From assembly GCF_900112205.1 (NCBI RefSeq), contig NZ_FOKW01000006.1, forward strand, positions 62,001 to 126,000: 64,000 bases of DNA, in the 5' to 3' direction. The translations under genes and the position numbers were made by a program. This document shows positions 1-64,000 of this stretch, one piece after another. The DNA comes from Natronobacterium haloterrestre (GTDB lineage: Archaea; Halobacteriota; Halobacteria; Halobacteriales; Natrialbaceae). Position 1 is the stretch's first letter. Each line of letters opens with the position of its first letter. The notes beneath the pieces were generated by a model. That model saw only the letters and a program-made list of their open reading frames with translations, was not told where the DNA came from and did no database searches.

Positions 1-438
1 GGCGTCCTCGAGGGGATCGTCACCGTCGAGGACGTCGTCGAGGTGGTCGTCGGTGACCTCCACGACGAGTTCGACGTCCCCTCGCGGGAGCCGTCGATCG
101 ACCGCGACGCGAGCGAGGAGGGCGTCGCCGTCGACGGCGGCGTCGCGCTCTCGACGGTCAACGAGGAACTCGGGACTACCTTCGACCACGACGCCGTGGA
201 GACGATCGGCGGCCTGGTGCTCGCTCGACTCGGGCGGCCGCCCGAGTCCGGCGACCGGGTATCGATCGCGGGCCACGAACTGACCGTGACGGCGGTCGAC
301 GGCATGCGCGCCTCGACGGTCGTCGTTCGGCCCGAGTCGGGGACGTTCGAGGGCACGGCGGAGTCGGCGACGGACGGAGCGGCCGGCGACGACACTGCCC
401 TCGAGTCCGAGCGTGCCGAGAGGTCGGAGGGGAGTTGA
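1..438 (+). CDS. CBS/CorC-type protein, C-terminal part
   Basis: The reading frame is open from the first base, so the 5' end lies outside the window. What remains is the tail of a second CBS domain (GIVTVEDVVEVVVGDLHDE) followed by a CorC/HlyC transporter-associated domain (about residues 45-110). The likely whole protein is a CNNM/CorC-like membrane protein (DUF21-CBS-CorC_HlyC), a family linked to Mg2+/Co2+ export in bacteria. The last ~25 residues are a Ser/Glu/Ala-rich acidic tail. The domain call is firm; the transport role is inferred from the family. Confidence 0.8.
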   Translation, partial: GVLEGIVTVEDVVEVVVGDLHDEFDVPSREPSIDRDASEEGVAVDGGVALSTVNEELGTTFDHDAVETIGGLVLARLGRPPESGDRVSIAGHELTVTAVDGMRASTVVVRPESGTFEGTAESATDGAAGDDTALESERAERSEGS

Positions 439-459
439 GAGGGCGGGAGCCGAGGACAC

Positions 460-1557
460 TCAGACGCGCCGGATCACCCAGAGCGCGGCGATGCCGCCGA
501 CGACGATCACCAGCCAGTAACTCGCGAGCCGGTAGATCGCCACCACCGCGAGCGCGTCGGCCGTCGCGAGCGCCGTCAACGCCGTCAACAGCGCGACGAG
601 CGTACCCTCGATGGCCGCGAGCCCGCCGGGCAGCGGCGTCGAGCCGGCGATGACGCTCGCCGGGACGAGAAAGCACACGAGCAACGCCGACACCGGCGTC
701 CCGAGCGCGAGGCCGGCGAAGTACAGCGGGATCGCGAACAGCACCCAGCCGACGTACGCGAACGCGATCGCCGTGACGACGACGCGGGGCGAATCGGCGA
801 TCACCTCGAGCGACCCGTAGAGGCGGGTGATCCGGTCGCGGACCGACTCGAGCGAGAGCCGGTCGGTTCGGCGGGCGACGGGGGCGAGCGCACGCACGAC
901 GAGGTCGCGGAGCCGCTCCCGGAACCGCCAGCCGACGACGGCGATGGCCGGCAGCCCCACGGCGAGTGCAGCGAGCAGGACGGCGAACCGTTCGATCGGC
1001 CCCGCGAGCTGGGCGGTAAACAGCAGGTAGCCGAGGCCGAGCCCGCCCGCGGTGAAAAACGGGAGGAGTCGAACCAGGTCGGCCGTGACGACGCTGGCGA
1101 GGCTCTGTTCGAACGTCGCTTCCGTGTCGCGGGCCAGCACGTACGCGATGAACGGTTCGCCGCCGGCCTGTCCCATCGGCGTGACGTAGTTGGCGAACGT
1201 CGCCGCGAAGAACGTCACGATCAGCTTCCGGAACGGGACGGTGACGCCGATCGCCCGGAGGACGACGTGCCAGGTCTTCCCCCAGGCGACGAGACACAGC
1301 AGCGTCGAGACGCAGGCCGCGGCCACCCACTCGAGTTGGGCTGTTCGGAGCCGCGAGACGGTTCGGTCCCAGCCGACGACGGCCCCGAGCAGGTAGACGA
1401 GCACGACCGCCACGAGAAACGCCAGGGCGGTCTTCGCGACCGTCCTGCGATCGCCCCACCCCGCGCCGAGGGTTACGGCCGACTCCTCGTCCCCGTGGGC
1501 GGTCGCCTCGCCGTCGGCGGCGGTATCGGGATCTGGATCGGAATCAGGATCGGACAC
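460..1557 (-). CDS. lysylphosphatidylglycerol-synthase-like/UPF0104 membrane protein
   Basis: A 365-residue multi-pass membrane protein with about eight hydrophobic segments, of the UPF0104 / LPG synthase TM-region (flippase-like) family. In haloarchaea these often sit beside glycosyltransferases and may move lipid-linked intermediates; that role is inferred. I prefer the GTG at 1557, giving a very acidic N terminus (VSDPDSDPDPD), 23 nt after the stop of the upstream glycosyltransferase. A GTG at 1611 would overlap that gene by 31 nt. Same operon as the GT2 gene. Confidence 0.8.
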   Translation of the reverse strand: MSDPDSDPDPDTAADGEATAHGDEESAVTLGAGWGDRRTVAKTALAFLVAVVLVYLLGAVVGWDRTVSRLRTAQLEWVAAACVSTLLCLVAWGKTWHVVLRAIGVTVPFRKLIVTFFAATFANYVTPMGQAGGEPFIAYVLARDTEATFEQSLASVVTADLVRLLPFFTAGGLGLGYLLFTAQLAGPIERFAVLLAALAVGLPAIAVVGWRFRERLRDLVVRALAPVARRTDRLSLESVRDRITRLYGSLEVIADSPRVVVTAIAFAYVGWVLFAIPLYFAGLALGTPVSALLVCFLVPASVIAGSTPLPGGLAAIEGTLVALLTALTALATADALAVVAIYRLASYWLVIVVGGIAALWVIRRV

Positions 1558-1580
1558 GATACTAGAGAGTGTCGCCGGGA

Positions 1581-2873
1581 TCAGGCTCCGGTCTTCGTCA
1601 CCTGGTACCACTCGCCGTCCCAGGTCAGACCGTACTCGAACATCGCCTTCACGGTCAGGACGCCGTGGCCCAGATAGACGAGCGGCGCGAGTGCGATCGT
1701 CCAGGATGGGGGACCGACCCGGCCGTCGACCAGGTCACGGCTCCAGACGCCGCCGATCAGTCCGTAGATCGCGACCAGCGCGGCGATCGCAGAGCCAGGG
1801 TCGAACAACAACAGGAACAGGACGTGTGCGGTGAGCACCAGCAACGTGGCACCCGCGAGAACGGCCCCGACCGCCCGGCCGACCGAGACGACGTCGTCGA
1901 CGTCCATGCCGCCCGTAATCGACTCGACGATCCGCAGGTGTGACACCTGCACGTGACCGATCCGCCACCGCTTTCGCTGCCCCCAGAGGTCCCGAACGGT
2001 GTGAGGGGCTTCCATCGTGCTCGTACAGCGCCGGTTCTGGGCGACCGTCAACCCGGCCTTGTGACACTGGTGGGAGAAGTAGATGTCCTCGGTCAACACG
2101 TCGGCGTAGCCGCCGACGGCCTCGAACGCCTCTCGGGTGAACCCGGTCGCGGAACTCTGACAGTGGGTGAACCCGACGAACTCGCCGATCATGTATCCCG
2201 CCTGGACGACGACGCGCTCGCAGTAGGCAAGCGTCTCGACGGGGCCCGTCGGACGCGGGATCCGGCGGCCCTGGAAGACGTCCGCGTCGCCGACGAGTTC
2301 GCCCATCGCGATGGAGACGAACTCGGGGGAGGCCCGTTCGTCGGCGTCGAACACGACGAAGTAGTCGGCCGAACTCCGCTCGACCGCGGTGTTGATCGCG
2401 GTCGCTTTCGATCCGGGTGAGTCGTTGATCACGCAGTCCACGGCATCGTAGCGCTCCGCGAGTTCGCTCGCGCGCGCTCGAGTCCGCGTGTCGTCGGGTT
2501 CGACGACGACGGAGATCCGGAGCGAGTCGTAGTCGTTCTCGAGCAGACTGGTGACGCTCTCGTCGACGACGTCCGCGTCCTGGTAGGCGGGGACGATCGC
2601 CCGCACGGTGGGGCCGGACGCGATCCGACTCGGCGACGTCGCCGACGATCCGTCCCGCCAGACGTCGTAGGCGAGGAGTACCCCCGTCCCGGCGATCGCG
2701 ACGGTGAACATTCCCACGTACACCGCGCTCTCGAAGAAATCCAGTATGATGAGGGGAGAAAGCGCCACCGTCCAGATGTCCGCCCCCGTTACGAACCCGA
2801 CGGCGAACAGCGCGCCGACTGCGAGTATCGTTCCCGCTTTTTCGACGACGCGAGTGACTACCGATGGCATCAT
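1581..2873 (-). CDS. membrane-bound family 2 glycosyltransferase
   Basis: 430 residues. Two N-terminal transmembrane segments (about 10-70) precede a GT-A fold domain: VPAYQDADVVDESV at the nucleotide-binding start, the D-x-D motif as FDADERA, and a Q-x-x-RW motif (GQRKRWRIGH) that marks processive or membrane-associated GT2 enzymes. The C terminus has three or four more membrane helices. It probably transfers a sugar from a nucleotide or dolichol donor at the inner membrane face; acceptor unknown. First gene of a two-gene minus-strand operon with the flippase-like protein. An ATG at 2870 is an equally possible start. Confidence 0.9.
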   Translation of the reverse strand: MMPSVVTRVVEKAGTILAVGALFAVGFVTGADIWTVALSPLIILDFFESAVYVGMFTVAIAGTGVLLAYDVWRDGSSATSPSRIASGPTVRAIVPAYQDADVVDESVTSLLENDYDSLRISVVVEPDDTRTRARASELAERYDAVDCVINDSPGSKATAINTAVERSSADYFVVFDADERASPEFVSIAMGELVGDADVFQGRRIPRPTGPVETLAYCERVVVQAGYMIGEFVGFTHCQSSATGFTREAFEAVGGYADVLTEDIYFSHQCHKAGLTVAQNRRCTSTMEAPHTVRDLWGQRKRWRIGHVQVSHLRIVESITGGMDVDDVVSVGRAVGAVLAGATLLVLTAHVLFLLLFDPGSAIAALVAIYGLIGGVWSRDLVDGRVGPPSWTIALAPLVYLGHGVLTVKAMFEYGLTWDGEWYQVTKTGA

Positions 2874-2963
2874 CCTAACGACGCGTCGGTTGGCTATTCA
2901 ACGTTCTGCTCGCAACTCGTTCCGGTAGCTAGTTACCGACTCAGTGGAATATCTACGGGAAGG

Positions 2964-3887
2964 ATGGGATTCGACGACTGGCTCCGGGTCTCCGCGCGGA
3001 AGATCCGGGAGAAGGGACTCGAGGGCGTCGGGGACGTCGCGTACGACCTGTACACCGGGCTCTGGTGGCTCGCCTGGCCGCTCCCGCGTGGGACGAACGT
3101 CTACGAGCGCGACTGGGACGTGTTGATCATCCTCGACGCGTGTCGGGTCGATCTGCTTCGCTCGGTCGCCGACGAGTACGCCTTCCTCGCGGACGCGGAG
3201 ATCGAACGGATGGAATCGGTCGGGAGCATGTCCAAGGAGTGGATGGCCAAGACGTTCACCGACGAGTACGCCGACGAGGTGGCAAACACCACGTACGTGA
3301 CGAGCAACGTCTTCTCCGACCGGCTCCTCTCCGCCGACCGGTTCGGCGACCTCGACGAGGTCTGGCGGTACGGCTGGGACGACGAGCACGATACGGTCCC
3401 GCCGCGTCAGGTTACCGACAGGGCCATCCGGGCCGCCCGCGAGACGGATCCGGATCGGCTGATCGTCCACTACGTCCAGCCCCACCACCCGTTCCTCGGA
3501 CTCGACGCCGGATTCGACGCCGAACCGTTCGGTCCGGCGCTGTCGGACACGGTCGTCGACGCGCTCCGGAAGGACAAGATCGACTTCGAGACCTTCTGGG
3601 CCGCCTACCAGGACAACCTGCGTCGCGCGCTCGAGGACGTGGACCTCCTCCTCGAGAACGTCGACGCGGACCGGGTCGCCATCACGGCCGATCACGGCGA
3701 CGCGCTCGGCGAGTGGGGGATCTACGACCACCCGGTCGGCTGTCTCCACCCCGCCGTACGGACGGTGCCGTGGGTGACCACGTCCGCGACGGACCGGGAA
3801 ACGCACGAACCGGACCCGGACTGTGAGGAGCGGACGGCCGAGTCGGACGTGCAACAGCGGCTGCAGGCGCTGGGATACGTCAGCTAG
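2964..3887 (+). CDS. sulfatase/alkaline-phosphatase-fold hydrolase
   Basis: 307 residues, soluble. The region around VLIILDACRVDLLRS (about residues 52-66) matches the metal-binding entry of the alkaline phosphatase/sulfatase superfamily, with Asp as ligand and Cys-Arg where sulfatases carry the formylglycine Cys-x-x-x-Arg. HYVQPHHPF (about 170) and ITADHGDALGEWG (about 240) supply the later metal ligands. Haloarchaeal relatives sit in surface-glycan loci, and this one lies divergently from a GT2 gene 90 bp away. The substrate (sulfate or phosphate ester, or phosphoglycosyl transfer) cannot be told. Confidence 0.8.
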   Translation: MGFDDWLRVSARKIREKGLEGVGDVAYDLYTGLWWLAWPLPRGTNVYERDWDVLIILDACRVDLLRSVADEYAFLADAEIERMESVGSMSKEWMAKTFTDEYADEVANTTYVTSNVFSDRLLSADRFGDLDEVWRYGWDDEHDTVPPRQVTDRAIRAARETDPDRLIVHYVQPHHPFLGLDAGFDAEPFGPALSDTVVDALRKDKIDFETFWAAYQDNLRRALEDVDLLLENVDADRVAITADHGDALGEWGIYDHPVGCLHPAVRTVPWVTTSATDRETHEPDPDCEERTAESDVQQRLQALGYVS

Positions 3888-3964
3888 TCGCCAGTTTCGC
3901 TCGAGCGCATGCGACGCCCGGCACGAACGCTTTTTTGTCGGGACAGTGAACCATCGGGAACCGA

Positions 3965-5173
3965 ATGGTCGATCCGTCGTTCGTCGCGCTCGTCGCCGCT
4001 GCAATCGGTACCTGTCTGTTCATGGCCTGGGTCCTGGGAGCGAACAGCAACTCGCCGCCGTTCGCCCCCGCGATCGGCGCGAACGCTATCTCGACGATGC
4101 AGGCTGCGTTCGTCATCGGGCTGCTCGCAGCGGCTGGCGCGCTCATGCAGGGGGGCAGCATCTCGGAGACGGTCGGTGCGGACCTGATCGACGGTGTGAC
4201 GATCACGCCGCTGGCCGCGACCGCCGGCTTGCTCACTGCGGCGACGTTCATGGCCGTCGGCATCTACACGCGCTATCCGATTCCGGCGGCGTTCGCGACG
4301 ACGGGGGCGATGATCGGCGTCGGCCTCTCGCTCGGCGGCGATCCGGCGATGGCGACGTACCAGCGTCTCGGCACGTTCTGGCTGCTCGTGCCGTTCATGT
4401 CTGGGGGGTTAGCCTTCGTGACCGCGACGGTCCTCCGGCGGGACGACGTGCCCGAAACGGTGGGCGTTCCGCTCCTGGCCGGTATCGTCGGGGGCATCGT
4501 CGCGAACATCAGACTCGGCGTGATCCCGGATCCCGTCGCCGACCAGGGAACTCTCGCCAGATTCGTCTCCCGACAGTTCGGCGGCGGTCCGACGCTCGTC
4601 GCCGACGTCGACCTCGGTACGGTCCTCGTAACGATCGCCGTTGGCGCGCTCGCTTTCTACTGGATCCGCAACCGAGTGGTCGTATCGGTCGAACGGGGAA
4701 TCCGGACGTTCCTGCTCGTCCTGGGCGGGATCGTCGCCTTCTCTTCGGGCGGGTCGCAGGTCGGGCTCGCGACCGGTCCCCTCGAGAACCTGTTCCGGGT
4801 CGAACTCGGCCTCCCGGGGATCACGCTGCTCGCACTGGGGGCGGCGGGGATCCTCGCCGGGGCCTGGATGGCCGCACCGCGGCTGTTACAGGCGACCTCG
4901 AGGGAGTACGCCCAGCTCGGGGTGCGCCGGTCGATCGCGGCGCTCGTCCCCGGGTTTATTATCGCACAGCTGGCGATCGCGCTCGGGATCCCGATCTCGC
5001 TGAACAACATCATCCTCTCCGGGGTGATCGGCGGCGGACTGGCGGCGGGATCGGCGGGCGTCTCGAAACGGAAGATCGGGTTTACCGTGACGTTCTGGCT
5101 GCTGACGCTCGGGAGTTCGACCGTCGTCGGTTACGGACTGTATCAGGCGCTCGAGGCGGTCATCGGCGGCTGA
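3965..5173 (+). CDS. inorganic phosphate transporter, PiT family
   Basis: 402 residues with about ten hydrophobic segments. The N-terminal PHO4 signature is visible as WVLGANSNSPPFAPAIGANA (about 19-38), and the internal repeat appears near the C terminus as PISLNNIILSGVIGGG, as expected of the inverted-repeat PiT fold. It probably imports phosphate with a cation. The GANDVAN core of the family is altered to GANSNSP, so the exact ion is uncertain. Monocistronic; start ATG follows an AT-rich stretch at 3930-3940. Confidence 0.85.
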   Translation: MVDPSFVALVAAAIGTCLFMAWVLGANSNSPPFAPAIGANAISTMQAAFVIGLLAAAGALMQGGSISETVGADLIDGVTITPLAATAGLLTAATFMAVGIYTRYPIPAAFATTGAMIGVGLSLGGDPAMATYQRLGTFWLLVPFMSGGLAFVTATVLRRDDVPETVGVPLLAGIVGGIVANIRLGVIPDPVADQGTLARFVSRQFGGGPTLVADVDLGTVLVTIAVGALAFYWIRNRVVVSVERGIRTFLLVLGGIVAFSSGGSQVGLATGPLENLFRVELGLPGITLLALGAAGILAGAWMAAPRLLQATSREYAQLGVRRSIAALVPGFIIAQLAIALGIPISLNNIILSGVIGGGLAAGSAGVSKRKIGFTVTFWLLTLGSSTVVGYGLYQALEAVIGG

Positions 5174-5336
5174 GTTCGGTGTCTGACCCCGAACCGGAAC
5201 CGAATCGGGGCCGGACTCACTTCGCCGGCGAGGCCAGGTAGCTTCCGGGGGTCAGGAGGACGCCGACGAACAGCCCGAGCAGGCGGTAGCGATCCCACCG
5301 ATCCCACAGAGGATCGTGCGCGATCCGGGGTACGCC

Positions 5337-5774
5337 TCAACCGAGTACGGTCACCGGTTCGTCGGTCCGCTCGACGACGGTCGTGGCGACGTCGCGGCCG
5401 AGGAACCGCCGGACGAGGCCCGAGGTATTCGTTCCGTGACCGTACATGACGACGTGGTCGACGGCTTCGTCGCTCGCGTACCGGGGAACGACGGTTCCCG
5501 GGCGGCCCTCGACCGTTTCGATGCGGACGCGCTCGCTCGAGTCGGCTGCGACGGACGCGAGCCGGGTTTTCGCGGTCTCGCGCGCCTCCTCGAACCGGTC
5601 GTCGTCGCGCTCGAGGACGCCGCCCTCGCTGAGCGGCGACTCCAGCGGCGTCACGACGGCGAGCAGGACGATCTCCGCGTCGGGAAACGACTCGAGTGCG
5701 TACGCGAGCGCCTCGTCTTCGCCTGGGCGACCGAGCGAGGGGACGAGGACCCGGTCGGGATCCGGATCGGCCAT
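5337..5774 (-). CDS. universal stress protein (UspA family)
   Basis: 145 residues from the ATG at 5774, which gives the usual start just before the first beta strand ([12 protein letters not shown]). An earlier in-frame GTG at 5801 would add nine residues. The C-terminal phosphate-binding segment [20 protein letters not shown] corresponds to the G-x2-G-x9-G(S/T) ATP-binding motif of UspA, but with a shifted spacing, so nucleotide binding is uncertain. Stands alone between the phosphate permease and hel308. See the finding on the open frame after its stop codon. Confidence 0.85.
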
Positions 5775-5886
5775 AGGGTCGATTTGGGCACCCACCGTCA
5801 TCGGTCTATCGCCGGAACCGCGAACCGGGGCGGAGAAGCGAGGGAGAGACGACAGTTTAAACCACCGGACGCGCCAAAGGCGGACA

Positions 5887-8244
5887 ATGAACGTCGAGGA
5901 GCTGTCGGGGCTCCCGCCCGGGGCGATCGACCACTTCCGGGAGGACGGGATCGAGGAACTCTACCCACCGCAGGCCGAGGCCGTCGAGGCCGGCGCGACG
6001 GAGGGCGAGAACCTCGTCGCCGCGGTGCCGACCGCCAGCGGGAAGACGATGATCGCCGCCCTCTCGATGCTATCGGCGATCGAGCGCGGCGGCAAGGCGC
6101 TTTACATCGTCCCGTTGCGGGCCCTGGCCAGCGAGAAAAAGGAGGAGTTCGAGGCCTACGAGCAGTTCGGAGTCACCGTCGGCGTCGCGACCGGCAACTA
6201 CGAGTCGACCAGCGACTGGCTCGCCACGAAGGACATCGTCGTCGCCACAAGCGAGAAGATCGACTCGCTCGTGCGCAACGGCGCGGACTGGCTCTCCGAT
6301 CTCACCTGCGTCGTCAGCGACGAGGTCCACCTCATCGACGACCGCGAGCGGGGGCCGACCCTCGAGGTGACCCTCGCGAAGCTCCGGCGGCTGAACCCGG
6401 GAATGCAACAGGTCGCGCTCTCGGCGACGGTGGGCAACGCCGACGAGATCGCGGGCTGGCTGGACGGCGAACTGATCGATACCGACTGGCGGCCGATCGA
6501 TCTGAAGATGGGCGTCCACTACGGCAACGCCCTGAATTTCGACGACGGCTCGACCCGCGAGGTACCCGTCGAGGGCTCGGAGAAACAGGAGGCCGCGCTC
6601 GTCCGCGACATCCTCCAGGAGGGCGGCTCCTCGCTCGTGTTCGTCAACTCGCGGCGCAACGCGGAAGCCGCGGCCCGCCGGCTCGGGCAGGTCTCCCGGG
6701 AGGAACTGACCGCCGACGAGCGGGCCGAACTCGCCGACCTGGCCGCGGAGATCCGCGACGACAGCGACACCGAGACCAGCACGGACCTCGCCGACTGCGT
6801 CGAACGCGGCTCCGCGTTCCACCACGCCGGGCTCTCGAGCACCCAGCGGTCGCTCGTCGAGGACGCCTTCCGCGATCGGCTGCTGAAGGTCATCTCGGCG
6901 ACGCCGACGCTCGCGGCCGGGGTCAACACGCCCGCACGACGGGTGATCGTCCGCGACTGGCGGCGGTTCGACCCCTCCGCCGGCGGAATGGCGCCGCTCG
7001 ACGTCCTCGAGGTCCACCAGATGATGGGCCGTGCGGGCCGTCCCGGACTGGACCCCTACGGCGAGGCCGTGTTGCTCGCGAAGAGCCACGACGAGAGCCA
7101 GGAGCTGTTCGACCGGTACGTCTGGGCCGATCCCGAGCCCGTCCGGTCGAAACTCGCCGCCGAACCCGCCCTGCGGACGCACGTGCTCGCGACGATCGCG
7201 TCCGGCTTCGCCCGTACGCGGGAGGGGCTGCTCGAGTTCCTCGAGGCGACGCTGTACGCGAGCCAGTCGGGCGAGTCGGGCCGGCTCGCGGCCGTCACGG
7301 ACGACGTGCTGGCGTACCTCGAGCGCAACGATTTCATCGAACGGTCGGGCGGATCGGGAGACGATTCCGGCGGGGGCGCGTTCACCTCGGCGGCGGACCT
7401 CGCGGACCGGAGCGACGAGGACGAGCAACTCGAGGCCACCAGCCTCGGTCACACCGTCTCGCGGCTCTACCTCGACCCGATGAGCGCCGCCGAGATCGTT
7501 CACGGCCTCGAGAGCGCCGACGACCGCCCGACGGCGCTTGGCCTCTATCAACTCGTCTCGCGGACCCCCGACATGTACGAACTCTACCTCCGGTCGGGCG
7601 AGGACGAGCAGTTCGGCGAACTCTACTACGAGCGGGAGGCCGAACTGCTCGGCGACGCCCCAAGCGAGTTCGAGGAGGACCGCTTCGAGGACTGGCTGGC
7701 AGCCCTGAAGACGGGCAAACTCCTCGAGGACTGGGCCCAGGAGGACGACGAAGAGCGGATCACCGAACGGTACAAGATCGGTCCCGGCGACCTGCGCGGA
7801 AAGGTCGACACCGCCGAGTGGCTGCTTGGTGCCGCCGAGTCGCTGGCACGGGAGATCGACAGCGAGTGGACCGTGGCCGTCCGGGAAGCCCGTGCCCGCG
7901 TCGAACACGGCGTAAGTGAGGAATTGCTCGAACTCGTCTCCGTCGGCGGCGTCGGCCGCAAGCGCGCCCGTCGCCTGTACGAACGCGGGATCGAAGAGCC
8001 CGCGGACCTGCGGTCGGCCGACAAGGGCGTCGTCCTCGACGCCCTGAAGGGGGAGAAGACGGCCGAGAACATCCTCGAGAACGCCGGCCGCGAGGATCCG
8101 TCGATGGACGGGGTCGAGCCGGCGGGCGGGGGCGTCGGAACTGACGAGTCGGACGCCGACGACGCCGAGAGCACGGAAACCGCATCGACACGAACCGAGG
8201 ACGCAGAACCGGACGACAGCCAGTCCAGCCTGGGTGATTTCTGA
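5887..8244 (+). CDS. hel308: ATP-dependent DNA helicase Hel308
   Basis: 785 residues, normal for the family. Hel308 is a 3'-5' superfamily 2 helicase acting at stalled forks. Visible: Q-motif region ([12 protein letters not shown]), Walker [10 protein letters not shown] (about 44-52), DEVH box in [10 protein letters not shown], motif III LSATVGN, motif [13 protein letters not shown], then winged helix and ratchet domains, and a helix-hairpin-helix ([16 protein letters not shown]). After a variable acidic linker it ends in QSSLGDF, which resembles a PCNA-interacting peptide. A TATA-like GTTTAAAC lies about 30 bp before the ATG. The stop overlaps the cgi121 start (ATGA). Confidence 0.96.
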
Positions 8245-8756
8245 TGGAACTGCTCGAATGTCCCCTCGCGATCGACGACCTCGACGCGTTCGTCGCCGCG
8301 ATCGGCGAGATCGGCGACCGCCACGGCGTGACGATCCAGGCGTTCGACGCCCGCTACGTCGCCGACCGTCGCCACCTCGAGCGGGCCGTCGCGTTCGCCG
8401 ACCGGGCCATCGAGCGCGGGGAGAACGTCGCCCGGGATCGGGCCGTGGAGATCCTGCTGTACGCCGCCGGCCGCCGGCAGATCGACCGCGCCCTCGAGAT
8501 GGGCGTCGACGAGGGGAAGAACCGGGCCGTCGTCCTCGTCGACTCCCGCGAGGGGGACCGACGCGCCGAGCGGGACGCGCTCGCGGACGTCCGCGAACTG
8601 GACGCGGTCGCCGGCGAGGAGCCGACCCTCGAGTCCGTCGACGAGGAGCGACTGTGCGAGTTCTTCGAGATCACCGGTGCCGAGCGGGAAGCGACCGACG
8701 CCTCGCTCGGCGACCTCGTTCGCGAGCGGGTGGCGCTGCTCGAGGTCGAGAAGTAG
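8244..8756 (+). CDS. cgi121: KEOPS complex subunit Cgi121
   Basis: 170 residues, matching the Cgi121/TPRKB family. KEOPS makes the universal t6A modification at position 37 of ANN-decoding tRNAs; Cgi121 binds the tRNA 3' end and the Bud32 kinase. Recognisable features are the N-terminal [20 protein letters not shown] and the central segment AVEILLYAAGRRQIDRAL, where the family helix contacts Bud32. The start ATG overlaps the hel308 stop by one base, so the two are translationally coupled; hel308-cgi121 pairing is usual in haloarchaea as far as I recall. Confidence 0.9.
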   Translation: MELLECPLAIDDLDAFVAAIGEIGDRHGVTIQAFDARYVADRRHLERAVAFADRAIERGENVARDRAVEILLYAAGRRQIDRALEMGVDEGKNRAVVLVDSREGDRRAERDALADVRELDAVAGEEPTLESVDEERLCEFFEITGAEREATDASLGDLVRERVALLEVEK

Positions 8757-8848
8757 CGCCCGCGGGGGTGGCGGTCGCGTCCGGGATTCCGGAAACCGAA
8801 GCGGGGTCTCCGAACGTTTATGCGCCATGGTGAGTGTCGTTCACTGGC

Positions 8849-9412
8849 ATGGCACGCATCGACCGGCTGGATCCCGACGAGCTATCGGACGAGACGATCG
8901 AGGAGATCTTCGAGTACGCACGCGAGAAACAGGGAGCCGTCCCGAACCACTTCAAGATAGAGGCGAACTTCCCGGAGGCGTTCGAGCACTTCTTCTACAT
9001 GCAGCAGGCCCTCTGGGAGGACGGCCCGCTGTCGATGGAGACGATGGAACGGGTCGCCATCGCGGTGTCGATGGCGAACGACTGCGACTACTGCACCGGC
9101 GCTCACTGTACGATCCTCGGGAACACCGGGGCCGACAGGGACGACATCGTGGCGTTCCAGGAGGGCGTGAAAGGCGACTCGCTCGACGAGTTCGAGCGAG
9201 CGATCGTCGACTTCGCGCTGCAGGTCAACGAGGACCCCCACGGGGTCACTGGCGAGGACGTCGAGGAACTCCGGACCGAACACGGTCTCTCCGACGCGGC
9301 GTTGTTGCAACTGGTCCACGGCGTCAACGTCTTCTCGGCGGCGAACCGCGTGAATATCGTCTTCGATACGGAGTACGATCACCCCTGGCAGGGCGAGGCG
9401 GCGGACGACTGA
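8849..9412 (+). CDS. carboxymuconolactone decarboxylase/AhpD-family protein
   Basis: 187 residues from the ATG at 8849. The alkylhydroperoxidase core holds the catalytic pair in CDYCTGAHC with the family E and H around it (residues about 82-92), and the preceding LSMETMERVAIAVSMAND helix is typical of peroxidase-related CMD proteins. It likely reduces peroxides through a thiol cycle; partner unknown. A TATA-like TTTATGC lies about 30 bp upstream, and the 8831-8846 stretch GTGAGTGTCGTTCACT is a loose inverted repeat between it and the start. Confidence 0.85.
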   Translation: MARIDRLDPDELSDETIEEIFEYAREKQGAVPNHFKIEANFPEAFEHFFYMQQALWEDGPLSMETMERVAIAVSMANDCDYCTGAHCTILGNTGADRDDIVAFQEGVKGDSLDEFERAIVDFALQVNEDPHGVTGEDVEELRTEHGLSDAALLQLVHGVNVFSAANRVNIVFDTEYDHPWQGEAADD

Positions 9413-9498
9413 CCGGACCCAGTGGGTGCGGCCGACCCGACCCGTCTCGACGCGAACCGACAGGGCTTAGCCGCCGGTCGGGTAACCCCGTCCGACGC

Positions 9499-10635
9499 AT
9501 GACGGGCACGGGAACGAAGGTCACACTCGCGCTGGTCGTCTGTCTCGCCACAGCCCTCGGGGGCCTCTTCGCGGCCGGCGTCCTCGGCGTTCCCGACGCC
9601 GGCCTCGAGGACAACGCCTGGGGCGAGGTCGACGACGAGCGCATCGAGGTGCTCACGACGGTCTGGATCGACAACCCGAACCCGGGGATCGAACTCGACG
9701 ACCTGACTCTCGAGTACGCGCTGGCGATGAACGGCGTCGACCTCGCGGAGGGCACCGCCGCTGACGTCGCGGTCCCCGCGGGGAACTCGACGACCGAGTT
9801 GCGGACCGACCTGCGGTACGAACGGCTCCCCGACTGGTGGGTCTCACACGTCCGGAACGACGAAGCGAGCACTCTCGAGGCCGACGTGACGGTCCACGCC
9901 GACGTCGGTCCCGTCTCGGGATCGCCCTCCCACACCTACGAGGACGGGATCGAGACCGACCTCGAGCCGATGGTCGCCGCGGCGCTGGCCGAACAGGAGG
10001 GCGAGCACTCGCTGTCCCCGGTCGAGACGGACGACGGCATCCAGCGCGAACTCGTCGAACCGACGGTCGAGATCCGCGACACCGACGCCGCGTGGGGCAC
10101 GGTCGACGCCGAGACGACCGAACTGCACCTGACCTACGAGGTGTACAACCCGAACGCCTACCCGCTCGCGACGCCGTCGCTGACCGGCGAGATGGAGTTC
10201 AACGACCGGGTCGTCGGCGACTGGCAGGCCCACGAGGTCGAACTCCTCGACGCCGATCGGGACGCGACGATCCCGCCGCGCTCGAGCCGGGAACTCACAT
10301 TCGTCGTCGAACTGGACAACGACGACGTCGTCGACTGGTTCGCGACCCACGTCGACGCGGGCGAGGTCACAGACGCCGAGTTCCGCGCGCAGTTGGCGCT
10401 TTCCGTCGGCGGGGAAACGGTGACGATCCCCGAAGACGGCGACGCCATCCGCTGTGACTACGAGATGACGACGGCCATCTTCGTCGAGCAGGACGCAGGC
10501 CTCTCGGAGGGCGAGTGCACGCTCGTCCCGTGGGCCACGCCGAACCTCGAGGCACCGGATGACGCTGCCGGTGACGGTGACAGCGACGGCGACGAGTCCT
10601 TGCTCGACGACCTGCTGCTGCCCTCGAGTCGGTGA
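9499..10635 (+). CDS. two-domain LEA type 2 (WHy) protein
   Basis: 378 residues. An N-terminal hydrophobic segment (about 8-30) is a membrane anchor or uncleaved signal. Two WHy/LEA-14 domains follow, each with the pattern W-G-x-V-D-x-E-x-T followed by N-P-N: the first near NAWGEVDDERIEVLTTVWID, then NPNPGIELDD; the second near AAWGTVDAETTELHLTYEVY, then NPNAYPL. The C terminus is an acidic, low-complexity tail (DGDSDGDESLLDDLLLP). WHy domains are linked to desiccation or osmotic protection; here the protein would face the outside. The duplication is evident; the function is inference. Confidence 0.8.
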   Translation: MTGTGTKVTLALVVCLATALGGLFAAGVLGVPDAGLEDNAWGEVDDERIEVLTTVWIDNPNPGIELDDLTLEYALAMNGVDLAEGTAADVAVPAGNSTTELRTDLRYERLPDWWVSHVRNDEASTLEADVTVHADVGPVSGSPSHTYEDGIETDLEPMVAAALAEQEGEHSLSPVETDDGIQRELVEPTVEIRDTDAAWGTVDAETTELHLTYEVYNPNAYPLATPSLTGEMEFNDRVVGDWQAHEVELLDADRDATIPPRSSRELTFVVELDNDDVVDWFATHVDAGEVTDAEFRAQLALSVGGETVTIPEDGDAIRCDYEMTTAIFVEQDAGLSEGECTLVPWATPNLEAPDDAAGDGDSDGDESLLDDLLLPSSR

Positions 10636-10709
10636 ACCGGACCTGACCGTCACGAAACCCGATAGCTGCCGAACGTTTTCTTCGCTGGCGGTGAAGCGGG
10701 CCCTGTCCC

Positions 10710-11753
10710 ATGCAAGCAGCGCGACTCCACGAGTACACCGACGAGATGGACGCGGCGCTCGAGATCGACGACGTCGACCGTCCGGAGATCGATCGCTCGG
10801 ACGGCGTCCTGGTCGAAGTCGAGGGCGCTGGCTGGTGCCAGACGGACAACCACATCGTCGAGGGGATGTGGGACGAGTACGTCGAGCAGGAGCTTCCGAT
10901 GACGCTCGGCCACGAGAACGCCGGCATCGTCGCCGAGGTCGGCGACGAGGTCCAGTTGGTCGAGGCGGGGGATCCCGTGCTCTGTCACCCCGTCCAGACC
11001 TGCGGCATCTGTCGGCCCTGCCGGCGCGGCGAGGACATGTACTGCGAGAACCAGGCGTTCAACGGCCTGACGACCGACGGCGGCTTCGCCGAGTACGTTC
11101 TGACCAACGAGCGTGCCGTCGTCCCGCTTCCCGACGGCGTCGATCCGACCGAGATCGCACCACACGCCGACGCCGGAATCACGGCCTATCACGCCGCCAA
11201 GAAGGCGACCGACGAGCTGAATCCGGGCGATACCTGTGTCCTGATCGGCATCGGCGGGCTCGGCCACATCGGGCTCCAGTGCGTCGACGCGATGAGCGCC
11301 GCCGACGTCGTCGCCGTCGACCTCAAAGACGAAGCGCTCGAGTTGGCCACCGACCTGGGGGCCGACCACACCGTCGACTCGAGCGAGGAGGACGTCGCCT
11401 CGGTCGTCGCCGACCTCACCGACGACGGCGGGGTCGAACAGGTGCTGGACTTCGTCGGCCGCGACGAAACGACCGCGCTCGCGCCGGAAATCGTCGCCCA
11501 GGGCGGCGACCACCACGTCGTCGGCTACGGCGGCCACGTCCACGAACCCTGCCAGGCGATGGTGTTCGGCGAGTTCTCGTTCCGCGGGGCGCTGGTCGGC
11601 CGGTACGCGGAACTGCAGGAACTCGTCGCGCTCGTCGACCGCGGCGACGTGGAACTGCACACCGAACGCCACGACCTGGGGGAGATCAACGAGGTCGCAG
11701 AACGGCTCGAGCGCGGCGAGATCGAGGGACGGGCGGTCATCCAGCCGCCCTGA
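10710..11753 (+). CDS. zinc-dependent alcohol dehydrogenase
   Basis: 347 residues, medium-chain dehydrogenase/reductase. Catalytic zinc ligands: Cys in GAGWCQTDNH and His-Glu in LGHENAGIV. The structural zinc lobe CGICRPCRRGEDMYCENQ has all four cysteines. Rossmann fold GIGGLGHIGLQ (about residues 175-185), with Asp at the end of beta-2 (VVAVDLKD) favouring NAD+. Substrate not predictable. Monocistronic, with the next gene starting 50 bp later on the same strand. Confidence 0.9.
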   Translation: MQAARLHEYTDEMDAALEIDDVDRPEIDRSDGVLVEVEGAGWCQTDNHIVEGMWDEYVEQELPMTLGHENAGIVAEVGDEVQLVEAGDPVLCHPVQTCGICRPCRRGEDMYCENQAFNGLTTDGGFAEYVLTNERAVVPLPDGVDPTEIAPHADAGITAYHAAKKATDELNPGDTCVLIGIGGLGHIGLQCVDAMSAADVVAVDLKDEALELATDLGADHTVDSSEEDVASVVADLTDDGGVEQVLDFVGRDETTALAPEIVAQGGDHHVVGYGGHVHEPCQAMVFGEFSFRGALVGRYAELQELVALVDRGDVELHTERHDLGEINEVAERLERGEIEGRAVIQPP

Positions 11754-11803
11754 TCGCCGACGACCGGCGGCATCCTCTTGTGCGATCCCGTAGTAGCCGA
11801 CCC

Positions 11804-13174
11804 ATGACCTCCCTCGACCTCGAGGACCCCCTCGAGATCGGCGGCATCCAGGTACCCAACCGGCTCTACCGCGCGCCGCTGCTCGAGTGCGCCGGCAACG
11901 GGCCCGACGCGGTCGACACGCTGATCGCGGATCTTGAACCCGCCGCCGACTCCGGCGTCGGCCTGCTCTTCCAGGGCGCGACCATCGTCCGCGGCGAGGG
12001 CGGCTGTGCCGCGCCGGGGATGACCCGCGTCCACGACCCCGCCTTCGTCTCCCGGCTCTCCCGGCTGACGGACCGGATCCACGAACACGGGAGCCGGATC
12101 TTCCTCCAACTCGAGCACGGCGGCCTGCGCAGCATGGAGACCTGGCACGCCGACTACCGCCGGCGGAACCCGGAACTCGAACAGCTCGCGGTCTCGGAGC
12201 CGCCCTGGCAACTGCGGTTGCTCGACCGGGTCGGCTTCCTCTCCTATAATCCGCACGTGCTCACGACCGACGAGGTGTACGACCTCGCGGCGGACTTCGG
12301 CCGTTCGGCCGCGTACGCCGTCGACGCCGGCTACGACGGCATCCACATCTCGGGGGCGAACATGGGGATCGTCCAGCAGTTCCTCTCGCCGTTCTACAAC
12401 CGCCGGGACGACGAGTTCGGCGGGAGCCCCGAGGCGCGACTGCAGTTCCTCGCGCTCGTCCACGACGAGATCCGGGACCGCGCGGGCGACGTTCCGCTCG
12501 TCACGAAGGTGCCGGCCGAGACGCCCGCCCCGCCCGCTCCTCTCGTCCGGCGGAAACTCTCGCTCGAGGACGGGATCGAGACGGCCCGCCGACTCGAGCG
12601 GGTCGGCTACGACGCGGTCGTTCCCGTCCTGACGTCGGTCGTCTGGGACATGAGCATCGTCCGCGGCGAGTACCCCGAGCGGGCCTGGACCGACGAGGGG
12701 TTCCGGGAGGGGTACGACGAGGCCTTCGGCGGGTCGACCCGACGACGACTCGTCGCGGCTGGCAACTGGCTCGAGTCGCTGGGGTACGACTTCGAACCGG
12801 CCTGGAACGAGGAGTTCTGTCGACGCGTCCGGGAGGAGGTGTCGATCCCGGTACTCGCCGAGGGCGGGATCCGCGACCGGGGCCAGATCGACCGCCTGCT
12901 CGGGGATCGAGCGGACGCGAGGCCGGCCTGCGACGCCGTCGGGATGGCCCGCCCGTTCTACGCCGAACCGCGGCTTGGGGCGCGGCTACTCGCGGCTGGA
13001 ACGGGTGAGGAGAGGGCGGGAGAGCGGGCCGCGGACGGCGAACCGAGCGTCCTCTGTGAGAGTTGCAACAACTGCACCGTTCCGCAGGTGACCGGGGCGC
13101 CCGGCATCTGCCGCACCCCCGACGTCCTCCGGAAACGCGGCGAACTCGATCGAGAAGGGGTCTACGACGATTAA
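11804..13174 (+). CDS. Old Yellow Enzyme-like NADH:flavin oxidoreductase
   Basis: 456 residues, TIM-barrel FMN enzyme. Starts MTSLDLEDPLEIGGIQVPNR, with the family segment QQFLSPFYNRRDDEFGGS near residue 195 and EGGIRDRGQIDRLL near 350 for FMN phosphate binding. Two oddities: the usual active-site H-x-x-N/H is S-G-A-N, and the C terminus carries C-x2-C-x2-C-x11-C (CESCNNCTVPQVTGAPGIC). The last resembles the Fe-S motif of dienoyl-CoA reductases but has a shortened spacing. No C-terminal FAD/NAD domain is present. Substrate unknown. Confidence 0.88.
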   Translation: MTSLDLEDPLEIGGIQVPNRLYRAPLLECAGNGPDAVDTLIADLEPAADSGVGLLFQGATIVRGEGGCAAPGMTRVHDPAFVSRLSRLTDRIHEHGSRIFLQLEHGGLRSMETWHADYRRRNPELEQLAVSEPPWQLRLLDRVGFLSYNPHVLTTDEVYDLAADFGRSAAYAVDAGYDGIHISGANMGIVQQFLSPFYNRRDDEFGGSPEARLQFLALVHDEIRDRAGDVPLVTKVPAETPAPPAPLVRRKLSLEDGIETARRLERVGYDAVVPVLTSVVWDMSIVRGEYPERAWTDEGFREGYDEAFGGSTRRRLVAAGNWLESLGYDFEPAWNEEFCRRVREEVSIPVLAEGGIRDRGQIDRLLGDRADARPACDAVGMARPFYAEPRLGARLLAAGTGEERAGERAADGEPSVLCESCNNCTVPQVTGAPGICRTPDVLRKRGELDREGVYDD

Positions 13175-13217
13175 CGGGGCTACGACCTCGTCTGTCTCTC
13201 ACTTCCTGCCGGGTGTA

Positions 13218-13284
13218 GACCCCTTCGTTTCAACTGGAAAACCGGGGAGGCCATCGGCTGTTCGCTCGAGTTGAAACCGAAGAG
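13218..13284. repeat. inverted pair of origin-recognition-box-like motifs
   Basis: GACCCCTTCGTTTCAACTGG (13218-13237) reads on the minus strand as CCAGTTGAAACGAAGGGGTC, close to the haloarchaeal Orc1/Cdc6 box (roughly TTCCAGTGGAAACGAAGGGG as I recall it). A weaker copy in the other direction, GAGTTGAAACCGAAGAG, sits at 13268-13284, ending 3 bp from the tRNA-Gln 3' end. The arms GTTTCAACT and AGTTGAAAC are perfect complements 33 bp apart. No orc1/cdc6 gene is in the window and the stretch between is not AT-rich. Confidence 0.4.
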
Positions 13285-13287
13285 AAG

Positions 13288-13360
13288 TAGTCCCACCAGG
13301 ATTCGAACCTGGGTCGAAGCCCCCAGAAGGCTTCAGGATTGGCCACTACCCTATGGGACT
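13288..13360 (-). tRNA. tRNA-Gln (anticodon CTG)
   Basis: 73 nt on the minus strand. Acceptor stem AGTCCCA pairs with TGGGACT, with A as discriminator. The anticodon stem AAGCC/GGCTT encloses the loop TTCTGGG, so the anticodon is CTG, reading CAG. The T arm is CCAGG-TTCGAAT-CCTGG. CCA is not encoded and no intron is present. In archaea this tRNA is first charged with Glu and then amidated by GatDE. Confidence 0.97.
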
Positions 13361-13475
13361 TGACATTTTCTGCCGGAGTCTGACTACCGGCGACGTACCA
13401 TCCAATAGCCGGGGTGTGTATTAGAGTGTTACGAACTGGATCGACACAGGGAGAGCGTGTCGAACACGACTCGAG

Positions 13476-14339
13476 TTAGTCGTGATCACGCCGACTCCCT
13501 TCTGGCGGTTCGTAGTGTTCCTGCCGGTGACAGTTCGCACAGAGGACGGTACACCGCTCCATCTCGGCTCGGATTCGATCTTTCGTCCGACCGTCCGCAA
13601 TCAGTCTCGTGATGCTCGCTTCTTTCCGCTCGTTGTCGTGATGATAGTCGAGACACGCAGAATCGGATTCCCCACATCGGTTGCACCCTGCGCTGCGCTT
13701 TCGATCGTGAACCCATCGACGGCGTTCGTCGTCCGGCTGTGTGAAATGAAGCTGCCGATGGCAGTTGGCACAGAGCACCTCACACTTCTCTATTTCCTCA
13801 CGGAGTCGTTCTTTCCCGTACCCAAAGGTGACCATCTTCCCGACTGCCATCTCTTTCGCCGCGGTATCGACGTGATGGAAGTCGAGACAGGCCGCAGTGT
13901 CCTCGTGACATCGCGAACATGCGCGTTCCCGCTTGATCCCGTTCAACCACGACCGAAGCCGAGAGCGGCGACGTAACGATCGTTCCGTATTCCATCCGAC
14001 ATTGCGGTAGTGCCACCGCTGATCGACCGATAGCTCGTCCCAAGCCGTTCCGTCGGGAAGATCAACGTCGTCCGGCTTCGGACCCACCCGCGACCCCGTC
14101 GATGGATTCGTCTCGAGTCCCGCTCGCTCTTTCGCCTCGTTCCACCCGCCGATAGTTCGAATGATCGTCGCCGACGCGGGCATCGTCCCCAGTTCCTCGT
14201 ACTGTGCCTTCGTCGGCGACTCGCCGAGCCGTTCGGCCGCCTCCCGTAACGCCTCGAGACACTCCGCTTCCGTCGTCACGCCGGCGTTCGCCGCGGCATC
14301 CGGCATAAACCCTCGAACGCGAGCGCGACGAACCGACAT
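13476..14339 (-). CDS. HNH-type protein with homing-endonuclease repeat and two zinc fingers
   Basis: 287 residues from the ATG at 14339 (an ATG at 14306 is also possible). Residues about 25-70 match the HNH-associated repeat: a helix, [13 protein letters not shown], then [18 protein letters not shown]. After a basic linker come two similar HNH-like zinc modules: [20 protein letters not shown] and [20 protein letters not shown]. Each has C-x2-C, a His-His pair and C-x2-CH. A single module is usual, so the tandem copy is odd. It could be a homing-like nuclease or a domesticated DNA-binding protein. Divergent from purO and beside tRNA-Gln. Confidence 0.75.
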
Positions 14340-14370
14340 TCCTTTTCCCCACCCCCGCGCATCGACGCGT

Positions 14371-14967
14371 ATGTACGTCGGACGATTCGTCGTCGTCGGC
14401 CCGGAGGTCGGCGCGTACCGCGTCTCCTCGCGGTCGTTCCCGAACCGAGAGATCACCGCTCGAGAGGACGCGCTCACCGTCGGTCCCACCGAGGACGCCC
14501 CAGAGACGGACAACCCTTACGTCTCCTACAACTGCCTGCGGGTCGTCGAGACCCCGACCGGGGGGACGGCCGCCTTCGGCAACGGCTCGCACGTCGATCC
14601 CATCGCGGAGAAACTCGAATTGGGCTACCCCGCTCGCGACGCCCTCGCGGAGAGCCTGCTCGCGCTCGATTACGAGAAAGACGACTACGACACGCCCCGC
14701 ATCGCGGCGACGATCGACGCCGGGAACGACGGCGAGGCGCTGATCGGCACGGTCCGGAAGGACGCCGTACTGGTGGAGACCGTCGACGAGCCGACGCTGG
14801 TGGCGACCTACGAGAAGGACGCCCCCGAACCGTTCGCGTTCGAGGCCGAAACCGCAGCGGAAGCCGCCCGGGAGGCCTACGGCCTCGAGTTCGAACACGA
14901 GGTCTGTGCGGCCGGCGTCGCCCTGACCGACGACGGGTTCGAGACGGCGATCGAAAACGGGGAGTAA
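14371..14967 (+). CDS. purO: archaeal IMP cyclohydrolase PurO
   Basis: 198 residues. PurO closes the ring of FAICAR to give IMP, the last step of purine synthesis; archaea use it instead of the PurH cyclohydrolase domain. The N-terminal [10 protein letters not shown] and the core [20 protein letters not shown] and [10 protein letters not shown] are family hallmarks. Normal length. Only 31 bp separate it from the divergent HNH gene, so their promoters overlap. Confidence 0.93.
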
Positions 14968-15064
14968 TCGACTCGAGGGCTCGCGTCGACAGCGCCCCTG
15001 CCCGATCCGCTCGAGCAGCCGGATAACCTACAAACCGCTCCCGCCCGTACCCTCGAGCACGGAC

Positions 15065-15733
15065 ATGAAGGTCGGACTCATCTCGGACGTCCACGGCAAC
15101 CGGGTCGCCCTCGAGGCAGTCCTCGAGGACATGCCGCCGGTCGACGAACTCGTCTGTGCCGGCGACGTCGTCGGCTACAACCCATGGCCGGCGGCTTGTG
15201 TCGACGAACTCCGGGAACGGGCGGTCCCGACCGTGATGGGCAACCACGACGCGGCGGTCGCCGCCGAGACCCCCTTCCGGTTCAACGGGATGGCTCGAGC
15301 CGGCGTCGAATACGCCAAGACGCAACTCTCCGCGGATCAGCTTCGGTGGCTCGCCGACCTGCCGACGGAGCGGGTCGAGTTCGACGGCCTGCTCAAGGTC
15401 GTCCACGGCCACCCCGACGACCCCGACCGGTACACGCGCTACACGTACCCCGAGGAGTTCTCCCCGCGGCTGCTCGGCGAGGAGGACGTGCTCGTGCTGG
15501 GCCACACGCACGTCCAGGGCGTCGAGCGGTACGCCGAGGGAATCGTCGTCAACCCGGGCAGCGTCGGCCAACCCCGGGACGGCGATCCGCGAGCAGGGTA
15601 CGCAGTGGTCGACCTCGAGGCGATGACCGTCGAGACCCATCGCGTGGAGTACGACGTCGAGGCGGTTCAGGAGGCCGTTCGAGAGGCGGGCCTGCCCGAG
15701 CGGATCGGCCGGCGGCTCGCCCGCGGGAAGTGA
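15065..15733 (+). CDS. metallophosphoesterase (YfcE/MJ0936-like)
   Basis: 222 residues, calcineurin-like fold. Metal-binding motifs are in order: D-x-H (ISDVHGN), GD (CAGDVVGYNPWP), GNHD (VMGNHDAAV), H (VVHGHPDDP) and GHTH (VLGHTHVQG). The NPGSVGQPRDGDPRAGYAV segment is typical of the MJ0936/YfcE branch. A cytosolic phosphodiesterase with unknown natural substrate. Single gene between purO and cysE. Confidence 0.92.
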   Translation: MKVGLISDVHGNRVALEAVLEDMPPVDELVCAGDVVGYNPWPAACVDELRERAVPTVMGNHDAAVAAETPFRFNGMARAGVEYAKTQLSADQLRWLADLPTERVEFDGLLKVVHGHPDDPDRYTRYTYPEEFSPRLLGEEDVLVLGHTHVQGVERYAEGIVVNPGSVGQPRDGDPRAGYAVVDLEAMTVETHRVEYDVEAVQEAVREAGLPERIGRRLARGK

Positions 15734-15805
15734 CCTCTCCCCGACCGAACGGGGACCGAAACGAACCCTTTTAGACCGCCAGCCTCGGACTCCAACCCAC
15801 TACAG

Positions 15806-16318
15806 ATGCTGCGACGGCTTCGCGAGGACGTCCGGGCGATGTGTGATCGCGACCCCGCCGCAAAGGGCTGTCTCGAGGTCGTGCTGTGCTATCCCGGCGT
15901 TCACGCCGTCTGGGGCCACCGGGTCGCTCACCGCCTCTGGACGAGCGGGTTCACCCTCTTCGCGCGGCTGTTTTCCCAACTCGTCCGACTGTTGACCGGC
16001 GTCGAGATCCACCCCGGAGCGACGATCGGCCGCCGGGTGACGATCGACCACGGCATGGGTGTCGTCATCGGCGAGACCGCCGAAGTCGGCGACGACGTCC
16101 ACATGTACCACGGCGTTACGCTCGGCGGCGACGCGGACGAACCGGTCAAACGACACCCGACGATCGAAGACGGGGTCGAAATCGGCGCGAACGCGACGCT
16201 GCTGGGCGACATCACGGTCGGCGAGAACGCGGCCGTCGGCGCAGGTTCTGTCGTTACCGAGGACGTCGATCCGGGTGCGACCGTCGCCGGCGTTCCGGCC
16301 ACGCGAATCGACGACTGA
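15806..16318 (+). CDS. cysE: serine O-acetyltransferase
   Basis: 170 residues. Transfers acetyl from acetyl-CoA to serine, the entry to cysteine synthesis. The left-handed beta helix repeats begin at [20 protein letters not shown] and continue through [20 protein letters not shown]; catalytic residues H and D lie in IDHGMG and the GVTLGG loop. It is the short form, lacking most of the N-terminal helical domain of the E. coli enzyme, as in many archaea and Gram-positives. A TATA-like CCTTTTA sits about 35 bp upstream. Confidence 0.93.
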
Positions 16319-16443
16319 TACGGATCCCTGTCCCGATGCCACGGCACACCCGCCGCCCGGGTCGCGGGGTCGCCGGAACTGACGGACAGTAAACCGTATG
16401 ACTTCCTTCGTTCCACGTCGAACGCGCTCGAGTTCTGGAACGG

Positions 16444-16809
16444 CTACTCCTCGTCGTCGACTGCCCCGTCCGTCCCGGGCGGCGATCCCTCGGCGGGGAC
16501 GCCCTCCTCCATTTCTACGTCGGCAGCTGACTCGCCGACGGCGTCCTCGGTCATTTCGGCGTCCGGATCGGAAGTGTAGCCGAGTTCGAACCAGAGTTTG
16601 GCAGTGCAGTCGAACTGCTCCTCGTCGAGTTCGGTCTCGGCTTCCTCCTGGTCTAGGTAGCCGTTACAGCGACCGTGCTTGACGACGTTCATCAGCGTCG
16701 CCGCGGAGCCACACTCCGGACAGTCGATGTAGTAGTTGCCCTCGTCGTTCTGGTGCCAGGAGTCGGGCGTCAGTTCGGTGTATGCTGCCTCGTCGGAGCG
16801 ATCGCTCAT
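16444..16809 (-). CDS. small zinc-finger-like protein with acidic tail
   Basis: 121 residues. C-P-E-C at about 28-31 is followed by C at residue 48 (GRCNG) and C at about 66 (FDCTAKLWFELG), suggesting a four-Cys zinc knuckle. The last 45 residues are a Glu/Asp/Gly tail. I recognise it only as a haloarchaeal conserved hypothetical type with DNA-, RNA- or protein-binding potential. It is divergent from the cupredoxin lipoprotein gene. Confidence 0.75.
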   Translation of the reverse strand: MSDRSDEAAYTELTPDSWHQNDEGNYYIDCPECGSAATLMNVVKHGRCNGYLDQEEAETELDEEQFDCTAKLWFELGYTSDPDAEMTEDAVGESAADVEMEEGVPAEGSPPGTDGAVDDEE

Positions 16810-16966
16810 ACCGATTCGTCGCCCGCCGGACCGGTAAACGCGGCCCCGGAGTACGCAACCTGGTGGGTACCGATGTGGACCGTCGTCCTCGCGAACGTTT
16901 CGGCGCGGCCGACAGTCCGCTCGAGCGTAACTGCGTCTTATGATTCTGGACGGGCTAGAACCGGCA

Positions 16967-17512
16967 ATGGTCTCGAGCGATCCCCGAGCACCCGACGACT
17001 GTCGGCCTCGCGGCCCGTGTCGACGGCGAGCGTTTCTCGCCGGACTCGGTGCGGCGGTCGCCACCTCGACGGTCGCCGGCTGCCTGAGCGGCGGGGCCGG
17101 CGGCGGACCGGGCGAGAGCGAGGACGAACCGGTCGTCGACGAAGCGGAGACGACCGAGGGGACCACAGACCGCGACGCCTGGATCGACGTCGAGCGGCTC
17201 CGGTTCGACGGCTGGGTCGGCGGTTGGGTCGGCGTCGAACCGTCCGCCATCGATCGCGTCGAGAACCCGATGCTGGTCCTCGTCGAGGGCCGGGAGTACG
17301 AACTCACCTGGGAGAACATGGACGGGATCCACCACAACGTCGCGTTCTGGAACGAAGACTGGGAGGTCGTCGCGGACTACTCGACCCCGGGCAACGACGT
17401 CGTCGGCGAGACCGAGACGCTCGTCTTCGAGGCGACCGCGGAGATCGACACCTACCGCTGTGAGTACCAGCCCGTCGGCCAGAAGGGCGAGGTTCGGATC
17501 ATCGATTCCTGA
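16967..17512 (+). CDS. cupredoxin-fold lipoprotein with altered copper site
   Basis: 181 residues from the ATG at 16967. Tat signal CRRRAFLAGLGAAVA, lipobox VAGC, then a Gly/acidic linker and a plastocyanin-like domain. The first ligand His is present (H122/H123 in DGIHHNVAF) and the Cys is present (C165 in TYRCEYQ). Where the second His and the axial Met should be (pattern C-x2-H-P-x2-M-x-G) the protein has Gln168 and Gln172. So a normal type 1 site is not possible. It may bind metal differently or act as a structural domain. An earlier ATG at 16940 is less likely. Confidence 0.8.
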   Translation: MVSSDPRAPDDCRPRGPCRRRAFLAGLGAAVATSTVAGCLSGGAGGGPGESEDEPVVDEAETTEGTTDRDAWIDVERLRFDGWVGGWVGVEPSAIDRVENPMLVLVEGREYELTWENMDGIHHNVAFWNEDWEVVADYSTPGNDVVGETETLVFEATAEIDTYRCEYQPVGQKGEVRIIDS

Positions 17513-17654
17513 TCCTCCGCGACCGGAGCGACCGAACCCCCCAGCACGGCTCTCGAGGGGTCTCCTCGGAACTTTTTCTCGGATAAAGCCACCTCACCAG
17601 TTTGTGAAAAGGATGGGTATAGTTAATATTCGCCGCACCGTAGGAAATTGTGCA

Positions 17655-18428
17655 ATGTCACCAATGCTCACTGACGACGTAGCGGTCGTAACCGGCGGCT
17701 CGAGCGGCAACGGTCGGGCGATCGCCCGCCGATTCGCGGCGGAGGGAGCCGACGTCGTGATCGCGGACCTGCAGGAGGAACCCCGCGAAGGCGGGACCCC
17801 GACCCACGAACTGATTCCGGAAGAGACCGACGCCGAGGCGAAGTTCGTCGAATGTGACGTCTCGAACGTCGCGGACCTCGAGGCGGCCGTCGAGGCGGCC
17901 GAGGAGTTCGGCGGCGTCACCGTGATGGTCAACAACGCGGGGATCTTCCACGGCGAGGAATTCCTCGAGGTCGACGAGGAGGCGTTCGATCGTATGATGA
18001 ACATCAACGTCAAGGGCGTCTACTTCGGTGCGCAGGCCGCCGCGAAGCGGATGGTCGAGGGCGAGGGTGGCGCCATCATCAACCTCTCGTCGGTCGCCGG
18101 GATCGAGGGGTCCGGCGAGTTCGTCACGTACTGCGGGACGAAAGGCGCGGTTCGGCTCCTGACCTACTCCATGGCTGCGAAACTCGGCCCCGACGGGGTT
18201 CGCGTGAACGCGATCCACCCGGGGCTGATCGAGACGAAGATGACGACCGAGGACTACGCCATCATCGGCACCGAGGCCGAAGACGAGTTCCTCGAGGCGA
18301 TCCCGTCCCGCCGGGCCGGCCAGCCGGAGGACGTCGCGGACGCGGCGCTGTACCTCGCGAGCGACCTCTCGGGGTACGTCAACGGGGAGTCGCTGGTCCT
18401 CGACGGCGGGATGACGAACACGCAATAA
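17655..18428 (+). CDS. short-chain dehydrogenase/reductase
   Basis: 257 residues, classical SDR. Cofactor loop TGGSSGNGRAIA (Asn replaces the usual Ile of TGxxxGIG), NNAG, catalytic Ser in NLSSVAG and Y-x3-K in YCGTKGA; C-terminal SGYVNGESLVLDGGM. Asp in VVIADLQ favours NAD+. Likely a 3-oxoacyl- or sugar/alcohol dehydrogenase. An AT-rich promoter with GTTAATATTC lies at 17623-17632, unusually rich compared with neighbours, and a further TTGTGCA before the ATG. Confidence 0.9.
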   Translation: MSPMLTDDVAVVTGGSSGNGRAIARRFAAEGADVVIADLQEEPREGGTPTHELIPEETDAEAKFVECDVSNVADLEAAVEAAEEFGGVTVMVNNAGIFHGEEFLEVDEEAFDRMMNINVKGVYFGAQAAAKRMVEGEGGAIINLSSVAGIEGSGEFVTYCGTKGAVRLLTYSMAAKLGPDGVRVNAIHPGLIETKMTTEDYAIIGTEAEDEFLEAIPSRRAGQPEDVADAALYLASDLSGYVNGESLVLDGGMTNTQ

Positions 18429-18468
18429 GCGGAACGGGTCGACTCGCTCGAGTCGGCGACGGCTCGAA

Positions 18469-18891
18469 TCAGCGGACGACCGTCACCGGAACCGGCGCTC
18501 GTCGCACGATCTTTTCCGCGACGCTGCCGAGCAGCACCCGCGAGACGCCCGAGCGTCCGTGACTGCCGACGAAGATGTGGTCGACGTCGTTGTCCTCCTC
18601 CTCGGCGTACTCGACGACCTCGCGGGCCGGATCGCCGACGACGATCTCGGTGCGGTAATCGACGTCGTCACCGACCTCGAGGTCGTCGACGTGGTCCTCG
18701 ACGTCGTTCGAGGTCTCTTCGCGCATGTCCTTGAGCGCCTCCTGGGCGAGGTTGATGCCCGCACCGGTAGAGCCGCCCGCGGCCTCGACGACTCGCAGCA
18801 ACACGTGCTCCTCGTCAGGGTACTCGTCGAACGCTCGAGTAACTGCCTTCCGTGCGGGGTCGGAGCCGTCGTAGGCTACGAGAATTGCCAT
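18469..18891 (-). CDS. universal stress protein (UspA family)
   Basis: 140 residues from the ATG at 18891. Typical UspA: MAILVAYDGSDPARKAV at the N terminus and the ATP-binding stretch VGSHGRSGVSRVLLGSVAEK near the C terminus, which fits G-x2-G-x9-G(S/T) well. Unlike the protein at 5337, it should therefore bind ATP. The middle has a run of Val-Asp-rich residues. Convergent with the SDR gene. Confidence 0.93.
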   Translation of the reverse strand: MAILVAYDGSDPARKAVTRAFDEYPDEEHVLLRVVEAAGGSTGAGINLAQEALKDMREETSNDVEDHVDDLEVGDDVDYRTEIVVGDPAREVVEYAEEEDNDVDHIFVGSHGRSGVSRVLLGSVAEKIVRRAPVPVTVVR

Positions 18892-18983
18892 ACGCAACCT
18901 ACCGAGCGAGACGTGATAAACCTACAGCAGGATCCCCAGAGGGCGGGACGGCTGGTGGTTCGTCGCTGCTCGAACTCGGACCG

Positions 18984-20078
18984 CTACTCCTCGAAGCCGT
19001 CCTCGAACCGGAAGGTACCGTTACGCTGGACCACGTCCCCGTCGACCTCGATGAACGAATCGTCGCTCATGTCGACGATCATGTCGACGTGGACCGCCGA
19101 GTCGTTGGCTTCGTTGCCCTCGCCGACGGTGTCGTCGTAGGCGCGGCCGACCGCCATGTGGACCGTGTCGCCCATCTTCTCGTCGAAGAGCATGTTGTAC
19201 GTGAACTCGTCGATGTCGCGGTTCATCCCGATGCCGAGTTCGCCCAGCCGACGCGCGCCGTCGTCCGTGTTCAGGACCTCGGTCAGCGTCTCCTCGTTTT
19301 TCGCCGCCGAGTGATCGACGACCTCGCCGTCCTCGAACTCGAGGTAGACGTCCGTGATCTCCCGTCCCTGGTGATAGAGCGGCATGTCGAACAGCACCTC
19401 GCCCTCGACGCTGTCGGGGACGGGCGCGGTGAAGACTTCGCCGCCGGGCAGGTTGTGCTCGGCGTGGTCGTTGATCGTCGGGTTGCCGTCGACGGACATC
19501 GTCACGTCGGTCGTGTCGCCGCTGACGATGCGGACCTCGTCTGCGGGGTCGAGGATCTCGACCATGTTGGCCTGGTGCTCGCGCTGTTCCGCCCAGTCCT
19601 TGTTGACCGCGTCCCAGACGAAGTTCTCGTACCCTTCCGTGCTCATTTCGGCCAGCTGGGCGTTGGCCGGGGCGGGGAACTGCGTGAGACACCAGCGGAT
19701 GCCGAGTCGCTCCTCGAGGATCGGTCGGCGGGCCTGGCGGTAGGCCGAACTCGTCTCGGGGTCGACGTCGCCGGTCTGGGTGACGTTGTCGCTGGCCCGG
19801 ACGGCGATGTAGACGTCCGTGTTCTCGATCAGGGCGAGTTCGTGCTCGGGGGTCTCGAACTCGCCGTCCGAGTTCCGGAGGAACGCGCGTCGCTGTCGCT
19901 TGCCGGCCCGCTGTGTCGTCGTCAGCGGGTTCGCACCCTTCTCGCCGATGACCTCGTGGAGGGCGACGACCAGGTCCTCGGCGACGGGGTGGGCGTCGAC
20001 GACGACGTTGTCGCCTTCCTGGAGATCGACGGAGTGGTTAGCGATGATCTCGGCGTGTTCGCGGATTCGCGGGTCCAT
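18984..20078 (-). CDS. M29-family aminopeptidase
   Basis: 364 residues. M29 (AmpS/PepS, AP-T) enzymes are two-metal aminopeptidases removing N-terminal residues in the cytosol. The conserved metal and catalytic region is visible: NLPGGEVFTAP (Glu), the Glu in RRLGELGIGMN, TVHMAVGRAY (His and Tyr) and SAVHVDMIVD (His-x-Asp). Full length. Single gene on the minus strand. Confidence 0.9.
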   Translation of the reverse strand: MDPRIREHAEIIANHSVDLQEGDNVVVDAHPVAEDLVVALHEVIGEKGANPLTTTQRAGKRQRRAFLRNSDGEFETPEHELALIENTDVYIAVRASDNVTQTGDVDPETSSAYRQARRPILEERLGIRWCLTQFPAPANAQLAEMSTEGYENFVWDAVNKDWAEQREHQANMVEILDPADEVRIVSGDTTDVTMSVDGNPTINDHAEHNLPGGEVFTAPVPDSVEGEVLFDMPLYHQGREITDVYLEFEDGEVVDHSAAKNEETLTEVLNTDDGARRLGELGIGMNRDIDEFTYNMLFDEKMGDTVHMAVGRAYDDTVGEGNEANDSAVHVDMIVDMSDDSFIEVDGDVVQRNGTFRFEDGFEE

Positions 20079-20162
20079 GTAGCCGAGTTCTGGTACCGGC
20101 GGGATACGGTTTTCGAATCGAAATTAGCCCCCTCGAGGAGAGTCCGACGGTCGATTCTCCGG

Positions 20163-20405
20163 TCACTCCTCGCTCTCTGCTAGAAAGATCCCGAGGTAAA
20201 TCGATGCGATGGCGCAGGCAACGCCCAGCCCGAAGGCGATCGTGTACGGCGACTCGAGGTCGAAGGCGGCGTCCTCGGTTGCCCAGCCGACGAAGCCGAC
20301 GATCACGAGCGCGAGCGCCGCGAGCCGAAGGGCCGAAGCGACGCGGCGGCCGGTCGCGTTCCCGTTCTCGGAACTCGAGGACGCGGCATCAGTCGGTCCA
20401 GTCAT
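20163..20405 (-). CDS. small two-helix membrane protein
   Basis: 80 residues from the ATG at 20405. A Ser-rich N terminus is followed by two transmembrane segments (LRLAALALVIVGFVGWA and IAFGLGVACAIASIYLGIFL). The start overlaps the end of the upstream 336-residue membrane protein by 17 bp, so the two are one operon and may act together. No family recognised. Confidence 0.65.
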   Translation of the reverse strand: MTGPTDAASSSSENGNATGRRVASALRLAALALVIVGFVGWATEDAAFDLESPYTIAFGLGVACAIASIYLGIFLAESEE

Positions 20406-21399
20406 TGCTTCCGCCTCCGTGGGGGGCGGCGCCACCGTCGACCCCGGTTTCGACTCCGGCCCCGGACGACTGCCCGACGAATTCGTCGAAGAACGAGACC
20501 GTCGCGGCCGTCAGGAGCACCGACAGCGGCACGACGAGGGTCAACCCGAGGAGGAACCCGACGGGGCCGCCGGCCGAAACGACGACCGAAACGATCGGGG
20601 AGGCGATCAGGGTGACGACGAAGTACCACGCGCCGAACCGCAGATAGGGGCCGCCCTCGAGGGCGAGTCGGTACGATCGGCGAAACGCCTCGAGGACCGG
20701 GAGGTCCGCGACGACGAACAGGAACGGCACGCCGTAGAAGAGGTACATGGCGAGCAACGCGACGGGGAGGGCGAGGAGTATCAGCACCGCCAGTATCGGA
20801 ACGGCGAGGAGGAAGACGCCGAAGAGAATCGCGAAGTACGCCAGAAAGCGGCCCGCGTAGGACCGAACGCAGTCGACGACCGCTATCGGCTCGCCCCGGA
20901 GTCGTCGGTCGATCCCGCCCACGTAGACCGCGTAGACGACCGAGAACACCGCGGCGTACGCGACCAGCAGCGCAAGCAATCCGGCGATCAGTCCCGGTCC
21001 GGCTTCTCCGAGCGGGACCGAGCGGGACTGGAACGCCAGGTCGACGGTGACGTCGCCGGCTCCGGTCGCGGTCGGGGGATCGACGGGAGCGGGGGCGAAC
21101 GGAACGGACCCGCCCGTGCTCGAGGCGGCCGTCGGCGCGGGTGGATCGACGAACGACCAGAGGTCGAGGAACGGGTCCGGAAACCGGAACTCGAAGTTGA
21201 TCGAGACCCGGTTCCCGGCTTCGGCGATCGTTCGCCTCACGCCGTCCGCATCGAGCAACGTCGTGAGTAACGGAACGGCGAGAAAGGGGAGGAGGTCGGG
21301 GAACCGATCGGCGACCCGGGCGAGGTGGTGCGAAAACGGATTGCGCCGGGCGGAGGGACCGCCGTCGTCCGAACCGGATGGAGGGCTGGCAGCGTTCAC
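20389..21399 (-). CDS. multi-pass membrane protein of unknown function
   Basis: 336 residues. A soluble N-terminal part (about 1-125) has a Pro/Ser/Gly-rich linker, then five or six hydrophobic helices fill the rest, with several Gly- and Leu-rich stretches (AVPILAVLILLALPVALLAM). The loop VLEAFRRSYRLALEGGPYLRFGAWYF resembles the conserved helix of DUF4013-like haloarchaeal proteins; that likeness is from memory. Operon with the 80-residue membrane protein downstream. Confidence 0.75.
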   Translation of the reverse strand: MNAASPPSGSDDGGPSARRNPFSHHLARVADRFPDLLPFLAVPLLTTLLDADGVRRTIAEAGNRVSINFEFRFPDPFLDLWSFVDPPAPTAASSTGGSVPFAPAPVDPPTATGAGDVTVDLAFQSRSVPLGEAGPGLIAGLLALLVAYAAVFSVVYAVYVGGIDRRLRGEPIAVVDCVRSYAGRFLAYFAILFGVFLLAVPILAVLILLALPVALLAMYLFYGVPFLFVVADLPVLEAFRRSYRLALEGGPYLRFGAWYFVVTLIASPIVSVVVSAGGPVGFLLGLTLVVPLSVLLTAATVSFFDEFVGQSSGAGVETGVDGGAAPHGGGSNDWTD

Positions 21400-21501
21400 G
21401 ACGTTCGTGTCGGCGGGCTGAGTAGTAAGCTTTGGGAACGTTCGTCGACTGTCACCGGGCGACAGGTACGACCGCCTTCGACAACGTTAGGGCGATCCCG
21501 A

Positions 21502-21507
21502 AAGGAG
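21502..21507 (+). promoter_or_regulatory. Shine-Dalgarno of the threonine aldolase gene
   Basis: AAGGAG lies 9 nt before the ATG at 21517. Such a clear ribosome binding site is uncommon in this window, where most solitary genes look leaderless, and it supports this start. Confidence 0.75.
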
Positions 21508-21516
21508 CCGTTCGTA

Positions 21517-22530
21517 ATGATCGACCTCCGGTCCGATACCGTTACGAAACCCGACGACCGCATGCGCGACGCCGCACACGCGGCCGACGTCGGCGACGAC
21601 GTCTACCGCGAGGACCCGACCGTCGCCGAACTCGAGCGCCGCGCGGCCGACCGCGTGGGGACCGAGGCCGCCCTCTACGTGCCAAGCGGGACGATGGGCA
21701 ACCAGATCGCGGCCCGAGTGCACACCGAGCGCGGCCAGGAACTGCTGGCCGACAGGAAGAGCCACGTCGTGAAATACGAACTCGGCGGCGCGGCCGACCA
21801 CTCGAACCTGCAGGTGCGGATGGTCGACGCCGAGCGGGGGGTTCCGTCGCCGAGCCAGGTCGCCGACGGCCTCGTCGAGGAGAGCCTCCACCGACCGGGA
21901 ACGGGCCTCCTCTGGCTCGAGAACACGCACAACGCCCGGGGCGGCCTCGCGATCGATCCCGAGAGGATCGCCGCGGCGGCCGAGCCCGCCGGCGAGCACG
22001 ACGTGCCCGTCCACCTCGACGGCGCGCGGGTGTTCAACGCCGCGACTGCGCTCGACGTCCCCGTCACCGAGATCACGGAGCCGGTCGACTCGGTCATGTT
22101 CTGCCTCTCGAAGGGGCTCGGCGCGCCCATCGGCTCGATGCTCGCCGGCAGCGAGGCGTTCGTCGAGGAGGCGCGTCGCGTCCGCAAACTGTTCGGCGGC
22201 GGGCTCCGCCAGGCCGGGATCATCGCCGCGCCCGGCCTCGAGGCCCTCGAGAACGTCGAGGACCTTGAGCGCGACCACGAGCACGCCGAGTTGCTCGCCG
22301 AGGAACTGGACGGCATCGACGGGTTCGACGTGCAACCCCCCGAGACGAACATCGTCCTCGCGGACGTCTCCGGGACTGGCCTCGAGACGGAGGCAGTCAT
22401 CGAACGCCTGGAGGAGGAGGACGTGCTGGCGACGCAGTTCGGCCCGTCGACGGTTCGGTTCTGTACGCACCGGGACGTCTCGCGCGAGGACGTCGAGACG
22501 GCGCTCGAGCGGATCGAAGCGACGTTTTGA
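21517..22530 (+). CDS. low-specificity L-threonine aldolase
   Basis: 337 residues, PLP fold type I. Cleaves L-threonine or L-allo-threonine to glycine and acetaldehyde. MIDLRSDTVTKPDDRMRDA and the Gly-rich VPSGTMGNQIA bind the cofactor, HLDGARVFNA gives the Asp contacting PLP N1, and the Schiff-base Lys is in SKGLGAPIGS. Normal length. It may supply glycine; no pathway neighbours here. Confidence 0.92.
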   Translation: MIDLRSDTVTKPDDRMRDAAHAADVGDDVYREDPTVAELERRAADRVGTEAALYVPSGTMGNQIAARVHTERGQELLADRKSHVVKYELGGAADHSNLQVRMVDAERGVPSPSQVADGLVEESLHRPGTGLLWLENTHNARGGLAIDPERIAAAAEPAGEHDVPVHLDGARVFNAATALDVPVTEITEPVDSVMFCLSKGLGAPIGSMLAGSEAFVEEARRVRKLFGGGLRQAGIIAAPGLEALENVEDLERDHEHAELLAEELDGIDGFDVQPPETNIVLADVSGTGLETEAVIERLEEEDVLATQFGPSTVRFCTHRDVSREDVETALERIEATF

Positions 22531-22539
22531 CCGCCTGTC

Positions 22540-22671
22540 TCAACGGCCCCGCATCCCGTCCCGGAACTCGAGGACGGTCCGGCGCAACAGCAGGTACGAG
22601 AAGAAGATCAGCGACAGGAGGATCAACACGATCGCGATGATGACGGGATCGTCGGGGATGAAATCCAGCAT
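22540..22671 (-). CDS. 43-residue single-span membrane protein
   Basis: From the ATG at 22671: an acidic start (MLDFIPDDP), one strong transmembrane helix (VIIAIVLILLSLIFFSYLLL) and a basic tail (RRTVLEFRDGMRGR), predicted to have the tail in the cytosol. Upstream in-frame extension to 22746 has no hydrophobic or conserved character. Small haloarchaeal membrane proteins of this shape are common; role unknown. Confidence 0.65.
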   Translation of the reverse strand: MLDFIPDDPVIIAIVLILLSLIFFSYLLLRRTVLEFRDGMRGR

Positions 22672-23168
22672 ACCCGGTGGGTACAGCGCCGCGGTGGAAA
22701 ATCGTTTCGACGCGTGGTGGCCGCTCGCCCGGATCGGACGCGTCACCGCGCCTCGAGCCTCGAATCGGCGTCGAAGCAGAGGACGGGCGGCTAGCTAAAA
22801 TCCGTTTTTCACCTTGCGCCGCCTATAATGTCGTATCCTGTGTAGGTGCTACTGCGTCCCGCGCTCGGCCCCGGCCCGGGCCGGGCTGTGGGACCTTCCG
22901 TCCCGCTCGAATCGAGGGACGGTCACCCCCTGTCCGAACGGTCGCCGCCGTCCGCTCTTGCCCGCCCCGCTGGCGGGCGGCGGCTCCTCCCCCACTTCGC
23001 CCACACCCGCTGACGTCCCCCCGACGTCCTCCGCAGTCCCGTTGACTCCCCGCTGACGCCGCGCTGACACCCCGTTGACACCCCGTTGACGCCGCGCCCT
23101 CCCCGACCCCGCGGCGATGTCGAAATCACTGTCCCTGCGTCCGTTCTCGAGTACCCGGACTGCGACGC
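22672..23168. other. 497-bp gap, GC-rich and hairpin-rich
   Basis: No credible gene. An AT-rich stretch at 22790-22835 (TAGCTAAAATCCGTTTTTCA, CCTATAATG) could hold promoters on both strands. It is followed by strong inverted repeats: a perfect 16-bp palindrome CCCGGCCCGGGCCGGG (22870-22885), the near-perfect hairpin 22898-22922 (arms CCGTCC and GGACGG with inner CTCGA/TCGAG), and GCCCGC/GCGGGC around 22960-22980. Then come 11-bp tandem repeats. This could be a structured RNA or a decayed gene. Confidence 0.5.
23035..23089. repeat. 11-bp tandem repeat, five clear units
   Basis: On the minus strand the units read TCAACGGGGTG, TCAACGGGGTG, TCAGCGCGGCG, TCAGCGGGGAG and TCAACGGGACT. Three more degenerate units can be traced up to about 23003-23034 (ending TCAGCGGGTGT). 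The repeats are non-coding as far as I can see. Confidence 0.75.
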
Positions 23169-23696
23169 CTACTCGCGTCCCTCGACGGTAAACGACTCGA
23201 CGGGCGTCCCGTCCGGTTCGCGGATCTCGCCCTCGAGGACGTCCGAATCGCCGTCCTCGCTTTCCTCGAGGACGGCGAAGCCCGGCCGGTTCCCCCGCGG
23301 GTCGGCGTGGCTGCCCGGGTTGAGCAGCAGGCAGTCGGGGGTCTCGACGACCGTCGGCCGGTGGGTATGGCCGGAAATGACCACGTCGGCACCCCGCGAG
23401 CGGCCGAACATCGCCAGTCCGGTCTCGCCGCCGTCGCGGCGGTGGGTGACGGCGACCCTGACGCCCGCCTCCTCGAGGACCCGGGCCGACGGCAACCGGT
23501 CCCGGACCGCCGCGCCGTCGGCGTTGCCGTGGACCGCGAACAGGCGGTCGCACTCCTCCCGGAAGGCCTCGAGCGCGCCCGTGGTCGTGAAGTCACCGGC
23601 GTGGACGACGACGTCTGCCTCGCGGGCCGCCGTCAGTGCCTCGCCCTCGAGTGCGTGGCCGTCGGCGCTGTGCGTATCGGAAAAGATAGCGATCAT
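23169..23696 (-). CDS. metallophosphoesterase (YfcE-like)
   Basis: 175 residues. Metal motifs: FSDTHSADG (D-x-H), HAGDF (GD), VHGNADG (GN-x-D, where Ala replaces the usual His, GNHD to GNAD), THRRDG and SGHTHRPTV (GHTH); it ends with LLNPGSHADPRGNRPGFAVL. The Ala in the fourth motif is seen in part of the YfcE branch. Cytosolic phosphodiesterase, substrate unknown. A paralogue of the 15065 gene. Confidence 0.9.
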   Translation of the reverse strand: MIAIFSDTHSADGHALEGEALTAAREADVVVHAGDFTTTGALEAFREECDRLFAVHGNADGAAVRDRLPSARVLEEAGVRVAVTHRRDGGETGLAMFGRSRGADVVISGHTHRPTVVETPDCLLLNPGSHADPRGNRPGFAVLEESEDGDSDVLEGEIREPDGTPVESFTVEGRE

Positions 23697-23764
23697 GATC
23701 GCAGGTTGGGTCGCGACCGGGACGTCTCTTTTCGTTTCCGTCCCCTCGCGCCGATGGATCCCTC

Positions 23765-23845
23765 ATACGGATTGCTGTAACTGTTTACCGGTGCAACCGC
23801 AGGACGGTCGCGGTTGCGCCGGTAATGACTTACAGCAGTCCGTAT
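23765..23845. repeat. 81-bp imperfect inverted repeat
   Basis: The arms 23765-23800 (ATACGGATTGCTGTAA..GTTTACCGG..GCAACCGC) and 23810-23845 (GCGGTTGC..CCGGTAATGACTTACAGCAGTCCGTAT) pair almost throughout, with a 9-nt loop. It starts at the stop codon of the 137-residue gene. I believe similar TACGGACTGCTGTAAG elements recur between genes in Natrialbales. It may be a non-autonomous mobile remnant, a REP-like repeat or a terminator. Confidence 0.8.
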
Positions 23846-24258
23846 CAGGCCGGCGGCCCCTCGGGTTCCCGATCGTCGTACCCCGCGACGAGCGTTCCGC
23901 CCGGCGGCAGATCGTTCAGGACGGCCGTCACCGTCGTCTCCTCGAGGTCGACCGTCGACTCGAGCGGTTCCCACCCTTCGTCGGTCCGGACGGCGACCGC
24001 GACGTCCGTCGGGCTTGCCCCCGGCGGGAGCCGCGAGGGGTCGTAGACGAGCGCGATGCGAACGGCTTCGACGGCCTTCAGGTCCTCGAGGCCGACGACG
24101 TCGACCGGCTCCCCCAGGGCGTCGACCGGCGGCTCGCTCGCGCTCCGCTCGAGGCCGAACTCGTCGGGGACGACGCCCGCGACGACGGCGACCCGCGCGC
24201 CGACGGACTCGAGCCTGACTTCCGCGACGCTACCGGAGTCGTATCCCGGAATGGGCAT
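23845..24258 (-). CDS. conserved hypothetical protein, 137 residues
   Basis: Acidic, no membrane helix, no cysteine. The second half (VRTDEGWEPLESTVDLEETTV and LPPGGTLVAGYD) looks like beta-strand-rich extracellular domains in which a stated quantity is weighed against an index variable, as in the PGF-like haloarchaeal surface proteins, but there is no signal peptide. Function unknown. Its stop lies exactly at the edge of the inverted repeat element. Confidence 0.6.
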   Translation of the reverse strand: MPIPGYDSGSVAEVRLESVGARVAVVAGVVPDEFGLERSASEPPVDALGEPVDVVGLEDLKAVEAVRIALVYDPSRLPPGASPTDVAVAVRTDEGWEPLESTVDLEETTVTAVLNDLPPGGTLVAGYDDREPEGPPA

Positions 24259-24383
24259 GGTCGGGCGGACGCGTTCGAAACGGATGGCTCTACGCCCCGC
24301 GATGGCCGGCCCGTCCGGGGCGGTTTAAGTAGTGAACGCTGCGAGACGAACGCTTTTAGCGACGGCGCGACCTATCATTCATC

Positions 24384-26618
24384 GTGTCCGAGACAGCCGG
24401 GTACATGCGCTTTTTCCCGTACGACCAGCCCTACGAGAACCAGCGCGAGGCGATGGACCGCATCTACAACGCGCTCTCGCGCGGCCAGGACGTGCTCTTC
24501 GAGGGGGCCTGCGGGACCGGCAAGACGCTCTCCTCGCTCGTTCCCGCCCTCGAGGTCGCCCGCGAGGAGGACAAGACGGTCGTCATCACGACGGACGTCC
24601 ACCAGCAGATGCGCCAGTTCGTCGCCGAAGCCCGCGCGATCACCCGCGAGGAGGACATCCGGGCGATCGTCTTCAAGGGAAAGGGGTCGATGTGTCACAT
24701 CGACGTCGGCTACGAGGAGTGTCAGGCCCTGCGGGACAACACCCGGGCGCTCGTCGACGCCGAACGGGACCGCGAGCAACTCGAGCGCCGCCAGCGCGAA
24801 CTGCTGGCCGAGAGCCAGGCGGAGGACGGCGACGGTTCGGCGGCCGACGCCCGCTCGGCCGTGATGGACGAACTCGAGTCCATCGAGGAGCGACTCGAGG
24901 ACTTAGAAGAGCAAAACGTCTGTGACTACTACCGGAACAACCTCACCGGGAACACGGACGACTTCTTCGCGTGGCTGTTCGACGACGTCCGCCGGCCCGA
25001 GGAGATCTACGAGTACGCCGAAGGGCAGCACCTCTGTGGGTACGAACTCCTCAAGGAGGGCATCGAGGGCGTCGATCTGGTCGTCTGTAACTACCACCAC
25101 CTGCTGGATTCCACGATACGGGAACAGTTCTTCCGCTGGCTCGGCCGCGACCCGGAGGACGTCATCGCCGTCTTCGACGAGGCTCACAACGTCGAGGACG
25201 CGGCCCGCGAGCACGCCACCCGGACCTGCTCGGAACGGACCTTCGAGTCCGCGCTGGACGAACTCGGGGAGACGGACGATCCGCGAGCCGAGGACGCGGC
25301 GAACGTCCTCTCGGCGTTCCACCGCGCGCTCGTCGAGACCTACGAGGAGTCGTTCGGTTTCGGGGACAGCGCGGCACAACGCGCCACGGACAACGCGAGC
25401 GGCCGCGGGCCGCGAGCGCGAGAGCGGATCGGCGAGAACTGGGAGGACGTCCCCATCGCCAACGAGGACCGCAAGGACGACCTGACCCTCGAGTTCCTCC
25501 AGCGCTACTCGGGACAGGGGATCGGGGACGACCTCGAGGCCGCGATGAAACTGGGCCAGGACCTGGACGAGGAGTACGAGGAAGCCTACCGAGAGGGCGA
25601 GACCGCCACGCGCACGGAGTGTCAGACGCTGCAGGCCGCGGGCTTCGTCAGCGCGTGGATGAACGAGGGCAGCGCCGAGGGGCTGTACCCCGTCGTCTCG
25701 GTCACCCGCGACGCCGGCACCGACGAGATCTACGGCCGCGCTGAACTGTACACCTGCCTCCCGCGGCAGGTCACGGGGCAGCTGTTCGAGGAGGTCCACG
25801 CGACCGTGCTGATGAGCGCCACGCTCCAGCCGTTCGAGGTCACGGAGAACGTACTCGGCCTCGAGGAGTCCGTCACGATGGCCTACGGGCTGCAGTTTCC
25901 CGAGGAGAACCGCCGCACCTACGCCGTCGAGACGCCGCCGCTTTTCTCCTCGGACCGCGACGACCCCGACGTACAGGAGGAAGTCACCGACGCCATCCAC
26001 GACGCCGTCCGGATGACCCCCGGAAACACGCTCGCGTTCTTCCCCAACTACAGCGAGGCGGGCCGGTACGCCGACCGCCTCGAGCGACGACTCGGCGGCG
26101 AGGGGACCGTCTACACCGACGAACCGGGCGTCGCCGTCGAGGACCTCCGCCAGGAGTTCGTCGCGGACGACGACGCGGTGCTTTTTACCTCCTTGTGGGG
26201 CACCCTCGCCGAGGGCGTCAGTTTCGACGGCGACGACGCCCGGACCGTCCTCGTGGTCGGCGTCCCGTACCCCCACCTCGACGACCGCGCGGAGGCGGTC
26301 CAGGAGGCCTACGACGCCGCGTTCGAGGGGACCGACACGGGCTGGCGCTATGCCGTCGAGATCCCCACGGTCAGAAAGACCAGACAGGCGCTCGGCCGCG
26401 TGATCCGCTCGCCCGAGGACGTCGGGGTTCGCGCGTTGCTCGACCGGCGCTACTCCAGGCGAGCGAAGTCGGACCTCGGCCGCTACAGCGTCAACGGCAC
26501 GTTCCCCCACGAGGAGCGCGAGGAACTGATCGACATCGACCCCGAGAAACTCAAGTTCTCGATGCTCAACTTCTTCGGCGATCACGACGCCTACGACGGC
26601 GAACCGCCCGCGCCGTAG
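24384..26618 (+). CDS. XPD/DinG-like Fe-S DNA helicase
   Basis: 744 residues. Superfamily 2 5'-3' helicase. Walker A FEGACGTGKTLSS (about 40-52), DEAH box in VFDEAHNVED, and the C-terminal helicase motifs TLWGTLAEGVSFDG and QALGRVIRSPEDVG. Four cysteines between motifs Ia and II (SMCHID, EECQAL, NVCDYY, HLCGYE) fit the 4Fe-4S cluster of XPD/DinG. A coiled-coil-like Glu/Arg insert sits between the second and third. GTG start at 24384. Role in repair or processing of R-loops is inferred. Confidence 0.93.
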   Translation: MSETAGYMRFFPYDQPYENQREAMDRIYNALSRGQDVLFEGACGTGKTLSSLVPALEVAREEDKTVVITTDVHQQMRQFVAEARAITREEDIRAIVFKGKGSMCHIDVGYEECQALRDNTRALVDAERDREQLERRQRELLAESQAEDGDGSAADARSAVMDELESIEERLEDLEEQNVCDYYRNNLTGNTDDFFAWLFDDVRRPEEIYEYAEGQHLCGYELLKEGIEGVDLVVCNYHHLLDSTIREQFFRWLGRDPEDVIAVFDEAHNVEDAAREHATRTCSERTFESALDELGETDDPRAEDAANVLSAFHRALVETYEESFGFGDSAAQRATDNASGRGPRARERIGENWEDVPIANEDRKDDLTLEFLQRYSGQGIGDDLEAAMKLGQDLDEEYEEAYREGETATRTECQTLQAAGFVSAWMNEGSAEGLYPVVSVTRDAGTDEIYGRAELYTCLPRQVTGQLFEEVHATVLMSATLQPFEVTENVLGLEESVTMAYGLQFPEENRRTYAVETPPLFSSDRDDPDVQEEVTDAIHDAVRMTPGNTLAFFPNYSEAGRYADRLERRLGGEGTVYTDEPGVAVEDLRQEFVADDDAVLFTSLWGTLAEGVSFDGDDARTVLVVGVPYPHLDDRAEAVQEAYDAAFEGTDTGWRYAVEIPTVRKTRQALGRVIRSPEDVGVRALLDRRYSRRAKSDLGRYSVNGTFPHEEREELIDIDPEKLKFSMLNFFGDHDAYDGEPPAP

Positions 26619-26634
26619 CGACCGAGGCGTCGAC

Positions 26635-26982
26635 TCACTCGATCGTCACGTCGGCGATACCGCCCGTGATCATCACCGCGTGGGTCCCCCCGTCCTCGAT
26701 CTCGAGGTCGAACGTCTCGGAGTCCTCGACGATGCGCGTGTCGACGAGGCCGTTCTCGAGGTGGTCGAGCCGGAACGACACGCCCTCGCGCTCGAGGTCC
26801 ATGTCAGGCTGGAAGACTTCCTGTACGTCGACCGTCACGGTCAATTCGGCACCGTCGCTGACGTCGAACTCCGTCCGTTCGTTGTCCTCGAGGGTCGTAT
26901 CGACGCCACCGCCGCCCAACAGTCCGGTACAGCCCGCGAACGGAACGACTGCCGCGAGCGACACGAATGTTCGTCTATGCAT
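26635..26982 (-). CDS. small lipoprotein
   Basis: 115 residues. Short signal MHRRTFVSLAAVVPFAGCTG with a lipobox Cys at residue 18; RR-T-F-V is a weak Tat motif. The mature part is acidic and beta-rich without recognisable motifs. It is convergent with the helicase gene. Extracytoplasmic, membrane-tethered; role unknown. Confidence 0.75.
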   Translation of the reverse strand: MHRRTFVSLAAVVPFAGCTGLLGGGGVDTTLEDNERTEFDVSDGAELTVTVDVQEVFQPDMDLEREGVSFRLDHLENGLVDTRIVEDSETFDLEIEDGGTHAVMITGGIADVTIE

Positions 26983-27065
26983 ACGGTACCGTGCTTAGTA
27001 CAGTCAAAATATACTTCCGGCCGTTTCACACGTCCACCGACGGCGGGTCGACTCCGGGTTCGACC

Positions 27066-27566
27066 TCAGGCCGGCAACGAGACCCGGCTCACCGATAGCT
27101 TCTCGAGGCCGTCCCAGAACTCGAGTTCCGAGACCGTCCACGAGACGGGTTCGATCTCGCGGTCGGCCAGCCTGGCTGCGGCGGCGGCGTCTCCGCCGCG
27201 GGCGAGCGTGACGTGGGGGACGTAGTCGGTCCCCTCTAGCCCTTCGACCGCGTCGAACGCGTCGGTGAGGTCGGCGTGGATCGACTCGAGACCGGGGCTC
27301 TCGACGGCCAGGTAGATGACTGGAGCCGACCCCAGCGGCGGGTTCTCGAAGTAGTCGATGCCCGTGATCCGGGCCTCGACCGCGGGTGCGCCCTCGAGCG
27401 CGCGGTGAGTGCGGTGCTGGAGCTGGGCGACGTGGTCGGCGTCGCCGAGGCGCTTGAGTAGACACGAGTGGGTCTCCCGGACGTCGTCGAATTCGACGAG
27501 CTCCGGATAGAGCTCGTTTGCGAGGGTCCGGACGCGGCCGGGGACGGGAACGTTGACGCTGTACAC
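27066..27566 (-). CDS. RNA 2',3'-cyclic phosphodiesterase / 2'-5' RNA ligase family
   Basis: 166 residues, GTG start at 27566 (MYSVNVPVP). 2H phosphoesterase family. The second catalytic motif is canonical (YVPHVTLARG, H-x-T), while the first reads THSCLLKRL, with Cys at the Thr/Ser position (H-S-C). The enzyme opens cyclic phosphates on RNA ends in relatives. Full length for the small version. Confidence 0.88.
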   Translation of the reverse strand: MYSVNVPVPGRVRTLANELYPELVEFDDVRETHSCLLKRLGDADHVAQLQHRTHRALEGAPAVEARITGIDYFENPPLGSAPVIYLAVESPGLESIHADLTDAFDAVEGLEGTDYVPHVTLARGGDAAAAARLADREIEPVSWTVSELEFWDGLEKLSVSRVSLPA

Positions 27567-27665
27567 GTGGTGTTCGTAGGGTGGACGGCGGGAGGTATCA
27601 GTGTGACGTTCTCGAGGGTTTTCCCTCCGGTCGGGACGAGGGATCTCGATGCTGGGGCGGGACGC

Positions 27666-27854
27666 TCATAGCCGGTCGACCAGTCGGAGAGCGACCAGAA
27701 TCGCGACCGCGATTACCAGGACCAACAGTAGCGTTCGGACGAGCCAGCCGACGACGATTCCGACGATCCGGAGCGCGAGCAGGACGGCGACCAGCGCGAG
27801 GACGACCTTCAGCAGGGTTTCGACCGCGAGCGTACCACGGTGACGGGAAGGCAT
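27666..27854 (-). CDS. 62-residue hydrophobic membrane protein
   Basis: A short basic N terminus (MPSRHRG) is followed by almost unbroken hydrophobic sequence containing two helices (VVLALVAVLLALRIVGIVVG and LLLVLVIAVAILVAL), ending RLVDRL. Matches a class of tiny haloarchaeal membrane proteins. It faces the 27962 gene divergently with a 107-bp shared promoter region. Confidence 0.7.
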   Translation of the reverse strand: MPSRHRGTLAVETLLKVVLALVAVLLALRIVGIVVGWLVRTLLLVLVIAVAILVALRLVDRL

Positions 27855-27961
27855 CGGCCGGGGATTGGTAAGCAGCGGTGAAAAACGCTCCGCAGCCGGT
27901 AGCCGAGAACCGGGTTCGAAGTCGGAAAGACCTATTTAGCCAGCGCCGGCATTGTGATACA

Positions 27962-29194
27962 ATGGACGTGAGGGGGCTGTGGGCCCTGCTCTGTGTGTTC
28001 GTGGTGGTCGGGTGCTCGGTGGCGTTCGTTCCGTTCACGGCGGCCGCGGTCGATGGTGTCGGCGAGGTCGGCGGCCAGGTCGACGCCGACCGCGAATCCG
28101 GTGCCGGTGTCGCTCCCGCGGTCGCACAGGCGGCACAGCAGGAAGAGCCGGCCGAGATCGACCAGCTCGACGATCCCGACAAGGTCCACATCGAGGTCTA
28201 CATCCACGAGAACGGGTCGGCGACGTTCGTCGTCGACTACCGGTTCGAAAACGGCTCGGAGTCGAACTGGACCGCCCTCCGGGACGACGTCGAGGAGTAC
28301 CCCGAAATGTACGCCCAGCAGGAGGCGAGCGGCTGGAACGAGACGCTCGAGGAGGCCAGGAACGCGACCGGCCGGGACCAAATGGAGATCGGCAACGTGT
28401 CGGTCGCCACCGACAGGACCACCGCACCACAGGAGATCGGCCACGTCGAGTTCACCTTCGAGTGGCATTCGTTCGCCTACGTCGAACTGAACAGGATCGA
28501 CGCGGGCGACGCGCTGGCCGGGTTCACGCTGTCGGACGACACGACGATGCGCCTGTTCCCGCCCGAAGGGTACGTCATCGGGGAGGTCGAGCCGACACCC
28601 GACGACCGCCCCGACAACTCGGTCTTCTGGAACGGGGACGACACGGAGTTCGCCGACGACGAGCCGTACGTCGAAATCCTCGAGAACGGCGGCGCGACCG
28701 CCCAGGAGGACGAACCCGATGCGGGGCCGGACGACCCGTGGCCGATCGTCGTCGCCGTGCTCGCGCTCCTGGCGACCGTCGCCGCGGCCGGCTGGTGGAT
28801 TCGCCACCAGGAGATCCTGGCCCCGAACGTGGAGACGGAGCGCGAGGCGGACGCGAACGGTGCCGGCGACGCCGATTCCGGAGCAACCGGGAGCGGAACC
28901 GACGCCGGAGCCGGTCGGAACGGGCCTGCCGAGGGACCGCCGCCGGAACTGCTGAGCAACGAGGAACGCGTGCTCCGACTGCTCGAGCAACGCGGCGGCC
29001 GGATCAAACAGCAGGACGTCGTCTCTGAACTGGGCTGGACCGAGGCCAAGACGAGCCAGGTGGTCGGCGGACTGCGGGAAGACGGCGACATCGAGGTCTT
29101 CCGAATCGGCCGGGAGAACGTCCTTGCACTTCCGGACGAGGGCGGCGAAACCGGCGACGTCGACGACACGGGTAGCGGGCGCGAGGACGCGTAG
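27962..29194 (+). CDS. membrane-anchored winged-helix regulator
   Basis: 410 residues from the ATG at 27962. Signal peptide (LWALLCVFVVVGCSVAF), an extracytoplasmic beta-rich domain (about 55-255), one transmembrane helix (WPIVVAVLALLATVAAAGWW, about 260-280), a disordered Asp/Gly linker, then a C-terminal winged helix: LLSNEERVLRLLEQRGGRI, QQDVVSELGWTEAKTSQVV, and GGLREDGDIEVFRIGRENV. It follows the haloarchaeal pattern of one-component transmembrane regulators (DUF7345 + wHTH, by recall). The sensed signal is unknown. Confidence 0.85.
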   Translation: MDVRGLWALLCVFVVVGCSVAFVPFTAAAVDGVGEVGGQVDADRESGAGVAPAVAQAAQQEEPAEIDQLDDPDKVHIEVYIHENGSATFVVDYRFENGSESNWTALRDDVEEYPEMYAQQEASGWNETLEEARNATGRDQMEIGNVSVATDRTTAPQEIGHVEFTFEWHSFAYVELNRIDAGDALAGFTLSDDTTMRLFPPEGYVIGEVEPTPDDRPDNSVFWNGDDTEFADDEPYVEILENGGATAQEDEPDAGPDDPWPIVVAVLALLATVAAAGWWIRHQEILAPNVETEREADANGAGDADSGATGSGTDAGAGRNGPAEGPPPELLSNEERVLRLLEQRGGRIKQQDVVSELGWTEAKTSQVVGGLREDGDIEVFRIGRENVLALPDEGGETGDVDDTGSGREDA

Positions 29195-29250
29195 CGAGTC
29201 CCGTCGCGCTGGATCTCCCGCCGGTCGTAACATTTGCGCCGCAGACAGGT

Positions 29251-29257
29251 TTTAATA
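29251..29257 (+). promoter_or_regulatory. upstream TATA box in front of the Arg-rich ORF
   Basis: TTTAATA ends 24 nt before the ATG at 29282, the spacing expected for a leaderless archaeal mRNA. The same heptamer serves argG itself. Confidence 0.6.
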
Positions 29258-29281
29258 CGTGGGAGCGATACTCGTCCAGTA

Positions 29282-29374
29282 ATGAGCCGATCCGTCGGGT
29301 CCGCGCTCACCCTTTTCCGTACCGACGGGTCCGTCGCCCAGCGGCGACAGCGGCGACCGCGACCGGGCCTTTGA
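29282..29374 (+). CDS. short arginine-rich ORF, possible leader peptide
   Basis: 30 codons with ATG 24 nt behind a good TATA box. Seven codons are arginine, five of them clustered near the end in AQRRQRRPRPGL, using CGG and CGA. The TGA lies inside the loop of a perfect 5-bp GC stem. It stands before argG, so an arginine-sensing leader peptide is conceivable; equally it could be chance. No homologue known to me. Confidence 0.35.
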   Translation: MSRSVGSALTLFRTDGSVAQRRQRRPRPGL

Positions 29375-29439
29375 GCCCGTACTATACTATCACCCCTGTC
29401 CCCCGGCCGCTTCGCTTCCCCGAAAACCCTCGTTTTCAC

Positions 29440-29459
29440 GGTTAGAGTGCACTCTAACC
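29440..29459. promoter_or_regulatory. perfect 20-bp palindrome before argG
   Basis: GGTTAGAGTGCACTCTAACC is a perfect inverted repeat with no spacer. It ends 27 bp before TATA box 2 of argG, roughly where archaeal activators bind, but would also block transcription from TATA box 1. Candidate site for an arginine-responsive dimeric regulator. Confidence 0.65.
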
Positions 29460-29521
29460 TTAGTTTTCGTAAAATAAATCGGTGAATTTAATACCCTTCT
29501 GCCGTTTGATTCGGATACGAC

Positions 29522-30796
29522 ATGACCCGCGTGGCACTCGCGTTCTCGGGCGGACTGGACACCACAGTCTGTGTCCCGCTGCTCGAGGAAGAATACGGAT
29601 ACGACGAAGTGATCGGCGTCACGGTAGACGTCGGCCAACCGGAATCGGAGTTCGAGGAAGCAGAAGAGACCGCCGAGGCCCTCGGCCTGGACCACTACGT
29701 GGTCGACGCGAAGGCGGAGTTCGCCGACCTCTGTCTCGACGGCGTGCGTGCGAACGCGACCTACCAGGGCTATCCCCTGGGCACCGCGCTCGCGCGTCCC
29801 GTGATCGCCGAAGCGATCCTCGAGGTCGCGACGGAACAGGACTGTGACGGCGTCGCCCACGGCTGTACGGGCAAGGGCAACGACCAGCTGCGTTTCGAGG
29901 CCGTCTGGCGCGACTCGGACCTCGAGGTCATCGCGCCCGTACGCGAACTCGGTCTCACCCGCGACTGGGAAAAGCAGTACGCCGCGGAGAAGGACCTCCC
30001 CGTCGAGGGCGGCAACGAGGGCGACTGGTCGATCGACACGAACCTCTGGAGCCGCTCGGTCGAGGGCGACGAACTCGAGGACCCGAGCTACGTCCCCTCC
30101 CCGGAGATCTACGACTGGACGGCCGAACCGACGGGCGAGAGCGAGGAGATCGAGATCGCCTTCGAGAACGGCTACCCCGTCGCGGTCGACGGCCAGGAGT
30201 ACGACCCCGTCGAACTCATCGAGTACCTGAACGACCTCGCGGGCTCCCACGGCGTCGGCCGCACCGACGTGATGGAAGACCGCATGCTCGGGCTGAAGGT
30301 CCGCGAGAACTACGAACACCCCGCGGCGACGACGCTGCTGAACGCCCACGAGTCCCTCGAGGGGCTCGTCCTCACCCAGGAGGAGCGCCAGTTCAAACAG
30401 CAGATCGACCAGCAGTGGGCCCAGAAGGCCTACGAAGGGCTCGTCGACGCGCCGCTCGTGGGCGCGCTCGAGGGCTTCATCGCCAAGACCCAGGGGCGCG
30501 TGACGGGGACGGTGACGATCCGCTTCGAGGGCGGCAAGGCCCGCCCCGTCGCTCGTGACAGCGAGTACGCCGCGTACTCGGCCGACCACGCCTCCTTCGA
30601 CACCGAGACGGTTGGCAAGATCGCCCAGGAGGACGCCACGGGCGTCGCGAAGTACCACGGGTTCCAGCGTCGCCTCGCGAACGGCGTCCTCGAGAACGAC
30701 GACGACGAGACGGCCGAGGGCGACCCCGTCGAACTCGCGACCGATGGCGGAACGGTCGACGCCGCGGACGCGGGCAGCACGGAGGACGACCAGTAA
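29522..30796 (+). CDS. argG: argininosuccinate synthase
   Basis: 424 residues. Joins citrulline and aspartate using ATP. Begins with the pyrophosphatase loop ALAFSGGLDTTVCV; later HGCTGKGNDQLRFE binds ATP and citrulline, and SYVPSPEIYDWT is family-typical. The last ~30 residues are an acidic extension. Two bases separate its stop from argH. Promoter: TTTAATA at 29487-29493, 28 nt before the ATG, with the palindrome further up. Confidence 0.97.
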   Translation: MTRVALAFSGGLDTTVCVPLLEEEYGYDEVIGVTVDVGQPESEFEEAEETAEALGLDHYVVDAKAEFADLCLDGVRANATYQGYPLGTALARPVIAEAILEVATEQDCDGVAHGCTGKGNDQLRFEAVWRDSDLEVIAPVRELGLTRDWEKQYAAEKDLPVEGGNEGDWSIDTNLWSRSVEGDELEDPSYVPSPEIYDWTAEPTGESEEIEIAFENGYPVAVDGQEYDPVELIEYLNDLAGSHGVGRTDVMEDRMLGLKVRENYEHPAATTLLNAHESLEGLVLTQEERQFKQQIDQQWAQKAYEGLVDAPLVGALEGFIAKTQGRVTGTVTIRFEGGKARPVARDSEYAAYSADHASFDTETVGKIAQEDATGVAKYHGFQRRLANGVLENDDDETAEGDPVELATDGGTVDAADAGSTEDDQ

Positions 30797-30798
30797 CG

Positions 30799-32283
30799 AT
30801 GTCCGAGGAGAGCGCTCAGTTCGGCGGACTCGGCGATGACGGCGGCGACGAGAGCGTCGTCCGCCGGGATCGATTCAGCGGCGGCCCCGCCCGGAGTTTC
30901 CTCTCCTCACTCGAGGCCGACGAGCGAATCTTCGAGGCCGACCTCGAGGTCGACCGCGCACACGTCGTGATGCTCGCCGAACAGGGGATCATCGCGGACG
31001 ATATCGCGGGCGAGATCCTGACGGCGCTGGATACGATCGAGGTCAGCGGCCACGGGAGCCTCCCCGAGGGCGAGGACGTCCACGAGGCGATCGAGACGGC
31101 CGTCATCGACCGCGTCGGCGAGGACGGCGGGAAGATGCACACCGCCCGTTCGCGCAACGACGAGGTCGCGGCCTGCATCCGCTACCGCCTGCGCGAGGAC
31201 GTCCTCGAGGCGATCGAGACGACCCTCGCGCTGCGCGAGTCGCTATGTGAGGTGGCCGACGCCCACGCGGAGACGGTCATGCCCGGCTACACCCACCTCC
31301 AGCCCGCCCAGCCGACGACGGTCGCCCACTGGGCGCTCTCCTACGAGTCCGCGGTTCGCCGCGACACCGCACGGCTGTTCGGGGCCTACGAGCGGATCAA
31401 CGAGTCGCCGCTCGGGGCCGCGGCGTTCGCGGGGACGACATTCGACGTCGACCGCGAGCGCACGGCCGAGTTGCTCGGCTTCGACGGCGTCGTCGAGAAC
31501 TCGATGGACGCCGCCTCGAGCCGCGACTTCCTGCTCGAGACGGTCCAGGCGCTGTCGACCCACGCGACGACGCTGTCCGGACTGGCCGAGGACGTCGTCG
31601 TCTTCGCGAACCGCGGCTTCGTCGACCTCGCGGACGACTACGCCTCGACGTCGTCGATCATGCCCCAGAAGAAGAACCCCGACACGCTCGAACTCGTCCG
31701 TGCGGTCGCGGGCGACGCCGCGGGCGCGGTCCAGGGGCTGACGACGACCCTCAAGGGGCTCCCCCGCGCGTACAACCGCGACCTCCAGCGCGCGACGACC
31801 CACGCCTGGGAGACGGCCGACGCCGTCACCGAGGCGAGCGAGGTCGCCGCGGGCGCGATCGCCACGGCCGACTGGAACGAGGACGCGCTCGCGACGGAGG
31901 CCGGCGAGGGCTTCTCGACGGCGACCGGCGTCGCCGACCTGCTGGCCGCGAACGGCCTCCCCTTCAGGACGGCCCACGAGATGGTCGCGGTCGCGGCCGA
32001 AAACGGGGGCGACTACGACGCCCTCGAGGCCGCCGCCGCCGACGTCCTCGGCGAACCCCTCGAGTCGTTCGTCGATCCTGCGGCCGTCGAGGACGCGCTC
32101 GATCCGGCCGAGAGCGTCGCGAGTCGCGACTCGACCGGCGGCCCCGCGCCCGAGGCAGTGGCCAGCCAGCTCGAGTCCGCGAACGCCGCGCTTGCGGACG
32201 ACAGGGGATCGCTCGCGGAGAACCGGACCGCGCTCGAGGACGCTTACGAAGCGCTTCGTTCCGAGGTGAACGGGTATGTCTGA
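30799..32283 (+). CDS. argH: argininosuccinate lyase
   Basis: 494 residues. Cleaves argininosuccinate to arginine and fumarate. Fumarase/aspartase superfamily signature SSIMPQKKNPD (catalytic Ser) plus HTARSRNDEVA and GYTHLQPAQPT. An insert rich in Ala/Glu lies in the C-terminal third (about 410-470). Cotranscribed with argG. It is followed by a 271-bp gap with its own promoter elements before lysW. Confidence 0.97.
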   Translation: MSEESAQFGGLGDDGGDESVVRRDRFSGGPARSFLSSLEADERIFEADLEVDRAHVVMLAEQGIIADDIAGEILTALDTIEVSGHGSLPEGEDVHEAIETAVIDRVGEDGGKMHTARSRNDEVAACIRYRLREDVLEAIETTLALRESLCEVADAHAETVMPGYTHLQPAQPTTVAHWALSYESAVRRDTARLFGAYERINESPLGAAAFAGTTFDVDRERTAELLGFDGVVENSMDAASSRDFLLETVQALSTHATTLSGLAEDVVVFANRGFVDLADDYASTSSIMPQKKNPDTLELVRAVAGDAAGAVQGLTTTLKGLPRAYNRDLQRATTHAWETADAVTEASEVAAGAIATADWNEDALATEAGEGFSTATGVADLLAANGLPFRTAHEMVAVAAENGGDYDALEAAAADVLGEPLESFVDPAAVEDALDPAESVASRDSTGGPAPEAVASQLESANAALADDRGSLAENRTALEDAYEALRSEVNGYV

Positions 32284-32554
32284 GACGCGACGACCGACCG
32301 GAGTAGTGCCACGGATACGGTCGCCACCGCGGCCGTCCCCACCGGGACGCGGACGCGAACGCGAACGCGGACGGGGCCCTCGGTTCCCGTCGCCGCGGCC
32401 GTCCCCGTGAGGGGACTATTATACACTAAATGATACACTGGATCAGAAATGCGGTAAATTAGTCCTTTCACGCCGTTAGCGTAGCATGCAGTACTATAAT
32501 TTTTCTGTTAGGTTCGAAGCCTTTAAGGGGTATCGCCTCCCAGTCGGGAGTACA
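32284..32554 (+). other. 271-bp control region before lysW
   Basis: Holds hexamer-like GC repeats (GGACGCGGACGCGAACGCGAACG at 32343-32365 in part), then an AT-rich zone with two copies of ATACACT (TATACACTAAATGATACACT, around 32420-32439), a TATA-like CTATAATTTTT near 32503, and the promoter TTTAAGG (32522-32528). CTCCC-AGTC-GGGAG (32537-32550) is an inverted repeat between that TATA box and the lysW ATG at 32555. Confidence 0.6.
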
Positions 32555-32719
32555 ATGACGGAATGCGTCGAGTGCGGGGCCGAAGTGTCCCTGCACGACG
32601 ATCTGGAAGCGGGAGAGATAGTCGACTGTACCACCTGCGGCGCCGAGCTGGAAGTCGTCGACACCGAGCCGCCAGTCCTCGAGCGGGCCCCCGAGCTCGA
32701 AGAGGACTGGGGTGAGTGA
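32555..32719 (+). CDS. lysW: amino-group carrier protein LysW/ArgW
   Basis: 54 residues, acidic. It carries glutamate (and in other archaea alpha-aminoadipate) on its C-terminal Glu during ornithine or lysine synthesis. Zinc ligands are C4, C7, C25 and C28 (CVEC, CTTC), and it ends in the strictly conserved EDWGE. The argX start overlaps its stop. No lysine branch gene is nearby and argG/argH sit upstream, so the arginine role is most likely. Confidence 0.96.
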   Translation: MTECVECGAEVSLHDDLEAGEIVDCTTCGAELEVVDTEPPVLERAPELEEDWGE

Positions 32720-33600
32720 CATTGCAGATAGGAATACTCTACTCCCGGATCCGCAAGGACGAGAAGCTCCTGTTGAACGAGTTGCGCGAGCGCGATCACG
32801 AGGTCACCAAGATCGACGTCCGAAAACAGGAGTTCGACGTCGGCGAGGTCCCCGAGGAGTTCGCCGACCTCGATCTCGTCGTGGACCGCTGTCTCGCCAC
32901 GAGCCGTAGCCTCTACGCCACGAAGTTCTTCGAGGCTTACGGCGTGCCCGTGGTCAACAGCCACGAGACGGCCGACACGTGCGCGGACAAGGTCAAGAAC
33001 AGCCTCGCGCTCGAGGGGGCGGGCGTGCCCACGCCCGAGACGAAGGTCGCGTTCACCAAAGAGACCGCGATGGAGGCCATCGAGGAGTTCGGCTACCCCT
33101 GTGTCCTCAAACCCGTCGTGGGTTCGTGGGGGCGTCTGATGGCCAAGATCGACTCGCCCGACGCGGCCGAGGCCATCTTAGAGCACAAGGCGACGCTGGG
33201 CCACTACGAGCACAAGGTGTTCTACGTCCAGGAGTTCGTCGAGAAGCCCGGGCGCGACATCCGCGTGCTCGCGACCGACGGCGAACCCGTCGCGGCGATG
33301 GTTCGCTCGTCGGACCACTGGATCACCAACGCCGCGAAGGGTGCCGAGACCGACGTCTTCGAACTCGACGACGAGGCGAAAGAACTGGTCGAGACGGCAA
33401 GCGACGCGGTCGGCGGCGGCCTGCTCGGCGTCGACCTGATGGAGACCGAAAGTGGGTATACGGTCCACGAGGTCAACCACACGGTCGAGTTCAAGGCCCT
33501 CGACGACGCCGTCGAGACCGACGTCGCCGGCGCGGTCGTCGACTGGCTCGAGACGAAGGCGGGGACGGACCCCGTCTCCGAACTCGAGGTGACCGCCTGA
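32716..33600 (+). CDS. argX: glutamate-LysW ligase ArgX
   Basis: 294 residues, ATP-grasp enzyme of the RimK/LysX family. Links glutamate's amino group to the LysW C-terminal carboxylate. Visible: N-terminal IGILYSRIRKDEKLL, ATP-grasp segments CVLKPVVGSWGRLM and KPGRDIRVLATDG, and HEVNHTVEFK with metal ligands. The start may be GTG at 32716 (overlapping the lysW stop) or TTG at 32722; the latter gives MQIGILYS. Coupled to lysW and argC. Confidence 0.94.
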   Translation: MTLQIGILYSRIRKDEKLLLNELRERDHEVTKIDVRKQEFDVGEVPEEFADLDLVVDRCLATSRSLYATKFFEAYGVPVVNSHETADTCADKVKNSLALEGAGVPTPETKVAFTKETAMEAIEEFGYPCVLKPVVGSWGRLMAKIDSPDAAEAILEHKATLGHYEHKVFYVQEFVEKPGRDIRVLATDGEPVAAMVRSSDHWITNAAKGAETDVFELDDEAKELVETASDAVGGGLLGVDLMETESGYTVHEVNHTVEFKALDDAVETDVAGAVVDWLETKAGTDPVSELEVTA

Positions 33601-34682
33601 TGGCCGCCGGCACGGAAATCGATCCCTCGGCGGACGACGCCGGCGAGAGCGTCACCGCGACGGTCGTCGGCGGCTCCGGCTTCACGGGTGGGGAACTGCT
33701 CCGCCTGCTCGCCGGGCACCCGAACTTCGAGGTCGCCGAGGTGACGAGCCGATCGAAGGCCGGCAAGAGCGTCGGCTCGGTCCACCCGCCGCTTCGCGGC
33801 GCGGACCTCCGGTTCACGGAACCCGACGACCTCGAGTCGGTCGACGTCCTGTTCGCGGCGACCCCCCACGGCGTCTCCATGGGACGGATCGACGAGTTCT
33901 TCGAGGTCGCCGACACCGTCGTGGACCTCTCGGCGGACTTCCGCCTCGAGAGCGAGGCCCAGTACGACGAGTGGTACGACGGCCACGACGCGCCCGAGTA
34001 CCTCGAGAAGGCCGAGTACGCCTTGCCCGAGATCAACCGCGAGAACCTCGAGGGGGCGGAACTGATCGCCGGTGGAGGGTGTAACGCCACCGCCACCATT
34101 CTGGGTCTGTATCCGCTGTTCGAGGGGGGCATCCTCGAGGGCGACGAGCAGATCGTCGTCGACGTCAAGGTCGGCTCCTCGGAGGGGGGCGCGGGCGGCG
34201 GCGCGGCCTCCTCGCACCCCGAACGCTCGGGGGTCGTCCGTCCCTACGCGCCGACGGGCCACCGCCACGAGGCCGAAATCGAGGCGTTCCTCGGTACCTC
34301 GGTCGCGTTCACCTGCCACGCCGTGGACATGGTCCGCGGCGCGAGCGCGACGAGCCACGTCTTCCCAGACGGGCCGGTCTCGAAGGGCGACCTCTGGAGC
34401 GCGTATCGGGGCTGCTACGAGGACGAGCCGTTCGTCCGCATGGCCGCCGGTGGCTCCGGGGTCTACCGCTACCCCGAACCGAAGGCCGTCGCCGGGACGA
34501 ACCACGCCGAGGTCGGGTTCGAACTCGATCCCTCGAACGAGCGCGTGGTGGTCTTCTCCGCGATCGACAACATGATGAAGGGGTCGGCGGGGCAGGCCGT
34601 CCACGCGGCCAACGTCGCGCTCGGCCTCGAGGAGATGGCCGGACTCGAGTTTACGGGGCTTCACCCCGTGGGGGCACCATGA
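33600..34682 (+). CDS. argC: [LysW]-glutamyl-phosphate reductase (ArgC/LysY)
   Basis: 360 residues from the ATG at 33600, overlapping the argX stop (ATGA). Reduces the LysW-bound acyl phosphate with NADPH. Rossmann loop VVGGSGFTGGELLRLL (about 22-37); the catalytic Cys is in GGGCNATATILGLYP; and HRHEAEIEAF supplies the His. A short ORF, not argB, begins at its stop codon. Confidence 0.95.
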   Translation: MAAGTEIDPSADDAGESVTATVVGGSGFTGGELLRLLAGHPNFEVAEVTSRSKAGKSVGSVHPPLRGADLRFTEPDDLESVDVLFAATPHGVSMGRIDEFFEVADTVVDLSADFRLESEAQYDEWYDGHDAPEYLEKAEYALPEINRENLEGAELIAGGGCNATATILGLYPLFEGGILEGDEQIVVDVKVGSSEGGAGGGAASSHPERSGVVRPYAPTGHRHEAEIEAFLGTSVAFTCHAVDMVRGASATSHVFPDGPVSKGDLWSAYRGCYEDEPFVRMAAGGSGVYRYPEPKAVAGTNHAEVGFELDPSNERVVVFSAIDNMMKGSAGQAVHAANVALGLEEMAGLEFTGLHPVGAP

Positions 34683-34825
34683 ACTCGCTTCGCTCGTTCA
34701 TGAGCCTTGCTTCGCTTCGCTCAGCAAAACACCCTAAGATGGCTACGCCAAGACGTTCCTGCTCGCGTTGCTTCGCGGACTGCGACTTGTCTAGTCACAC
34801 TCGCCACCGGAGGTGGCTCGCGTGA
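34679..34825 (+). CDS. 48-codon ORF bridging argC and argB
   Basis: ATG overlaps the argC stop (ATGA) and the TGA overlaps the argB GTG (GTGA), so it fills the whole spacer. The second half has three Cys and two His (SCSRCFADCDLSSHTRH). But the DNA is low-complexity (CGCTTCGCTCG-type, common between haloarchaeal genes) and uses CTT, TCT, AGT and AGA, which neighbours avoid. A real coupling peptide or a chance frame; I lean to the second. Confidence 0.25.
   Translation: MNSLRSFMSLASLRSAKHPKMATPRRSCSRCFADCDLSSHTRHRRWLA
34809..34814 (+). promoter_or_regulatory. Shine-Dalgarno of argB
   Basis: GGAGGT, a full anti-16S match, ends 7 nt before the GTG at 34822. It decides that start against the in-frame GTG at 34813, which lies inside the motif. 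Confidence 0.8.
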
Positions 34826-35688
34826 CCGTCGTGGTGAAAATCGGCGGCGCACGCGCCGTCGACCCCGAAGGGGCGCTCGCGGACGTCGCGACCCTCGTTG
34901 AAGGGGGAGAACAGGTGGTCCTCACTCACGGCGGCTCCACCGCCGTCGACGAGACCCTCGAGGACCTCGGGCAGGAACCGACCTACGTCGAGACGCCCGG
35001 CGGCGTCGTCGGACGCTTCACCGACGAGGAGACGATGGACGTCTTCAAGATGGTGATGCCGGGCAAACTCAACACCGATCTCGTCGAGAGCCTGCAGAAC
35101 GCGGGCGTCGACGCGGTGGGACTGTCGGGAACCGACGGCAAACTCCTCGAGGGCAAGCGCAAGTCCGCCGTCCGCGTGAAAGAGGACGGCAAGAAGAAGA
35201 TCAAGCGCGGCGACCACTCGGGGACGATCGACTCGGTCAACGCGGACCTGCTCGAGACGCTGCTCTCGAGTGGCTACACGCCCGTCGTCTCCGTCCCCGT
35301 GCTGGGACGGGAGAAAGACGGCGGCTACACCGCGGTCAACGCCGATGCCGACCGCGCTGCCGCAGCGATCGCGGGCGCGCTCGAGGCCGACCTCGTCGTG
35401 CTGACGGACGTCGCGGGGATCTACGAGGATCCCGACGACGAGTCGACGAAGATCGACTCGGCCGCAACGCCCGCGGAGTTCGAGACGATCAAAGCGGCCG
35501 CCGAGGGGTTCATGACGAAGAAGGTCATGGCCGCCGAGGAGGCCCTGGAGAGCGGTGCCTCGAGCGTGACGGTCGCGACGGCCAACGCCGACGCGCCCGT
35601 CACCGACGCGCTCGAGGGCGGGGGCACGACCCTCGAGTCGGGCGCGCTCGCGGATTCGGACGCCACTGAGACGGAGGTGGCCCAATGA
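34822..35688 (+). CDS. argB: [LysW]-glutamate kinase (ArgB/LysZ)
   Basis: 288 residues from the GTG at 34822. Phosphorylates the gamma-carboxylate of LysW-bound glutamate. Amino-acid kinase fold: VVKIGGARAVD, VLTHGGSTAVDETL, GLSGTDGKLL, NADADRAAAAIA and LVVLTDVAGIYEDPDD. The C-terminal ~15 residues are acidic. Its stop overlaps the argD start. Unlike the other genes of the block it is separated from its upstream partner (140-bp spacer with a short ORF). Confidence 0.95.
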   Translation: MTVVVKIGGARAVDPEGALADVATLVEGGEQVVLTHGGSTAVDETLEDLGQEPTYVETPGGVVGRFTDEETMDVFKMVMPGKLNTDLVESLQNAGVDAVGLSGTDGKLLEGKRKSAVRVKEDGKKKIKRGDHSGTIDSVNADLLETLLSSGYTPVVSVPVLGREKDGGYTAVNADADRAAAAIAGALEADLVVLTDVAGIYEDPDDESTKIDSAATPAEFETIKAAAEGFMTKKVMAAEEALESGASSVTVATANADAPVTDALEGGGTTLESGALADSDATETEVAQ

Positions 35689-36833
35689 GCGGGTTCGTCT
35701 TCTCCGAGAAGCCGATCGGCATCGAATCCGGCGAGGGGGTCACCCTCGTCGCCGAGGACGGCACCGAGTACCTCGACTTCGGCGCGAGCTACGCCTGTAC
35801 CCCGACGGGCCACTGTCATCCCGACGTGGTCGAGGCGGTACAGGAGCAGGCCGCCGAGTTGCTGTACGTCCAGGGGTCGTACCCCGTCGAGTCGCGGACG
35901 ACGCTCCACGAGAAACTGGGGGCGCTCGCCCCCGGCGGGATCGGGAACGTCTGGCTCTGCAACTCCGGTACCGAAGCCAACGAGGCCGCGCTGAAGTTCG
36001 CCCGCAGCGCGACCGACGGGACGAAGATCGTCGCCGCGAAGCGGGCCTTCCACGGCCGCACCGCCGGCACGCTGTCGGCGACCTGGAAACCGAAGTACAA
36101 GAAACCGTTCGAGCCGCTGCTCGAGGACCACGTCGAGTTCGTCGACTACGGCGACGAGGAGGAACTGGCCGCGGCGGTCGACGACGACACCGCGGCGGTC
36201 ATCCTCGAGCCGATCCAGGGGGAGGGCGGGATCCATCCCGCGCCCCAGTCGTACCTCGAGACGGCCCGCGAGGTCACCGAGGCGACCGACACGGCGCTGA
36301 TCTTCGACGAGATCCAGACCGGAATCGGCCGCACGGGCGACCTCTGGGCCTGCGAGGGGTACGGCGTCGTGCCGGACATCCTGACGACGGCGAAGGGGAT
36401 CGCCAGCGGCCTCCCGATGGGCGCGACGCTCTGTGCCGACTGGATCGCCGAGAACGCGGGGCCCCACGGCTCGACGTTCTCGGGCAATCCGGTCGTCGCC
36501 GCCGCCGCGAACGCCACCCTCGAGGTCGTCGTCGAGGAGGACCTGCCGGGCAACGCCGCCGAGGTCGGGAGCTACCTGCAGGACGAACTCGCGGCGCTCG
36601 ACGCCCCCATCCGCGACGTCCGCGGCGAGGGACTGATGCTCGGCGTCGAGGTGAAACGCGGGGCAAACCGCGTCCTGCGTGACCTCGCGCTCGAGCACGG
36701 GGTGCTCGCGCTGCCGGCGGGTCGCAGCGTCGTCCGCCTGCTCCCGCCGCTGGTCCTCGAGGAGAGCCACGCCGACGCGGTCGTCGCCGCGCTTGGCGAC
36801 GTGCTGACGCCGGACGCCAGGGCCCAGTCATGA
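35685..36833 (+). CDS. argD: [LysW]-gamma-semialdehyde aminotransferase (ArgD/LysJ)
   Basis: 382 residues, class III PLP aminotransferase. Moves an amino group from glutamate to the LysW-bound semialdehyde. VWLCNSGTEANEAALK and FHGRTAGTLSATWK bind PLP, FDEIQTGIGRTG holds the Asp and Gln, and the Schiff-base Lys is in DILTTAKGIASGLP. Overlaps argB and argE by 4 bases each (ATGA). Confidence 0.95.
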   Translation: MSGFVFSEKPIGIESGEGVTLVAEDGTEYLDFGASYACTPTGHCHPDVVEAVQEQAAELLYVQGSYPVESRTTLHEKLGALAPGGIGNVWLCNSGTEANEAALKFARSATDGTKIVAAKRAFHGRTAGTLSATWKPKYKKPFEPLLEDHVEFVDYGDEEELAAAVDDDTAAVILEPIQGEGGIHPAPQSYLETAREVTEATDTALIFDEIQTGIGRTGDLWACEGYGVVPDILTTAKGIASGLPMGATLCADWIAENAGPHGSTFSGNPVVAAAANATLEVVVEEDLPGNAAEVGSYLQDELAALDAPIRDVRGEGLMLGVEVKRGANRVLRDLALEHGVLALPAGRSVVRLLPPLVLEESHADAVVAALGDVLTPDARAQS

Positions 36834-37960
36834 GCGCGAGCGTCGACACCGCGGACGTCCCCCTCGAGGAGGCGCGCAACCTCCTGATCGATCTCGTCTC
36901 GATCCCATCGCCCTCCGGCGAGGAGTCGGAGGCGGCCGACCGGCTGGTCGAGTTCTTCTCGGCCCACGGTCGCGAGGCGTGGATCGACGAGGTGGGCAAC
37001 GTTCGCGCGCCCGCTGACGACGCCGTGTTGCTGACGTCCCACGTCGACACCGTCCCCGGTCAGGTCCCGGTCGAGGTCCAGCCGGCCGACGCCGAGGACC
37101 TCGAGGCCGACGTGGCCGAGGATGAGGGCGAGGACGTCCTCTGGGGTCGCGGGAGCGTCGACGCCACGGGGCCGCTCGCGGCGATGGCCGCCGCGGCGGT
37201 CCGAACGGGCGTCTCGTTCGTCGGCGTCGTCGGCGAGGAGACGAATTCCCGGGGAGCCCGCCACCTGGTCGTCGACCGCGAGGAACCGGACGCGGTCGTC
37301 AACGGCGAACCGAGCGGGACCGACGGGATCACGCTCGGCTACCGCGGCTTTCTGGTCGGCACGTACGTCGCCTCGAGCGAGTCGGGCCATACCTCCCGTC
37401 CGGAGCCGAACGCGATCCAGCACGCGACGGAGTGGTGGACGAGCGTCGAGGAGGCGTTCGATCCGGACTCCGATCCGGACACGGACGGCGGGGACGTCCC
37501 CGTCTTCGAACAGGTGACCGCCAAACCCGTCGCCATCGACGGCGGCATCAGCGACGACGGGCTCTCCGTGGAGGCGACCCTCGAGGCACAGCTCCGGGTG
37601 CCCCCCTCGATGGACGTCGAGACGGTCCGCGAGACGGCCGAGGCGGAACTCGAGATCGGCACCGTCTCCTGGGCCGAACCGATCCCGCCGGTGATGGAAA
37701 GTCCCCGGACCGAGGTGGCCCGTGCGTTCCGCGCGGCGATCCGGAAGGAAGGCGAGGATCCCCGGCTCCTGCGCAAGACCGGCACCAGCGACATGAACCT
37801 CTATGCCGGCGCGTGGGATTGCCCGATGGCGACCTACGGCCCCGGCAACTCCGACCTGGATCACGCGCCGGACGAACGGCTCTCGCTCGCGGAGTTCGAC
37901 CGGTCGGTGGCCGTCCTCGAGCGCGTCGCGACGACGCTCGCCGGAAACGGGGACGACTGA
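36830..37960 (+). CDS. argE: [LysW]-ornithine hydrolase (ArgE/LysK)
   Basis: 376 residues, M20 metallopeptidase. Releases ornithine from LysW. Metal ligands: TSHVDTVPGQ (His, Asp), GRGSVDATGPL (Asp), VGEETNSRGARH (Glu-Glu), and the C-terminal TGTSDMNLYAG. A variable acidic insert lies around 215-235 (PDSDPDTDGGD). Last gene of the overlapping block; argF, which makes citrulline, does not follow. Confidence 0.94.
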   Translation: MSASVDTADVPLEEARNLLIDLVSIPSPSGEESEAADRLVEFFSAHGREAWIDEVGNVRAPADDAVLLTSHVDTVPGQVPVEVQPADAEDLEADVAEDEGEDVLWGRGSVDATGPLAAMAAAAVRTGVSFVGVVGEETNSRGARHLVVDREEPDAVVNGEPSGTDGITLGYRGFLVGTYVASSESGHTSRPEPNAIQHATEWWTSVEEAFDPDSDPDTDGGDVPVFEQVTAKPVAIDGGISDDGLSVEATLEAQLRVPPSMDVETVRETAEAELEIGTVSWAEPIPPVMESPRTEVARAFRAAIRKEGEDPRLLRKTGTSDMNLYAGAWDCPMATYGPGNSDLDHAPDERLSLAEFDRSVAVLERVATTLAGNGDD

Positions 37961-38027
37961 CCGGGGCGGCACGGGTTCTCGAACTCTGCCTCGGTGCGGC
38001 CGCGGCCCCTCGAGTTCGGGTCGGGCT

Positions 38028-38528
38028 CTAGTCCATCAGGCGCCCGACGACGAGCGCGTAGCCGAGCCCGAGCAAGGCACCGAACAGGAGGTGATCCACG
38101 ATCGGATCGACGGCGAGGAAGTCGATCGGTTCTGCGGTCGTGAACGCGTACTCGACCAGCAGGAAGTTCCAGACGACGACGACGTTGCCGACCCACAGCG
38201 CGACGCCGTAGCCGAACCCGAGGACGGTCCCGATCGGGATCGATTCCGCTGCCGAGCGGAGCCGCTCGTGGTAGACGAGCGCGCCGAAGCCGGCACCGAA
38301 GACGATGCTGTACCCGATGTGGATCACCCACCACAGCTGAAACTCCGGCAGCGCCGCGAGGACCCCCGCGGACGAGCCCAGGCCTGCCGCGTTGAGCAGC
38401 GGCCGGGTAAGGCCGGCGACTCCGCCGACGACAGCTGCCTGTGGCCAGTGTGCGTAGGTGATGATGCTGCGGTTCGGTACGTCCGGTTCGGTCTCGCCGG
38501 TCGCGTCGACCTCTGTTTCGGTCCCCAT
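38028..38528 (-). CDS. four-helix membrane protein, paralogue A
   Basis: 166 residues from the ATG at 38528. An acidic N terminus is followed by four hydrophobic segments; key stretches are WWVIHIGYSIVFGAGFGALVY and VDHLLFGALLGLGYALVV. The layout matches the 39044 protein (VIHVSHGAVLGVVFAALL, LVGHAAYGIILGLAYA). Haloarchaeal relatives are often mislabelled as histidine kinases, in my recollection. AT-rich promoter AATAAATA about 25 bp upstream on the minus strand. Confidence 0.7.
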   Translation of the reverse strand: MGTETEVDATGETEPDVPNRSIITYAHWPQAAVVGGVAGLTRPLLNAAGLGSSAGVLAALPEFQLWWVIHIGYSIVFGAGFGALVYHERLRSAAESIPIGTVLGFGYGVALWVGNVVVVWNFLLVEYAFTTAEPIDFLAVDPIVDHLLFGALLGLGYALVVGRLMD

Positions 38529-38883
38529 ACGACGAGGTGGCGAGCAAGCGGTTGTATTTATTACAACAATTATCGGATTCTGGGAACGATAACTGAGCGG
38601 GCATGCGGCCCTGCCGTCCTGTCGAGACGGGTGGGCTTCCGAGAGCAGCGAGTGGGCAACTGCAGTGTCGACTCCGCGGCCCGGTCCGGGGATCGACGTC
38701 GCGACTCGCCCGGACCGAGCCAGTGGTGTTCTGGGTGCGGGACACCCGCTGCTCGAGCGCTCTCTCCGGCATAAATGCCGTATTTCTCCCCTCAACCGGC
38801 TGTTGACTCCCGGTCCGAAACGGTTCTTTTTCTGAACTATCGGTATCAGTTATAGGTCGACGACGAGGATCGACGAAACGAGT
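38529..38883. other. 355-bp gap with divergent promoters
   Basis: The right-to-left promoter TAATAAATACAACC (38549-38562) serves the 38528 gene. Toward the right end GGTTCTTTTTCTGAACTATC and GTATCAGTTATAGG (38822-38857) look like a promoter for the 25-residue protein. The middle 200 bp shows no feature I can support. Confidence 0.5.
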
Positions 38884-38961
38884 ATGGAGTTCAGGGTGGT
38901 GATCGGCGTCCTCATCATGCTGCTCGGGCCGGCGGCGCTGGTCGTGCTTTACCTGCTGTAG
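38884..38961 (+). CDS. 25-residue single-span membrane microprotein
   Basis: ATG at 38884. The product is an acidic-then-basic start (MEFR) and one continuous helix (VVIGVLIMLLGPAALVVLYL). It has its own AT-rich promoter (GGTATCAGTTATAGG about 30 bp before the ATG) and lies between two related membrane proteins. Its codons end almost wholly in G or C, as in real genes here. Confidence 0.5.
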   Translation: MEFRVVIGVLIMLLGPAALVVLYLL

Positions 38962-39043
38962 GCCCCGGGCCGGCGCAGTCCGTGGGAGCCGAATGGGAAC
39001 GCGGGGTTGGGGAACCCCGGGGAGCCGACGGAAAGCAGCCGAC

Positions 39044-39514
39044 CTATCGCGCCAGCCCCGCGTACGCCAGACCGAGAATGATCCCGTAGGCAGCGTGCCC
39101 GACGAGGCTCTCGAGTGCCACGTTTGGCACGGACGGTCCCATCTCGAACCCGACCGCCGAGAGCCAGATCGGCATCACGACGACGGCCAGGACTGCCCAG
39201 ACGGCGATTCCGTACGCGAGGCCGGCGACGGTGGCCCTGCCGGGACGGAGGTCCCGTCGGCCGGTTCCCACCAGCAGCGCTGCGAAGACGACGCCGAGGA
39301 CGGCACCGTGGGAAACGTGGATGACCATCCCGGCGAGTCCACCCTCCAGGCCGTACATCGAAGGGATCGCCATCTCGAGGACGCCGGGCGTCTGCAGCGC
39401 CATCAGCGCCCCGAAGACGATCGCCCCGACGATGCCGCCGACGGTGCCGGCTTGCCAGGGCGGGAGTGCGGTCGACGTTCGTTCTACGGTCGGTCGTTCG
39501 GCTTCTTGTGCCAT
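39044..39514 (-). CDS. four-helix membrane protein, paralogue B
   Basis: 156 residues. Four hydrophobic segments: GTVGGIVGAIVFGALMAL, GMVIHVSHGAVLGVVFAALL, GIAVWAVLAVVVMPIWL, LVGHAAYGIILGLAYAG. Conserved His residues lie in helix 2 and helix 4, shared in part with paralogue A at 38028. Function unknown. Promoter ATAGATCCACATG region upstream on the minus strand. Confidence 0.7.
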   Translation of the reverse strand: MAQEAERPTVERTSTALPPWQAGTVGGIVGAIVFGALMALQTPGVLEMAIPSMYGLEGGLAGMVIHVSHGAVLGVVFAALLVGTGRRDLRPGRATVAGLAYGIAVWAVLAVVVMPIWLSAVGFEMGPSVPNVALESLVGHAAYGIILGLAYAGLAR

Positions 39515-39607
39515 GTGGATCTATAGCACAGGGGGTGTAGTAGCGGTATCCCGGTCTGGCGTCGCTCGTACACGGCCGCCGAACGGGACGATGGGGGGAT
39601 CGGCGAC

Positions 39608-39619
39608 GTGGGGTTCTTT
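39608..39619 (+). promoter_or_regulatory. shared promoter box, copy 1
   Basis: GTGGGGTTCTTT, 25 nt before the ATG at 39645. The same 12-mer precedes the next gene at nearly the same distance. The TTCTTT part sits at the TATA/BRE position of a leaderless promoter. Confidence 0.6.
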
Positions 39620-39644
39620 GGGACCGAGACACACAGCCATACCC

Positions 39645-39896
39645 ATGGCGGACACCGTACGGATCTCGGCCGGCGAACTCGTGGCCGACGCGATCCTCGA
39701 GGCGATCGAGGACGGTCGGCGGGTCGTGATCACGACGACGATGCTCGGCGAGGAACACGAGGTGACGCTTCGGTACGACGGCTCCGTCTACTACTGCGAC
39801 ACGCCGACGCGGCTCCACCGCCACGAGAGCGAACGGGAGATGCGCCGCTGTATCCGGAAAAACGGCTACGTCAAGGATCCCTCGGAGCAGGAGTAA
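39645..39896 (+). CDS. 83-residue conserved haloarchaeal protein
   Basis: From the ATG at 39645. Helix (GELVADAILEAIEDG) then a beta hairpin (RRVVITTTMLGEEHEVTLRYDGSVYYC, given here in part) and a basic C terminus (ESEREMRRCIRKNGYVKDP). No known catalytic motif. The shared promoter box suggests co-regulation with the TrmB-like gene downstream. Confidence 0.7.
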   Translation: MADTVRISAGELVADAILEAIEDGRRVVITTTMLGEEHEVTLRYDGSVYYCDTPTRLHRHESEREMRRCIRKNGYVKDPSEQE

Positions 39897-39911
39897 CGGC
39901 GCGGACAGTGT

Positions 39912-39923
39912 GTGGGGTTCTTT
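39912..39923 (+). promoter_or_regulatory. shared promoter box, copy 2
   Basis: GTGGGGTTCTTT, 24 nt before the ATG at 39948, identical to copy 1 over all 12 bases. The sequences around the boxes differ. Confidence 0.6.
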
Positions 39924-39947
39924 CATACCTGCGTTCGTACGGAGCGT

Positions 39948-40367
39948 ATGGCGACGGACCCGCAACACCGACTCGGCGAACTCCTCGAGGATTCGGACCC
40001 GCCGTTCGAGAAGGTAATGAGCTGTGTGTTCGGGATCGAGGATCACGAAACGCGGACTTACCTCGCGCTCTGTGAGCGGCCCGGGAGTACGATCGACGAA
40101 CTCGCGACGGTCCTCGACCGGGACCGGAGTACGATCAACCGGTCGCTGTCGACGCTGCAGGACCGTGGACTCGTCGAGCGCGACCGGCGACTGCTCGAGG
40201 GCGGCGGCTACGTTTACCAGTACACCGCGGTCGAACTCCCGGACGCCAAGGAGATGCTCCACGAGGCGCTGAACGCGTGGACGCGGTCGGTCCACGGCGT
40301 GATCGACGAGTTCGACGCCGACCGGGAGCGACCGAGACCGGGGGTCCGATCCGACCCCCGGGAGTAA
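39948..40367 (+). CDS. TrmB-like helix-turn-helix regulator
   Basis: 139 residues. Winged helix: VMSCVFGIEDHETRTYLAL, RPGSTIDELATVLDRDRSTI as the recognition part, LSTLQDRGLVERDRRLLEGG as the wing, then a helix (LPDAKEMLHEALNAWTRSVH) for dimerisation. Like TrmB but without the sugar-binding domain; close to the MarR/TrmB single-domain regulators of haloarchaea. Possibly autoregulated through the shared promoter box. Confidence 0.85.
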   Translation: MATDPQHRLGELLEDSDPPFEKVMSCVFGIEDHETRTYLALCERPGSTIDELATVLDRDRSTINRSLSTLQDRGLVERDRRLLEGGGYVYQYTAVELPDAKEMLHEALNAWTRSVHGVIDEFDADRERPRPGVRSDPRE

Positions 40368-40414
40368 CGCCGCATCCGCTCACTTTTTCCCGCTCGCTTA
40401 CCTCTCGGACGACA

Positions 40415-41692
40415 ATGAGTCTCAGCCTCTCGGCCGACCGGCCGACCGTACCCGGCGTCGCGGACGACGGCGTCTGGCTCGAGTGTATCGCCTGCGGCGA
40501 CACCTTCGCGCCGTTCGAGGACGTCCGCTACACCTGCGACGAGTGCGACGGACTGCTCGAGGTACGCTATGCCGACCTCCCCACGTTCGAGGACTTCTCG
40601 GGACGCGGCGTCTGGCGCTACGCCGACGCCCTCCCGCTCTCCGAGGGCGTCACGACCCAGGAGGGGGCGACGCCGCTGTACGAGGTCCCCCGACTCGAAG
40701 CCGACGTCGGGGTCGAGGCGCTGCGGATCAAACACGAGGGGATGAACCCGACGGGGTCGTTCAAGGACCGCGGGATGACCGTCGGCGTCGCCGTCGCACG
40801 AGAACTGGGCGTCGGGCGGCTCGCCTGTGCCTCTACCGGCAATACGAGCGCCGCGCTGGCGGCCTACGGCTCGCGGGGCGGCATGGAGACGCTCGTCCTC
40901 CTGCCCGCGGGGAAGGTCGCCGCCGGGAAGGTCGGCCAGGCCGCGCTCCACGACGCGCGCATCCTCGAGGTCGACGGTAACTTCGACGCCTGTCTCGATA
41001 TCGTCCGGGAACTCGCCGAGCGCGGGGAGGCCTACCTGCTGAATTCGCTGAACCCGTTCCGACTCGAGGGCCAGAAGACGATCGGCCTCGAGATCCTCGA
41101 AGGGTTCCGCGACGACTACGGGGCCTTCCCGGACCGGATCGTCCTGCCGGTCGGCAACGCGGGCAACACCGCGGCGCTGTACAAGGCGTTCCGCGAACTC
41201 GTCCAGGCGGGCGCGGTCGAGGAGCGCGAGGTGCCGAAACTGACCGGCGTCCAGGCCGAGGGCGCGGCGCCGATGGTCGAGGCGGTCGAGAACGGGGCCG
41301 ACGAAGTCCGCCGCTGGGAGGAGGTCGAGACCCGGGCGACTGCGATCCGGATCGGCAACCCCGTGAACGCGCCGAAGGCGCTGCCCGGCATCCGCGAGAC
41401 CGGCGGCACCGCGATCGCGGTCTCGGACGACGAGATCACCGAGGCCCAGCGCGACCTCGCGGCGGAGGGCATCGGCGTCGAACCGGCCTCCGCGGCGTCG
41501 GTCGCCGGCCTCCGGAAGCTGCGTGCGGCGGGGATCGTCGCCGACGACGAGCGAGTCGCCTGCCTGACCACGGGCCACCTGCTCAAGGACCCAGACGCGG
41601 CGGCGGCCGCGGGGAACGAGCCCGAACCCGTGCCGGCCGACACCGGGGGCATTCTCGCACACCTCGAGGGCAGGAATTCGTCGGAGCAGTAG
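40415..41692 (+). CDS. thrC: threonine synthase
   Basis: 425 residues from the ATG at 40415. Converts O-phosphohomoserine to threonine with PLP. A zinc-ribbon-like N terminus (LECIACGDTF, TCDECDGLLEVRY) is typical of archaeal ThrC. PLP Lys in PTGSFKDRGMTVG; ASTGNTSAALAAYGSRGG binds phosphate; PVGNAGN and CLTTGHLLKDP follow. Monocistronic. Confidence 0.94.
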   Translation: MSLSLSADRPTVPGVADDGVWLECIACGDTFAPFEDVRYTCDECDGLLEVRYADLPTFEDFSGRGVWRYADALPLSEGVTTQEGATPLYEVPRLEADVGVEALRIKHEGMNPTGSFKDRGMTVGVAVARELGVGRLACASTGNTSAALAAYGSRGGMETLVLLPAGKVAAGKVGQAALHDARILEVDGNFDACLDIVRELAERGEAYLLNSLNPFRLEGQKTIGLEILEGFRDDYGAFPDRIVLPVGNAGNTAALYKAFRELVQAGAVEEREVPKLTGVQAEGAAPMVEAVENGADEVRRWEEVETRATAIRIGNPVNAPKALPGIRETGGTAIAVSDDEITEAQRDLAAEGIGVEPASAASVAGLRKLRAAGIVADDERVACLTTGHLLKDPDAAAAAGNEPEPVPADTGGILAHLEGRNSSEQ

Positions 41693-41798
41693 AGCGACGG
41701 CGTCCTCGCGCGCCTCGAAGCGAGCACTCTCGACCGCCGCGTCTGACGGTCGGCTGACTGAACCTTTTTGCCGAGAGTCGTATACCGCCATTCGGCCC

Positions 41799-42245
41799 AT
41801 GTCCGCCGAGCAACGACCCCCCACGACCCGCTACCACCGTCGGGAGCCCCGACCCGACGACGTGACTCGAGAGGCGACGACTGACCCCGACTCCAGTGAT
41901 GAACCCGACGTCAGGGACGGCGAACACGAGTACGAGTACCGGTTCCGGTCACCGGAGGCGTCCTCGCGGTCCCCGCGGTCCCGATCACCCGACGATACCG
42001 ACCTCTCGACCCGTATCGAACGCGCTCGACTCCAGTCCCGCGTGACGGCGCTCGAGCGCGCGCTGACGACCAGCGAGCGCCGTCGGCGATCCGTCATTAC
42101 GCAGTACGAGCGGCTGCTCGAGGACCGAACCGAGGCCCTCGAGGGGGCCGGCACCCGTGACCATGACGGCGACAGCAACCGCGACCGCGATCGCGACCGC
42201 GACCCGGGCCTCCTGGGCCGTCTCCTCGAGCGCTGGCGTCGCTGA
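41799..42245 (+). CDS. basic/acidic coiled-coil protein with RD repeats
   Basis: 148 residues. Residues 1-65 are disordered and charged; about 66-115 is a coiled coil (TRIERARLQSRVTALERALT, RRSVITQYERLLEDRTEAL). Near the end is an (RD)n run from hexamer repeats CGCGAC (42180-42203), then a short amphipathic helix (GLLGRLLERWRR). Unknown function; it could be a small membrane- or DNA-associated scaffold. Confidence 0.6.
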   Translation: MSAEQRPPTTRYHRREPRPDDVTREATTDPDSSDEPDVRDGEHEYEYRFRSPEASSRSPRSRSPDDTDLSTRIERARLQSRVTALERALTTSERRRRSVITQYERLLEDRTEALEGAGTRDHDGDSNRDRDRDRDPGLLGRLLERWRR

Positions 42246-42408
42246 CGCCGACAGTCGTAGCGCCGCCCTACTCGCGTAGCCGGCCCGTACGCTGGCCGCC
42301 CGTTCGACCGACGCGATGGGCGGCCGACCGCCTCTGATCTCGGAACCGATGATTGTCTCGAAATCCGCCATTACAGGATTATTGTGAAAAATGATTAAGT
42401 TTAGGATC

Positions 42409-42430
42409 GGTCATAGCATCCCGTATGACC
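42409..42430. promoter_or_regulatory. inverted repeat over the start of the sugar-binding protein gene
   Basis: GGTCATA and TATGACC are perfect complements separated by 8 bp, and the start codon ATG (42425) lies in the right arm. The TATA box GATTAAGTTTA is at 42393-42403. A repressor bound here would cover the initiation site. Confidence 0.55.
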
Positions 42431-43693
42431 GAACCTAACGGTCAGTTCGATCGGCGTACCGTGCTACGAGGAATGGGTGGCGGAGCCGTCGGACTCGCGG
42501 GAGTGGGGATCGGCGTCGCGGGATCGGCGGCCGCACAGGAAGCGCTTACCGTAACCGGCGTCTGGACCGGCGGCGAGGAGGAGGACTTCCTCGCCGTCGT
42601 CGATTACGTCGAGGACCAGACGGGGATCGACATCACGTATCAGCCGCGGGACACGGAAGCCATTCTGACGGGAACGCTGATGGATTACGAGGCCGGAGTC
42701 GCAACCGCCGACATCGTCGTGATGCCGTCGCCGGCCCGGATCCAGTCCGACGCGGAGCGTGGCCACCTGGCAGCGATGGGGGACGTCTGGGACCCCGACG
42801 AGTTCGCGACCGACGCGGATCAGGTGAGCGCCGACGGCGAAATATACGCGGCGCCGTTCAAGATGGACCTCAAGCCGGGGTTCTGGTACCGCCAGTCGTT
42901 CTTCGAGGACAACGGTCTCGAGGAGCCCGAGGATTACGACGAATTCCTCGACCTGCTCGAGGAGATCGACGGGGTTTCGGGCGTCGAGGCTCCGATCGCG
43001 TCCGGAAACGGGGACGGCTGGCCCCTGAGCGACGTGACGGAGGGGTTCATCATCCGACAGGAGAACGGGGGACAACTCCAGCGGGGACTCGTCGACGGCG
43101 ATACCCAGTTTACCGACGAGCGTGTCGTCGCCGCCTTCGAGGAAATACAGGACCTCCTCCAGGCGGGCTACTTCAGCGAGGTGCGGGACTTCGGCGTCCA
43201 GTACGAGTTCTTCTGGGAGAACGAGACGCCGCTTTACTTCATGGGGTCGTGGACGCCGGCGTTCGAGGCGATCCAGGATCCGGACGACCTCGGCTACTTC
43301 ATGATCCCTGGTGCGGAGGCGATGGTCGCCGCCGAGAACTGGTTTACGGTGCCACAGTACTCGGAGAACGTCGAGGCGGCGCGAACGGCAGTCGAGACGT
43401 TCGTCTCCGCCGAGGGCCAGCAGGTCTGGGCCGAACGGGGGGGCTTCATCGCCTCGAACGCGCAGGTGCCGGACGAGGCATACGACGTGGAGATCATGGG
43501 CGACCTCGCGGACCGGGCCGACGAGGTGGATCTCGTTCCCGACCTCGACGACACGGTGGGCGATCCGTTCCAGTCGGAGTTCTGGGCGTCGCTGACCGGC
43601 CTCTGGGCACGTCCGGACCAAGACGTCACCTCGCTGGTCGACTCGCTCGCCGACCTCCTGCAGGAATCCGTGGCGGACGGGGGCGGGCTGTGA
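42425..43693 (+). CDS. sugar ABC transporter substrate-binding protein
   Basis: 422 residues. Tat signal (DRRTVLRGMGGGAVGLAG) ending in AGSAAAQEA, with no lipobox Cys, so it may be cleaved by signal peptidase I or tethered by the adjacent permease. The rest matches family 1 sugar-binding proteins: an ITYQPRDTEAIL-type strand, MASPLKMD-like PFKMDLKPGFWYR, and WPLSDVTEGFIIRQ. Transport target unknown. It is convergent with its probable permease genes, which is unusual. Confidence 0.88.
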   Translation: MTEPNGQFDRRTVLRGMGGGAVGLAGVGIGVAGSAAAQEALTVTGVWTGGEEEDFLAVVDYVEDQTGIDITYQPRDTEAILTGTLMDYEAGVATADIVVMPSPARIQSDAERGHLAAMGDVWDPDEFATDADQVSADGEIYAAPFKMDLKPGFWYRQSFFEDNGLEEPEDYDEFLDLLEEIDGVSGVEAPIASGNGDGWPLSDVTEGFIIRQENGGQLQRGLVDGDTQFTDERVVAAFEEIQDLLQAGYFSEVRDFGVQYEFFWENETPLYFMGSWTPAFEAIQDPDDLGYFMIPGAEAMVAAENWFTVPQYSENVEAARTAVETFVSAEGQQVWAERGGFIASNAQVPDEAYDVEIMGDLADRADEVDLVPDLDDTVGDPFQSEFWASLTGLWARPDQDVTSLVDSLADLLQESVADGGGL

Positions 43694-43694
43694 C

Positions 43695-44096
43695 GTGAGC
43701 GAACTCGGTGCCGGCGAAAGCGATCGGAACGCCGAGACCGCCGATACGGCCGGAACCGCCGATACGGCCGGAACCGCCGGGACCGCCGGAACCAACGGAA
43801 CCAATGGAACCAACGGGTTCGACGGGAGCGACGGCGCCAGATCGCCGCTCGTCCTCCTCGAGGAGTTCCGCCGGCGCAACGCGAGCGCCGCCGTCGTGGA
43901 CGTCCTGTACGTGTTCACGACGGCGTTTCTCGCCACGCTGGCGGTGCGGGGGACCCGACCGGCGATGATCGCGGCGCTGCCGCTCGTAACCTTCCTCTAT
44001 TTCGCCTGGAAGTCCTCGCGGGCGTTCTTCCTGGTGAACCTCGCGGCGATCGCGGCGACGGCGGCCGCGACGGAGGCAGGGCTGTTGCCGCTGTGA
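43695..44096 (+). CDS. membrane protein with Thr-Ala-Gly repeat tail at N terminus
   Basis: 133 residues from the GTG at 43695, one base after the binding-protein stop, so coupled to it. N terminus: repeats TADTAG, TAG and TNG from tandem 18- and 9-bp DNA repeats (43737-43817). Then two or three hydrophobic segments (LYVFTTAFLATLAVRG, AALPLVTFLYFAWKSSRAFF, LAAIAATAAATEAGLLP). Perhaps an accessory subunit; no family recognised. Confidence 0.6.
   Translation: MSELGAGESDRNAETADTAGTADTAGTAGTAGTNGTNGTNGFDGSDGARSPLVLLEEFRRRNASAAVVDVLYVFTTAFLATLAVRGTRPAMIAALPLVTFLYFAWKSSRAFFLVNLAAIAATAAATEAGLLPL
43737..43817. repeat. in-frame 18- and 9-bp tandem repeats
   Basis: Two copies of ACCGCCGATACGGCCGGA followed by five 9-bp units (ACCGCCGGG, ACCGCCGGA, ACCAACGGA, ACCAATGGA, ACCAACGGG). 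Being multiples of three, expansions would keep the frame. Confidence 0.85.
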
Positions 44097-44120
44097 ACCG
44101 CCGTCGTCGCCACCGTCACG

Positions 44121-45098
44121 TCAGTCAGTGACGGCGGCGACCATCCCCTGCTTGTAGTACCGCTCGAGGGTCAGGAACAGGAGAACGGGAACGATCATCG
44201 TCATCACCGAACCGGCGGCGACCAGCCCCCACTCGACCTGGATGCGCCCGCGCATCAGGGGGAGCACCTGCGGCGCGAGGTAGAGTTCGGGCGAGCGCAT
44301 GAACACGAGCGGGAAGAAAAAAGCGTTCCAGACCCAGGTGAACTGGATCACGGCGACTGAGACGAGCGCCGGCGTCGACAGCGGCAGGATGATCGTCCGG
44401 AAGATCTGGTACCGCGACGCGCCGTCGATGCGGGCGGCCTCCTCGAGTTCCTTCGGGATCCCCAGCAGGTAGTTCCGCAGGAAGAGGACGACCCAGCCCA
44501 ACCCCCAGCCGATGTGGACCAGTATCAGCCCCATGTACGTGTCGAACAGCCCGACCTCGCGGAGCGTGTTGTAGTTGCCCATCGCGACCAGTTCCGGCGG
44601 CGCCGCCATCACGAGCAGGATCAGGAAGAAAAGCGTCGTCTTCAGCGGGAACTCGAACCGCGCGAAGGGGTAGGCCGCCATCGCGCCGAGCAACATGACG
44701 ACGAGCACCGCGGGGACGGTGACGATCAGGGTATTGATCAGGGCCCGGCGCATCGGTGCCGTCCGGTAGGTCCAGGCCTGCTGGTAGTTCTCGAGGGTGA
44801 GCGTCATCCCCTCGAGGTGCCACCACCCCTGGATGATCTCGTTGAGCGGGCGCAGCGAGGCCATAAAGAGTCCGAGGAAGGGGACGATCCAGAGGACCGC
44901 GACCGTGATCGCGATGGCGTACTTGAGTAGCCGTGGAAGCGACGGGGTCGCGTTGGCGAGCCGCGTCGCCCAGTCCAGTTCCCTGGCGGGTGCGGTTTCG
45001 GGGATCTCGTCGACCGACAGGTAGCCGCGTCCGTCGCTCTCCCGTTCGGGATCGGTTCCGGGTCGCCTCGGTTCGAATGGGTCGTCGCTGTCACTCAT
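44121..45098 (-). CDS. sugar ABC permease, MalG type
   Basis: 325 residues. Six transmembrane helices, with the EAA loop LLGIPKELEEAARIDGASRY. An N-terminal cytosolic extension (about 45 residues) is acidic. Third gene of the minus-strand ABC operon; six bases separate it from the MalF-type gene. Confidence 0.92.
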   Translation of the reverse strand: MSDSDDPFEPRRPGTDPERESDGRGYLSVDEIPETAPARELDWATRLANATPSLPRLLKYAIAITVAVLWIVPFLGLFMASLRPLNEIIQGWWHLEGMTLTLENYQQAWTYRTAPMRRALINTLIVTVPAVLVVMLLGAMAAYPFARFEFPLKTTLFFLILLVMAAPPELVAMGNYNTLREVGLFDTYMGLILVHIGWGLGWVVLFLRNYLLGIPKELEEAARIDGASRYQIFRTIILPLSTPALVSVAVIQFTWVWNAFFFPLVFMRSPELYLAPQVLPLMRGRIQVEWGLVAAGSVMTMIVPVLLFLTLERYYKQGMVAAVTD

Positions 45099-45104
45099 GT
45101 CTGA

Positions 45105-46064
45105 TCAGCCCATACGGGCGATGTACGCGGCGAGGGGGGCGACGATCACCAGCTGGACGAGCGCCACCACCATCGCCTTCCCGTAGTCGATCGGCGGTTC
45201 GAACGCGGCCCGGTACACCTCGATCCCGAGCACGGAGTAGGCGTGGTTCGGTCCCCCCGCGGAGCCGCCGGCCGCGTAGACGATGTCGAACACCCGGAGC
45301 ACCCAGATGATGCCCATGATGACGACGACCGCGGTGACGGGCCTGACCAGCGGCCAGATGATGTCCCTGAACCGGCGGTAGGGTCCCGCGCCGTCGATCT
45401 TCGCGGACTCGATCAGCGAGGGGTCGATCGCGGCCAGCGCCGAACTGTACAGCAGCATGTTGAACCCGGTCTGGACCCAGATTCCGCCGGCGATGAGCGC
45501 GTAGATCGCCACCTGCGGGGACTGCGTCCAGTTGCGGACCTGGTGTTCCATGCCGATCACGCGGAGCAGTTCGTTGAAGACCCCGGCCTGGGGATCGTAG
45601 ATGAAAAGCAGGACCAGCCCGATCACGATCGTCGGCACGGTAAACCCCAGAAAGACCATCGATCGAAGGATCCGCCGGCCCCGGAGATCGGCGAACAGCA
45701 GCGCCATCGCGAGCCCGAGAACGGTGCTGATCGGGACGTGGAGCACCACCCACAGGAGGTTCTGCGCCAGCGCACCCATCGGGAACCGCCAGCGTCTGAG
45801 GTTCTCCCAGTTGATGATCAGCGGATCCCTGAACGTCCGAATCCAGTTCTCGAGGCCAGTGAACTGCTGCATCGAGAACGCGTCCCACGAGAAGAAGCTC
45901 CCTACCGCCGAGTAGACGATCGGCCCGACGGAGAAGATGCCGAACAGAGTCATTCCCGGAATCAGAAACACCGCGAGGGCGACGGCCTTCTCGCGGTCGA
46001 TCTCCACGCTCAGTCCGGGGGTTGCGTCCGCGTCGAGCGCGTCGACGTAGTCCCGTAAGCTCAT
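45105..46064 (-). CDS. sugar ABC permease, MalF type
   Basis: 319 residues. Six transmembrane helices. The EAA loop LAAIDPSLIESAKIDGAGPY contacts the ATPase. N-terminal part about 35 residues before the first helix. Partner of the 44121 permease. Confidence 0.92.
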   Translation of the reverse strand: MSLRDYVDALDADATPGLSVEIDREKAVALAVFLIPGMTLFGIFSVGPIVYSAVGSFFSWDAFSMQQFTGLENWIRTFRDPLIINWENLRRWRFPMGALAQNLLWVVLHVPISTVLGLAMALLFADLRGRRILRSMVFLGFTVPTIVIGLVLLFIYDPQAGVFNELLRVIGMEHQVRNWTQSPQVAIYALIAGGIWVQTGFNMLLYSSALAAIDPSLIESAKIDGAGPYRRFRDIIWPLVRPVTAVVVIMGIIWVLRVFDIVYAAGGSAGGPNHAYSVLGIEVYRAAFEPPIDYGKAMVVALVQLVIVAPLAAYIARMG

Positions 46065-46074
46065 GATCGTGCGA

Positions 46075-47235
46075 CTATCGGCCCTCCGTCGGCTGCGGAC
46101 TGGGCGCTTGCGTCACTAGCTCGCCGTTCTCGTCGTATAGATAGGCGTCCTCGTCGTCGAACGTCAGCCAGACCTCTTCGCCCCGCGTGACGTCCGCGTC
46201 GCCGACCTTCACCTTCACGAGCCGGTCGTCGACGGCCACGTTGACGAGCGTGTACTCGCCCAATGGTTCGACCGTATCGACCGTCCCCTCGAGCGCGTTC
46301 CCCGAGGTGGGCCGCTCGCTCGAGAGGAAGAGGTCCTCGGGGCGGACGCCCAGGGAGAGGTCGTCGGAGAGCGATGCGGACGCGGACGCGGACGTGGATG
46401 TGGACGTGGACGTAGCGTCGATCCCCCGAACCCCCGCCACGCTCTCGAGGTCGACGGTACCGGCCTCGCCGATGGCGATCGAGCCGTTCCGCCGTTCTCC
46501 CTCGAACAGGTTCATCGGCGGCGAGCCGATGAAACGGGCCACCCACTCCGTCCGCGGCCGGGAGTACAGTTCCTCGGGGGGCGAAATCTGCTGGATCGTC
46601 CCGCGGTTCATGACGACGACGGTGTCGGCCATGCTCATCGCCTCCTCCTGGTTGTGGGTGACGTAGATGGTCGTGATCCCAAGCTCGTCCTGGAGGCGTT
46701 TCAGCTCGCTGCGCATCTCCTGGCGGAGCTTCGCGTCCAGGTTCGACAGCGGCTCGTCGAGGAGGAAGACGGACGGCTCCCGGACGATCGCCCGCGCGAG
46801 GGCCACCCGCTGTCGCTGCCCGCCGCTCAGCGCGGCCGGGCGCTTCCCGATCTGGCCCTCGATGTGAAGCAGTTCCGTCACCTCCTCGATCCGCCGATCC
46901 CGTTCGTCGGGCGGGATCCCTCGTACTTTCAGCGGATAGGCGATGTTCTCCCGGACGCTCATGTGGGGGTACAGCGCGTAGTTCTGGAACACCATCGCCA
47001 CGTTGCGCTCGCTCGGCGACCACCGGTTGACCCGCTCGTCGTCGAAGTAGATGTCCCCCTCCGAGGGCTCCTCCAGGCCGGCGACGAGCCGCAGTGCCGT
47101 CGTCTTGCCACAGCCGGACGGCCCCAGAATGACGAGGAACTCGCCGTCGTCGACCTCGAGGTTCAGTCGATAGTTCGCGACGGTCTCACCCCCGTCGAAG
47201 TATTTGCTAACACCGTCCATGGTGATAGATGTCAT
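46075..47235 (-). CDS. sugar ABC transporter ATPase (MalK/UgpC type)
   Basis: 386 residues from the ATG at 47235 (a GTG-free earlier start at 47265 adds ten poor residues). Walker A GPSGCGKTTALRL, Q loop VFQNYALYPHMSV, signature [12 protein letters not shown], Walker B VFLLDEPLSNLDA, H-loop VTHNQEEA, then a C-terminal TOBE domain interrupted by a Thr-Ser-Ala repeat (TSTSTSTSASASAS). First gene of the operon with the two permeases. Confidence 0.95.
   Translation of the reverse strand: MTSITMDGVSKYFDGGETVANYRLNLEVDDGEFLVILGPSGCGKTTALRLVAGLEEPSEGDIYFDDERVNRWSPSERNVAMVFQNYALYPHMSVRENIAYPLKVRGIPPDERDRRIEEVTELLHIEGQIGKRPAALSGGQRQRVALARAIVREPSVFLLDEPLSNLDAKLRQEMRSELKRLQDELGITTIYVTHNQEEAMSMADTVVVMNRGTIQQISPPEELYSRPRTEWVARFIGSPPMNLFEGERRNGSIAIGEAGTVDLESVAGVRGIDATSTSTSTSASASASLSDDLSLGVRPEDLFLSSERPTSGNALEGTVDTVEPLGEYTLVNVAVDDRLVKVKVGDADVTRGEEVWLTFDDEDAYLYDENGELVTQAPSPQPTEGR
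46376..46411. repeat. six hexamer repeats inside the ABC ATPase gene
   Basis: GCGGAC three times, then GTGGAT, GTGGAC and GTGGAC on the plus strand, encoding the (Ser-Ala)/(Thr-Ser) run of the TOBE linker. In-frame. Confidence 0.85.
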
Positions 47236-47409
47236 GACCTGCTGACGTACGGTGGATTCGCCCATTAATCCCGGTTACATCGTCAGGCTCGTTGATACGT
47301 GAATCGGTGTTTAGCGCGGTCGAAATGGGTGATTAGTGGAGGGCAAGCCGCCAGATGAGTTCGATCGGTTGCGATCGATCACCGTCGGCGGCAAGGGAAA
47401 ATCGAGTCG

Positions 47410-48228
47410 TCAGTTGGTCTGTCCGGTTTCGGGTTCGGCTTCCGCGCCGCGGCCGCCAGCGCCGGTCCCGCTCGTGCCCCCGCTCCCGCTCCCGGTCTCG
47501 ATGCCGGCGGCACTCTCGGCCTCGGGGGTGGCCTCCGCGGAAGCGTCGGCCGCCCGGACCTCGCGGACGTACTCGAGGAAGTTGTCGAAAACGAGTTTCG
47601 CGGGACAGGCACGCCGATAGTTCTCGGCGGTGATCTCTTCGAGGATGGACTCGAGGCGCTCGTCGGAGAGTTCCTTCCGGTGGACCAGTTCCCGGGCTGT
47701 CTTCGAGTCGTACTCGGGGTGGAACTGGACGCCGAAGGCGCGGTCCTTGCGGAAGCCGTGATTCGAGTACTCGTTCTCCGCGAGGGGTTTTGCACCGGGT
47801 GGAAGCTCCGAGACCGCGTCGGAGTGGCTGGTGAACGCGAGGAACTCTCCGGGCACGTCGTCGAACAGCCGAGAGTCGGCCACCTGTTCGATGTCGCTGT
47901 AGCCCACCTCGTAGGTGCCCATATCCTCGACGGTACCCCCGAGGACGTCCGCGAGCAGCTGGTGACCCCAACAGACGCCGAGGAAGGGAACGCCGCGGTC
48001 GATCGCTTCGGCCACCCAGCCTTTGGTGGCGTCGATCCACTCTTCGTCCCAGTAGACGGACGAACGCGAGCCCGTGACGACCGCGCCGTCGTAGTCGTAG
48101 TCGGTGGGGATCTCACCCTCGGTGACGTCGAACTCGGAGAGGGAAGCGTCGAGTTCGCGCCGGAAGTTTCGCGTCGTGTTCTCGTCCCGGTGTGCCGCGT
48201 TCAGGACGGCAATGCGGAGTCGATCCAT
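47410..48228 (-). CDS. class I glutamine amidotransferase
   Basis: 272 residues. GuaA-like GATase domain: catalytic Cys in GVCWGHQLLADVLGG (about 82-96) and His-x-Glu in FGVQFHPEYD. The N-terminal strand RIAVLNAAHRDENTTRNF differs from trpG/guaA. The C-terminal ~45 residues are a Gly/Ser/Thr/Glu tail. A lone amidotransferase domain (gamma-Glu-type or peptidase-like GATase1); partner synthase not present. Confidence 0.88.
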   Translation of the reverse strand: MDRLRIAVLNAAHRDENTTRNFRRELDASLSEFDVTEGEIPTDYDYDGAVVTGSRSSVYWDEEWIDATKGWVAEAIDRGVPFLGVCWGHQLLADVLGGTVEDMGTYEVGYSDIEQVADSRLFDDVPGEFLAFTSHSDAVSELPPGAKPLAENEYSNHGFRKDRAFGVQFHPEYDSKTARELVHRKELSDERLESILEEITAENYRRACPAKLVFDNFLEYVREVRAADASAEATPEAESAAGIETGSGSGGTSGTGAGGRGAEAEPETGQTN

Positions 48229-48360
48229 TAGGCCTTCCTGTGTTCTGGACGGAAATAGGCCTTCGGGGACGCCGGCGTCGTCCTTTTTGTACTCCAGGCG
48301 AACGTGTTTGCCGCGCTTCCCGGGACTCGAGAATTGCTGGGCCCGTTATACGTCGGACTT

Positions 48361-48380
48361 TCATACGACCACTCGTATGA
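48361..48380. promoter_or_regulatory. inverted repeat covering the multicopper oxidase start
   Basis: TCATACGACCACTCGTATGA: 8-bp perfect arms with a 4-bp centre. The ATG of the gene (48377) lies in the right arm. TTATACG, just upstream at 48345-48352, may be the TATA box. Candidate operator for a dimeric repressor. Confidence 0.6.
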
Positions 48381-49531
48381 AAGATCGTATTGGTGCTCCT
48401 GGCTTCGACTTCTCGCGACGTGACTTCCTCGCTGCGACCGGCCTCGGAACGGCGGCACTGGCCGGCTGTACTACACAGGGTAGTAGCTCCCCCGCACAGA
48501 CTGACTCCCAGCCCGCGGCGTCCGACCCGGAGGACGACGGCTCGGGGCTCCCGTGGACGAAATCGCCCGAAGTCGTCGACGTCGACGAACGCGGCGGGAG
48601 CGTCACGCTGCGCTCGGTGACTGCTCGCCACGCCGCCCATCCGATGGACTCGATGGGTGGCCCAGTGGAACTGCCCCGGGTATGGGCGTTCCAGGCCGAC
48701 GACGGCGAGCCCAGCGTTCCGGGACCGATCATCCGGACCACGGAAGGCAACGACATCGAGGTCACGCTCGACAACACCGACAACGATCACCCGCACACGC
48801 TGCACTTCCACGGCGCGAAAAAGACCTGGGAGAACGACGGCGTCCCGACGACGACCGGCATCACGGTCGAACCCGGCGAGAAACACACGTACGAGATTCC
48901 CGCGAACGTCCCCGGCACCCACCTCTATCACTGCCACTACCAGACTCACCGCCACATCGACATGGGGATGTACGGCATCTTCCGCGTCGATCCGAAGGGG
49001 TACGAGCCGGCCGACAAGGAGTACTTCTTCACCGTCAAGGACTGGGACTCGAGGGTCAACCGACAGTTCGCGGGTGAAGACCTCGACTACAGCCCCCGCA
49101 ACCGTAACCCGGACGTGTTCACGATCAACGGGAAGAGCCTCCCGCGGACGATCCACCCCGAGGAGGGGTCGCCGATCATCGTCGATCAGGGCGATACCGT
49201 GCGGCTCCACGTGGTCAACGCCGGCTACATGTCCCACCCGATGCACACGCACAACCACCGGTTCCGGCTAGTCGAGAAGGACGGCGGACAGATCCCCGAG
49301 GCGGCCCAGTACGAACAGGACGTCACGAACGTCGCCCCCGCGGAGCGACACACCCTCGAGTTCGAGGCCGACGCCGAACCCGGTATCTATCTGATGCACT
49401 GTCACAAGGTCGACCACGCTATGAACGGCAACTCCTACCCCGGCGGGATGGTCAACGCCATCGTCTATCGGGATGCCATGGACTCCGACATCTTCGCGGA
49501 CCTGATGGACTACGCGGGCTACGAGGGCTGA
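48377..49531 (+). CDS. two-domain multicopper oxidase
   Basis: 384 residues. Tat signal (SRRDFLAATG) and lipobox LAGC31, so exported folded and lipid-anchored. Copper ligands in domain 1: H138/H140/H143/H145 (DHPHTLHFHG) and H185-C186-H187 with H193 and M196/M198 (HCHYQTHRHIDMGM). Domain 2: H287/H290/H292 and H341-C342-H343 with H347 and M358. Both domains thus keep a complete type 1 set, as in type A two-domain oxidases (trimers). Possible laccase-like or metal oxidase role. Confidence 0.9.
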   Translation: MKDRIGAPGFDFSRRDFLAATGLGTAALAGCTTQGSSSPAQTDSQPAASDPEDDGSGLPWTKSPEVVDVDERGGSVTLRSVTARHAAHPMDSMGGPVELPRVWAFQADDGEPSVPGPIIRTTEGNDIEVTLDNTDNDHPHTLHFHGAKKTWENDGVPTTTGITVEPGEKHTYEIPANVPGTHLYHCHYQTHRHIDMGMYGIFRVDPKGYEPADKEYFFTVKDWDSRVNRQFAGEDLDYSPRNRNPDVFTINGKSLPRTIHPEEGSPIIVDQGDTVRLHVVNAGYMSHPMHTHNHRFRLVEKDGGQIPEAAQYEQDVTNVAPAERHTLEFEADAEPGIYLMHCHKVDHAMNGNSYPGGMVNAIVYRDAMDSDIFADLMDYAGYEG

Positions 49532-49607
49532 GCAGTCGACCGGCGGTATCTCGGACGACGCTTCGCCGCCGATCCGTTCGTTTCTTCCGCCGCCCATCCG
49601 GACCGAA

Positions 49608-49637
49608 CTGACCGATATCGTTCTGACCGACACCGTT
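49608..49637. repeat. two adjacent 15-bp direct repeats
   Basis: CTGACCGATATCGTT and CTGACCGACACCGTT are head to tail, then AAG. Located 63-92 bp before the PAP2 phosphatase ATG, beside its likely promoter (CGTTAAGCGG). Possibly a binding site of an activator. Confidence 0.6.
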
Positions 49638-49699
49638 AAGCGGAAAAGCGTGATACGGTAGGGCACACTACCCCTTCGCCGACGCGAGGTCCCTTCGAA

Positions 49700-50557
49700 A
49701 TGGCTCTGCCATCCGTTGCGATCGTTACTGCCGTCGTCGTCGGGCTCGGACTGGTAGCCACCTGTCTTCTCTGTCTCACGGCCGAGCAGGTTCGGCGAAC
49801 GATCGACACGTTCGATCGCCGGATCGCGAGCACCGCTCCGTATCTCGCCGTCGCGGCCGTCGTCTTCCTGCTCAAGTGGATCACTCACGACGAGCGACTG
49901 GACCTCTCGTACGCGATCGGCTGGAGGATGACCGAATCGATCTACGCCGTCGAAGGGGCGTTCGTGGCGGTACTACAGGATCTGATCCCGCCCTCGCTGT
50001 ACGGCTTCTTCTCCGGGATCTACATGTTCGGGTTCTCGTACCTGTTGTTCACCGCGGCCGTCCTGACGTTCGCACTGCCGTCCCAGCGGTGTTTCAAGGA
50101 ACTGCTCGTCGCCTACCTGCTCAACTACTCGCTCGGGGCGGTCTGTTACACTCTGTTCGTCGCGTACGGCCCGCGCAACTGGATTCCGGCGCGTGTCGAC
50201 GGGGTGCTCTACGACCTGTATCCACAGACCCAGGAGGTCACCGCAGCCGTGTCGGCGAAGACGAACGTTTTCCCGTCGCTTCACACCTCGCTGTCGGTCG
50301 TCGTCCTGCTGTTCGCCTGGCGGACCCACGGGACCTATCCCCGATGGTCCTCGATCGCCACGTTCGTGGCGAGCAGCGTCGTCCTCTCGACGATGGTCCT
50401 GGGCATCCACTGGCTGTTCGACGTCGTGGCCGGGGTCGCGCTCGGCATCGGGAGCGCTGTTGCCGCCTCGAGAATCGTCGACCGCGCTGAGGGTGGCGAC
50501 CCGCCGACCGCGTCCGATGACGGTCCGGTCGCGATCACGTCCGAAACAGACGACTGA
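49700..50557 (+). CDS. PAP2-family phosphatase, membrane-bound
   Basis: 285 residues, six hydrophobic segments. The PAP2 motifs are in the C-terminal half: VFPSLHTSLSVVVLLFAWR (C2, S-L-H) and GIHWLFDVVAGVALGI (C3, with H and D); the first, KX6RP-like C1 motif is replaced by AYGPRNWIPAR, as in the inositol phosphorylceramide synthase (Aur1-like) branch. Likely a lipid phosphatase or phosphotransferase. Confidence 0.85.
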   Translation: MALPSVAIVTAVVVGLGLVATCLLCLTAEQVRRTIDTFDRRIASTAPYLAVAAVVFLLKWITHDERLDLSYAIGWRMTESIYAVEGAFVAVLQDLIPPSLYGFFSGIYMFGFSYLLFTAAVLTFALPSQRCFKELLVAYLLNYSLGAVCYTLFVAYGPRNWIPARVDGVLYDLYPQTQEVTAAVSAKTNVFPSLHTSLSVVVLLFAWRTHGTYPRWSSIATFVASSVVLSTMVLGIHWLFDVVAGVALGIGSAVAASRIVDRAEGGDPPTASDDGPVAITSETDD

Positions 50558-50603
50558 GCCGCCTGAGGTGCTCATCGCCGCCCGGATCGGGTGTGGCGAT
50601 CAC

Positions 50604-53084
50604 TCAGTTCGAGCCCGTGTACTCGCTCCCGACGACCTCCCGGATCCGCTCGGCCGTGACCTGGCCGACCCCGTCGGCCTCCTGTAGCTCTTCCTCGCTC
50701 GCGATCATCATCCCCTCGACGGTGCCGAACTCCTCGAGCAGCGACCGCGCGGTGACGGGACCGATCTCGGCGATCGAGGAGACGACGTACTCCTGCTGTT
50801 CGGCCAGCGTCTTCGACTGCTTCTCGCCGTGGACCGATACCTCGCGGTCGGCCGTCTCCTGTTCCCGGCCCGCGATCACCGCGAGCAGTTCGGTCGTCTC
50901 GTCCTCGCCTTCGGTCCGTAGCACGCTCGCGTCGAAGTCGACCGCCAGACTCGAGAGCGCGCCGCGGACGGCGTTGGGGTGGACGTCCCGCTGCTCGTAC
51001 AGCCCTTCGCCCTCGACGATCACGATGGGGCGGGAGTAGTGACGGGCCATCGCGCCGACCTGCTCGAACATCGATCGGTCGCCGCCGACCAGCGAGTCGA
51101 CGAAGTCGGCGACGGACTTGCGCTCGACGACGACCCGATCCGAACACACGTAGTCGCCGACCTCGAGGGTCTCGAGGCGGACGTCGATCTCCTCGCGCTT
51201 CGAGAGGTCCCGGGCGATGTTTGCGTCCATCTCCCGCTGATCGGCGACGATCTCGATCCCCTCGCCGTCGGCGGACGGCTCGTGGGTCTCGACCTCGCGG
51301 TCCGGTTCCCCGGGTTCGGGTCCGTCGTCGCTCGAGTCAGCCCTCTCGGTTCCGTCGTCATCGTCGCCGTTGCCCTCCCCCTTCCCGGTGAACTCCTGTA
51401 ACCCGGGCCGCTCGCCAACCCCTTCGCTTCCGCTGGAAGATCCGGTGACAGCGTCGGGGTCACCGCCTTCGGATTTCACTTCCGCTTCGCTCTCGAACTC
51501 CGTCAGCGCCCGCTGGGAATCGTCCAGTTCCTCCTCGAGGTCGTCGGTCATCCCCTTCAACTCGCGCAGTTCCGACTCCATCTCCTTCTCGCGACGGCGG
51601 GAGATCCAGAAGTAGGCCTCGTCGCGGGTGTCTTCGGCCATGAGGACGACGACCCGGCCCTCGGACTGGCGGCCGGTTCGACCCTTGCGCTGGATCGACC
51701 GGATCGCCGTGGGAACGGGTTCGTAGAACAGCACGAGGTCGACCTCCGGCACGTCCAGGCCCTCCTCGGCGACCGACGTCGAGACCAGCACCTCGAACTC
51801 GCCCGCCCGGAAGTCGTCCAGGACCTCCTGCTGTTCCGTCTGGGTCATCCCGTCGCTGCCCTCGCGGTCGCCCTGGCCGACGAACCGCTTGGCCTCGAAG
51901 CTCTCCGAGAGGAACTCCGTCAGGGCCTCCGCGGTGTCGCGGGACTCGGTGAAGACGATCACCCGTTCGCCGTCCTCGAGGCCCAGCGTCTCCGCGAGCA
52001 GCATCCGCGTCTTGCGGTACTTGGGGTGCAGTTGGTCGAAGTCCTCCGCCTTGCGCATCGCCTCCCGCACGCGGGGGTCCGAGACCAGCCGCTGGCTTGC
52101 CTTCGACGCGCCCGAGGACTGGGCCTGGTTGCGCTGGCGCTCGAAGTACCGCCGGACCGCCTCGACGCTCTGGGTCTCGACGAGGGTGACCGCCTGGCGG
52201 AGCTTCATCACCTCCGCGTGGATGGACATCCCCTCGAACCCCTCGGACTGGTCGTTGTTGATCAGTTTCTGGAGTTCGGCCCGCATCGCGTTCAGTTCCT
52301 TCTGGGACTGGTCGGGCTGGGTCGAACTCGCGACGCCGAGTTCCTTGAGCTTCTCGAGGCGTTCTTTGATCACCTCGTTGAGGGCGTCGCGGATCTCGAG
52401 GACCTCCTCGGGGAGGTCGATCCGCTCCCACTCTACGTCGGTCTCGTGGGTAAACTCCGAGACGTCGGCGTCCTCCTCGGTCATCACTTCGACCTCCTCG
52501 ATGCCGAGGTTCTCACAGACCTCGAGGATGGCCTCCTCGTCGCCGCCCGGCGAGGCCGACATCCCGGTCACCAGGGGATCGGTCGCGTCGGCGTGGTAGC
52601 GCTCGGCGATGTAGTTGTACGCGTAGTCGCCGGTCGCGCGGTGACACTCGTCGAACGTCAGGTGGGTGACGTCGGCGAGCGAGATCCGGCTCCCGACCAG
52701 GTCGTTCTCGATGACCTGCGGGGTCGCCATCACGACCGTCGCCTCCTCCCAGGTCGCGGCGCGGTCGTCCGGGCTGACGTCGCCGGTGAAGACGACGATC
52801 TCCTCGTCGGGTATCTGCAGCGCTTCCCGGTAGAATGTCGCGTGCTGCTGGACGAGCGGTTTCGTCGGGGCGAGCATCAGGGACTTCCCGCCGACCTCCT
52901 CGAGCCGGCGTGCGGTCACCAGGAGGCTCACGGTCGTCTTCCCCAGCCCCGTGGGGAGACAGACGAGCGTGTGGTGGTCGGCCGCCGTCCCCGCGAGCTT
53001 CAGCTGGTAGAGTCGGCGCTCGAGGAAGTCGGGCTCGAGCAACGGGTGTTCGATCGACGGCGTTCCCTCGTCCGTCCGTGACAT
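50604..53084 (-). CDS. hef: Hef/ERCC4-type helicase-nuclease
   Basis: 826 residues from the ATG at 53084. Archaeal Hef processes stalled forks. DEAD-like domain: Walker A CLPTGLGKTTVS, DECH box FDECHRATGDY, then motif VI QRKGRTGRQSEGRV. After a disordered acidic linker (about 560-640) comes an XPF nuclease domain (VVVERKSVADFVDSL, ERKxxxD) and two helix-hairpin-helix motifs (IGPVTARSLLEEFGTV, DGVGQVTAERIREVV). Full length, single gene. Confidence 0.95.
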   Translation of the reverse strand: MSRTDEGTPSIEHPLLEPDFLERRLYQLKLAGTAADHHTLVCLPTGLGKTTVSLLVTARRLEEVGGKSLMLAPTKPLVQQHATFYREALQIPDEEIVVFTGDVSPDDRAATWEEATVVMATPQVIENDLVGSRISLADVTHLTFDECHRATGDYAYNYIAERYHADATDPLVTGMSASPGGDEEAILEVCENLGIEEVEVMTEEDADVSEFTHETDVEWERIDLPEEVLEIRDALNEVIKERLEKLKELGVASSTQPDQSQKELNAMRAELQKLINNDQSEGFEGMSIHAEVMKLRQAVTLVETQSVEAVRRYFERQRNQAQSSGASKASQRLVSDPRVREAMRKAEDFDQLHPKYRKTRMLLAETLGLEDGERVIVFTESRDTAEALTEFLSESFEAKRFVGQGDREGSDGMTQTEQQEVLDDFRAGEFEVLVSTSVAEEGLDVPEVDLVLFYEPVPTAIRSIQRKGRTGRQSEGRVVVLMAEDTRDEAYFWISRRREKEMESELRELKGMTDDLEEELDDSQRALTEFESEAEVKSEGGDPDAVTGSSSGSEGVGERPGLQEFTGKGEGNGDDDDGTERADSSDDGPEPGEPDREVETHEPSADGEGIEIVADQREMDANIARDLSKREEIDVRLETLEVGDYVCSDRVVVERKSVADFVDSLVGGDRSMFEQVGAMARHYSRPIVIVEGEGLYEQRDVHPNAVRGALSSLAVDFDASVLRTEGEDETTELLAVIAGREQETADREVSVHGEKQSKTLAEQQEYVVSSIAEIGPVTARSLLEEFGTVEGMMIASEEELQEADGVGQVTAERIREVVGSEYTGSN

Positions 53085-53160
53085 TGCCCGGTGGTTCACC
53101 GGCGTCGCGGTTAAGGGTTCTCGTACCGCGGCGAAAGTGAAACCGGCCCTCGTTTCGTCG

Positions 53161-54150
53161 CTACTCCGCCGGCCGTCGCGGCCGGTCCGGGGCGACCGCG
53201 TGAGCGAGCAGTTCCCTCTCCGACCCCAGCGGCAGGGACAGGACCCGATCGGGTTCCTCGAGGACCCGTCCGACCACCAGTTCGGAGAGTCGAGCGACCG
53301 GGTTCCACGTGTCGTAGTAGGCCTCGTACACGCCGTCCATGTCCTCGGTCTCCATGTACTGGAGGAGGTCGTAGCCGTCGGCACGCCGTTCCAGGAAGAT
53401 CGACTCGGTGTACATCTCCTCGGCCTCGAGCATCTCGGCGCTCCAGGTCTCGAGCGGCCCCAGCTCGAGTTCGCCGGCTTCGACTCGGCGGGTGATTCCG
53501 GCGAATCGATCCGCCAGCCGCTCCGGGAGTCCGGATTTCAGCGATATGCGAACCAGTTCGACGTCCCGGTCGCACCGGTCGTCCGACCCGGCGACGACGA
53601 GGGGGCCGTCGGCCCCGTTCGCCGCGGTCCGGGGCCGTTCGGGATGGGCGGCGTGGACGAGCAGTTCGAGTTCGACCGACCGTTCGTCCGGCGCGGTGGC
53701 ACGCTCCTCGTCGGCGAGCGAAACGGGAAACTCCGCCTCGAGTTTCGCCCGCAGATCCGTCCGGTCGGGGTCGTCCCGGTCGTCGATCACGGACCGCGGG
53801 AGTTCGACGTACCAGACGAGTTCCGGTGTCTCCTCCGTATCGAGAAACAGCGACGCCGTACTCGCGCCCTCGAGGCCCAGGAGGCTCTCCGGACCGTCGT
53901 CGGCGAGACTCGCTGCGCGCTCGCGGACCGACTCGAGCTGGTCGGGATCGACCCGCCGTCGAACGAGGGCCGCAGTCGCGTGGCGCTCGGTGATGACGGC
54001 CCCCGTCGAGGTCTCGGGCGTTCGGGTCGATTCGTGTCCGGCGTCCCCTCGCGTTCCCCGTCGGTACCGGAGGTAGCCGGCTCCGACTGCGACGGCGGCC
54101 ACACCGAACACGAGACGGCGATACGATCCTGACGGCGTCGGCAGATCCAT
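53161..54150 (-). CDS. haloarchaeal protein with single membrane anchor and DUF6176-like domain
   Basis: 329 residues. One N-terminal membrane segment (RRLVFGVAAVAVGAGYLRYRR). The C-terminal half contains EEMYTESIFLERRADGYDLL and QYMETEDMDGVYEAYYD, resembling the DUF6176-type dimeric alpha-beta domain; the N-terminal half is a second alpha-beta part. Function unknown. Convergent with hef's direction neighbour and divergent from the HTH_10 gene at 54235. Confidence 0.7.
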   Translation of the reverse strand: MDLPTPSGSYRRLVFGVAAVAVGAGYLRYRRGTRGDAGHESTRTPETSTGAVITERHATAALVRRRVDPDQLESVRERAASLADDGPESLLGLEGASTASLFLDTEETPELVWYVELPRSVIDDRDDPDRTDLRAKLEAEFPVSLADEERATAPDERSVELELLVHAAHPERPRTAANGADGPLVVAGSDDRCDRDVELVRISLKSGLPERLADRFAGITRRVEAGELELGPLETWSAEMLEAEEMYTESIFLERRADGYDLLQYMETEDMDGVYEAYYDTWNPVARLSELVVGRVLEEPDRVLSLPLGSERELLAHAVAPDRPRRPAE

Positions 54151-54234
54151 ACCGTTCGTTGACCGTCGAGCGGGATCGTCCTGATCCCGAACCCTATCGT
54201 GTCTTTAAGTGTACGGACGGATAACGCCGGGGAC

Positions 54235-54894
54235 GTGAAAGCCGCCCGTATCCAACTCCAGTACGATCCGGAGGCGCTGTCGCCCCTCCACGAAGGGATC
54301 TGTACGGATCCCGACCTCGAGCGGGAGGTCATCCTCGGCGGACACGCGGTCGAGGGTGTCGAGACGATCACCTCCTTCGTCGTCGGCGAGCCGGCGGCCT
54401 ACGAGGCGCTGCTCGAGGACCGCGACGGCGTGCTCGAGTACGCCGTCACTCCGGCGGAGGACGGGTTCTTCCTCTATCTCCGGCAGGAACTCGGTCCGGA
54501 GGGAACGTCGCTACTGAACGCGCTCGCACAGGAGACCGTGGTCGTCGTTCCGCCGATCGAGGTTTGCGCCGACCGAACGATGGAACTGACGCTCGTGGGA
54601 CATCCGGACGACCTCCGGATCGTCCTCGAGGAGACGCCGCCGGGGGTCTCCCTCGTCGTCGAACGAGTTGGGGACGACCTCTCCGCTCGAGCCCCGGGCG
54701 GCGGTGTCTCGGCCCGCCAGCGGGAGGCGCTCGAGGCCGCCCGGGAACTCGGCTACTACGAGGTTCCACGCCGGAACGGCATCGAGTCGGTCGCGGCGGA
54801 ACTCAGCTGTGCCGTCTCGACGGCGTCGGCCCTCCTCCGGCGCGGGGAGGCACGGGCGATCGAAGGGATACTCGAATCGCCGGCCACCCGGTAG
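54235..54894 (+). CDS. bacterio-opsin-activator-type HTH_10 regulator
   Basis: 219 residues from the GTG at 54235, which is preceded at the right distance by the TATA box CTTTAAGT (54203-54210); an earlier GTG at 54199 would lie upstream of that box. The N-terminal alpha-beta sensor half (IQLQYDPEALSPLHEGI) is followed by the HTH_10 domain: SARQREALEAARELGYYEVP, VAAELSCAVSTASALLRRGE. Bat-like regulators control metabolic genes; the target is unknown. Divergent from the 53161 gene. Confidence 0.85.
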   Translation: MKAARIQLQYDPEALSPLHEGICTDPDLEREVILGGHAVEGVETITSFVVGEPAAYEALLEDRDGVLEYAVTPAEDGFFLYLRQELGPEGTSLLNALAQETVVVVPPIEVCADRTMELTLVGHPDDLRIVLEETPPGVSLVVERVGDDLSARAPGGGVSARQREALEAARELGYYEVPRRNGIESVAAELSCAVSTASALLRRGEARAIEGILESPATR

Positions 54895-54913
54895 AATCAG
54901 TCCGCTGCAATCG

Positions 54914-55504
54914 TCAAGTCGCCACGAACTCGAGCGTCAGTCGGGCGAGAACCGCGGCGTAGATCGGGATCGTCAGGTTGTCGTCGACGATGTACCCCCG
55001 GATCTCGTGGGTGATCCCGTCGGCGACGGTCGCGCCGAGCGCCGCCGCGACGACGGCGAGCGGGTACTCCCGCAGGAACGGGACGGCGAGCAGCGCCGAG
55101 ACGACGAACATCGTGACCAGCACCTTCGGCCCCTTCACCCGGTTGAGACTGTTCTCCGAGACCGCGCCGCTGATCGGGTCGCCGAGCGAGAGCATCAACA
55201 TCGCCGGCAAGGCGATCGGAGGGTCGAACAGGAGGACGACGACGGTCATGCTGATCATGTAGAGCCCGTAGCCGGCGACCTTCTCCTGTTCGTACTCCCG
55301 GGTCAGCTTCTCGTAGATCCACCAGTCCAGCCCCACGCGGAGCCGGACGAACTCGAGGGCCAGCGCACCGACGGCGAGGACGACCATCAGGAGCCGAAAC
55401 CGGTCCCAGGTGAGCCCCGCCTCGAGGTAGTCGGCGAGCAGATAGAGCGCGACCAGTCCCGACCCGCTGGCGTGGACGAGACGACGCTTCAGTTCGTCGG
55501 CCAT
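54914..55504 (-). CDS. dolichol-kinase/cytidylyltransferase-like membrane protein
   Basis: 196 residues from the ATG at 55504. About six hydrophobic segments. The helical core MLSLGDPISGAVSENSLNR corresponds to the conserved D-x2-A motif of CTP-dependent polyprenol kinases (Sec59, VTE5-like); GATVADGITHEI is a second acidic loop. It may phosphorylate dolichol or geranylgeraniol for N-glycosylation or lipid synthesis. Family call from motif only. Confidence 0.75.
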   Translation of the reverse strand: MADELKRRLVHASGSGLVALYLLADYLEAGLTWDRFRLLMVVLAVGALALEFVRLRVGLDWWIYEKLTREYEQEKVAGYGLYMISMTVVVLLFDPPIALPAMLMLSLGDPISGAVSENSLNRVKGPKVLVTMFVVSALLAVPFLREYPLAVVAAALGATVADGITHEIRGYIVDDNLTIPIYAAVLARLTLEFVAT

Positions 55505-55662
55505 CACGTCTCCCGTCGAAGGTGGCGACCTTCAGTCCGTCGATCACCTCCGACCCGTTACTCTGCGGTCTGTCGCGCTGGTGGCTTCGCCACACAGCCC
55601 GCCGTCCCTCGGTAAAAGGTCGATCGAAACCCAATACAAGTGGCCGCGAGTCGCTCTATCGA

Positions 55663-57441
55663 TTACAGATCCTCGAACTCGAGATTGCCTTCCCGGATCG
55701 CGGCGAGCGTCTCCGCGAGGTCCTCGACGGGCAGGCGCTTCTGGTCGGTCGTGTCCCGTTCGCGGACCGTGACCGTCGTCTCCTCGTTCTCGATCGTCTC
55801 GTAGTCCACCGTCACACAGAACGGCGTGCCGACCTCGTCCTGGCGGCGGTAGCGCCGGCCGATGTTGCCCGAGTCGTCGTAGGTCACGGACAGGCCTGCG
55901 TCCCGCAGGTCGTCGACGATATCGTCGGCGACTGCCTCGAGGTCGTCGTCGTTTTGCAGCGGGAAGACGCCGACGAACGTCGGGGCGACCTCGGGCTCGA
56001 GTTCGAGATACGTGCGCTCCTCGCCGTCGACCTCGTCCTCGCGATAGGCGTGGTGGAGGACGGTGTAGACCAGCCGATCGACGCCGAAGGAGGGTTCGAC
56101 GACGTGGGGGACGATGTGTTCGCCGGCGATCGTCTCCTCGTCGACCGAGAAGCCGGTCTTCTCGACGGGGATCTCGTGGGTCTCGCTCTCGTCCTCGAGT
56201 TCGATCTCGACGACGTCGCCCTCGAAGGCCGAGCGGTCCCGTTCTGCGAGGGTCTCGAGTTCGTCGACGACGTCCCCCGCCGCGCCGCCGAACTCCGGAC
56301 CCAGATAACTCATGTCGGGGTCGACCGTCGCGCGCTCGACGGTTTTGGGCTCGTCGTACTGCTTGAAGATCGTGAACCGGTCGTCGGAGTACTCGTCGTG
56401 TTTCGAGAGGTCGTAGTCGCTACGGTAGGCGAAACCGGCGAGTTCGATCCAGTTGCCGTCGATCTCGCTTTCGGCGTCCCAGCAGTCCGCGGCGTAGTGG
56501 GCGCGTTCGCCCGAGAGGTGCTGGCGGAACCGGAACCGGTCCATGTCGACGCCGACGGCCCCGTACCACGGCTTGGCGACGCCGAGGTAGTAGGCGACCC
56601 ACTCGTTGGCGATGATGCCCTCGTCGACGGCCTCGCCGATCGTGATCTCGAGTTCGCCGCCGTCCTCGCTGTTCTGCTCGCTGGCGGGGTACAGCGTCAC
56701 CTCGACGTCTTCGACGCTCTCGAGGTCGGGTTCGTCTTCCTCGGGGTCGACGAAGTACTCGAGTTCGGCCTGGGTGAACTCGCGGGTCCGGATGATCGAG
56801 CGCCGGGGGCTGATCTCGTTGCGGTAGGCCCGGCCGATCTGTGTAACGCCGAACGGAAGCTGATTGCGGGCGTACTCCTTGAGCCGCGGGAACTCGACGA
56901 AGATGCCCTGGGCGGTTTCGGGACGGAGGTAGCCCGGATCCGAGTCGCCGGGGCCGATGTTCGTCTCGAACATGAGGTTGAACGCCTCGACGGCCTGACC
57001 AGCAAGCCCCGCGCCACAGGAGGGACAGACGAGTTCGTGCTCGGCGATGACCTCCTCGACCTCCGGGATCGGGAGGCTCTCGGCGTCCTCGTAGTCGGTG
57101 TTGTCCTCGACGACGTGGTCCGCGCGGTGGCTCTCGCCACAGTCGGGACACTCGACGAGCATGTCGTCGAACCCGTCGAGGTGGCCCGAGGCCTCGAAGA
57201 CCGGTTCGGGCATGATCGTCGGGGCGTCTATCTCCATGTTGCCCTCCTGGACCGCGAACCGGTCCCGCCAGGCGTCCTCGACGTTGCCCTTCAGCGCCGC
57301 GCCCTGGGGCCCGAAGCTGTAGAAGCCGCCGACGCCGCCGTAGGCACCCGACGACTGGAAGAAGTAGCCGCGACGCTTCGCGAGTTCGACCAGTTTCTCG
57401 CTCGTCTGTTCCGCCGTTTCGGATCGGGTCTGCTCACTCAT
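55663..57441 (-). CDS. glyS: glycyl-tRNA synthetase
   Basis: 592 residues from the ATG at 57441, which overlaps the CBS gene stop by 8 bp. Dimeric class II enzyme. FYSFGPQGAALKGNVEDAWR (motif 1 region), a zinc-binding insert with two CxxC pairs (VECPDCGES, LVCPSCGAG), motif 2 region FRQHLSGERAHYAADCWD, and motif 3 PHVVEPSFGVDRLVYTVLHH, followed by the anticodon domain. Coupled to the CBS protein downstream of it in the operon order. Confidence 0.95.
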   Translation of the reverse strand: MSEQTRSETAEQTSEKLVELAKRRGYFFQSSGAYGGVGGFYSFGPQGAALKGNVEDAWRDRFAVQEGNMEIDAPTIMPEPVFEASGHLDGFDDMLVECPDCGESHRADHVVEDNTDYEDAESLPIPEVEEVIAEHELVCPSCGAGLAGQAVEAFNLMFETNIGPGDSDPGYLRPETAQGIFVEFPRLKEYARNQLPFGVTQIGRAYRNEISPRRSIIRTREFTQAELEYFVDPEEDEPDLESVEDVEVTLYPASEQNSEDGGELEITIGEAVDEGIIANEWVAYYLGVAKPWYGAVGVDMDRFRFRQHLSGERAHYAADCWDAESEIDGNWIELAGFAYRSDYDLSKHDEYSDDRFTIFKQYDEPKTVERATVDPDMSYLGPEFGGAAGDVVDELETLAERDRSAFEGDVVEIELEDESETHEIPVEKTGFSVDEETIAGEHIVPHVVEPSFGVDRLVYTVLHHAYREDEVDGEERTYLELEPEVAPTFVGVFPLQNDDDLEAVADDIVDDLRDAGLSVTYDDSGNIGRRYRRQDEVGTPFCVTVDYETIENEETTVTVRERDTTDQKRLPVEDLAETLAAIREGNLEFEDL

Positions 57442-58285
57442 AGAGCGCCTCGAGGATGTCGACGTCACGGATAATACCGGTGAGCTGTTCGGCCGTGACC
57501 ATCGGGATCTGTTCGATATCGTTGCTGATCATCCGCTGTGCGGCCTCCTGGATCGACGCGCCGCCCGACACCGTCACGACGTCGTCGCTCATGAACTCGC
57601 TGACGGGGCCGGCCGGGAGCTCGATGTCTCGCGTCGGCAGGTAGCGGCTTCCGACGCCCTTGATCCCCTCCCAGGACCAGTCGGAGTCCTGATCCGGGAA
57701 GTTGTCGCCGGTCTCCTCCTCGCCTTCGACGATGCGGGCGACGTCGAGGATGTCGACCTCGGTGAGGACGCCGCTCATCCGCCCGTCGTCACCCAGCGCG
57801 ACCGTGTAGGGAACGTTCGCGTAGTACAGTTCCCGCTCGGCGACCGGCAGCGGCGCGCCCTCGTAGGTCGTGTTGACGTTCTCGCTGACGTACTCCTCGA
57901 CCGTCCCCTCGGTCTCCTGGTCGCCGGTCGCGATCGCGTGGATCACGTCGGTCACCGTGACGATCCCCTCGAACTCGCCGTCGACGACGGGGACGCGGCG
58001 CGCGCCCTCCTCGACCATCGTTCGGGCGACCTCCTCGAGCGACGTCTCGGCCGTCGTCGTCGGGACCTCGTCCATCAGCATGACAAGCTGGTCCTCGTCT
58101 GGCTGTTCGATCAGCGCGTCCCGCGAGATCAGGCCGCGGTATTCCGGGCCGTCGTCGGTCGGTTTGACGACCGGTACGGACGAAAACGACTGTTCTTGCA
58201 GGTACTCGAGGACGTCCGACCGGGTACCCGGCAGGTCGACGGTCACCACGTCCTCGCGCGGCGTCATCGCGTCGGCTACGTTCAT
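57434..58285 (-). CDS. four-CBS-domain protein
   Basis: 283 residues, soluble. Four CBS-like units: MNVADAMTPREDVVTVDLPG start, LMDEVPTTTAETSLEEVART, then a third around PVAERELYYANVPYTVALGD, and a final SEFMSDDVVTVSGGASIQEA. CBS pairs bind adenosyl ligands such as AMP, ATP or c-di-AMP. First gene of the minus-strand pair with glyS; may sense energy state. Confidence 0.88.
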   Translation of the reverse strand: MNVADAMTPREDVVTVDLPGTRSDVLEYLQEQSFSSVPVVKPTDDGPEYRGLISRDALIEQPDEDQLVMLMDEVPTTTAETSLEEVARTMVEEGARRVPVVDGEFEGIVTVTDVIHAIATGDQETEGTVEEYVSENVNTTYEGAPLPVAERELYYANVPYTVALGDDGRMSGVLTEVDILDVARIVEGEEETGDNFPDQDSDWSWEGIKGVGSRYLPTRDIELPAGPVSEFMSDDVVTVSGGASIQEAAQRMISNDIEQIPMVTAEQLTGIIRDVDILEALYE

Positions 58286-58424
58286 ATCCCCACGGTAGGG
58301 CGAAAATCAGTATAAACCCCGTGCTTCCCGTCCGTGCACACCCGCCCGGGGGGTCGCTCCCTCGCGCCGACTCCCTCTCCCGTCTGGTCGGATCGAGAGA
58401 CAGTTCGATCCGATGAGTTTATAC

Positions 58425-58443
58425 GTGAGTGGTTGTCACTCAC
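58425..58443. promoter_or_regulatory. inverted repeat between TATA box and start
   Basis: GTGAGTG and CACTCAC are perfect 7-bp arms 5 bp apart. The TATA box GTTTATA (58417-58423) is directly upstream and the ATG of the small protein is at 58448. The site would overlap the transcription start. Confidence 0.55.
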
Positions 58444-58447
58444 ATAC

Positions 58448-58609
58448 ATGGCGACGAACCCCCACGCCACGACGCCCGCCGACACGGTCGTCGGCTCGAT
58501 CGATACGACCGACTCGAGCGACGAGTACGTCATCGCCGACATCTCCGCCGACGGCGCCTGGCTCTCGATGGAAGCCGACGCTGCACCGACGCTTCCGGCC
58601 TGGCGGTGA
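58448..58609 (+). CDS. 53-residue conserved haloarchaeal protein
   Basis: From the ATG at 58448. Core SSDEYVIADISADGAWLSME followed by DAAPTLPAWR. I recognise this as one of the short DUF7556-like haloarchaeal proteins (recall, not checked). No membrane or zinc motif. The operator-like repeat upstream suggests tight control. Confidence 0.75.
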   Translation: MATNPHATTPADTVVGSIDTTDSSDEYVIADISADGAWLSMEADAAPTLPAWR

Positions 58610-58675
58610 CGACGCCCCTCGCGTGGGGCGACGATCAGCGGACCGTTTTAGTTTCTCACCGTCGTTCGATCCCTC

Positions 58676-59260
58676 ATGGTCGGTTCGCGACCGCGGGACG
58701 GCGGATCGTCGGAACTGGGCTCGAGCGGCGGCTCCGGGTTCGGCCGGTCGGCCCCGAACTCGAACCAGCGCCCCAACGGCCGGTCGGATCGGGACGGCTC
58801 CTCGAGCGACCGCTCCCGATACACCGCCGCGACGTTCCTCTCCGCCTTGCTCCCGACGTCGATCGGCCGGCGTGCGATCTCGGTTTCGGTCGAGACCAAT
58901 CGGACCGTCTACGACCGCGACGAGCCGGTCGAGATCACGGTCGAGTTCGAGAACCGGCTCCCCGTCCCCGTGGAGGTTCCGACCCCCGAACAGCGCCGCT
59001 GGGGGTGGTCCGTCGACGGCGAACTCGAGGCAAGCGACGAGCGCCGGTACACGCGGGCGAACCCGTCGTCGTTTAGCTTTCGCGGCGGCGAGACGAAGCG
59101 CGCGTCGTTCACCTGGAACGGTCGGTTCGAGCGCGTCCGGAACGGCGATCGTCACGAATCGGTCGTCCCTAGTCCCGGCGAGTACGAGATCCGCGCGTTC
59201 GTCGCGACTCACGAAGACGCGTTCAGTCCCAGCGACGCGACGACGATCAGAATCAGCTAA
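58676..59260 (+). CDS. protein with BsuPI-like beta-sandwich domain
   Basis: 194 residues. The first ~60 are disordered Ser/Gly/Asn/Arg. The rest is a beta-sandwich: VSVETNRTVYDRDEPVEITV, EFENRLPVPVEVPTPEQRRW, FSFRGGETKRASFTWNG and VVPSPGEYEIRAFVATHEDA. That layout resembles intracellular proteinase inhibitor (BsuPI) domains. No signal peptide. TATA-like TTTTAG about 28 bp upstream. Function unknown. Confidence 0.7.
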   Translation: MVGSRPRDGGSSELGSSGGSGFGRSAPNSNQRPNGRSDRDGSSSDRSRYTAATFLSALLPTSIGRRAISVSVETNRTVYDRDEPVEITVEFENRLPVPVEVPTPEQRRWGWSVDGELEASDERRYTRANPSSFSFRGGETKRASFTWNGRFERVRNGDRHESVVPSPGEYEIRAFVATHEDAFSPSDATTIRIS

Positions 59261-59314
59261 GGTGAGCGGAACGGAGCGAAGGCCGATACCGCACCGTATC
59301 TCGAGAGCGCCGTC

Positions 59315-59470
59315 TCACCCTGTCAGGAAACCACCGGCAGGGACCTGTCGATCCGGCTGCCCGCGGTCGCTCGTCTGAACCCCGGAGAACTCGGGGGAGT
59401 GTTCGATTGCACGCTGTGCTTTCGCGGCGATTCCGCTGTGGGTCGCGAGGACGGCTATAATCTTACTCAT
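59315..59470 (-). CDS. 51-residue ORF downstream of the dipeptide operon
   Basis: ATG at 59470 on the minus strand. The product begins MSKIIAVLATHSGIAAKAQR, then AIEHSPEFSGVQTSDRGQP, and ends VPAGGFLTG. It has a promoter of its own: TTAAG at 59497-59501 about 28 bp upstream, and a palindrome over the start codon. The N terminus looks like a first beta strand plus helix of an alpha-beta domain, so it may be a remnant. Length and lack of homologue keep confidence low. Confidence 0.4.
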   Translation of the reverse strand: MSKIIAVLATHSGIAAKAQRAIEHSPEFSGVQTSDRGQPDRQVPAGGFLTG

Positions 59471-59480
59471 ACATGAGTAA
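59463..59480. promoter_or_regulatory. palindrome TTACTCAT-AC-ATGAGTAA
   Basis: 8-bp perfect arms with a 2-bp centre. It overlaps the ATG of the 51-residue minus-strand ORF. A clear candidate operator; a plus-strand promoter could also use it but no gene follows there. Confidence 0.6.
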
Positions 59481-59631
59481 ATAGTTGGTTCGACCTCTTA
59501 AGCCTTTTTACGATGAAGAATCGTGGCGTATAATATTTCGGGACGAACGGGACGGTACCGCACCGCCGTTCCGGTTGGAGGCTGTGAAAAACCGATACGG
59601 GAGCCGGCGGGCAGAATCCGGCTGGACGCGG

Positions 59632-61089
59632 CTACCGATGGAGGTGACACGCCGCGAAGTGGGGTTCGGTCCCGTACTCCGGTTCGACCTCGTAGGCCGG
59701 CCGCTCGCGTGCACAGATGCTTTGCCTGGCAAAGGACTCGAGCAACAGTTCGGTCGCGTCCGCCCAGTCCACGTTCGGATGGCCGACGCCCTCGGGGCCC
59801 CCCGCGGTGTCGGAACCGCTCTCGGTCTCAGTCCCGGACCCGGTCTCGGCCCCGACCCCGGCCCCGGCGTCCCCCCGGTCCGTCGCGACGTGGTCGATCG
59901 CTCGCCGGACGATCTCGCCGGCGTCGCCGGTCGGGAGCTCCCCGCCGAAGAACTCGGCTTCGATCTCCGCGGCCGTCATCGGCTCGAACGTCCGTCGCTT
60001 GACCGCACGGAGGAACGCCCGCGTGTGGGCCCACTCCTCGTCGGTCCAGGCGTATTCGTCCGGCGCGATCAGCCGCGGACACCGCGTCCTGAATCGACAG
60101 CCCGAGGGCGGGTTCACCGGGCTGGGGACCTCCCCTTCGAGGACGCCGCGGGCGTCCCGCTGTCGGGGATCGGGAACGGGGATCGACTCGAGCAACGCCT
60201 CCGTGTAGGGGTGCTGGGGGTTCTCGAACAGTTCTTCCTTCTCGGCGAGTTCGACGACGTTCCCGAGGTACATCACCGCGACCCGGTCGGAGATGTGCCG
60301 GATCACCGAGAGGTCGTGGGCGATGAACAGGTAGGTGAGCCCGAACTCCTCCTGGAGTTCCTCCATCGTGTTCAGCACCTGGGCCTGGATGGAGACGTCC
60401 AGCGCCGAGACTGGTTCGTCACAGACGATGAAGTCCGGATTGACCGACAGCGCCCGCGCGAGGTTGACCCGCTGGCGCTGGCCGCCCGAGAAGGCGTGGG
60501 GGTGGCGGTTGTAGTGGCGCGAATCGAGCCCGACCTTCTCGAGCAGGTCCTTCGCCCGCGCCTCCCGTCCCTCGTCGTCTAACATGCCGTGGGCGCGCAT
60601 CGGCTCCTCGATGATCCGTCCGACCTTCATCCGCGGGTCCAGCGACGACTGGGGGTCCTGGAAGATCATCTGGATCTCCGCGCGCTTCTGTCGGAGCGCC
60701 TCGCCGCTCAGATCCGCGAGGTCCTGGCCCTTGAAGTAGATGTTCCCGTCGGTCGGCTTGAGCAGTCGCAGGATGGTCCGTCCGAGAGTACTCTTGCCAC
60801 AGCCCGACTCGCCGACGAGACCGAGCGTCTCGCCCCGGCGGATCTCGAAGTTCACGTCGTCGACCGCCTTGACCCGGTTCCGCCCGATCTCGATCGGCGG
60901 AAACTGGCTCGGATCGAGGGAAACCCCGCTGAGCAGCCCCGACTCCTGACTGAAGTACTTCTTCAGCCCGTCGACTTCGAGGAGCGTCTCGCCGTGTGCG
61001 ACGTCCTCGCCGCTCATCTCGGAGCCGATCACGGAGCGGTCCCCGTCCGGGTCCCGATCGGAGCCGGGATCCTGGACCGTATCACTCAC
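59632..61089 (-). CDS. dppF: dipeptide/oligopeptide ABC ATPase, DppF type
   Basis: 485 residues from the GTG at 61089, overlapping the dppD stop by 8 bp. Walker [13 protein letters not shown] loop [14 protein letters not shown], signature [12 protein letters not shown], Walker [15 protein letters not shown]-loop IAHDLSV; then the oligopeptide C-terminal domain with CRFRTRCP. It ends with a Gly/Thr/Glu low-complexity segment and a Cys/His-bearing tail (FAACHLHR). Confidence 0.94.
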
Positions 61090-62299
61090 TGCCCTCACCT
61101 CCGCCGCCGCTCGAGCCGGGTCCGGTGCCGGTCCCGGTTCCGGTGCCGGGGCCGGGGCCGGGGCCGGGACCCGTCACGCCCGCCTCCGTATCCGCATCCG
61201 GCTCCGAGGTCACCTGCGGCTCCTTCTCGAGCGGCGGGCTCTCGTCGTAACCGACGTCGAACGCGTCGTGTTTGACGCAGGCGGCGCGGTGTGGCTCCGC
61301 GCTCTCGGTCGTGTCGACGACCCTGTTCTCCGGGTGGACGCGCCGGCAGACCTCCCGGGCGTCCGGACACCGGGGGTGGAACCGGCAGCCGGAGGGCGGG
61401 CTGATCGCCTCCGGCATCACGCCCTCGATCGGATCGAGTTCGCCGACCGTCCGGTCGGGCCGGGGAATCGAGTCCAGCAGGGCGTCGGTGTAGGGGTGTT
61501 TCGTGTCGTAGAACAGTTCGTCGATCGGTGCCTGCTCGACGATCTCGCCGAGGTACATCACGTTGACCCGATCGCAGATCTCCGCGACCACACCCAGGTC
61601 GTGGGTAACCCAGATGAAACTCGTCCCGTACTTCTCCTGGAGGTCGTCCACGAGATCGATGATCTGTCCCTCGACGGTGACGTCGAGCGCGGTCGTCGGC
61701 TCGTCGGCGATGATCAGGTTCGGCTCGCAGGCAAGCGCCATCGCGATCAGGACCCGCTGGCGCATCCCGCCGGAGAACTGGTGTGGATACTCCTCGTATC
61801 GCTCCTCGGGATCGGGAATACCCACCTCCCTGAGCATGTCGACCGCCTCCTCGCGGGCTTTCTCCCGCGAGAGGTCGCGGTTGAGTTCGATGAACTCCCG
61901 CAACTGGCCGCCGACGGTGAAGACCGGGTTCAGCGACTCCATCGGGTCCTGGAAGATGACCGCGATCTCGTTGCCCCGAATGCGGTCGCGCATTTCCTCG
62001 TTCGAGAGCATATCATCGCGTTTTCGCAACTCGCCGTCCGGCCCCTCCTCGAGGCCGAAGATGGTCTCGCCCTTGTAGGTGACCTCTCCGCCGACGATCT
62101 CGCCGGGGTTCTCGACGAGTCGGAGCAGGCTCATCGAGGCGACGCTCTTGCCCGCGCCGCTTTCCCCGACGAGGCCGACGATCTCTCCCTCGTAGACCTC
62201 GAAGGAGATGCCGTCGACTGCGCGTACTGTACCGGTGTCCGTGAAGAACTGCGTCTTGAGGTTTTCGACGCGGAGTAGTGGTTCGGAGCTCATCGTCAT
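61082..62299 (-). CDS. dppD: dipeptide/oligopeptide ABC ATPase, DppD type
   Basis: 405 residues. Walker [14 protein letters not shown], signature [13 protein letters not shown], Walker [15 protein letters not shown]-loop VTHDLGVV, and the C-terminal [14 protein letters not shown]. The tail is a pure Gly-Pro/Gly-Thr repeat from 6-bp DNA repeats (about 61115-61170). ATGs at 62299 and 62293 are both possible. Confidence 0.94.
61115..61170. repeat. 6-bp repeats in the dppD tail
   Basis: CCGGTG, CCGGTC, CCGGTT and CCGGGG units in tandem encode the (GT)n(GP)n tail. In-frame and likely variable between strains. Confidence 0.8.
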
Positions 62300-62300
62300 C

Positions 62301-63296
62301 TTACTCGTTGATACGTGGATCGAGCGCGTCCTGCAGGCCGTCGCCGAACAGGTTGAAGCCCATGATGGTGATCATGATCGCCAGCCCCGGCCAGATCGAG
62401 AGCCAGACGTTCGAGTGCATGTAGCCGTGCGAGGTGTTGAGCATCTCGCCCCAGTCGGGCGTCGGCGGCTGTGCGCCAAAGCCCAGAAACGAGATGCCGG
62501 CGACGATCAGGATCGTCACACCGATCTGCAGCGTCGCGTAGACCAGCACCGGCGCGAAGCTGTTCGGAATGACGTGGCGCAGGATGATGTCTCGGTCTTT
62601 CACCCCCGCCGCTCGAGCGGCCTCGATGTAGTCCATCTCGCGGACCGACAGTACCTCGCTGCGTATGATCCGGGCGAACACCGGGATGAACGCGATCCCG
62701 ACGCCGACGATGGCGTACATGACGTCGGGACTGCCGCCGCTGACGAACACCGTGAACACGATGATGAGGATCAGCGGCGGGATGGCGTAGACGGTCTCGA
62801 TCGCTCGCATCAGAACGTCGTCGACCCAGCCGCCGTAGTAGCCGGCGACGGCACCGATGATCGTCCCGCCGAGCAGTCCGAGGAACGTCGCCGCGATGCC
62901 GACGCTGACCGACACCTGGGCCCCGTAGACGATCCGGGTGAAGTAGTCCCGGCCGTTGGGATCGGTGCCAAGCGGGTGCGACATCGTTCCGTCGGCGTGG
63001 AAGGCGGGCGGCAGGTTCGTCTCCGCCTCGCCCGGCGGCGGCAGCCGCTCGGGGTGTTCGAAGATCGGTAGCGTTTCCGCCATCGTGAAATCCGAGACGG
63101 CCCCGAACGTGAGCCGCGAGAGGTTACCGTCGATGAGCGTGTACGCCGTGATGGCAAGCACGATCGTGATGACGTACAGTCCCCATCGCGCGGTCGTGTC
63201 CTGCTTGATCTTCCGCAAGGTGTTTCGCCAGCCGGTCTCGGTCTCCTTGGTGGCCGGTTCGGCCCCGCTCTCGACCTGGGTTTCTCCGACCGCCAT
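62301..63296 (-). CDS. dppC: dipeptide/oligopeptide ABC permease, DppC type
   Basis: 331 residues. Five or six transmembrane helices; the EAA loop is MDYIEAARAAGVKDRDIILR, and HPLGTDPNGRDYFTRIVYGA is the hallmark of DppC N-terminal region. Two bases from dppB and one from dppD. Confidence 0.95.
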   Translation of the reverse strand: MAVGETQVESGAEPATKETETGWRNTLRKIKQDTTARWGLYVITIVLAITAYTLIDGNLSRLTFGAVSDFTMAETLPIFEHPERLPPPGEAETNLPPAFHADGTMSHPLGTDPNGRDYFTRIVYGAQVSVSVGIAATFLGLLGGTIIGAVAGYYGGWVDDVLMRAIETVYAIPPLILIIVFTVFVSGGSPDVMYAIVGVGIAFIPVFARIIRSEVLSVREMDYIEAARAAGVKDRDIILRHVIPNSFAPVLVYATLQIGVTILIVAGISFLGFGAQPPTPDWGEMLNTSHGYMHSNVWLSIWPGLAIMITIMGFNLFGDGLQDALDPRINE

Positions 63297-63298
63297 CG

Positions 63299-64000
63299 TT
63301 ACTCAGCCTCCCCGTAGGTGACGCGCGGATCGATGTACGCGTACGCGATGTCGGTGATGATGACGCCGATCACGAACATCGTCGCGATGATCATCGTGAT
63401 ACCCATGATAACCTGGTAATCTAACTGGACGATCGCGTCGTAGAACAGCCGTCCCAGCCCGTTGATGTTGAAGACGAACTCGGTGAGGACGGCACCCCCG
63501 AGCGCCGTCGACAGGTTGAGGCCGACGATCGTGATGATCGGCAACTGTGCGACCTGGAACGCGTGTTTCCGCAGGATTGTCCGTTCGGGGACCCCGTACG
63601 CCCGTGCGAGTTTGACGTACTCGCCCTGCAGCGACTCGATCATCTGGGTCCGCTCGACGCGCATCAGCGTCGCCATCTGCAGCGTGCCCAGCGCGATCAT
63701 CGGCAACAGCAGGTGACGTATCGTTTCGACGAAGTGCTCGACGTAGCCGTCGTGACCGTACGTTTCGGGCGACCACCAGGGGTAGACGAGCCCCGCCGAG
63801 GGGAGCCAGCCGAGCTGGACTGCGAAGATCAGGATCAGCATGATCCCGATCCAGAACGAGGGAGTGCTCACCCCGATCAGAGCGACGATCCTCGAGACGT
63901 GATCGAACGGTTCGTTGCGCCGCTTGGCCGCGATGATCCCGAGCGGGATCGACGTGGCGAGAGCGAACGCGTACGCCGACAGGACCAGCAACAGCGTCGG
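63299..64000 (-). CDS. dppB: dipeptide/oligopeptide ABC permease, DppB type (partial)
   Basis: The frame stays open to the right edge, so the N terminus is outside the window. The visible 230+ residues include helices and the EAA loop VKLARAYGVPERTILRKHAF, plus GVSTPSFWIGIMLILIFAVQ. The solute-binding protein gene presumably lies further upstream. Confidence 0.93.
   Translation of the reverse strand, partial: PTLLLVLSAYAFALATSIPLGIIAAKRRNEPFDHVSRIVALIGVSTPSFWIGIMLILIFAVQLGWLPSAGLVYPWWSPETYGHDGYVEHFVETIRHLLLPMIALGTLQMATLMRVERTQMIESLQGEYVKLARAYGVPERTILRKHAFQVAQLPIITIVGLNLSTALGGAVLTEFVFNINGLGRLFYDAIVQLDYQVIMGITMIIATMFVIGVIITDIAYAYIDPRVTYGEAE

Follow-up and report, generated by a model that had tools for sequence, protein, structure and literature searches.

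A conserved arginine-codon leader precedes argGH in the Halobacteriales: comparative evidence for a putative leader-peptide attenuator

We report a short, arginine-rich open reading frame that precedes argG throughout the order Halobacteriales and is very likely a leader that regulates through its cognate codons, a conclusion based on comparative evidence with no expression data. Taken as a whole, the system is probably a ribosome-mediated, amino-acid-specific leader-peptide attenuator, and this reading is again comparative, there being no expression, ribosome or termination data behind it. That the regulated step is the read-through of transcription is inferred rather than shown, and we prefer it by a modest margin. 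The anatomy itself is established: a short ORF whose message is predicted to be leaderless, a covarying first stem, Arg codons in a row up to the base of a GC hairpin, the stop codon within that hairpin, some 18 nt without G and, about 150 nt further on, argG. The initial annotation of this DNA had called such attenuation scarcely described in archaea; according to a paper of 2021 none was known there (PMC8448881), and we found no archaeal leader of this type in the literature that we searched, which did not cover subscription papers and preprints.

The leader was recognised in a stretch of 64,000 nucleotides from Natronobacterium haloterrestre, here called the window, in which its features are arranged as follows (all on the forward strand; the basis of each is given in brackets).

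29251..29257, +, leader TATA box TTTAATA, its first base 31 nt 5' of the ATG (read from the sequence)
29282..29374, +, leader ORF MSRSVGSALTLFRTDGSVAQRRQRRPRPGL, 30 codons with a TGA stop (sequence; order-wide conservation; pN/pS)
29289..29331, +, stem-loop 1, within the 5' half of the ORF, with arms at 29289-29298 and 29322-29331 (stem statistics)
29342..29362, +, regulatory Arg codons RRQRRPR, codons 21-27 (in-frame Arg enrichment)
29364..29379, +, stem-loop 2, CGGGC-CTTTGA-GCCCG, around the stop codon (sequence; folding z; Arg-stem distance)
29380..29397, +, G-free tract TACTATACTATCACCCCT, 18 nt, directly 3' of stem-loop 2 (composition across leaders)
29440..29459, +, perfect 20-bp palindrome GGTTAGAGTGCACTCTAACC, between the leader and the second argG TATA box (sequence)
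29487..29493, +, second TATA box TTTAATA, 35 nt 5' of the argG ATG (sequence)
29522..30796, +, argG, argininosuccinate synthase (TIGR00032, 444.6 bits)
30799..32283, +, argH, argininosuccinate lyase (TIGR00838, 463.3 bits)

Stem-loop 2 starts 1 nt past the last Arg codon, and the TGA, at 29372-29374, lies in its loop. The initial annotation had described TTTAATA followed after 24 nt by the ATG of a 30-codon frame, which held to the base, and its further claims of seven Arg codons with five in the last ten, of a TGA in the loop of the perfect stem CGGGC-CTTTGA-GCCCG, of a second, identical TATA heptamer for argG (29487-29493) and of argGH as the genes behind the leader (TIGR00032, TIGR00838) held as well. 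It had overlooked stem-loop 1, the G-free tract at 29380-29397 and the near-universal conservation within the order. Because the TATA box and the ATG are 31 nt apart, first base to first base, transcription is predicted to start at or adjoining the ATG, giving a leaderless message. In the window argG also has a promoter of its own, which is a point against control by the leader. The palindrome GGTTAGAGTGCACTCTAACC may possibly be an operator, or regulator site, of this second promoter, since degenerate copies of it precede argG in other Natrialbaceae; this function is inferred.

A DNA search matched the leader interval in other genera. We located argG in 243 genomes of the Halobacteriales and read 80 upstream regions, giving 81 with that of the window, all within the order. 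A region counted if it had an ATG-initiated ORF of 18-45 amino acids whose final 12 codons included at least three for Arg, whose stop codon lay within a GC hairpin and which was preceded, at 27-35 nt, by a TATA box. These criteria were satisfied by 68 of the 81 regions and by 0 of 2430 dinucleotide shuffles, and 75 of the 81 have the TATA box, the ATG and the Arg-rich ORF. A second, named set of 78 loci, which partly overlaps the first and includes loci from Natrinema, Haloferax, Haladaptatus, Halorubrum and Natronomonas, satisfied them at 56. The genomes share ancestry, so that these counts are not independent events; the shuffles, the frame controls, the genome-wide specificity and the existence of three cognate amino-acid sets, described below, rest on more than shared ancestry. 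The initial annotation held that loss of the frame or of the Arg run in close relatives would refute it; both persist, and far beyond close relatives.

What is conserved is the architecture. The leaders are mostly 23-37 codons long and vary between genomes in sequence, length and number of Arg codons, and the N-terminal half of the peptide is not conserved; the Arg codons, the stop within the hairpin and the G-free tract of about 18 nt are constant. The leader of related Haloferax species, for example, reads MATRSTFATFAPLRAAAVRPRRRAL. Across 54 non-redundant leaders the TATA-to-ATG spacing is 30-34 nt with a mode of 31. The second argG TATA box is absent from 10 of 54 lineages, in which argG must therefore be read from the leader promoter.

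The exceptions are few. The stop codon upstream of argG falls outside the hairpin in G022, G178, G211 and L106 (Salinadaptatus), so that the Arg-rich ORF extends to 44-53 codons; the hairpin itself is clearly retained in L106, and these four are natural variants that could separate the roles of hairpin and stop. No matching argG leader was found in L158, L172 and L174, three MAG or draft loci, and the named plasmid records that we checked contain no haloarchaeal argG. Four loci of the Halohasta/Halonotius group (L127, L156, L162 and G173) carry an altered, conserved Arg-rich argG leader that ends in RQRRLRRLPRAGRPYVADLASF and lacks the usual stop-hairpin.

Several observations indicate that the Arg run is read codon by codon. 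Among the final 14 leader codons Arg accounts for 396 of 1078 in frame, against 183 of 1001 and 122 of 1001 in the two alternative frames, and pN/pS over 36 pairs is 0.69 for the true frame compared with 1.22 and 0.98 for the shifted ones. The number of Arg residues in those 14 codons ranges from 2 to 12, one genome having 11 in succession. The choice of codon is unusual: CGA and CGG together make up 79% of leader Arg codons, and CGA alone 48% compared with 9% in the genes of the window, which use CGC. A base gained in the hairpin loop (CTTTTGA for CTTTGA) is offset by the loss of one ahead of the stem (CGACGGGCC for CGACCGGGCC), which preserves the reading frame; leaders ending CGA CCG GGC CTT TGA and CGA CGG GCC TTT TGA differ by paired one-base changes flanking the hairpin. 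The shuffle, frame and specificity tests rule out the possibility, raised as a concern by the initial annotation, that the CGN codons arose by chance in GC-rich DNA. The distance from the last Arg codon to the core of the hairpin 2 stem is -2 to +4 nt in 53 leaders, and it is inferred from the size of the ribosome that one stalled on a codon so placed must cover the 5' arm.

The leader has the features of an RNA element as well. Relative to shuffles the mean folding z is -2.64 for hairpin 2, with 98% of leaders below -1, and -1.46 for the first half of the ORF; flanking controls are near zero, and the spacer between leader and argG has no folding signal (z near 0). A stem 1 of at least 8 bp is found in 63% of the 54 leaders, compared with 21% of codon-shuffled controls, and the sequences of its arms differ between genera. 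RNAalifold returned no pairs from a sequence alignment of the 54 leaders because stem 1, which varies in both length and sequence, is out of register there; the statistics were computed for each leader separately. Downstream of hairpin 2, G is absent from 16-22 nt in 51 of the 54 non-redundant leaders and then returns; the tract is a C-rich sequence of C, U and A with no U-run. Pairing of the Arg region with downstream RNA, as in the switch of a classical attenuator, did not rise above shuffles, and no mutually exclusive antiterminator could be demonstrated, stem 1 being present and no alternative pairing having been found for it. A search of Rfam 15 gave no covariance-model match to the leader; the sole hit, to ASdes at 29148-29217 (19.8 bits, threshold 40), lies outside the leader ORF and is at chance level.

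The pattern of stop-hairpin and G-free tract is specific. In its argG form it has 19 matches in 61 genomes and none in a reversed control, and at least 17 of the 19 correspond to argG leaders already read or found by the first DNA search. A single match, G023:C81:15524-15553 on the reverse strand (GGGCTAATGAGCCCTTCCTTTTATCCTCTT, L201), is unlike the argG leaders. When both strands of 2.4 Mb of genome G027 were scanned for a TATA box, an ORF, a stop-hairpin and a G-free tract, whatever the amino acids encoded, exactly two loci emerged, the argG leader and a leader of ilvB; a looser scan without the TATA box gave five loci, of which these two had the longest stems.

The ilvB leaders have the same architecture with a different set of codons. 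They are rich in Ile, Val and Leu, with ends such as LIIVGAA, IRIVGAY, GVRIVGAL and LALVLVGAL, and their stop codon lies in a hairpin of the form GGGGC-NNNNTA-GCCCC followed by a G-free tract. N. haloterrestre itself has one (L212, G000:C7, reverse complement), which reads MTGRASLSARTRGDSSAFAAIRIRIVGAY before its stop, lies 5' of the acetolactate synthase gene ilvB and has the stop in AGGGGC-GTACTA-GCCCCT together with a G-free tract. The GGGGC-type pattern has 70 matches in 194 genomes against 1 for the control. Thirty of these loci were cut out, of which 26 precede ilvB (by tblastn) and four precede the gene for valyl-tRNA synthetase. The valS leaders (L402, L403, L404 and L405, from four genomes) end in TVVVGAA, LVVVGAA, CSVVGAR and VFVVGAS, with the Val codons GTA-GTA and the stop in GGGGC-NNNNTA-GCCCC; one of the four loci was confirmed as ValRS by NCBIfam and the other three were read as evident homologues. 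In the ilvB and valS leaders Val and Ile are written chiefly as GTA and ATT, both almost unused in the genes of the window, and the regulatory codons are 0 nt from the hairpin in all 30. This recurrence of a cognate-codon logic within the same architecture is hard to explain other than by codon sensing. With the TATA criterion, no leader of the argG/ilvB type was found before trpD, trpC and hisG, for which up to 13 genomes were searched; it is possible that these genes are not the first of their operons.

In the mechanism that we propose, RNA polymerase would start at the leader ATG and a ribosome would load on the 5' end, stem 1 possibly slowing the polymerase as it does so. With ample Arg-tRNA the ribosome would reach the stop codon and leave, hairpin 2 would fold, and the transcript would end or be cut at the G-free tract, with little expression of argGH from the leader promoter. 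With Arg-tRNA scarce, the ribosome would stall on the CGA/CGG codons adjoining hairpin 2 and cover its 5' arm; with the hairpin blocked, transcription would run on into argGH. The leaders of ilvB, with Ile/Val/Leu codons, and of valS, with Val codons, would work in the same way. The proposal of the initial annotation, attenuation by stalling at Arg codons, is thus supported, with the transcription and translation of the leader, and read-through as the regulated step, remaining inferred.

Bacterial trp, his, ilv and pheST leaders are ribosome-mediated transcription attenuators, and several of the defining features of such leaders are met here: a short ORF between the promoter and the first structural gene (its translation being inferred), tandem cognate codons (Arg at argG, Ile/Val/Leu at ilvB, Val at valS) and a conserved hairpin adjoining those codons (its dependence on the ribosome being inferred from geometry). 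The two groups share the short ORF with tandem cognate codons, the leader hairpins and an occurrence before tRNA synthetase genes. The haloarchaeal leaders differ in that the ORF is predicted to be leaderless, with a TATA box 31 nt before the ATG, in having the stop inside the hairpin, in the absence of any antiterminator that we could find and in the G-free tract of 16-22 nt of C, U and A that stands in place of the U-run. The hairpin and U-run of the bacterial form is therefore a feature not met, and this criterion may possibly not apply to archaea. By analogy, the nearest systems in logic are the bacterial attenuators and above all the actinobacterial ilvB leaders, in which Ile/Val/Leu codons lie in a short ORF overlapping or adjoining a candidate terminator hairpin (PMC1262725). 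These share the codon set, the gene and the placing of the ORF at the hairpin, but belong to another domain of life and have hairpins followed by poly-U (PMC1262725). They also carry a warning: changing the regulatory codons of the ilvB leader in Streptomyces coelicolor brought no response (PMC1262725), a case that is unresolved and that implies that anatomy alone can mislead about function.

Haloferax volcanii terminators (a T stretch, and the hairpin S12; PMC7237163) have in common with the leaders that a hairpin can end transcription in a haloarchaeon, and one hairpin terminated 59% of transcripts in a test in that species (PMC7237163), but nothing in the relevant sections of that report connects them with an ORF, with amino acids or with a regulatory role. 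Termination at the G-free tract is not obvious, because the tract is C-rich and without a U-run, unlike the T-stretch terminators, nor is it an obvious site for the archaeal termination factor FttA, since FttA prefers U-rich RNA. Exclusion of FttA by a coupled ribosome has been proposed, not shown (PMC11616081). Compatible with the proposed mechanism, ribosomal proteins and RNA polymerase co-purify in haloarchaea, and transcription and translation appear to be coupled (PMC8576121).

The rival that deserves most attention keeps the same sensor and changes the output, the stalled ribosome governing the translation of argGH or the decay of its mRNA, for example through re-initiation or through shielding of the G-free tract from a nuclease, rather than termination. 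In its favour are the C-rich, G-free tract without a U-run behind hairpin 2 and the ten lineages in which argG is expressed only from the leader transcript and begins about 100-150 nt beyond the leader stop. Against it, the spacer shows no sign of folding (z near 0), the Arg region has no pairing partner that we could find, and the fixed 16-22 nt of G-free sequence at the hairpin would, we infer, better fit a constraint of the size of RNA polymerase. We regard this rival as unlikely, but it remains possible. Much less probable is arrest by the nascent peptide, in which an Arg/Pro-rich sequence would stall in the exit tunnel on free arginine in the manner of fungi. The fungal arginine attenuator peptide, of the upstream ORF of arg-2/CPA1, is a conserved peptide that controls translation; it shares with the argG leader a short upstream ORF before a gene of arginine synthesis, and its response to arginine is a feature of the fungal system. 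Basic, proline-containing C-termini (RRPRPGL, RRPRRPGL) are common among the leaders, as this rival would have it. The haloarchaeal peptide is variable, however, with Arg codons as its constant part: the C-termini include RPRPGL, a stretch of 11 consecutive Arg with GR behind it, and RRRAL, so that the criterion of a conserved arrest peptide is not met. Furthermore, the ilvB and valS leaders have the same RNA architecture with a different chemistry, and the non-preferred codons suggest that it is decoding, not the peptide, that is sensed.

Two further rivals are very unlikely. Were the leader a structured regulatory RNA, such as an arginine riboswitch, with an incidental ORF, one could understand that the two hairpins persist despite changes of sequence and that L106 retains hairpin 2 without the stop; this is opposed by the in-frame Arg enrichment, the frame-keeping indels, the varying number of Arg codons, a TATA box placed for a leaderless ATG, the lack of an Rfam match to the leader and the matching amino acids at ilvB and valS. 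Were it instead an independent gene for a small, Arg-rich, trans-acting protein that lies beside argG by chance, it would have its own promoter and a hairpin right behind the Arg run, as is seen, and argG would have a second promoter, as it does in most lineages. The ORF is next to argG throughout, however, the N-terminal half of its product is not conserved, and other operons have the same architecture with their own amino acid.

A bolder form of the attenuator reading is that the Halobacteria have a general, codon-specific attenuation (Arg at argG, Ile/Val/Leu at ilvB, Val at valS) that ends transcription at an undescribed archaeal signal, the stop-containing GC hairpin with 16-22 nt of G-free sequence; we lean towards this, without great confidence. 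If true, archaea would have their first case of attenuation, together with functional evidence that transcription is steered by translation in this domain, and it would follow that archaea with mostly leaderless messages can use the logic of bacterial attenuation. The codon-matched leaders extend across an order that is experimentally tractable and are thus directly testable; they offer natural sensors of amino-acid supply for archaeal genetics and point to a possible new archaeal termination or pausing signal.

The surroundings of the operon may also be described. The gene 5' of the leader (27878-29194) has DUF7345 and DUF7343 domains and likely encodes a membrane-anchored helix-turn-helix protein; it is apparently the upstream neighbour in close relatives also. 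On the 3' side of argH there is a hairpin, GTCCCC-GTGA-GGGGAC (32402-32417), followed by an AT-rich stretch, and a TATA-like TTTAAG (32519-32530) lies 5' of argW, a LysW-like carrier (PF21344). It is likely that the argGH unit ends and the next arg unit begins here. The end of argH is overlapped by an Arg/Pro-rich ORF of 44 codons, which has its stop in the GTCCCC-GTGA-GGGGAC hairpin.
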